A stretch of DNA of 26,645 bases from a virus, in IMG/VR virus record IMGVR_UViG_3300026097_000087, positions 1 through 26,645 of that record, one strand, 5' to 3'. The position numbers were made by a program, and so were the translations under genes. Below the pieces are notes generated by a model that was not told the DNA's origin, made no database searches, and saw nothing but the letters and a program-made list of their open reading frames with translations. Positions 1 to 26,645 of this stretch are shown piece after piece (within the stretch, counting starts at the first letter, position 1; each line of letters opens with the position of its first letter).

Positions 1-3000
1 TATTATAGTAAACATAGCCTTCCGCAGTTCTTACCCCATCAGCACCATCTGTGCCATCTGTGCCATTAGTACCATTAATACCATCTGCACCATCTGCACC
101 ATCTGCACCATCTGCGCCTTCAAAAGAGGGAGTAATACTTATGTTAAACTTAGGATTGTATTGAGTACCATCACTAGAAGTTACATATATGGATAACTCA
201 TATTGTGTAGCTTGAGTAAGATTTCCTGCAAAAGCCCCTAAAGTAGCTCCCACACTTCCAGAGCCTGTAATTGTTGGCTCTGTTAAAGTATCCCCCGAAA
301 CTTTAGTAATATTTAAATTATATCTACCGTTAGTTCCCGGATACGATGTTGTTTGAGTATTACTATTTAGTACTAGCTCTGTTGTTCCATCGAATATATT
401 TAAGTTTCCACCACTTCCAGTCCAAGTTTCTATGCCAGTATTTGTTACAGGAACTGTATGTGATTGATTGCTGTAAAAAGTTGTAATTGCATCTACACCA
501 TCGCCTCCAGCTACTCCGTCTGCTCCGTCTGCTCCGTCTGCTCCGTCTGCTCCGTCGGTACCAGGCTGTATTGCTCCCATAGTAATATGGTCTCTAGCAA
601 GTATACTGGAGCTAGTGCTGCCTTCTCTAATTTCAACTTCAATTTCGTCGGGCATACTAGAAATATTAGACTGAGGCGTATATGTGTAAGTATTGCTTGT
701 TGTATGCTGAACAGAGCTATTGTTCAAAAAGAACTTATAATATACCGTTCCGCTGGTATTATTTGCAGATGCAGTGATAGTTGTATTAGAGGGGCTAGGA
801 GAGGATCCTGCTGCAGAATATGTAAATATATTAGTTCCTGCAGTTAAATCTACAGATCTTGCGTCTGTTCCTGCAGATCCATCTGCACCATCGGCTCCCG
901 CAACTCCATCTACGCCAGCGCTTGATTTACTAAAAGTTTGCTTTTGAGTTCCTGTTACAAGATTTTCTATGTTCAAGGTATAAGTAATAACTGCAGTATC
1001 AGCAGTCATATTACTGTGATCTCCTATTGTAAAAGGATCTCCTGAAACACTTGTCGTTCCCGCAGTAATATTACTAGCACTAACACTAACCGAAAATTGT
1101 CCTGCCGTTGGAGTTCCTGTTACACTATTTAATTCTACCCCGCCTTTATATACCTCTATAGAAGTGCCTGAGTCTGAGTAGCTACTTATAGTTCCAGAGC
1201 TATCTGCAGTAAAAGAATGAGCTGCATTGGTTGTAACTACTGTATAGCCATCAATACCGTCATCTCCGTCCTCGCCATCAGCGACAAAAAATATAGAAAT
1301 TGTATCAAAAGCTATCTCTGTAGTAGAAGACTCAGCTTCTGATACCCCTACGCGAATTGTTAGCGGATTACCTGCCCACCCGGCAGTAGTAGATGGTATG
1401 CTATATGTAAAAGTATCAGTATTGCCTGTACCATCTGTATAGCTTGTTTCGTCTGTAATTCCATCACCTGTAAATTTAAAGTAAGGATCTGTAAAATTTG
1501 ACGCCGTTGCAGTAAATGTTAAGGTACCGCTTGGTGAAGGGTTTGCGCCTGTATTATCATAAACTACAGAATAATCATCTGAAGTCAATCTCACTAATTT
1601 TCCTGCATCACCTCCTGCCCCGTCTTTAACAAAAGGAATGGTAATATCAGCAGTAGATTGTTTATCTGTGTTAGTCTCATCTAACTCCTCTGCTACTGTA
1701 ACAGAGAATACTAAATCAGTTAGGCTATACTGATCTACTTTATCAAGAGTTTTTATTGCAACAAAAGTGCTATCTCCAGCAGAAAAAACAGTATCTGCTG
1801 TTTGAGATATTTCAGAGTTATTAAATCCTGCTCCCGTAAATTTAAATACAGGATTTTTGTACCCAAAAGCAGTAGCTGTTAATACAAGATTAGTATAATC
1901 TGTAGTTAAAGTCTCATCTCCATCAAAGTTAAGAAATGTAGGGTTTACAGTAAGTATTGTACTTCTTGCTAGTTTACCTAGATCTGGATTAATAATTAGA
2001 TTTACTGGGTATGCTTTAAAAGTACCTCCATCATTTCTAACAGAGTAAATTACAGAATCATCGTTCTTATTAAATCGAAACGCATTCCTATATGCTGTTA
2101 CGGAGGATATAGCAGTAGTAAAACTTTTATCTATACGAACATCCGTAGCTGAAGCAATATAAACTACTTTTGCAGCCTGAGTACTACTAAATTTGATAAT
2201 GTCTCCTACCTGTAAAGAGCTATCAAATCCACTGCCCGTAACTTTGTTTGATTCTGCAGCAACACTTACGGTTCCTATAGAAGTCCAATTACTAGTATGA
2301 GTAGTGCTTCCGGTTCCTGCATTATAAAAATATGAGTAGCCTAAGTCCTCATCTTTATAGTGTTTAATAAGTTTAAGTGGATCACTAGCATCTCCATCAA
2401 TCATTATGTAATGGGACGCAGCTTCCGCTTCATCATTAGTAAAAGTGGAAAAATCTAGAGAAGGAATATTACTGCAATCTTGTGTATATTCCGACGCAGG
2501 GCTTCCGTCAAATGTTCTTACTAATTGTGGGTTACCTGCAGGAGACAACGAGTATTCTTTGTCCTCTAAAGTAAAAGTACCTGCTGAAGTTATAAATGCA
2601 GGAGAAGATAAAACTCCTCCAAGAGCCATTCCATAGGCACGAGGAATTGCCTGCTTTGCAGGATCTTCTATTGTAAAAGTTGTTTTTGTAGCATCTGATC
2701 TTCTACCATTTTGAGCTATTGTACGAACAGCCACAGTAAAAGTACCAATAGGAAGGTCTAGTCCAGATAAGCTAGTTTGATTTCTAGGCACTTTTAGGGT
2801 ATTAGGAACCCCAGGAATATTTGAAGAAACTTCAAAATAGTCTACATAGTCATAAAAATCACCGTTTGAATCTATAGGGTTATCCCAAGATAGTACAACA
2901 TCATTTTTTACTTGTCCAGAGTTTAAGTTGCTTACTATAACATAAGCATTTTGAGGCACTGGAATAGCTTCTATCGAGTCAGGAGGGCTAAAGATAGGAT

Positions 3001-6000
3001 CTTGGATAGAAAGTACAAAATCTTCATCTATAGCATCATATTTTTCATTGTAAAATTCTACGGCAGTAATTGAATAAGTATTTTTAGAATCCTCTCCTAT
3101 AGAAAGAATCTTATACATCTTCTTAGAGCCTTTTACTTCTACGCTTGAGATACTTTCTTTAAGTACCCATATACTTTCTGAAGCTGGGGCGGCAGAAAAT
3201 GCAGAGCTAACAGTAAGAGAAGTTATTCCTGTGCCTGAGGCCGTAGAAACTGTTTGAGTCTCTACATTGGTATAAGGCTTCCAAGTTATATCTACATAAT
3301 CTCCACTATCATCCAATATGTTACTAGCTTCCGTTTCTGTATCAATAGTTGCTCCATCAATTATATCTCCGCGGGAGTAACTAACCGAATCAATAGTAGC
3401 AGAATCCTGGGCAAGAGTAGCAACGCTGTCAGTGAATAAAATGCTCAGTTCGTAATCTGACCCAGAGTTTAACTCTATTTCACGATCTAAAGGTATTGTT
3501 GTAGTATTACGAGTACCAGTATTACTTACTCGTCCACTATACTTTAAGTTTCCTGGGTAGCGATCAGAATCTTGAACATTGATAATATCACCAGGAGCTA
3601 TAAAAGCTGCATTGATTGCTGTCTTAAAAGAGATAATTTCAGTTTGATTAACAGCAGTCCATAACTTCCAGCGACCATATCGAAGTGCTTGGCCTTCTGT
3701 AGTTGCGCCAAAAGCTACGGCTTCTTCAGATATAATTCTGCCTGTATTAATAATATTATCACGGTCTTCTACTATTAAATTCTCTAGCTTATAGTTTGCA
3801 GCAGGATTATTCCAAGTTACAATTATTTGATTTGCGCGAGTTTTACTGCCAGTAGTCTCATACCCAAACGCTCCATCAATAACATTTGATTTTGAGAAAT
3901 TATAGATAGGATCACCTGGCTGATCAATTACGGTATATACTTCTCCATCCATCCAATAGATCATACTGCGGAATACAGTAGCTAGGTCTTTTACTATCTT
4001 ATAAGCATCTGAAGCTTTTGTGAAGTAAGCATTTGTTGTAAAGCGAGGCTCAAAGCCTCCATTACCATCAGGAACTAGCTCATCACAATATCTTGCAATT
4101 CGATAAAGTGCATACTTATCAATTTCATCTTCATTTAGCCAGTCTCCAAGGCCATAACGATTATTTGTAAGAATGTCATAGAATACCCATGCAGGATTAT
4201 TTGTATAAATTTTATCCGCACGGAAGCTTCCATCCCAGTCTTGATAGGATGAAGTTACTGCACCCGTAGATACGTTTCGATTGTAAGTAGCAACACTATT
4301 AACGCCTTCATCTCTTGTAATATAGTTTGAAGGTACTTTTACTTTTAAACCTTTACAATGATAGGTTCGAGTAGGAACATTTTGAAAATCCTTGGAATTT
4401 ATTCGTACCTTCGCCATCGCAGTAAGAGGGTAAGAAAGGTTTTCTTTAATAATACTATTTAAAGAACTAATAGACCCGTTAGACTGAGTAGTATAGTTAG
4501 TATTTACTCTATTTGTGCCAGAGTCATAGGCTTGATCGTTGTTTGTAGTCCTAGTTATTTTTACTTTAAAATCTGTAAAAGGTTGATATTGTCGCATATC
4601 AATTACTTCTTCAAATATACGAGGCGCGTTACTTTTTGCTAAATGTTCTACGTTTTGAGTTATGGACTGATAAGAGTCAAAGGAGCCATTTCTCTCTACA
4701 GCAACATACATATTATATCTTACAGTTGCTGCGGTCTGTTCTCCTTTTTCATTACGATTCCATAGTTGAGGATACGTAAAAGTTACTCGAATTTCATCAA
4801 CTTCTTCTGCTTGTGCAGCAGTAAGACCAAATCCTGATGCAGAAGTACCTGTATACTCAACAGTTGGATTGTCTGTTTCTCCAGAGTCAGCATATAGTAC
4901 AGGACTAAAAGCTGCAAAAGAGCCTCCTGGACCTACAGATATAGAGCCTACCCCTGTTCCAGCTGCATCAGCAAAAGCAGGCTGTATTAAGTTACCATTT
5001 CTAAATTGTACATCAAAACTGTTGTGTTTTGAACCACTAGAAACTCTATCAATAAGAGAGACAGTGTCATAGTTTGTACCACTTAAGTCACATTTATAAC
5101 TCCCGGTATCTCCTAGAAAGTTTGATGTAAGCGTTAAAGAGTTAGAAGATATAGAGCTTACTTGAAACTTTCCGTCAATAACTGTCGTATAGCTGCCATT
5201 TGATAAAGCAGGATTAATATCTGTGCCGGGTAAGGGAATACATTTAACTACGGTACTAGAAGTATAATTTTCTATATAGCCTTCGAATATTGTAATAGAG
5301 TTTGAATCGAGTAGTCTAACTATAGCTGCTGAATTAGCATTTGTTCTATCATACTCCATTGAGGGGGTAAATATTGCATTAGTAGAAGTAATTGTTACAG
5401 AATTAGCAGATCCAGTTGCGGAACTACGAACAATAGAAGATGCACTCGAAGCATAGCTTCTTACGATGATAAACTTAGTACCATTTTCAGTATCTGCTTG
5501 TATGTCTTTTGAATGCCCATTTCTATCAATAGTTACAGAAGTACTATTTAAAGTAAAGTCAAACTCTACTGGAGTTTCAGACAGTCTTACAAAACTTTGT
5601 GCAGTTACTTGAGCAGCGTCATCATTTAAAAATACAGAAGTTCCTCCATCTACTAATCCGTAGATCGGCCCTTCTGAAATAACATCAGTAAAAAGAATAT
5701 CTTGGCTATTTCTAGAAACGCTTGCGCCTGATATAGGGTCTATTACTCGCTCTATATTTCCACCATTTCTTTCCATCTGATCTTGATAATAACTTTCTAT
5801 ATCACCTTTTGGAAGATTTAGAATTTCTCCATTAAATGTTACAGTATTATCACTAGAGGTAATTCTTTTAGCTCCATGGATCATTTCAAAAGATACAGGG
5901 TATCCCGCAACGCGAAGCTCTCCATAAAGAAGAGGAACAGGCATACCCTCTACAATATTCTGCTCTGCTCCATTAAATAAGTAGCCTTCATCTTCCTCAT

Positions 6001-6454
6001 CTACGCCAGGATCTGGGGCCATAAGTTGTTGAATGCCTGTAAGAGCTAAATTTGTTGCTAAAGCCGCTGCTATATTTGCTACGCCCCCTGCGAGACCTTG
6101 AGCACTTAAACTCAATAAAGGAACTCCTGCAGGCCCTATAAAAAATAAAGAAGCAATAGCTACAGCCGCAAGAATCTTACCCGCACCAGACTTAGAGCCT
6201 GCAGCGATAGGAGTAATAATTATGTCCCCTTCTCGAAGAGGCAATATACACTCTAAAGGATTGTCAATTTCTTGTCCGCCAACTTCAATATGAAAACCAA
6301 TATCACAGTCCGTAGCATCTATAAAATATTTTTTAAATCCAGGCTTGTTCGCATCTAACAGACGCAGCGCATCTTTAACACTATCTCCGTGAAAAGAGTG
6401 CTGTGCTCCAAATTTTAAAGCGAGTTCGCCTTCAAGATAAATGTTACGTGTCAT
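1..6454 (-). CDS. Giant tail-tip protein: lambda gpI-gpJ fusion with collagen-like repeats (3' end outside window)
   Basis: At least 2151 codons are open from ATG 6454 to the left edge, where the gene is cut. Residues 1-200 resemble lambda tail assembly protein I: a beta-grasp-like N-terminus, the AGSKSG link near 85-90, two Gly/Ala-rich hydrophobic helices (93-145), MAPD at 145-148, and NIVEGMPVPLLYGELRVAGYPV near 166-187. From about 240 the gpJ core follows (DVISEGPIYGLVDGG at 257-271, then a VPSNY motif, NNRYGLGDW and CDELVPDGNGG). Fibronectin/Ig-like modules follow, then beta modules separated by G-x-D collagen-like runs. GpJ-type proteins form the central tip and fibre that bind the host. 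No internal start with a Shine-Dalgarno lies at the I/J join, so the fusion looks real. The start overlaps the gpK-like gene by 11 bases. The C-terminal receptor-binding end is not visible. Confidence 0.93.
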   Translation of the reverse strand, partial: MTRNIYLEGELALKFGAQHSFHGDSVKDALRLLDANKPGFKKYFIDATDCDIGFHIEVGGQEIDNPLECILPLREGDIIITPIAAGSKSGAGKILAAVAIASLFFIGPAGVPLLSLSAQGLAGGVANIAAALATNLALTGIQQLMAPDPGVDEEDEGYLFNGAEQNIVEGMPVPLLYGELRVAGYPVSFEMIHGAKRITSSDNTVTFNGEILNLPKGDIESYYQDQMERNGGNIERVIDPISGASVSRNSQDILFTDVISEGPIYGLVDGGTSVFLNDDAAQVTAQSFVRLSETPVEFDFTLNSTSVTIDRNGHSKDIQADTENGTKFIIVRSYASSASSIVRSSATGSANSVTITSTNAIFTPSMEYDRTNANSAAIVRLLDSNSITIFEGYIENYTSSTVVKCIPLPGTDINPALSNGSYTTVIDGKFQVSSISSNSLTLTSNFLGDTGSYKCDLSGTNYDTVSLIDRVSSGSKHNSFDVQFRNGNLIQPAFADAAGTGVGSISVGPGGSFAAFSPVLYADSGETDNPTVEYTGTSASGFGLTAAQAEEVDEIRVTFTYPQLWNRNEKGEQTAATVRYNMYVAVERNGSFDSYQSITQNVEHLAKSNAPRIFEEVIDMRQYQPFTDFKVKITRTTNNDQAYDSGTNRVNTNYTTQSNGSISSLNSIIKENLSYPLTAMAKVRINSKDFQNVPTRTYHCKGLKVKVPSNYITRDEGVNSVATYNRNVSTGAVTSSYQDWDGSFRADKIYTNNPAWVFYDILTNNRYGLGDWLNEDEIDKYALYRIARYCDELVPDGNGGFEPRFTTNAYFTKASDAYKIVKDLATVFRSMIYWMDGEVYTVIDQPGDPIYNFSKSNVIDGAFGYETTGSKTRANQIIVTWNNPAANYKLENLIVEDRDNIINTGRIISEEAVAFGATTEGQALRYGRWKLWTAVNQTEIISFKTAINAAFIAPGDIINVQDSDRYPGNLKYSGRVSNTGTRNTTTIPLDREIELNSGSDYELSILFTDSVATLAQDSATIDSVSYSRGDIIDGATIDTETEASNILDDSGDYVDITWKPYTNVETQTVSTASGTGITSLTVSSAFSAAPASESIWVLKESISSVEVKGSKKMYKILSIGEDSKNTYSITAVEFYNEKYDAIDEDFVLSIQDPIFSPPDSIEAIPVPQNAYVIVSNLNSGQVKNDVVLSWDNPIDSNGDFYDYVDYFEVSSNIPGVPNTLKVPRNQTSLSGLDLPIGTFTVAVRTIAQNGRRSDATKTTFTIEDPAKQAIPRAYGMALGGVLSSPAFITSAGTFTLEDKEYSLSPAGNPQLVRTFDGSPASEYTQDCSNIPSLDFSTFTNDEAEAASHYIMIDGDASDPLKLIKHYKDEDLGYSYFYNAGTGSTTHTSNWTSIGTVSVAAESNKVTGSGFDSSLQVGDIIKFSSTQAAKVVYIASATDVRIDKSFTTAISSVTAYRNAFRFNKNDDSVIYSVRNDGGTFKAYPVNLIINPDLGKLARSTILTVNPTFLNFDGDETLTTDYTNLVLTATAFGYKNPVFKFTGAGFNNSEISQTADTVFSAGDSTFVAIKTLDKVDQYSLTDLVFSVTVAEELDETNTDKQSTADITIPFVKDGAGGDAGKLVRLTSDDYSVVYDNTGANPSPSGTLTFTATASNFTDPYFKFTGDGITDETSYTDGTGNTDTFTYSIPSTTAGWAGNPLTIRVGVSEAESSTTEIAFDTISIFFVADGEDGDDGIDGYTVVTTNAAHSFTADSSGTISSYSDSGTSIEVYKGGVELNSVTGTPTAGQFSVSVSASNITAGTTSVSGDPFTIGDHSNMTADTAVITYTLNIENLVTGTQKQTFSKSSAGVDGVAGADGADGSAGTDARSVDLTAGTNIFTYSAAGSSPSPSNTTITASANNTSGTVYYKFFLNNSSVQHTTSNTYTYTPQSNISSMPDEIEVEIREGSTSSSILARDHITMGAIQPGTDGADGADGADGADGVAGGDGVDAITTFYSNQSHTVPVTNTGIETWTGSGGNLNIFDGTTELVLNSNTQTTSYPGTNGRYNLNITKVSGDTLTEPTITGSGSVGATLGAFAGNLTQATQYELSIYVTSSDGTQYNPKFNISITPSFEGADGADGADGADGINGTNGTDGTDGADGVRTAEGYVYYN
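82..117 (-). repeat. 9-bp tandem repeat encoding collagen-like G-A-D
   Basis: Three identical 9-base units (catctgcac on the plus strand) and one variant lie in tandem. In frame on the minus strand they encode repeated Gly-Ala-Asp, followed by Gly-x-x units with Asn and Thr. This is a collagen-like stretch of the tail-tip protein. Confidence 0.9.
514..558 (-). repeat. 9-bp tandem repeat encoding collagen-like G-A-D
   Basis: Four identical units (ctccgtctg on the plus strand) and a fifth with one change lie in tandem. They encode Gly-Ala-Asp repeats between two beta modules of the tail-tip protein. The near-identity of the units contrasts with the degenerate G-x-D runs elsewhere in the gene, suggesting recent slipped-strand expansion. 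Confidence 0.9.
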
Positions 6455-7133
6455 ATCGGTATATTCCAGTTAAATACTTTTTCCATAAAGGATATAAGTT
6501 TTCTCTACAAGAGAGCCTATTTACGGCATGATGAAAGAAAACATCATTACCTATATAGACCCCGCAATGGTTAGGAACTAGCGCTCCCATTGTAAATATT
6601 AATAAATCATGGGGCTGTAAATCTTCAACTTTAACAAAGCCCCATTCTTTTATATGATCGTCAGTAAAATAATTATGTCCATGCTCCCACCAGTCGTCTA
6701 AGTAGGGCAATCTATTCTCTAAAGTTATACTAAGAGTTTCTTTATAGTAATCTTTACACGCTTCAAGACAGTCGAATTTACCAAACTCATATTCTCGTCC
6801 TGTTAAAGCATTTACTTTTATTTCTGGCTCTAGTATATTTAATTGCATATCTGGGTAGCTAAAAATATAGTAAGATATACCTAAAGAGTTACAATATTTT
6901 TTATCGTTGTCACTTGCTTCATTTGTCCAATCTATATGATTATGGACTATTGCGAAGATATCCGCGCGCCTCTTTACCGAAATATAGTCTGTTGGATCGA
7001 GTATAAAATCTTCATTTTCTTTTGCTAAGTTTCTACAGGGAAAATATTGCTTTTTACCTTTTACTATACCAATTATACCGCACGCTTCTCGAGGAAACTC
7101 CTTTTCAAAGTGCCACTGAATATCATCAATCAT
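6444..7133 (-). CDS. Lambda gpK-like tail-tip protein: JAB/JAMM peptidase + NlpC/P60 domain
   Basis: Two enzyme domains lie in 229 residues. The N-terminal JAB domain keeps the whole JAMM signature: Glu16 in REACG, His64-x-His66, then Ser74-x-x-Asp77 at canonical spacing, with Ile instead of Pro after the second His. The C-terminal half is NlpC/P60-like, with Cys122 in KFDC, His189 in PNHCGVYIG and a His-rich third site near 201-202. Lambda gpK has the same order and acts late in tail-tip assembly; P60 domains cut peptidoglycan, which may help DNA entry. The start overlaps the gpL-like stop as ATGA, and the gene ends 11 bases inside the gpI-gpJ fusion. Both active sites appear intact. Confidence 0.92.
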   Translation of the reverse strand: MIDDIQWHFEKEFPREACGIIGIVKGKKQYFPCRNLAKENEDFILDPTDYISVKRRADIFAIVHNHIDWTNEASDNDKKYCNSLGISYYIFSYPDMQLNILEPEIKVNALTGREYEFGKFDCLEACKDYYKETLSITLENRLPYLDDWWEHGHNYFTDDHIKEWGFVKVEDLQPHDLLIFTMGALVPNHCGVYIGNDVFFHHAVNRLSCRENLYPLWKKYLTGIYRYDT

Positions 7134-8131
7134 CTAAACTTTCTACTTCCTATAAATGCTCCGAAAGGTAATATTTTGCCTGTATTTTTCTCAGTAGAAG
7201 GATCTGAATTACTGCTACCAGCAGATTGAGGTTTGAATTGGAATCTACATTTACAAGAAGATAGCTTTTTGCCGCATACATCTCCTTTTGACCAATAAAT
7301 AGAATTTAAACCAGGAGCATTTCCTGTGCTCGCAAGAGTACATTTCCATACTGTTGTTTGGTTTCCGTCATCATACTCTACGTAATCACCTACTGAGTAG
7401 CCAGTGCTAGCGCTATAAGTAGTATAAGTTTTATATTGTCCCACTGTCCAGCCCGTCATTGTAGCGCTAGAAGGGACTACTGGTTCGTCGTCTTCTGTAA
7501 AATATGCTTTATGCGTATTGACCCCGCCAGAGCCATCTGCGTAAGAAACTGTACTATCTTTATCCCATATACAACCACCTTTTTGATCTAAGCTATACCC
7601 TTGGTACTGCCAAGAACAATATTTTCCTATAACTTTCCTGTTGGGCAAAGTTATTCCTTCTAAGTCATAGGGAGCGGCAAGCTCATAAGTTACAGCAGTA
7701 TTAGTTTCTCCAGAAATTCTATCAATAATAAATTTACGTATTGGAAACTCTATGGGAGGACTAGCGTCTCCTGTTTCTCCGTATAAGTATTTTTTAAGAG
7801 TAGTTCTTTTTGTAAGTCTTTCTCCTACTAAATTTTCTGCCTTAATATTGCCAAGAGCTGCAGAAAACGTATTTGCTACATTTGCAACTGTTAGGCTTGG
7901 CCTATTAATAGCACCATCAGCCCCTAGCTCTACCCCTTCCATTATAATAGGAAAAGCTGTGTACTCTCTTACAGTATAAGGACTAGTACGCTCTCTAAAC
8001 TGAACGCTGCTTAAATCTTCTTCTAAGCCTGAATGAAAGTATAAAATTGTACCATCTATAGTAAGCTCATACAGCTCTACTAATTCACTTCCAGGCTCTA
8101 ATAGTTGTACTGCTTCAATTAATTCACTCAT
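7130..8131 (-). CDS. Lambda gpL-like minor tail protein with inserted carbohydrate-binding-like module
   Basis: The first 190 residues follow the gpL pattern: a hub-like domain with INRPSLTVANV near 76-85, then LPNRKVIGKYCSWQYQG (162-178). Lambda gpL binds an iron-sulfur cluster through four cysteines; likely equivalents are C172, C187, C286 and C293, the last pair keeping lambda's seven-residue interval (CGKKLSSC). About 75 extra residues lie between the second and third cysteine. There, 228-281 reads as an aromatic-rich small beta module (GYSVGDYVEY, VWKCTLASTGNAP, YWSKGD) like CBM5/12 chitin-binding modules. At 333 aa it is clearly longer than lambda gpL. It overlaps the genes on both sides as ATGA. 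The family call is firm; the CBM call is by pattern only. Confidence 0.9.
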   Translation of the reverse strand: MSELIEAVQLLEPGSELVELYELTIDGTILYFHSGLEEDLSSVQFRERTSPYTVREYTAFPIIMEGVELGADGAINRPSLTVANVANTFSAALGNIKAENLVGERLTKRTTLKKYLYGETGDASPPIEFPIRKFIIDRISGETNTAVTYELAAPYDLEGITLPNRKVIGKYCSWQYQGYSLDQKGGCIWDKDSTVSYADGSGGVNTHKAYFTEDDEPVVPSSATMTGWTVGQYKTYTTYSASTGYSVGDYVEYDDGNQTTVWKCTLASTGNAPGLNSIYWSKGDVCGKKLSSCKCRFQFKPQSAGSSNSDPSTEKNTGKILPFGAFIGSRKFR

Positions 8132-8511
8132 GGTTCATAAACTCTTTTAAATACTGCTGATACTGAATAAAACCCATCATAGTTATAGCTTTGATTATAA
8201 GTTTGACATACTACTTTAATCGCTAATTCATCTCCTGAAGCATTATCATCTGGTATTGTATAAGTAAATGAAGTTGCTCCCTTTAAAGAAGCAAAATATC
8301 CAGTTATATCGTCTATCTCTGCTGCGGAACGATTGTTAAAAGTTACGCTAAATACTTCGTCCACAGAGTTAATACCATCGGCAATACGTTGTTCATATCC
8401 ATCTCCAAATTTAGCTACTAAAACTCGTGGATTAGACTGTCTTGCTATACCTCTATCTGGAGAAATTGTACGACTTCCATAAGTTGCTGATGTTGTAAAT
8501 CCTAGTGCCAT
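8128..8511 (-). CDS. Lambda gpM-like minor tail protein (distal tail)
   Basis: A 127-aa beta-rich protein between the tape measure and the gpL-like gene, exactly where lambda M lies. FGDGYEQRIADGIN near residues 35-48 is typical of the gpM / phage-related COG4718 family, as is the later FTYTIPD. Such proteins form the ring at the distal end of the tail tube that receives the tip. The start codon overlaps the tape-measure stop as TAATG, and the stop overlaps the gpL start as ATGA, so translation is probably coupled. No odd residues or truncation are visible. Confidence 0.88.
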   Translation of the reverse strand: MALGFTTSATYGSRTISPDRGIARQSNPRVLVAKFGDGYEQRIADGINSVDEVFSVTFNNRSAAEIDDITGYFASLKGATSFTYTIPDDNASGDELAIKVVCQTYNQSYNYDGFYSVSAVFKRVYEP

Positions 8512-11500
8512 TATGTTGCTCCATACGGGCTAAGTATGCCGCCAGACCGTTTTTGATTTTGAAGTTCTTGTTGAACTGCTCGTGCGATGATTTGGCCAAG
8601 ATTTCCTGCCTGTGCCGAGTCTTGTTGCATATTTGTAGAGGCATTACCTTGACTATCTACTGATACATTCACAGTAACATTATTTTGTTGCCCTGCCCCT
8701 TTCATATCTACTGGTATTGCTTTTCCATTTGGCATAGGCACTATTGCTTCATTGTATCTACCTTCACCTACTAATCCTAGTGTAGGTTTGGTAGCAATGC
8801 CGCCATTTGCATATGCTTGGAACCCGCCTTTTGCCATTCCACCGTTAGCAAACCCTAAAAACCCTCCTAGAAGCCCTACTCCTCCCGTGAAGAGCTTCCC
8901 AAGTAATGGAAGTGCAGATTGAAACAATTTACCAAAACCTTGTACTAAAGGGTTATCTTTTGAGAAAATTCCTTTAAGTCCTTGAAAGAATGGGTTTTCG
9001 GCCTGAGAAAAGAAATTTATAAGAGGAGAGAAAAGGCCTCCAACCCTGCTAATCCCGGAAGAAGCAATAGCTCCATCATCTCCTTCTACAGAAGTAGATA
9101 CTCTTCTACCAAACAATACTGCTCCAATCCCTTCCATAGCCCCTGCAATACCGTCTAAAGGCCCTTTCTTTTTAAATTTTGCTCCTCCTTTGAAAAAGTC
9201 GCCCAGTATAGATTCTACATACTCCTCGGGGGTAGAAGCTGTTTCAGGGGTAGTTCTTTTTTCTGGAGGGCCTACAAAATCTTCTCCCAATATATCGGAC
9301 AAAGCACCTTTTGCAGAGTCTTTGGTGGAGCTCATCAATGCAGCTGCCTCTCCAAAAGCTTGCTTAATAGCAGCACCTACAGCAGCGGCCCCCTCACTTA
9401 GAGCGCCTGCAACTTTTATTGCTCCCTGCTGCGCTTTCATAAGAGGGTCTGTTCCCATAATAATATCAGTAAGCTGCCCAGCAAGGGTATCTGCTATGCC
9501 TTCTAGAACCCCTTTTCCGATATTAAGGATTGCGTCTTTAAAACTTTTCTCACTTCCTTTAATAATTGCAGCAATATTAGACTGCAAGTTACTTTCTAAT
9601 GCTTGATTCGCTGCGTCTATTACTTGAAAAGATAAGTCTCTTTGCCTCTCTAATGATTTTTCTTTTTCTTTATTTAGCTTTAGCTCTTGCTCTAAGTTAT
9701 CTAAGCGAGTTTGCTCTTGATTATTTAATGTTCCGCCATTTGCAATTCTTTCATTCTCAAGTATAGTAATTTGATCTTGTATATACGCTTCCTCATTTGA
9801 TAAACCAACCGACTTTAGCTCAAGATTTATTAAATTTTGTTGACGCTTTGTACGGCCTCGTAAATCTTTTTCTGTGCGTAAAGCCAGTTCCTTTGCTCTG
9901 GCTAGTTTATCTTTTTCAAGGTTATCAAGAGACTCTGCAAATTCTAAGTCTCTTTTATTTTGTTCAAGAGCTTTTATTTGCTCGGGACTTAGACCGGCTA
10001 AACGCCCTTCTTTGTCCCCTCGCATTTCTTCGTTAAGTTCTTGAGTTAATCTTATTTGAGTTCGTAAAGCGTCTGCAGCAGCTTCTTCTTTTGTTACATT
10101 TAAAAATCCCGTACGAAGTTGCTTAGACTGAGTATTAACGTCTTGTAACCCACGCTCATAATCTTTAAATAATTGAGTTACTCTATTTACTTCTAATTGT
10201 TGTGTTTTTAATTTATTGAATAGCTCTTGGAAAGATTCTGCGGATAAATCACTAGCATTTGTAAGCTGGTTTAAAGTATCTAAATAACTTAAAATTGCTG
10301 AAGAGCCTTGGCCTCCAAAATTTTCATTAACTGTAGTAAGAGCGGCTACTTGATCTGTAAAATACTTACCTAAGTCTTTTAACCTTTGGTCGTCACTTGT
10401 ATTTAAAAAATCTGCAAAAGTATAAGTAGTGGCCTCTAGCTCTGTTTGTAACTCTTTTAGCTCTTGTGTTGTTTGAGTAATTCCATTGGTACCACCCTGC
10501 CCTATAGCCATAAGAGCGCCCAATTTTACTATCCAACTCTCTGAGTTTTGTGCTAGATCATTAATGCCTGCAGCTGCAGCTGCTGCATCGCTAGTTAATG
10601 CTCCTAACTGGGAAGATACTTTTTCTGCTTCTTCTTTCACTTTATTTGAAAAATTATTTAAAGACTCTTCACTAATTGCTTCTTTAAACAAAGGTTCTAA
10701 GGCACTCAATCCTACGGACCCTATTCTTTCTCCTAATGCCGTGAAATATTTTAAAGAGCCTGCACCGTCCTCTGTTATTATATTTTGAATTTTGTTAAAA
10801 TCTTTAAACTCATCATTTAGAGCAGAAACTTTTTCAGCCGCATAATCTAATGCTTGGGCAGTTTCGTCAGATGCTTTCTTTGCCTTAAAAAACTGATAGA
10901 CTGTAACACCTAAAGTGGCAATAAGCGACACCCAGGAAATAACAGAAAGCGCGGTAGCAGCAAAGCCCGCAAAACTAGCTGCGGCTAGCTTCATAGACGC
11001 AAAAGCTCCTTTAACCTTAACTTCTGTCTGTTTAAAAAATAATGAAATTTTACCTGTGGTCTTTTTAAATTCTTGTTCTATACCTTTAGTGCTTTTCTTC
11101 GTTGCGAGTAACATTTCACCTAAAGCAGACTGCCACTCTCTTTTCATTTCCTTACTTAAAGTTTTACTATTCGCAACAGCTCTTTGCATTCCTACTAGCT
11201 GTTGAGAAGTTAAGTCACCTCCTCTTCCTTGCTTAATCATTTCAAAACCACTAGTAGGACTTTTTGTTTTAAACCCTGCGTCTCCCAATGCTTGTGCTCT
11301 TGAGGCGGCTGCAGCTTTGTTAGCAACTCGAGTTTCAGTAGTATAGGCTTTTAAAGAGGCTTTTGCTTCATCAAAAGATTCCTTAGACTTTTCTGCGCTT
11401 AATTTTGCATTCTCTCCAATATCTCGCAATCCTGGTAGAGCTGCGGTTAGTACTCCCTTTCCGAATACACCTAGTAGTGCTACACCTAACGCAGGGAATT

Positions 11501-12341
11501 GAGTTACAGCCTCCGCAAAAGGGCCGAGAGTTACTGCAGCAAACTCTTTAATTTTATTAATAATATCATCAAAAGACTTTCCTAGCTTATTAAAAGTATT
11601 TACCCCAGGGTCTACAACGGCTATAATTCTAGAGTATTTCTGCTCCGCCTGTTCTAATACATCATTTGCTACTGCTTGAGATCTTTCAAAAGCTGTTAAG
11701 CTTTCTCTGTTTCTACCTAAAGATTCAGCATATTTTTGAGTTGCATCTTCTAGTCGAAGTATAATACCTAATTCGTCCAAAAGTTCTGGCTCTGCTTTTG
11801 TGACACCGCGCACTAAACGATTAAAAGAATCCGTTACATCTCTTCCAAGAATAAGAGAAGCATCTTTTGCTGCTGTTCCAAGTTTTGTTAGCTGTTCTCC
11901 AGAAAGTCCTGAAGCTGTACCAATTGCAGCTGCCTGGGAAGCATCTGTGAAGTTAATCTGAGCTTCAGTAGCTGCAATAATATCATTTGATAAAGATCGA
12001 AGGGCTACGCCAGTTGCACCGGCATATGCTTCTTGACCTTTTTGAAGAGTTACTAAGTTTCCTGCATCTTTTAAGAATAAAAAGGCTGCGGACACTGCAA
12101 AGAGATTAGCCGCAAGAGTAGCATACGCAGGAACAAGTCCTCCATTTATGCCTTGAGCCATTTTAGAAAAGTTTTTAGTAGTATTTGAAGAGGCTTGAGC
12201 AGTACCTTTTAAGGTTCTATCGGTAGTTTGAGCACCCTTAGCTGTCTTATCTAAAGCCTTATTCAGCTTTTCTGCTTGAACGGTGGCTTTTTGCATTTTG
12301 CCATTTACTTCAATATCTATTTGTATCGTATTTTTAGCCAT
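8511..12341 (-). CDS. Tail tape-measure protein
   Basis: At 1276 aa this is the longest complete gene, placed just after the tail chaperone. The N-terminus is a short beta strand, then Lys/Thr/Gln-rich helix. A hydrophobic stretch at about 70-90 and another at about 452-483 could be membrane-active segments used during DNA ejection. Between and after them are long charged helices, including Lys/Glu/Gln-rich coiled coil around 700-900. The last 120 residues are Gly-rich (FANGGMAKGG, YANGGIATKPTLGLVGEG, NEAIVPMPNG), a tail I associate with tape-measure proteins of many environmental phages. Its length sets tail length. At the usual rough scale of 0.15 nm per residue the tail would be near 190 nm. 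Start and chaperone stop overlap as TAATG. Confidence 0.95.
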   Translation of the reverse strand: MAKNTIQIDIEVNGKMQKATVQAEKLNKALDKTAKGAQTTDRTLKGTAQASSNTTKNFSKMAQGINGGLVPAYATLAANLFAVSAAFLFLKDAGNLVTLQKGQEAYAGATGVALRSLSNDIIAATEAQINFTDASQAAAIGTASGLSGEQLTKLGTAAKDASLILGRDVTDSFNRLVRGVTKAEPELLDELGIILRLEDATQKYAESLGRNRESLTAFERSQAVANDVLEQAEQKYSRIIAVVDPGVNTFNKLGKSFDDIINKIKEFAAVTLGPFAEAVTQFPALGVALLGVFGKGVLTAALPGLRDIGENAKLSAEKSKESFDEAKASLKAYTTETRVANKAAAASRAQALGDAGFKTKSPTSGFEMIKQGRGGDLTSQQLVGMQRAVANSKTLSKEMKREWQSALGEMLLATKKSTKGIEQEFKKTTGKISLFFKQTEVKVKGAFASMKLAAASFAGFAATALSVISWVSLIATLGVTVYQFFKAKKASDETAQALDYAAEKVSALNDEFKDFNKIQNIITEDGAGSLKYFTALGERIGSVGLSALEPLFKEAISEESLNNFSNKVKEEAEKVSSQLGALTSDAAAAAAGINDLAQNSESWIVKLGALMAIGQGGTNGITQTTQELKELQTELEATTYTFADFLNTSDDQRLKDLGKYFTDQVAALTTVNENFGGQGSSAILSYLDTLNQLTNASDLSAESFQELFNKLKTQQLEVNRVTQLFKDYERGLQDVNTQSKQLRTGFLNVTKEEAAADALRTQIRLTQELNEEMRGDKEGRLAGLSPEQIKALEQNKRDLEFAESLDNLEKDKLARAKELALRTEKDLRGRTKRQQNLINLELKSVGLSNEEAYIQDQITILENERIANGGTLNNQEQTRLDNLEQELKLNKEKEKSLERQRDLSFQVIDAANQALESNLQSNIAAIIKGSEKSFKDAILNIGKGVLEGIADTLAGQLTDIIMGTDPLMKAQQGAIKVAGALSEGAAAVGAAIKQAFGEAAALMSSTKDSAKGALSDILGEDFVGPPEKRTTPETASTPEEYVESILGDFFKGGAKFKKKGPLDGIAGAMEGIGAVLFGRRVSTSVEGDDGAIASSGISRVGGLFSPLINFFSQAENPFFQGLKGIFSKDNPLVQGFGKLFQSALPLLGKLFTGGVGLLGGFLGFANGGMAKGGFQAYANGGIATKPTLGLVGEGRYNEAIVPMPNGKAIPVDMKGAGQQNNVTVNVSVDSQGNASTNMQQDSAQAGNLGQIIARAVQQELQNQKRSGGILSPYGAT

Positions 12342-13194
12342 TAGCCTTGTACATTATGGGTGTAATTTTTGCCACCGCTTTTAGCTTTACGCTCTTCTGC
12401 TTTTCGTTTTCTATCCGCTTCTTCGGCTCTGTGATTCATTAGTGTTCGTTCATAAAGCTTCATAAAATACATTGTTGTTTTGGGATCGTCTACGCCATAA
12501 ATATCAAATAACTGAGAACATTGAGACCAATCCTTGCCGCAATAAGTTCCTGACATTCCCTCCCATACATCTGAGAGTAAATTAAACATAAAAAATGCCA
12601 CTTGTACCTCACTCGGAAAATCCGACTCGGTAAGTGGCATCTTTTGGGGGTCTGGCTCTGTGCCTAACTGCTCACAGACCTGATAGTATTGCTCCAAAGA
12701 AACAGGGCTAGACTGATCCTTTACATAACGAGCAAGTAAATCTTGGATTCGGGCTACTTGCCCCCAGTAAAATTTTCAAGATTTGAAACAGTATCAGTAA
12801 TCCAAGAATCAAAGCTATTAGAGTTACGCATTAATAACTCCGCGTTTTCCTGTGTAAACGGCAGTTCATCATCAGGGTCAAACTTTGAAACATCCACCAA
12901 AAGAAACTCTTCTAAGTATGAAAATTTCAATCCTGACCAACCTTTAATTACTGCATTAACATATTCTTCAAGAAACTTTTCTTCATCTAAAGCCTCTTCT
13001 GGCTGATGAGTACGCTTATTGAATTTTGTACTAACACACTTCTTACGAAGTTTAAGCAATTCATCTCTACCTAAATAACAAATATCTAAACTAAAATCTT
13101 TGTACCCTGGAAAATCAATATTTACTGTCTTACTTGGCGTTAATAAAGTTGCCAAAGATACTGGTGCTGCTTTAGGGGTTGCTGAATCTGTCAT
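12341..13194 (-). CDS. Tail assembly chaperone, long form made by -1 frameshift (G-T type)
   Basis: Translation of the 146-aa short form can slip back one base at the heptamer at 12775-12769 and continue to the stop at 12341. This gives a fusion of about 284 aa: 142 residues of the short form, then a 142-residue tail starting YWGQVARIQDLLARYVKD. The -1 frame is open through the short-form stop and has no good start of its own; its first start-like codon is a TTG at 12697 without a Shine-Dalgarno. The tail part is acidic and aromatic, then ends Lys-rich (EERKAKSGGKNYTHN). In lambda, gpG and gpGT chaperone the tape measure during tube polymerisation through the same arrangement. The gene sits directly before the tape measure, as expected. 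Confidence 0.85.
12732..12775 (-). promoter_or_regulatory. -1 ribosomal frameshift signal: A AAT TTT heptamer, 7-base spacer, stem-loop
   Basis: On the minus strand A-AAT-TTT (12775-12769) is an X-XXY-YYZ slippery heptamer in the correct phase. A seven-base spacer follows (12768-12762). Next is a perfect 7-bp inverted repeat, GCAAGTA at 12761-12755 with TACTTGC at 12738-12732, and a 16-base loop. The zero-frame stop is at 12756-12754, just downstream. Spacer and stem geometry match known -1 signals. A GGGGGC run in the spacer could also pair with GCCC in the loop. Confidence 0.82.
12754..13194 (-). CDS. Tail assembly chaperone, short form (G type)
   Basis: A 146-aa soluble, acidic protein with no membrane segment. 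It starts at ATG 13194, with AAGGA about six bases upstream. Pro/Ala-rich residues 5-22 lead to a core with IDFPGYKDFSLDICYLGRDE, then helices and an acidic stretch (KFDPDDELPF). Position between major tail protein and tape measure, size, and the -1 extension identify it as the lambda gpG counterpart, which coats the tape measure so tube subunits can polymerise. Sequence similarity to lambda G itself is not obvious by eye; the call rests on layout and the frameshift. It is preceded by a promoter and hairpin, so it may have its own transcript. Confidence 0.85.
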   Translation of the reverse strand: MTDSATPKAAPVSLATLLTPSKTVNIDFPGYKDFSLDICYLGRDELLKLRKKCVSTKFNKRTHQPEEALDEEKFLEEYVNAVIKGWSGLKFSYLEEFLLVDVSKFDPDDELPFTQENAELLMRNSNSFDSWITDTVSNLENFTGGK

Positions 13195-13219
13195 CGTATA
13201 TCCTTTTGTTATTTTTATG

Positions 13220-13249
13220 AAAAAGAGCGGGGGTTTTTACACCCCCACT
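13220..13249 (-). terminator. Rho-independent terminator or 5' hairpin after the major tail gene
   Basis: Minus-strand AGTGGGGGT and ACCCCCGCT pair as a 9-bp stem (one G-U) with a six-base loop, followed by C and five T. It lies 52 bases after the major tail stop. T-rich sequence on the other side could let it work in both directions. It also begins only about six bases after the start point predicted for the promoter at 13290-13262. Confidence 0.8.
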
Positions 13250-13261
13250 TTTATTGTTATT

Positions 13262-13290
13262 AGTATAGAAGATCTCAACATAAAAGTCAA
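13262..13290 (-). promoter_or_regulatory. Sigma70-like promoter before the tail chaperone
   Basis: TTGACT (13290-13285), a 17-base spacer and TATACT (13267-13262). It shares the TTGACTT context with the promoters near 26634 and 25909. It lies in a real intergenic gap, pointing at the chaperone and tape-measure genes. Predicted start is near 13255. Confidence 0.75.
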
Positions 13291-13301
13291 GGATTATTTT
13301 T

Positions 13302-14423
13302 CTATGCTCCTTTATAAGTTAGAACAACTTCGTCTGTCTCATCAATAGTGCTTGGTAGCGCATTGAAGTTTGTCTCAAGTGAGATAACGTCCTCAATAGA
13401 GTGAGTAGGAATATCAAGGTGAGCTGTTGTCATAGCAAGATTAAAGAAAGGTGCAGTAGTTCCACCTACCTTAAACGTAAGAGCAAAAGAATTTGTAACA
13501 ACATTTGTTATTGACCTAACATCTTCGAAGAAGTCTGTAGACTTATTAGTTGCTGAAGTATCTTTTAACAAGTAACAAGTAAAGCTACCAGAAACGGCTC
13601 TGCCTCCAGTTACATGGCCTACAGGAACATTTACTATACCAAGCTCTTCTGGAGTAATGTAAGTAATATTATTACTAATCGTAATATTACCACCCGTTAA
13701 AGTCAAATCATACGATGCTTCTAGCTCATCAGTAGAATCCCCGTCTGGATCTTGGCTAGTAGGTACAATTGTGAGCTGCGTTAGGCGATTACGAATAAAA
13801 TTATCTGTATCGGTAATAGCCTCAGTAACAGTAGCAGTAGGCTCACCACTTGCAGTATCATCAGTAACTTCTGATGCAAAGCCCGACCAATCAATCATTG
13901 CAATACCATCGATTTCAAAATTGATTGTTGCTTCGTTTACAACTGCGCTTGATAGCTTATAGACTTTCTTGTTTGCATCGCCTACAACAAAGTAAATACT
14001 TGCAGTACCTAGTGTAGACTTATTTGAGCTATCAAAATCAATATTCAAGTCTGTAGTATCTGCAGTAAAGCCTGTGAAAGTATTTGACGCATAAGCAGCA
14101 TCACCTGCCATTAGTGCCCACAATACTTCTTCTACTGCGTGATGGTTTGCCGCTGTATCTGCCGCACCCGTACCAGTTCCTGCAGATATGAAAGGACGTA
14201 CATACGTAGAAAATGACCATTCAGCAGGAGCCAAAGAGTCATTAAATGCGCGACGACCACGCTTACTGTTGCCGGCTGAGTCTTCCATCTCTGAAAGAGC
14301 TATTTCAGATACATTTGTAGCCTGAGAAAAACTAAAACCATCGAGCACAGGGATTTCCCATACTGCAGCGCCTATCTCAACATATACTTTCGTATCTCGG
14401 CTAAAATATAATTGTTGTGCCAT
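13302..14423 (-). CDS. Major tail (tube) protein
   Basis: A 373-aa protein rich in Thr, Ser, Ala and Asp, with few Lys or Cys and mostly beta structure. The start MAQQLYFSRDTKVYVEIGAAVWEIPVLDGFSFSQ and later FSTYVRP are typical of tube proteins of lambda-like phages that need no added Ig domain for the core fold. It lies between the tail terminator and the chaperone, the standard place. A strong ribosome site (TAGGAGACAATAATG) precedes it and a hairpin terminator follows, as expected for a protein made in hundreds of copies. Its length exceeds lambda gpV. The middle (about residues 110-260) may hold an inserted surface domain. I call it from composition and order, not from a catalytic motif. 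Confidence 0.83.
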   Translation of the reverse strand: MAQQLYFSRDTKVYVEIGAAVWEIPVLDGFSFSQATNVSEIALSEMEDSAGNSKRGRRAFNDSLAPAEWSFSTYVRPFISAGTGTGAADTAANHHAVEEVLWALMAGDAAYASNTFTGFTADTTDLNIDFDSSNKSTLGTASIYFVVGDANKKVYKLSSAVVNEATINFEIDGIAMIDWSGFASEVTDDTASGEPTATVTEAITDTDNFIRNRLTQLTIVPTSQDPDGDSTDELEASYDLTLTGGNITISNNITYITPEELGIVNVPVGHVTGGRAVSGSFTCYLLKDTSATNKSTDFFEDVRSITNVVTNSFALTFKVGGTTAPFFNLAMTTAHLDIPTHSIEDVISLETNFNALPSTIDETDEVVLTYKGA

Positions 14424-14435
14424 TATTGTCTCCTA
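14419..14435 (-). repeat. Duplicated ribosome-binding cassette (copy before the major tail gene)
   Basis: The 17 bases TAGGAGACAATAATGGC (minus strand) are identical to 14948-14932 in front of the tail terminator gene. They contain AGGAGA, a good spacer and the start ATG. Confidence 0.85.
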
Positions 14436-14483
14436 TAATCTTGAAAAGACTTGGACTTGAACGTTTGTTCGTGCCAGTATTTT

Positions 14484-14936
14484 CTAGTATCGAACCTCGA
14501 TTATCATCTCTCCGACGCCGAAAGGTTCAAGTACACCCTCATCCGTGTCAATACTGATGATTGTGATTTGGTGCGCATATTGTGTTGCGCCGTTTCTGTC
14601 TGTATAAGGTAATCTAGAATTATCTTCTAAAACTACTTCTACATCTTCCATTAACTTATCAAGATCGTCTACTGCATCCTCTGAATTTACATAACATCTA
14701 ATTGTTATGCTCATAAAGCGATCTTTGTAGCCTCCCCCCTGATACTCTCGTGTTTCTGATCCCGCGTTTAAATGTACTGCTGGAAACTCTTCTATCTCAT
14801 CCCAAAACTTAAGTCTTGGGTGTGCATTTTCAAATAAATTTGTTAGATATGTTCCAGTGCCATTTATTTCTTTTAGCTTACCTACTATAGCATTTACAAT
14901 CGCCTGCCGTCTAGTTGTATAGGGTCTTGTAGCCAT
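14484..14936 (-). CDS. Tail terminator / tail completion protein (gpU-like)
   Basis: A 150-aa protein directly before the major tail gene. It has the alpha-beta pattern of small tail terminators: N-terminal helix RRQAIVNAIVGKLKEIN, LKFWDEIEEFPAVHLNAG, a strand RFMSITIRCYV, an acidic helix VDDLDKLMEDVEVVLED, and a last strand GVGEMIIEVRY. Such proteins cap the tube and join the tail to the head. The start is fixed by an AGGAGA site and a TAATG overlap with the preceding gene. Assignment rests on order and fold pattern; the related head-closure family is the main alternative. Confidence 0.75.
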   Translation of the reverse strand: MATRPYTTRRQAIVNAIVGKLKEINGTGTYLTNLFENAHPRLKFWDEIEEFPAVHLNAGSETREYQGGGYKDRFMSITIRCYVNSEDAVDDLDKLMEDVEVVLEDNSRLPYTDRNGATQYAHQITIISIDTDEGVLEPFGVGEMIIEVRY

Positions 14937-14948
14937 TATTGTCTCCTA
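14932..14948 (-). repeat. Duplicated ribosome-binding cassette (copy before the tail terminator gene)
   Basis: Identical 17 bases to 14435-14419. The AGGAGA also forms the last codons of the 443-aa gene upstream, whose stop overlaps the ATG as TAATG. Confidence 0.85.
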
Positions 14949-16267
14949 GTGTAAAGTCTTCCAGTAAGCATTTGTGCTGCTATTTCTCGTATAGATCTAT
15001 CGATTAACTTTCTAGGATCTCTTTCGGGGCTTCCTTGCTGAAACCCTGGCTCAAATGTTTGATATGGATATAGTTGGTAAGTATATCCCACGGAAGGAAA
15101 TCCTTGAGGAGTAGCGCCTACATCTGTAATTTTTACGCTTCCTGCAAATCTTCCCGACTGAAAATTAAGTGCTGGGTCTCCCATATTCTTTGCAACTACA
15201 CTATTAATTCTAGTAGATAAAGCTGCATAAAGTTTTGTTTGGGAAAACGCAGTATCTTTTGTTTTCCTTTTAGGTGCTCTCTTTAATGCCCCTGCATCTC
15301 TAACTCGTGCTGTACTCTTTGCTTTTGTACCTGTAACCTGCACTTTTCCTTTAGAGGAGGTTTTTATACGTTTAGTTTTTGTAGTAACTTTTGCTTTCTT
15401 TATTCCTTTTGTCAACTTATCGACTACTACCTTCTCTATTTTTTCCTCTAAAGAGCCTGAGCCTTTCATTTTAACTATTTCATCTGTTAAATACTCAGAT
15501 ACAAATTCTCTAAAAGTAGCTTTAATTTTCTTTTCTAAAACAGAGTCTTTTATATTCTCTGTACCGCTTTGAAAATCAACTATAGAGGCGTAATCAGCTC
15601 GTAGCTTTCCTTCTTTTGTAACAATTGATCTGTACTTTGTAGTTAGAGCAGTAATCTCTTCTTGTATATTTGTAGGAGTTTCTGAAACTTTAAAGAAATT
15701 ATCTAAGTTACTCCTTAAAAAATCTACTCCGGACTTTCCATTAATATCAAGCTGTTGAGCAGCCATTAAAGTATTAGCAATTTGTACTTGAGATACTGCT
15801 GTACCTTTTACTCCGTGTCCTTTATGAATATCTTTCTTTACTTGATCTGATTGACCCGTAGTAATAACTTTTGCAGTTTGTAGTTCCTTTAAAATAGCAG
15901 TTTTGACTGCTCCTATGGATCTTTTAAATGTAGATACTACAAAAATATTATTATTCCAAGAGTACTCGTTCATAGGGAGTATCTTTTCTATTTTTGCTAC
16001 TACAGCATTATACCTTCGAGGCTTTCTCTTCTTAAATCTATTGGAGAGCTCTAAAGCTTTTTTCTTTCCTGCATCTACTGCTTTTTTTGCCTCGGATTTA
16101 CTTATTTTTATATCTGGATAAGATGCTTCTATTACGGTAATAAACGCTTCTATATCTTTTAGAATTAGTACCTGTCCGCCTTGTCTTTCTACTCCTCTGC
16201 GCATTTCTTTTTCTAATTTTCTAAGTAAAGGAGTAGTAAATTTCTTTCTTACATTTGACGCACTCAT
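14936..16267 (-). CDS. Large basic neck/tail-region protein, function unknown
   Basis: A 443-aa, strongly Lys/Arg-rich protein between the head-tail adaptor and the tail terminator. In lambdoid genomes this slot holds head-closure or gp10-type neck proteins of 100-150 aa, so this is about three times longer. The middle (about 240-330) is a Lys/Thr/Ser repeat-like basic linker (KAKVTTKTKRIKTSSKGK, RAPKRKTKDT). The last 100 residues look folded and conserved: NMGDPALNFQSGRFAGSVKI, YTYQLYPYQTFEPGF, RDPRKLIDRSIREIA. One reading is a neck protein C-terminus carrying a long basic N-terminal addition that contacts DNA or capsid. No enzyme motif is visible. The stop overlaps the next start as TAATG. 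Confidence 0.7.
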   Translation of the reverse strand: MSASNVRKKFTTPLLRKLEKEMRRGVERQGGQVLILKDIEAFITVIEASYPDIKISKSEAKKAVDAGKKKALELSNRFKKRKPRRYNAVVAKIEKILPMNEYSWNNNIFVVSTFKRSIGAVKTAILKELQTAKVITTGQSDQVKKDIHKGHGVKGTAVSQVQIANTLMAAQQLDINGKSGVDFLRSNLDNFFKVSETPTNIQEEITALTTKYRSIVTKEGKLRADYASIVDFQSGTENIKDSVLEKKIKATFREFVSEYLTDEIVKMKGSGSLEEKIEKVVVDKLTKGIKKAKVTTKTKRIKTSSKGKVQVTGTKAKSTARVRDAGALKRAPKRKTKDTAFSQTKLYAALSTRINSVVAKNMGDPALNFQSGRFAGSVKITDVGATPQGFPSVGYTYQLYPYQTFEPGFQQGSPERDPRKLIDRSIREIAAQMLTGRLYTRRQ

Positions 16268-16857
16268 TAGAAGTTTTTATACAGGTCTAGCACGCGCTTA
16301 ATATGGTCAGGAAATGCAACATTATTTCGTTGGCTTGTGCTTGCCTGATTTTGTACTGTAGCACCTGCTAAAGTTTTTCGTTCTTTGTGCTCATCTTTAA
16401 TATAGTAAGTAATCAAATCAATAACAGCAAGTTGTAAATCTGCAGGAACAGTTGAGTATCCAGCAGTATAAATTACACGAACAGCTCCTGGCCCCTTTGA
16501 CCAGTTTCGATAATTTCTTCCGCCAGTAGTACGCATAATACTATCAGTGCTACTATCGAAGTAAAACTCATGAGAAGCTTCTGTAAGTTCAACATAGCTA
16601 TCTTGATAAGAGTCACGCTCTTCTACGGATACAATGGTATTTACAGGGCTTTCAGTAAGCTGAACTAAATGAGTGTCCCAATTAATATTAATAACTTCTG
16701 TTTTATTAGTAGAGTAGTAATCTACAATACTATTTCCACAATAAGTTTTTATTAATTGACTTACAGACGGAATCAAAGCTTCGATACGCAAATCTTCTTT
16801 CGGAGATTGAATACCTTCAGCTTCTTTATACTCTTCTAAAGTGATTAAATTTGCCAT
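16267..16857 (-). CDS. Head-tail adaptor (HK97 gp6-like connector)
   Basis: A 196-aa protein placed just after the capsid gene. The N-terminus ITLEEYKEAEGI, then a helical stretch with RIEALIPSVSQLIKTYCG, strands around 55-110, and VRVIYTAGYSTVPADLQLAVIDLITYY near 125-152 are the hallmarks of the gp6-like / QLRG connector family, which forms a ring under the portal. Arg/Lys-rich HKERKTLAG and a short C-terminal helix HIKRVLDLYKNF follow. The gene begins 13 bases beyond the capsid terminator stem, so some read-through or a separate start of transcription is needed for expression. I see no promoter in that gap. Confidence 0.85.
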   Translation of the reverse strand: MANLITLEEYKEAEGIQSPKEDLRIEALIPSVSQLIKTYCGNSIVDYYSTNKTEVININWDTHLVQLTESPVNTIVSVEERDSYQDSYVELTEASHEFYFDSSTDSIMRTTGGRNYRNWSKGPGAVRVIYTAGYSTVPADLQLAVIDLITYYIKDEHKERKTLAGATVQNQASTSQRNNVAFPDHIKRVLDLYKNF

Positions 16858-16870
16858 AAGTCAATAAATA

Positions 16871-16900
16871 AAAACTTGGGGGAGCGAACTCCCCCGAGTT
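16871..16900 (-). terminator. Rho-independent terminator with UUCG tetraloop after the capsid gene
   Basis: The minus strand has AACTCGGGGGAG, TTCG loop, CTCCCCCAAGTT: a 12-bp stem (one G-U pair) with the extra-stable UUCG tetraloop, running into TTTTTATTTATT. It starts 13 bases after the capsid stop. It is the strongest hairpin I see in the window. Confidence 0.9.
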
Positions 16901-16912
16901 ATTGTACAAAGA

Positions 16913-18286
16913 TTAAGCCGCAGTAACGATCTTAACCGCTGAACGATTGCCCGCTGTATCAGCAACAAGCTCTTCGAAACCGAGAGACTGAGTTGCAACG
17001 ATAACACGACGCTGATTACCAACTTCGTAATCCTGCTCTACTGCAACACCACGTAGACGTGGGATAGCGTAGTTGCGTGTGTTAACAGCAAATGCCGCAG
17101 GTACTGGAGTACTGCCATCACCTTCTGCAGCGAAGCTGTCAGAAACGATAACAGGTGAGCCATAAACTGCACCGATTGCACCAGTAATCTTAGTAGCGAT
17201 ATCAGAACCTACATCAGTAATGTCGGCAAAACCTGAATCTTCGATAAGCTCGTAGTAACGTGCCTGAGAAACGATGTACGCAACGTCAGTTGGGTTAATA
17301 CCATACTTACCCATGTCTTTACGTGCTGCAAGTAGCTTAGCTGCAGTAAGAGCCTCACCATCGGAGATGTCGAGAGCGTCTGCATTAGCAGTTGCGTAGC
17401 CAGTAAGACCAGTGATTGAACCAGCACCATTAATGATAGCACCATCAACCGCACGAGCGTGTGCACGAGCAACTGAATCAACAAGCATAGGCATCAGGTT
17501 GACAAGAACTTCTTCGTCTACATGGTTGTCCATGAAAGTCTGAGAGATCAGACGATAAGCGTTGAGAATAACCTGTGAAGGCTTGTAAGTGTTGTCAGAG
17601 GCATCACGATTCTCAAGGTTACCAGCAGCTGCCGCACCAGTTTGGAAAGTTGCAGCTTCAACATCAGGCTGAATTGGTAGTACAGTTGCTGCACCATTTA
17701 CCTGGATTTCACGGAACAGACCAGCAGTACGGAGGTTAAGAGTAACTTCCTTCTCGATCATACGTGAAACTTCTTGATCGATATCGCCAGCGTTAGTAGC
17801 ATAATCAATGCCAGCCTTCTGCATTACGCCCTGTGCAAAGTTAGTGTTCATACCTTTGCCAGTCATAACACCTAGAAGATGTGCGTGCATGAAGTCCTGG
17901 CCCCACTTGGAGAGGTCGCCAGTTGCGCCACGGTCAGAGAAAGTACGCTTAGAGTCACGCATTTTGGCAAGCTCTTCGCTCTTCTCTTCGAGTTCTTTCT
18001 TGAAAGAATTAAGAACTTCGTTGTAGTTAGCATCTTTCTCAGCAAGCTTTTCTTCGAGGTCTTTTTCAAGACGCTCGGCACCAGACTCAACAGCAGTAAC
18101 TACTGCAGCCTTGACTTGCTCTTCCTGAGCTACTTTAGCTTCTGCTTCTGCAGCAGCTTTTTCTTGTTCAGCTTTTTCAGCTGCTTTCTGCTCGGCTTGC
18201 TTCATTGCGATATTAGCAGCAGTTTGCTCCGCTACTTTTTTAGCAAAAGCTTCCAAGTCGATTTCTGGAGTATTAACTTCAGACAT
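16913..18286 (-). CDS. Major capsid protein, possible separate product from an internal start
   Basis: ATG 18286 is codon 206 of the protease-capsid gene, in frame. AGGAG lies six bases before it (18297-18293), as good a ribosome site as any in the window. Starting here gives 457 aa: a charged Ala/Glu/Lys coiled coil (206-315 of the long form) like the HK97 delta/scaffold domain, then an HK97-fold capsid core from about 320. That would let the phage make capsid subunits in large excess over protease, which a strict fusion cannot do. Whether the start is used cannot be told from sequence alone. Confidence 0.62.
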   Translation of the reverse strand: MSEVNTPEIDLEAFAKKVAEQTAANIAMKQAEQKAAEKAEQEKAAAEAEAKVAQEEQVKAAVVTAVESGAERLEKDLEEKLAEKDANYNEVLNSFKKELEEKSEELAKMRDSKRTFSDRGATGDLSKWGQDFMHAHLLGVMTGKGMNTNFAQGVMQKAGIDYATNAGDIDQEVSRMIEKEVTLNLRTAGLFREIQVNGAATVLPIQPDVEAATFQTGAAAAGNLENRDASDNTYKPSQVILNAYRLISQTFMDNHVDEEVLVNLMPMLVDSVARAHARAVDGAIINGAGSITGLTGYATANADALDISDGEALTAAKLLAARKDMGKYGINPTDVAYIVSQARYYELIEDSGFADITDVGSDIATKITGAIGAVYGSPVIVSDSFAAEGDGSTPVPAAFAVNTRNYAIPRLRGVAVEQDYEVGNQRRVIVATQSLGFEELVADTAGNRSAVKIVTAA

Positions 18287-18901
18287 TTTGATCTCCTGTT
18301 GTGCGGGTAATTCCGCCTTTTCCGGTGTGTCACTAGCTACGCTAGAGGTATTGACCTCGTCCTTAGCCAGAGTCTGACCGGCTAGATCTACACGATTTGT
18401 GAAAGTTTTCTTGAATTCTTCGTACTCTGACATAGAGTCAAAAGACTTCGCCAAAGAAAAAGTAGCTGCCTGATTGCAAGGAACGGAAACAACCGAAACT
18501 TCAAACAACTCAGCGTCCTTAATCATCAATCCGTCGGTTTCCTGGATATAATCAGCGTCCTTGACTCGGAAACCAACTGAAAAGGCTCCAAGAACACCGT
18601 CTTTTACGAGTTCGCAAACTGCTGCGGGAGCAGATTTGCTAATTTTTGCTTCAAGTTCCAATCCGTTAGGGCCTACTTTCAACCCCGTAGCGCGACCGAT
18701 TGGCTTGTCATAATCATGATTAAAAAGAATAATAGGATTCTTTTCAAAGTTTGCAAGACCACCTTTTGTCCATGCCTCATGAGAGATAGAATCCCCCGCA
18801 CGATCAAAATCGGCAGTACTTGCCATGCCACGAATCATTACGCTGCCGTCTTCTGCTGCGTGAGATTTGAATGTGGATGTTAAATTAAATATCTTTTCCA
18901 T
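16913..18901 (-). CDS. Prohead protease fused to HK97-fold major capsid protein
   Basis: One open frame of 662 aa carries two functions that HK97 keeps in two genes. Residues 1-155 are an S78/U35-type prohead protease: MIRGMASTADFDRAGD, catalytic His62 in LFNHDYDKPIG, Ser108 in GAFSVGF, and ELFEVSVVSVP (131-141) with the acidic residue. After a linker, 206-315 is a coiled coil rich in Ala, Glu and Lys, the likely scaffold (delta) domain. From about 320 comes the capsid: SKWGQDFMHAHLLG, IDQEVSRMIEKEVTL, INGAGSITGLTGY, KYGINPTDVAYIVS, GSPVIVSDSF. The protease would cut itself and the delta domain away near 315-325. The capsid half is noticeably richer in preferred G/C-ending codons than its neighbours, as in highly expressed genes. 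A UUCG terminator follows. The start overlaps the preceding gene. Confidence 0.95.
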   Translation of the reverse strand: MEKIFNLTSTFKSHAAEDGSVMIRGMASTADFDRAGDSISHEAWTKGGLANFEKNPIILFNHDYDKPIGRATGLKVGPNGLELEAKISKSAPAAVCELVKDGVLGAFSVGFRVKDADYIQETDGLMIKDAELFEVSVVSVPCNQAATFSLAKSFDSMSEYEEFKKTFTNRVDLAGQTLAKDEVNTSSVASDTPEKAELPAQQEIKMSEVNTPEIDLEAFAKKVAEQTAANIAMKQAEQKAAEKAEQEKAAAEAEAKVAQEEQVKAAVVTAVESGAERLEKDLEEKLAEKDANYNEVLNSFKKELEEKSEELAKMRDSKRTFSDRGATGDLSKWGQDFMHAHLLGVMTGKGMNTNFAQGVMQKAGIDYATNAGDIDQEVSRMIEKEVTLNLRTAGLFREIQVNGAATVLPIQPDVEAATFQTGAAAAGNLENRDASDNTYKPSQVILNAYRLISQTFMDNHVDEEVLVNLMPMLVDSVARAHARAVDGAIINGAGSITGLTGYATANADALDISDGEALTAAKLLAARKDMGKYGINPTDVAYIVSQARYYELIEDSGFADITDVGSDIATKITGAIGAVYGSPVIVSDSFAAEGDGSTPVPAAFAVNTRNYAIPRLRGVAVEQDYEVGNQRRVIVATQSLGFEELVADTAGNRSAVKIVTAA
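18284..18297 (-). promoter_or_regulatory. Internal Shine-Dalgarno and ATG for a free capsid protein
   Basis: AGGAG at 18297-18293, a six-base gap, then in-frame ATG 18286-18284, all within the coding sequence and exactly at the protease/delta-domain border. The underlying codons do not need this sequence, since the linker is otherwise low in conservation. Confidence 0.65.
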
Positions 18902-19244
18902 CTTCTTTTACCTCTGCTTTCGCAGGCTCAGCCTTTGGTGGTGCAGGCTTTGGTACTTCAATCTTTACTGGCTGTGGTTTTGGTACTTCGATTTTTGGCT
19001 TTTCTATCTTTACTTTTGGAAGCTCTGGTTTCGGCTTCATCGACATTCGAGATAGTTCAGGCTCTGCTTTCTCTAGCATTGTTAGTGCTCTTGAGTAGCT
19101 ACGAAATACATTTCTAATACCTGAAAAAGGTATAGGCTTATCCTTTGAATCAATGTATTCTTGCTGACTAAGTACTCTTCCTTTCTCTGCAAAATACATT
19201 GCTAAATCTTGTAGTGCTTTTTTACGCTGTCTAACGTTAGACAT
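18885..19244 (-). CDS. Lys/Pro-rich protein between portal and protease-capsid gene, unknown
   Basis: A 119-aa protein I do not recognise. Residues 1-65 look helical and basic (VRQRKKALQDLAMYFAEKG, then SGIRNVFRSYSRALTMLEKA). Residues 70-110 are a Lys-Pro-Glu-Val repeat (variants of V-K-I-E-V-P-K-P), an extended linker as in TonB-type proteins, with an acidic end. It starts directly after the portal stop and overlaps the protease start by 17 bases, so it belongs to the head operon. A head-assembly or internal capsid role is an inference from position only. Confidence 0.75.
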   Translation of the reverse strand: MSNVRQRKKALQDLAMYFAEKGRVLSQQEYIDSKDKPIPFSGIRNVFRSYSRALTMLEKAEPELSRMSMKPKPELPKVKIEKPKIEVPKPQPVKIEVPKPAPPKAEPAKAEVKEDGKDI

Positions 19245-20438
19245 TTACTCTTCTCCTTCTGTGGGTCTGCCGCCTAAATCCGGGTTGGTAGCACTTCCTG
19301 CAATATTAGCAGGAACTCTTAAATCGCTGTGACCTTCCACATCTTCAAACCCTAATTTATCCCGTGCTTCATTAGGGGTAATAATTCCTGCATTTACTAG
19401 TGCAGAGTAATATTGTGCGGAATCACGTAGTTCTGGTTGCAATGCTGGAATATTAGTAATATCTTCTGAAAGCTCGTAACCGAAGAACCGCTCAAGAGCA
19501 AAGTTCAATTTTTTGACTATAGGTAGTACAGTTTCCAAATAATACAAACGCATATTTGGACGAAGATTTGCATTGTTTCCAGAATCTAGTAAGATTGGTG
19601 GAATGCCAAGCGCCTTCAAAATAGTTTTTTCAGTCTCTTCAGTGGCGCTTTGAAAGTCAAGCTCTTTGAAGTTTACATTTGAAATCTTATCTACTTCAAT
19701 ACCACCATCGAGAATTAGAGGTCGTCGGCCTCCTGCATCTGGCTTATATCGAGCCTGCCAAGACATGAGCATACGCTCTTTAATTTTCTCTGATAAAGTG
19801 TTAGGGCTCTTAAGTACGAGTCCGGGGACAGCTCCATTCTTAAAGAAGTTATCCTGAAATTTTCTCATGCTCGTCATCAATTGCATTGTTCGCAATGCCG
19901 GGCTCAGTCGTGGGACCCCGCGATAGATTGAATAGAACGAGTTTTCTTTTACATGAATAATCTCGCTAGGAGAATAGTTAATTCGCTCATTAAAAGTAAA
20001 TTTTTCAATGTAAGTAGTATCGCTAGCGTGAATAACCATCTTATCTGCGGGCAGATGATAGAGGTGTACGCCATCGAAATAAATAAAAATGTTTCCGTCT
20101 AGAATCAGATCAATAATGCAGTTTCTACGGAAAGTATTTATATCTTGAAAAGGATTAGGCTCAGAGTTTAAAAGAAGGTCTACTCTAGAACGCTTAATTC
20201 CTTTCTGTACCGCAGTGCCTTTTGCGGCCATTCCTACAATTGTGCCAATTTCGGCAGCATCATCTACAATCATATTCACACCGCGATTTACTATTTCTAG
20301 CTCTTCATAGGCGCGCTCGTATGAGTAAGTAGGCTCACGAGTAGGTTCAATTTTATTGTCGTAGTATGGCTGAGCAGGGTTTAGTTTTTCTTCTAAATCC
20401 TCTGCCTTTCTGCCAATTATTGCATCATACCACGCCAT
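19245..20438 (-). CDS. Portal protein (HK97 family)
   Basis: A 397-aa portal of the HK97/phage_portal family. Diagnostic parts: the N-terminal YERAYEELEIVNRGVNMIVDDAAEIG, a wing domain, IIHVKENSFYSIYRGVPRLSPALRTM near 158-184, FKNGAVPGLVLK (200-211), and the clip/stem end with KALGIPPILLDSG (around 273-285) and NLRPNMRLYYLETVLPIV. VNAGIITPNEARDKLGFEDVEG near the C-terminus is a standard portal ending. Twelve copies form the ring through which DNA enters and leaves the head. The start lies within the HNH gene (14-base overlap) and the stop abuts the next gene. The length is at the short end of the family, with no obvious domain missing. Confidence 0.95.
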   Translation of the reverse strand: MAWYDAIIGRKAEDLEEKLNPAQPYYDNKIEPTREPTYSYERAYEELEIVNRGVNMIVDDAAEIGTIVGMAAKGTAVQKGIKRSRVDLLLNSEPNPFQDINTFRRNCIIDLILDGNIFIYFDGVHLYHLPADKMVIHASDTTYIEKFTFNERINYSPSEIIHVKENSFYSIYRGVPRLSPALRTMQLMTSMRKFQDNFFKNGAVPGLVLKSPNTLSEKIKERMLMSWQARYKPDAGGRRPLILDGGIEVDKISNVNFKELDFQSATEETEKTILKALGIPPILLDSGNNANLRPNMRLYYLETVLPIVKKLNFALERFFGYELSEDITNIPALQPELRDSAQYYSALVNAGIITPNEARDKLGFEDVEGHSDLRVPANIAGSATNPDLGGRPTEGEE

Positions 20439-20808
20439 GTTTAGTTCTCTGTATTTCTACCCAATTCTCTTGTTTTTTAGCAGTTGCTAAAGAAGGGTCT
20501 TTTCCATAAATTGAGTGCAACTCTAAATGGTGATCGTGGCACAATGTTACTGTATAGTCGTATAGTTCTGCGTGCTTTTCTTTTATGAATTCATCTCGCC
20601 AAACTATTATGTATTCATCTGTGTAGTGCTCTGGACGAATGGCCTGTTTTTCTTTTAACCACTTAGAAAGCAGAGGACTTAAACTATAAAAGTGGTGAAA
20701 ATCTAACTTTTCTATACTGTTACAAATGTAACATGCACTTGCTTTTTCATACTGAGACTTTGCTTTATCTCGAATATACTTAACTTTATCTCTTTTTAGC
20801 TGTGCCAT
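20425..20808 (-). CDS. HNH endonuclease next to the terminase
   Basis: A 127-aa HNH nuclease when started at ATG 20808. C26-x-x-C29 and C90-x-x-H93 look like a zinc site; LDFHH (35-39) and CHDHHLELHSIYG (90-102) supply the HNH residues. Longer TTG reading from 20865 is unlikely because that TTG is part of the -35 box of a consensus promoter, so a transcript from it would start near 20830, downstream. In HK97-type phages a small HNH protein beside the terminase is needed for DNA packaging and cos cutting; its place between terL and portal fits. It overlaps the portal start by 14 bases. Confidence 0.9.
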   Translation of the reverse strand: MAQLKRDKVKYIRDKAKSQYEKASACYICNSIEKLDFHHFYSLSPLLSKWLKEKQAIRPEHYTDEYIIVWRDEFIKEKHAELYDYTVTLCHDHHLELHSIYGKDPSLATAKKQENWVEIQRTKHGVV

Positions 20809-20836
20809 AGGTTTGCTTTTCCACTTTAATATCGAA

Positions 20837-20865
20837 ATTATAGCTAACTTGAGGTTTCTTGTCAA
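20837..20865 (-). promoter_or_regulatory. Consensus sigma70 promoter for the head and tail operon
   Basis: TTGACA (20865-20860), exactly 17 bases, TATAAT (20842-20837): both hexamers are perfect consensus. It lies between the terL stop and the HNH start and points at HNH, portal and capsid genes. Predicted start of transcription is near 20830, leaving a leader of about 20 bases. Confidence 0.88.
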
Positions 20866-20888
20866 ACACTATTTTTGGTCATGTATTA

Positions 20889-22193
20889 TTAAAAGCCAGT
20901 CTGCGAAGTTTCAAACGAATAGAGCCCATACCTAAGTGCATCTGCCATGTGCGATGCTTTATTGTGCTTGGGCTTCTCTTTCAGTAGATTAGGGTTAGGA
21001 TCCCACTGGTACTGATCTAAGCAAGAAAGCGTTTCTGCACATCTCTGATCTACAATCAAATTATTATTATCAACTATTGCTGCTACATGTCCAATACCAT
21101 CAATAATGGACTTCTTTGCATTTATAGTGCTAATATCATAATTCTGTGCAAAATCAAATCGAGTTTGTGCTGCTGCAGAGTCTATGTAAATATAATCTAT
21201 ATTATGCCTATGAATATGGTCTCTAATCTCTTCTGCGTGCTTCTCAGTAGTTTTTTCTGAATCATAATATTCGTCTAGAACATAGTATTTACCTGAGTCC
21301 CAATCATATGCAATTACACAAAAAGCAGTAGGATCTCGGAAGCCTACGTCAAGTCCTCCTATAATATCCATACCCGTAGTATCGAGCTCTGAAAGATCTG
21401 CCACGCATTCCTCTGCATTAAAGTTCCAAATTTGTCCTTCGTATGTGTTAAAGTCGGCTTCATACTCTTGCTTAAATTCTGATTCACTCATCGACTTTTT
21501 AGCTTCGTCTACATCGTGTTGGCTCATGCGAGGATTATCTTTATAAGTAGCCTTTATGCTTATCCATTCGGGAAACTCATCAGAAAATCCTCTGTCAAAA
21601 AACTTTGCAAACCAGTTATTCTTTCCCCGAGGTGTAGAGATAAAAATTGCTTTTGAATTATCTTTATCTAGAGTAGGACGAAGAGACACGTTAAAAGCTT
21701 CTTCTCCGTCTGTAAGTGCGGCTTCGTCAAAAATAATAAGGTCGTAGGAACGTCCTACAGAAGAGTCTACCTGGTTTACGGAACCCATTCGCACAGTAGA
21801 GCCGTTAGAAATTTCAATAACTTTATCTTTTGCGTTATCTCTGGTAACTTCTAGGTCAAAGTGTTTAATGAGATTTCTTTGCAGATCAAAGGAAATTTGG
21901 GATAAGGAATAGTTGGGGGACATAATAAGTATGTTCGACCCCGGAACGAGTGAAATTAACTGGCCAATAATATTTGCAATATAAGTTTTGCCTTGACGCC
22001 TAGAAAGCGCTGCTGATACAAAACGATATTTTGGATTATTAATTGCGTTTATTAAGGCTACTTGGGAAGGTAATGGATCAATTCCCAGTAAATCCAGGTA
22101 AGGAGCTACTGGGAGTTTGATAAATCTATGATCAGATTGTAACTCTTGTACTTCTGTTGAGGGAACGTCCCTTCGACTAACTTGTACTGCCAT
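20889..22193 (-). CDS. terL: Terminase large subunit
   Basis: A 434-aa packaging motor. ATPase: Walker A SRRQGKT with Lys69, Walker B LIIFDE ending D156-E157, and the coupling motif STPRG at 187-190. Nuclease (RNase H fold): D282 in GGLDVGFRDPTAF, D338 in YIYIDSAAAQTRFD, and D418 in KASHMADALRYG. It cuts the concatemer and pumps DNA through the portal. The start overlaps the upstream gene stop as TAATG. The small subunit lies more than 3 kb upstream, separated by lysis and small genes, rather than next door. The packaging type (cos or headful) cannot be read from the protein alone, although the nearby HNH gene favours cos. Confidence 0.97.
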   Translation of the reverse strand: MAVQVSRRDVPSTEVQELQSDHRFIKLPVAPYLDLLGIDPLPSQVALINAINNPKYRFVSAALSRRQGKTYIANIIGQLISLVPGSNILIMSPNYSLSQISFDLQRNLIKHFDLEVTRDNAKDKVIEISNGSTVRMGSVNQVDSSVGRSYDLIIFDEAALTDGEEAFNVSLRPTLDKDNSKAIFISTPRGKNNWFAKFFDRGFSDEFPEWISIKATYKDNPRMSQHDVDEAKKSMSESEFKQEYEADFNTYEGQIWNFNAEECVADLSELDTTGMDIIGGLDVGFRDPTAFCVIAYDWDSGKYYVLDEYYDSEKTTEKHAEEIRDHIHRHNIDYIYIDSAAAQTRFDFAQNYDISTINAKKSIIDGIGHVAAIVDNNNLIVDQRCAETLSCLDQYQWDPNPNLLKEKPKHNKASHMADALRYGLYSFETSQTGF

Positions 22194-22534
22194 TATTCCT
22201 TCTTTCCGCTATTTGCGTACAGCCCAAACCAAGCAGCGCCTGCTCCTACAATTACTGAAATTAACCCTGCTTGCTCCATTGTAGGTGCTTCAAGAGCCAT
22301 AAACCAGGTTGAGCTAGAGTAGAGTAAGTAAATATATGTAGTAATAAAGATTCTTGGAAAAATACGCCAAGAATCTACTGCAGCTGCTAAGTCTTTAATT
22401 TTCTGGAATCGAGCTTCTGGGGTTGCAGGCGCAGGCTCTGCTGAAGCAGCATCTTCTAGCTCATCTATGCGATTTAGAAGAGCATTATACTTGTCTAAAT
22501 CTACTTGTACTTCGTTTCGGGTTGTATCTTCCAA
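22193..22534 (-). CDS. Two-helix membrane protein before terL, holin candidate
   Basis: A 113-aa protein with a charged coiled-coil N-terminus (VDLDKYNALLNRIDELEDAA), an Ala/Pro linker, then two hydrophobic helices: IFPRIFITTYIYLLYSSSTW (about 58-77) and AGLISVIVGAGAAWFGLYAN (about 88-107), ending SGKKE. The start is TTG 22534 with AGGAGA six bases upstream; no ATG with a comparable site exists. I have the impression of close relatives beside terminase genes in marine phages. Two helices and size suit a holin, giving the phage two candidates together with the 70-aa protein near 25300. This is inference; a virion or membrane-anchoring role is possible. Confidence 0.8.
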   Translation of the reverse strand: MEDTTRNEVQVDLDKYNALLNRIDELEDAASAEPAPATPEARFQKIKDLAAAVDSWRIFPRIFITTYIYLLYSSSTWFMALEAPTMEQAGLISVIVGAGAAWFGLYANSGKKE

Positions 22535-22546
22535 AATATTCTCCTA

Positions 22547-23239
22547 TTAAATCGGGTCTAATATTAAATCAAATGAGCCAGTGGCTGGAAAGTTATTGCC
22601 GGAGGTTGTTGCTCGAAGTTCTATATCCATTTTAGGGGGCAGATAGAAAGGTACTGAGTATGTCTGAGTAAAAGTTGTTTCATAAAGCTCTAGTTGTGCT
22701 CTAATCCTAAAAGCTGCTCCAAAATCTCTAATAAAGAGTTTGAACTCAGCGTCTCCGCCCTTACCAATACCAACAGTAAACTGTGTTAAATACGCGCGAG
22801 TATTTGCAGGAACAGTATAAACACACATAAGTGTTTGAGAAGTTTCTGCTTCCATGTGTCCAACTACTGTTCCTGAACCTGATACGGTATGAGCTGTAAT
22901 TGTGCCCGCGTTTACAGCACTATCACTATAAACCATACGGTAAATACGCTTAAAAGTATTTTGCGTAGCAACTGCAGTTGTACCTGTTAGTGTGACTGTT
23001 TCTTCCTGAAGTATATAATTGTTATCAAGCCCATATACAGTTAAAGACCCTGTATCGGCAGCAGAACTTTTAATATAGAGAATTTGAGAAGAGTCTAAAG
23101 CACTCCAAGGGTAATCGCCTCCTTCGGTCCAAACAGTTTGAGTACCAGAAATAAGATTAGGGTTTGCCCCAAATTTATGTTCAAATGTATAATCTCTTTC
23201 AGCTTTACGAGCAATATCTAAAGAGTAGCTTCCTATCAT
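22547..23239 (-). CDS. Beta-rich structural protein, probably on the virion
   Basis: A 230-aa protein of beta strands, rich in Thr, Ser, Ala and aromatic residues. Visible pieces: TFEHKFGANPNLISGTQTVW, GLDNNYILQEETVTLTGTTAV, then VPANTRAYLTQFTVGIGKGG and PFYLPPKMDIELRATTSG. The first half reads like a small jelly-roll or decoration-type module and the second like a second beta sandwich. I chose ATG 23239 because it overlaps the upstream stop as TAATG and has AAGGTG eight bases away; ATG 23245, two codons earlier, is the alternative. Proteins like this before terL are common in podovirus and siphovirus genomes from seawater and are usually called virion proteins; exact place is unknown. Confidence 0.8.
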   Translation of the reverse strand: MIGSYSLDIARKAERDYTFEHKFGANPNLISGTQTVWTEGGDYPWSALDSSQILYIKSSAADTGSLTVYGLDNNYILQEETVTLTGTTAVATQNTFKRIYRMVYSDSAVNAGTITAHTVSGSGTVVGHMEAETSQTLMCVYTVPANTRAYLTQFTVGIGKGGDAEFKLFIRDFGAAFRIRAQLELYETTFTQTYSVPFYLPPKMDIELRATTSGNNFPATGSFDLILDPI

Positions 23240-23541
23240 TACCATTTCACCTTATCGGCCCAATAAGCTGCGCTCATCTTACCCTTTGCAATATTTTTTG
23301 CATGTCGAGCTTTAAAAGAAGCACGCTTCTTTTTCATTGCTTCTGACTCGCCTTTCTTTGGCTTACCAGCAGTTTTAGCGCCTTGCTGCCCAAATCGAAT
23401 AGTCTTCACTTTCGTACCAACTTTTGCTACTACAATATGGGACTTTTTGGGATGCCCTGGAGTACGTTTAGGCTTGTTATACCCAGATACGCGAGCTCTT
23501 TTAAGCCTAGAGTCTTTCTTCTTACCTCTTTTTGCTGCCAC
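23239..23541 (-). CDS. Small very basic conserved phage protein
   Basis: 100 aa when begun at GTG 23541, overlapping the preceding gene by 20 bases. The frame is open further upstream to a GTG at 23643, but that part would cover the 47-aa gene, whose sequence is clearly the coding one. The protein begins MAAKRGKKKDSRLKRARVSG and has YNKPKRTPGHPKKSHIVVAKVG, KTIRFGQQG, and a C-terminus with RASFKARHAKNIAKGKMSAAYWADKVKW. I recall similar proteins in marine phages beside the terminases. Its charge suggests contact with DNA or RNA, but no function is established. Confidence 0.85.
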   Translation of the reverse strand: MAAKRGKKKDSRLKRARVSGYNKPKRTPGHPKKSHIVVAKVGTKVKTIRFGQQGAKTAGKPKKGESEAMKKKRASFKARHAKNIAKGKMSAAYWADKVKW

Positions 23542-23665
23542 GTTTTTTCTTCTTGTACCCACTTGCGTAGATAGCTCGAGCCTGTTTTTCAGCTTCTTTC
23601 TTGGTTTTGTAAGTCTTTCCAGACTTACCCCACTTATATCCACCTTTAACCTTTCTTACGGGCAC
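23522..23665 (-). CDS. 47-aa basic conserved protein (KWGKSGKTY type)
   Basis: A gene of 47 codons starting at GTG 23665, with GAGG seven bases upstream. It reads MPVRKVKGGYKWGKSGKTYK, then TKKEAEKQARAIYASGYKKK and a Lys/Arg end. The AEKQARAIYASGYK helix is a recurring motif of tiny phage proteins, in my memory. The 5' end overlaps the 94-aa gene and the 3' end overlaps the 100-aa gene, about 20 bases each. Aromatic/Gly pattern at 9-19 and the following helix suggest a compact fold despite its size. Function unknown. Confidence 0.82.
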   Translation of the reverse strand: MPVRKVKGGYKWGKSGKTYKTKKEAEKQARAIYASGYKKKKRGSKKR

Positions 23666-23930
23666 GTCTTTGCCTCTTGCGAGCAAATGTTGCTACATTT
23701 CTCGGCTTGCCTCCAGGATTACCCGCTGCTCGTTTACGACGAATAGCAGATCTACGTTGAGCTGGAGTCATTCGTGCAGCTTTGGAAGCTGGCACACATT
23801 TTGGGTACTTTCCTTTTTTAGAAGTCTTACGACCACAAGGCTTATATCCGCCGCCCTTCTTCGGGCGAGAGATATCTACCCACTTTTCTTTAAACCACTT
23901 AGTTAGGCCACCACTAGGCTTCGTCGCCAT
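23646..23930 (-). CDS. Small basic conserved protein (GLTKWFKEKWVDI type)
   Basis: 94 aa, very basic. The N-terminus SGGLTKWFKEKWVDISRPKK, then GGGYKPCGRKTSKKGKYPKC and VPASKAARMTPAQRRSAIRR form a signature I know from many marine phages and their hosts' relatives, where it is a domain of unknown function (DUF6321-like, from memory). Two cysteines about 20 residues apart could bind metal or a partner. The last 30 residues are Arg/Lys-rich. ATG 23930 overlaps the upstream gene by 17 bases. A DNA-binding or packaged role is only a guess. Confidence 0.87.
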   Translation of the reverse strand: MATKPSGGLTKWFKEKWVDISRPKKGGGYKPCGRKTSKKGKYPKCVPASKAARMTPAQRRSAIRRKRAAGNPGGKPRNVATFARKRQRRARKKG

Positions 23931-24165
23931 GATCCATATCCGCAGCTAAATAATTTGCCGCTTGCACGATTTCGTGCTCTGAAACTGCTATTTTATTCGT
24001 CCACCAAGTAGGTAACGAGCCCTCGGCATCCATCTCTTCAAAAGCCATAAGTATCATTTCGCAGTGCTGCATAATTGTTTTTATGCTTTTTTCAGCGGAC
24101 TGAACATCTGTATGTCCATCTTTTGTAAGAATTGCTTTACCGTTTCCTAAATATAGTGCTTTCAT
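23914..24165 (-). CDS. 83-aa acidic conserved protein (LPTWWTNKIAVSEHE type)
   Basis: In contrast to its neighbours this 83-aa protein is acidic. It has a short Gly-Lys start (YLGNGKAILTKDGHTDV), a helix with SIKTIMQHCEMILMAFEEMD, then GSLPTWWTNKIAVSEHEIV and a last helix. The SLPTWWTNK motif recurs in my memory of small proteins in cyanophages and related marine phages. ATG 24165 overlaps the preceding stop as TAATG. No signal peptide or membrane helix. Function unknown. Confidence 0.85.
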   Translation of the reverse strand: MKALYLGNGKAILTKDGHTDVQSAEKSIKTIMQHCEMILMAFEEMDAEGSLPTWWTNKIAVSEHEIVQAANYLAADMDHGDEA

Positions 24166-24317
24166 TATTTTTTGCCTTTACGCTTTTTTCGAAGAATTGC
24201 CATTTGCAAAGCCTTTGGCAATTTCTTCTGCTTTGCTGTCAAACCCATTGACTTTTTCTTGCCCCGTTTTGCAGGCTTTTTCTTTGCAGGCTTTTTCTTT
24301 CCGTAATGTGCTGGCAT
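24165..24317 (-). CDS. 50-aa Lys-rich protein (LTAKQKKLPKALQ type)
   Basis: Fifty codons between two overlapping neighbours, joined by TAATG at both ends. It begins MPAHYGKKKPAKKKPAKRGK, continues MGLTAKQKKLPKALQMAILR and ends Lys-rich. The LTAKQKKLPKALQ helix is a pattern seen, from memory, in small proteins of marine phages. The N-terminal KKKPA repeat is a duplicated 15-base DNA unit. Its high Lys content suggests nucleic-acid or capsid contact. No function is known. Confidence 0.82.
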   Translation of the reverse strand: MPAHYGKKKPAKKKPAKRGKKKSMGLTAKQKKLPKALQMAILRKKRKGKK

Positions 24318-24502
24318 TATTTGCTCCCCATGCGGTATTTGCCGCCTCTGGCTTTATAAGTTTTTACAAGCCATCCATTTGCGTAAGCTGAAGGATATAC
24401 CTTAAACTTACGTTTTGCCTCTGACTTCACTTTTGAGTAAAGTCTTTTATTTGTTGGAACTGGTCGTTTCTTTGCTACTTTTCTTCGCTTTCTTGCAGCC
24501 AT
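24317..24502 (-). CDS. 61-aa basic protein (YPSAYANGWLVKTYKARGG type)
   Basis: A 61-aa protein with a basic start MAARKRRKVAKKRPVPTNKR, then LYSKVKSEAKRKFKVYPSAY and ANGWLVKTYKARGGKYR. The second half is a recognisable small domain that occurs, from memory, in marine phages as a single gene or at the ends of larger proteins. The start is within the EF-hand gene (28-base overlap), and the stop overlaps the next start as TAATG. Function unknown. Confidence 0.85.
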   Translation of the reverse strand: MAARKRRKVAKKRPVPTNKRLYSKVKSEAKRKFKVYPSAYANGWLVKTYKARGGKYRMGSK

Positions 24503-24714
24503 GCTTCAAGCTCTGCCTTTTCGATAACACCATCGTTATCTAGGTCGGCCTCTAGGATAGTCTCCTCAACAATTGCACCTGCGAGTTTTGGCTCGGGGCC
24601 AGGTTTTGAAATCCCTGCAAACTCATAAGCTAGGTCTTCTTCATAAAAGTAGTTAATTACTTTTCCGGCTTCTTCGACGTACCAAGTATTTCGCTTTCGT
24701 CTAACTGTTCGCAT
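24475..24714 (-). CDS. Tiny EF-hand protein
   Basis: 79 aa from ATG 24714, chosen because GGAGA lies about seven bases upstream; the frame is open 13 codons further but has no ribosome site there. The N-terminal RTVRRKRNTWYVEEAGKVIN and YFYEEDLAYEFAGISKPGP form a small domain. Residues 57-68, DLDNDGVIEKAE, match the 12-residue EF-hand loop at every key position: D1, D3, D5, G6, I8, E12. Helices AIVEETILEA and AELEAWLQESEE flank it as E and F helices. Calcium binding is therefore likely. It overlaps the upstream gene by 58 bases and the next by 28. The biological role is unknown. Confidence 0.85.
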   Translation of the reverse strand: MRTVRRKRNTWYVEEAGKVINYFYEEDLAYEFAGISKPGPEPKLAGAIVEETILEADLDNDGVIEKAELEAWLQESEEK

Positions 24715-24821
24715 TCTTCTTTCTCCTTTTTGGGACCAAACGCTAAGTCCCAACCTGTGGCGTACGCTTTATCGTCGCGTCCTTTACGGCGGCCTGAGCC
24801 TTTTCCAGCTTCTGAAGCCAT
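24657..24821 (-). CDS. 54-aa small protein after the lysin
   Basis: 54 codons starting at ATG 24821 with GGAGA seven bases upstream, directly after the hydrolase stop. It reads MASEAGKGSGRRKGRDDKAY, then ATGWDLAFGPKKEKEECEQL and a charged end. The AGKGS start and the W/F-D-x-x-FG-x-KK end recur in small proteins of many tailed phages from memory. The last 58 bases overlap the EF-hand gene in another frame, so the true C-terminus may be poorly constrained. Function unknown. Confidence 0.8.
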   Translation of the reverse strand: MASEAGKGSGRRKGRDDKAYATGWDLAFGPKKEKEECEQLDESEILGTSKKPEK

Positions 24822-24830
24822 AAATCTCTC

Positions 24831-25214
24831 CTAATCGTACAAAGCGCTGTAAAATTTATGCGCTCCTACAGTAATATAATTATTTCCCGCCCATCGAGGG
24901 TTTACATAGTGTGCATGGTACCACAATGCTCCATTCGTAGGGTCTTCGTACTTCCAGTAGCTTCCCGCTACTTTTACAGCAGCAGCCCATGCAGATGAAT
25001 CAAATGGAGTATCACTCTTTCCGTCACAATACCAAGAAAATTGGCAGCGATTTCGGCGCTCTCCTCCGTCCTTTATGACCCCGCAGTAACTATTCGGAAA
25101 CTGAGAGTCCAGAACTCGATTTTCTACTACGTGTGCTACTGCGAGTTGGGCGTCAAAGTCTTGATTGCGAGCTTCGAAGTAAATATTCAAAGCCATACAC
25201 ATCAAAACTGTCAT
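24831..25214 (-). CDS. SleB-type cell-wall hydrolase (endolysin)
   Basis: 127 aa matching the Hydrolase_2 (SleB) family nearly end to end: ALNIYFEARNQDFDAQLAVA with the likely catalytic Glu14, HVVENRVLDSQFPNSYCGVI, CQFSWYCDGKSDTP (57-70), ALWYHAHYVNPRWAG, and ITVGAHKFYSALYD. These enzymes cut the glycan backbone of peptidoglycan. It is the catalytic domain alone, without a cell-wall-binding region, as in many phages of Gram-negative hosts. No cleavable signal peptide is evident, so it needs a holin. The ATG overlaps the holin-like stop as TAATG, so the two are translationally coupled. Confidence 0.93.
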   Translation of the reverse strand: MTVLMCMALNIYFEARNQDFDAQLAVAHVVENRVLDSQFPNSYCGVIKDGGERRNRCQFSWYCDGKSDTPFDSSAWAAAVKVAGSYWKYEDPTNGALWYHAHYVNPRWAGNNYITVGAHKFYSALYD

Positions 25215-25426
25215 TATCCCGAAAATACAGTTACGACAAGGCCCGCTAGAAACACGATCACTGCTCCGCCTACAGCAATAATTCGTGATTCAGTACGTTC
25301 TACAGCCTTCTCGATATCGCCAAGACGCTGAAAGTTAGTCTTCCAACGCTCTTCGCACTGTACCTCGTGTCTGTCTAACTGATTTTCCAGCGAATGAATG
25401 CGCTGATCATTTTCACTCTCCACCAT
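25214..25426 (-). CDS. Holin-like protein with one C-terminal membrane helix
   Basis: 70 aa: residues 1-45 are a highly charged helix (NDQRIHSLENQLDRHEVQCE, then RLGDIEKAVERTESR), likely a coiled coil, and 49-67 a hydrophobic segment (IIAVGGAVIVFLAGLVVTVF). A coiled coil plus one C-terminal helix is the XhlA/class III-like layout. It lies directly before the hydrolase and overlaps it (TAATG), supporting a lysis role. It overlaps the small terminase end by 14 bases. A membrane accessory or anti-holin cannot be excluded, given the second candidate at 22193-22534. Confidence 0.82.
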   Translation of the reverse strand: MVESENDQRIHSLENQLDRHEVQCEERWKTNFQRLGDIEKAVERTESRIIAVGGAVIVFLAGLVVTVFSG

Positions 25427-25874
25427 TGAGAAGTTTCTCCATTAGTTTGCCGTAGTTGCCTTGACCAAATGGAATAGCTTCGTTGATTTGTACATTTGTC
25501 TGATTTTTGATTGAAGCGGAAGAAGCTTTCTCAAGTTCTGCCTGCGCTTTAATCTCATCCATACGCATCTTGTGAGCCATTTGTAATAGGTCTGCTAAAT
25601 CTTTTTTGGAATATATTCCAGTCTCTGTAGCTTCTTCAAGCTTGGAGGCTATAATGTCATCCATAACAGACCCTATCGCGGTGCGGTTACGGTAGCCCAT
25701 ATCAAGGTACACTGTATCAATGTACGTCTTTACTTCTCTTGTGTTCAGCATCGACACAACCTTATCCTCGGAAACACCGAGGTAGTTGCACACTTCACGA
25801 ATGTTTCCATACTGTAAGTAGGAGTTCGCTATCTCGATGCCTTCTGGAGATATTGTTGTTAGTTCTTTTGCCAT
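25413..25874 (-). CDS. terS: Probable terminase small subunit
   Basis: A 153-aa protein. Residues 8-45 form a helix-turn-helix (IANSYLQYGNIREVCNYLGV then SEDKVVSMLNTREVKTYI) as in small terminases that recognise the packaging site. The central part, RTAIGSVMDDIIASKLEEATETGIYSKKDLADLLQMAHKMR, is helical, like the oligomerisation region, and the tail is Asn/Gln rich (QTNVQINEAIPFGQGNYGKL). It is the first gene after a promoter whose -10 box ends seven bases before the ATG, so mRNA would be leaderless; there is indeed no Shine-Dalgarno. Assignment rests on fold pattern and place; another DNA-binding regulator is possible. Confidence 0.8.
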   Translation of the reverse strand: MAKELTTISPEGIEIANSYLQYGNIREVCNYLGVSEDKVVSMLNTREVKTYIDTVYLDMGYRNRTAIGSVMDDIIASKLEEATETGIYSKKDLADLLQMAHKMRMDEIKAQAELEKASSASIKNQTNVQINEAIPFGQGNYGKLMEKLLNGGE

Positions 25875-25880
25875 TTTTGA

Positions 25881-25909
25881 ATTATACTTTTCTTCAGGTA
25901 TAAAGTCAA
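25881..25909 (-). promoter_or_regulatory. Sigma70-like promoter for the small terminase (leaderless)
   Basis: TTGACT (25909-25904), 17 bases, TATAAT (25886-25881). Only six bases separate the -10 box from ATG 25874, so transcription should begin at or next to the A of the start codon. Confidence 0.85.
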
Positions 25910-25927
25910 GAAATTTTTATAGCGATG

Positions 25928-26128
25928 TTAATAAAGTTCGGGTACTATGGCATCTTTGTCGACTAGTCTAGGAACGCAATACGCTCGAACTGTAGGCGGT
26001 TCTGAGTGTGCTGGCCTACGAGTGAGCGCATTTGCGAAATAGTTGCAACGATCAATTGATGCAAAGTACATCGATTGGTCATCTACAGTACCGTTTACAA
26101 GTACGATGAGCAAGAATGCGTGAATCAT
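25928..26128 (-). CDS. 66-aa conserved small protein with hydrophobic N-terminus
   Basis: The first 12 residues (MIHAFLLIVLVN) are hydrophobic, like a short signal or membrane segment; the rest is soluble with two cysteines (DRCNYFANAL and RAYCVPRLVD). From memory, close relatives with the same MYFxxxDxC and AYCVPR motifs occur in marine phages beside this 143-aa neighbour. The start overlaps the upstream stop as ATGA, so the two form a unit. A periplasmic or spanin-related role would fit a hydrophobic start plus two cysteines, but it lacks a clear lipobox. Function unknown. Confidence 0.82.
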   Translation of the reverse strand: MIHAFLLIVLVNGTVDDQSMYFASIDRCNYFANALTRRPAHSEPPTVRAYCVPRLVDKDAIVPELY

Positions 26129-26556
26129 AAAGCTAGTAAAATTATGAGAGCTCCTGCAGCTGCAGCAACTGTAAATAAACCAACCGTAAAAATCATAGCA
26201 AGTTGCTTTAATTGAGTATTACGTTGAAGAATGGCCTTTTGGCGCATTAATTCTTCGTGGTCTCTCTGTCTTTTTGCTTCTGATTGAAATTTTAACCAAT
26301 CGTCCCACAGTCCGGGGCGTCCAGCATAAATCATGAGCTCTTTTAGCTGTTCTTCTTGCTCTCGTAACTTCTCAAGTGCAAAAAATTCTTCGAGGTCTTG
26401 TCGTTTTCCCTTCTTATTGAAATTTTTCTGAATTTGTGTCTTACTGTTAAAGTAACTAATAGCTGCGCTGCCAGTATCGTGTATGTCCTTTCCGTTTTGA
26501 ATAGTTTTTTTAATTATAGCAAAGGCAGCGTTTGCAGCGGCGAGTTCGGCTAACAT
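26125..26556 (-). CDS. Conserved 143-aa protein with C-terminal membrane helix
   Basis: Residues 1-40 are an Ala-rich helix (MLAELAAANAAFAIIKKTIQ), then a basic part (KTQIQKNFNKKGKRQ), a long charged helix EFFALEKLREQEEQLKELMI, the motif YAGRPGLWDDWLKFQSEAKR, more charged helix, and a C-terminal hydrophobic segment of about 25 residues. The EQEEQLKELMIYAGRPGLWDDW region is one I recall as highly conserved in marine phages of several morphologies, always small and uncharacterised. TM anchor plus coiled coil allows an inner-membrane spanin-like or internal virion role. The ATG has only a weak ribosome site; a TGA closes the frame 13 codons upstream. Confidence 0.87.
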   Translation of the reverse strand: MLAELAAANAAFAIIKKTIQNGKDIHDTGSAAISYFNSKTQIQKNFNKKGKRQDLEEFFALEKLREQEEQLKELMIYAGRPGLWDDWLKFQSEAKRQRDHEELMRQKAILQRNTQLKQLAMIFTVGLFTVAAAAGALIILLAL

Positions 26557-26605
26557 GAGTACAGTCTCTATCGAACAGCTGCGTGAAGAATTTCACTGTA
26601 TGAGT

Positions 26606-26634
26606 AGTATACTCTTGAGCAGATTCGAAGTCAA
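26606..26634 (-). promoter_or_regulatory. Sigma70-like promoter at the right edge
   Basis: TTGACT (26634-26629), 17 bases, TATACT (26611-26606). It lies in the gap before the 143-aa gene; predicted start is near 26599, giving a leader of about 43 bases. TTCTTGACTT is shared with the promoter at 25909. Confidence 0.8.
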
Positions 26635-26645
26635 GAACAATTTTT

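Follow-up and report, generated by a model that had tools for sequence, protein, structure and literature searches.

The window, by which we mean the whole stretch of DNA that was analysed, is a phage contig of 26,645 bases with siphophage morphogenesis genes on the minus strand, and its tail end follows the lambda-type gene order M-L-K-IJ on that strand. A gpM-like minor tail protein (8128-8511; PF05939 match) and a gpL-like minor tail protein (7130-8131; PF05100 match) are followed by a gpK-like protein of 229 aa with JAB and NlpC/P60 domains (6444-7133), recognised from Pfam, PHROG and an AlphaFold2 model, and by an open reading frame in which gpI and gpJ are fused (2-6454). This last frame begins with an ATG at 6454, so that its first 11 bases also belong to the end of K, and continues for 2151 codons without a stop up to the edge of the window, so that the protein, of at least 2151 aa, is incomplete. 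A second fusion of genes which are often separate lies elsewhere in the window, where a single ORF of 662 aa (16913-18901, minus strand) combines the domains of a prohead serine protease (residues 22-157, PF04586) and a major capsid protein (residues 414-622, PF05065).

The fused tail protein and its neighbour gpK

The joining of gpI to gpJ in one frame, which had been proposed from the sequence, was confirmed by profile searches. With the first 320 aa as query, phrog_32 (tail assembly protein I) is matched at E 1.6e-29 over residues 2-191; residues 548-1258 match phrog_31/1727, central fibre J, with a further phrog_31 match at 74-283. The fusion is not an assembly error, since numerous independent contigs from metagenomes contain the same frame in fused form.

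Five parts follow one another along the chain, all encoded on the minus strand. The N-terminal ubiquitin-like (Ubl) beta-grasp domain (residues 1-84; 6203-6454) is assigned from homology to the N-terminus of lambda gpI and from predicted strands and helices. It is followed by the flexible linker AGSKSG (residues 85-90; 6185-6202; pLDDT <50), a published candidate cleavage region, and by hydrophobic helices and the gpI plug region (residues 91-193; 5876-6184), aligned with lambda gpI. A variable I/J linker (residues 194-250; 5705-5875; pLDDT <50) leads into the gpJ-like hub and central fibre, which extends from residue 251 onward (2-5704, incomplete) and is supported by Pfam, PHROG and structural matches. 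The protein aligns to lambda gpI without interruption, beginning in the Ubl domain and passing AGSKSG (AGAKSG in lambda) up to the plug motif GxxxPxLYGxxR. The gpI part has the Ubl domain, the glycine-containing linker and the C-terminal plug with GxxxPxLYG which characterise TAPI; instead of having its own gene between K and J, it shares one ORF with gpJ, and the product is a TAPI-TAPJ fusion, with I and J in one polypeptide. The gpJ part carries PF13550 (Phage-tail_3) and PF24801 (FNIII-A) and matches lambda gpJ structurally, in keeping with an HDII/HDIII/FNIII hub.

In an AlphaFold2 model of residues 1-1000, built from 44 sequences and of modest confidence (mean pLDDT 64), the elements within 1-84 are ordered as in a beta-grasp. 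Confidence is low at 85-90 and again at 194-248; between these stretches the model has two helices (90-104 and 123-145) and strands (175-193), and gpJ follows from 251. The fusion stood as originally predicted, and the start of gpJ, first placed at about residue 240, was moved to near residue 251. Foldseek matched the model to gpJ of lambda (8xcg, 8iyk, 8k35), gp33 of T1 (9l9p) and gpJ of Ur-lambda (9e7m), as well as to the Sf11 hub (9occ) over 863 alignment columns. In comparison with lambda gpJ, an insertion of about 270 residues precedes FNIII-A (approximately residues 285-545; approximately 4820-5600, minus strand), and relatives with a separate J likewise have a long N-terminal stretch at this site. 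In a distal portion of the fused fibre, 9-base tandem repeats (window positions 36-122 and 514-556) encode Gly-x-y-like collagen stretches.

In gpK, Pfam detects Prok-JAB at residues 7-93 (27.7 bits, against a cut-off of 25) and NLPC_P60 (PF00877) at residues 112-225. Direct reading gives the JAMM residues E16, H64, H66, S74 and D77 (6903-7088, minus strand); Glu16, His64, His66 and Asp77 had been named beforehand and are in place, and S74 fills the serine position of the complete pattern E-x(n)-HxH-x7-S-x2-D. All five are invariant in the alignment of relatives, among which the NlpC/P60 residues C122 and H189 are also conserved. The AlphaFold2 model of gpK (mean pLDDT 76) has as its best PDB matches Pyrococcus JAMM1, both on its own (5ld9) and in complex with the ubiquitin-like SAMP2 (5lda).

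Fusion and the JAMM motif among relatives

The gathered loci yielded 234 distinct gpI homologues, with 28 fused to J, 184 separate and 22 cut off. The residues E-H-H-S-D were found in all 26 of the fused relatives with a complete gpK, the remaining two of the 28 being contig fragments. They were likewise found in 156/184 of the separate-I relatives, with E-H-H-T-D in another 3/184; most of the rest were lost to contig ends or had no K within reach. GSKSG or a near form also occurs in fused and separate relatives alike, and AGxKSG is found in lambda as well. The intact JAMM is therefore the ancestral state and unassociated with fusion, and the idea that it tracks fusion was rejected, as separate relatives keep it too. 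Retention of the JAMM and AGSKSG in essentially the whole fused clade means that the JAB domain of gpK probably performs catalysis. The original prediction was built on the pairing of a Ubl domain and a JAB with all its catalytic residues; this pairing is real and strongly conserved, and a relation between the two is plausible (PMC1779556). The step from fusion to processing is unsupported, the JAMM being equally intact where I and J are separate.

In a tree of gpK the fused forms make up one clade, apart from two single contigs (L022 and L199). Frameshifts of 1-2 bases account for the apparent split of the fusion in these contigs, and a genuine re-splitting was rejected. The marine clade thus represents one fusion event and offers no repeated instances of co-evolution. 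A fused protein of 1402 aa with a JAB-NlpC gpK, independent of this clade, is found in an alphaproteobacterial genome (L331). Among the separate forms, the gpI of L077, L078 and L080 is about 521 aa long, twice the usual length, and lies between K and J. Loci L126, L133, L136, L140, L144, L154, L156, L165, L169 and L186 have a canonical gpI with no gpK match in the fetched flank.

The lambda reference itself (NC_001416; L100) presents a peculiarity, in that the JAB half of gpK is split across two reading frames near 14,267, with Prok-JAB pieces at 14139-14252 and 14258-14443, and the annotated 199-aa gpK is without the JAMM glutamate. One extra base is present at this site in nearly all lambda-like loci covering it with both flanks aligned, including eight near-identical copies. 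The missing glutamate probably reflects an error in the reference or a difference of one base between strains; the reading that laboratory lambda has no JAMM glutamate and that the JAB is dispensable was rejected, as the one-base difference is rarely shared by lambda-like sequences. Contigs with a lambda-identical gpI (L109-L117), several of them of about 48.5 kb, occur in assemblies of unrelated bacteria, including Streptomyces, Neobacillus, Paenibacillus, Shewanella, Leeuwenhoekiella and others, and are probably sequencing-control contamination.

It had been set beforehand that fused homologues lacking the JAMM residues would refute processing, and by this measure the strong form of the hypothesis, in which fusion always goes with an intact JAMM, fails. 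A survey of bacterial genomes revealed plug-J fusions without a match to the canonical lambda-type Ubl, in which the plug and the hub come after an N-terminal domain whose ends are ThiS-like and which in many cases leads into a glycine run. Pfam ThiS matches in these JAB-less fused proteins are weak, below the cut-off (E 4e-4 to 2e-2), and the profile comparison by hhalign reaches a probability of 98% over a stretch which begins where the beta-grasp ends and includes the plug. They are best described as distant fused proteins with a divergent ThiS-like N-terminus, weakly matched by sequence, and an earlier reading of the profile searches, by which the Ubl had been lost along with the JAB, was rejected. 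Named phages with such a protein are phiAxp-1, BcepGomr, JWX, Donnerlittchen and Barton. In these five the gene upstream has only an NLPC_P60 match, weak in phiAxp-1 and Donnerlittchen, and no JAB match; no Prok-JAB was detected anywhere in the five genomes or in that of Sf11, with the lambda control found. Prophages L333-L338 and L341 also encode fused proteins without a JAB, with host Prok-JAB matches elsewhere in the genomes.

Fate of the I/J junction and of the ubiquitin-like domain

Across the fused clade, 69-104 aa lie between the final motif of gpI and the opening motif of gpJ. No recurring sequence or site was found in this linker, which does not have the appearance of a conserved site of processing. 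As originally noted, there is no ribosome site at the join: none of the in-frame ATGs at residues 171, 191 and 227 has a well-placed Shine-Dalgarno site. The point is correct but carries little weight, as several genuine start codons of the window, among them those of IJ, L and M, likewise have no clear one. An internal start of gpJ was set aside for want of such a site, which is not decisive.

It had further been suggested that the whole gpI part might be cut away from gpJ. A cut by either the JAB or the NlpC/P60 domain would restore a lambda-like pair of chains, and both peptidase domains look intact and the linker at 194-250 is predicted to be disordered. However, JAMM enzymes act at the C-termini of ubiquitin-like proteins rather than in linkers of this kind, and the linker varies in length and sequence. 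Fused homologues exist without a JAB, and the natural fusion gp14 of Sf11 (828 aa) is modelled in the virion as one chain, 81-827, from plug to hub (PMC12724387), which shows that a fused plug and hub can stay one chain in a working tail. In lambda virions gpI is present and gpK is not detected, and residues 135-223 of gpI build a tripod inside the lumen which plugs the tube (PMC10721106). As the plug stays in the virion, no cut is needed at the I/J join, and removal of the whole gpI part is extremely improbable.

The fusion probably does no more than tether the plug to the hub. In the ancestor of a single clade of marine phages, the I and J genes of a lambda-type module were joined into one, giving a tail hub and central fibre which carries its own plug. 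Along this chain the Ubl domain would sit on a flexible GSKSG linker, followed by two hydrophobic helices, the plug with the beta-strands threading the hub, the variable linker and the gpJ hub and fibre; the fusion would fix the plug:hub stoichiometry at 3:3, and gpK would be an assembly factor here just as it is in relatives whose I and J are separate. For the phage of the window, we infer a tethered plug and no cleavage at the junction.

A cut further upstream is a different matter. If the JAB of gpK cut off the Ubl near AGSKSG (85-90) during tail assembly, virion plug-hub chains would start at about residue 90. This release was predicted in print by Iyer et al. in 2006, who identified the gpI Ubl domain and its glycine and proposed that the JAB probably frees the domain at the terminal glycine (PMC1779556). 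The complete JAMM in every fused relative with a complete K, the match of the gpK fold to that of a JAMM in complex with a ubiquitin-like protein and the conservation of GxKSG beside the end of the Ubl are all consistent with it. In one study of lambda, gpI is resolved only from residue 101 (PMC11101478), directly past AGAKSGG (95-101). Against this, the equal conservation in separate-I relatives implies no fusion-specific role, and JAB-less fused relatives live. The first 80 residues of Sf11 gp14 are also unmodelled, and their profile match is beta-grasp-like (probability 93%, against 33% for the best of 100 shuffles). Because the same gap is seen in Sf11, in whose genome no JAB was detected, missing Ubl density in tail structures is not evidence of JAB cleavage; flexibility explains it, and the comparison narrows the question. 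Release near AGSKSG has a small but real chance of being correct and is compatible with a plug tethered to the hub. The fuller proposal for the marine clade, in which the JAB would free the Ubl at GSKSG and leave a plug-hub chain, making the fused protein a self-contained precursor and gpK an enzyme with its substrate attached, so that Ubl, plug and hub would be produced at 1:1:1, is unlikely. Ubl release is in any case the proposal of 2006 and independent of the fusion.

The JAB might instead target another substrate, e.g. host-made ubiquitin-like conjugates on the central fibre, and serve counter-defence rather than tail maturation. Bacterial ubiquitin-like conjugation of the phage central tail fibre, in Bil-type defence, has been reported (Hor et al. 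2024, as cited in PMC11364771), and the JAB is kept regardless of fusion. The near-universal presence of a JAB beside canonical gpI in lambda-type modules suggests, on the contrary, a core assembly role, and counter-defence is accordingly improbable.

Comparison with known tail systems

Since 2006 it has been a standing question which role the Ubl domain and the JAB peptidase play in tails of the lambda type, and a literature search found no paper testing the processing of gpK or gpI. Proteins of the fused clade would be convenient substrates for a test, as any cut would alter the size of a large and easily seen protein.

Lambda (NC_001416) shares with the window the gene order M-L-K-I-J, a gpK with JAB and NlpC, full-length homology of gpI and gpJ, and AGxKSG. 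It differs in that K, I and J are separate CDSs, as the original prediction had said. In T1, residues 92-163 of the 199 of gp34 were modelled (PMC11945409). The hubs of Sf11 (gp14/BH2P; 9occ chain E), phiAxp-1, BcepGomr and JWX resemble the window in joining a beta-grasp-like N-terminus, plug and hub in one chain, but they have a divergent N-terminal domain, a JAB-less genome and an adjacent peptidase which is NlpC-only or absent. The hub pb3 of T5 also includes a plug domain within the hub polypeptide (PMC10721106), but the plug is inserted inside the hub and there is no Ubl domain.

TAPI-TAPJ fusions were already reported in 2006, and a remark in Table 1 of that study, placed after the TAPI-TAPJ and TAPI-JAB fusions, states that their NlpC domains are almost always without a JAB (PMC1779556). 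Both the I-J fusion and the idea of JAB processing are therefore already published. Those fusions likewise join a Ubl-containing I to J, whereas the clade described here keeps a complete JAB-NlpC gpK. What is new is this marine clade, in which fusion coexists with a complete JAB-NlpC gpK, together with the count showing that the JAMM is independent of fusion and the JAB-less fused proteins with a structural example.
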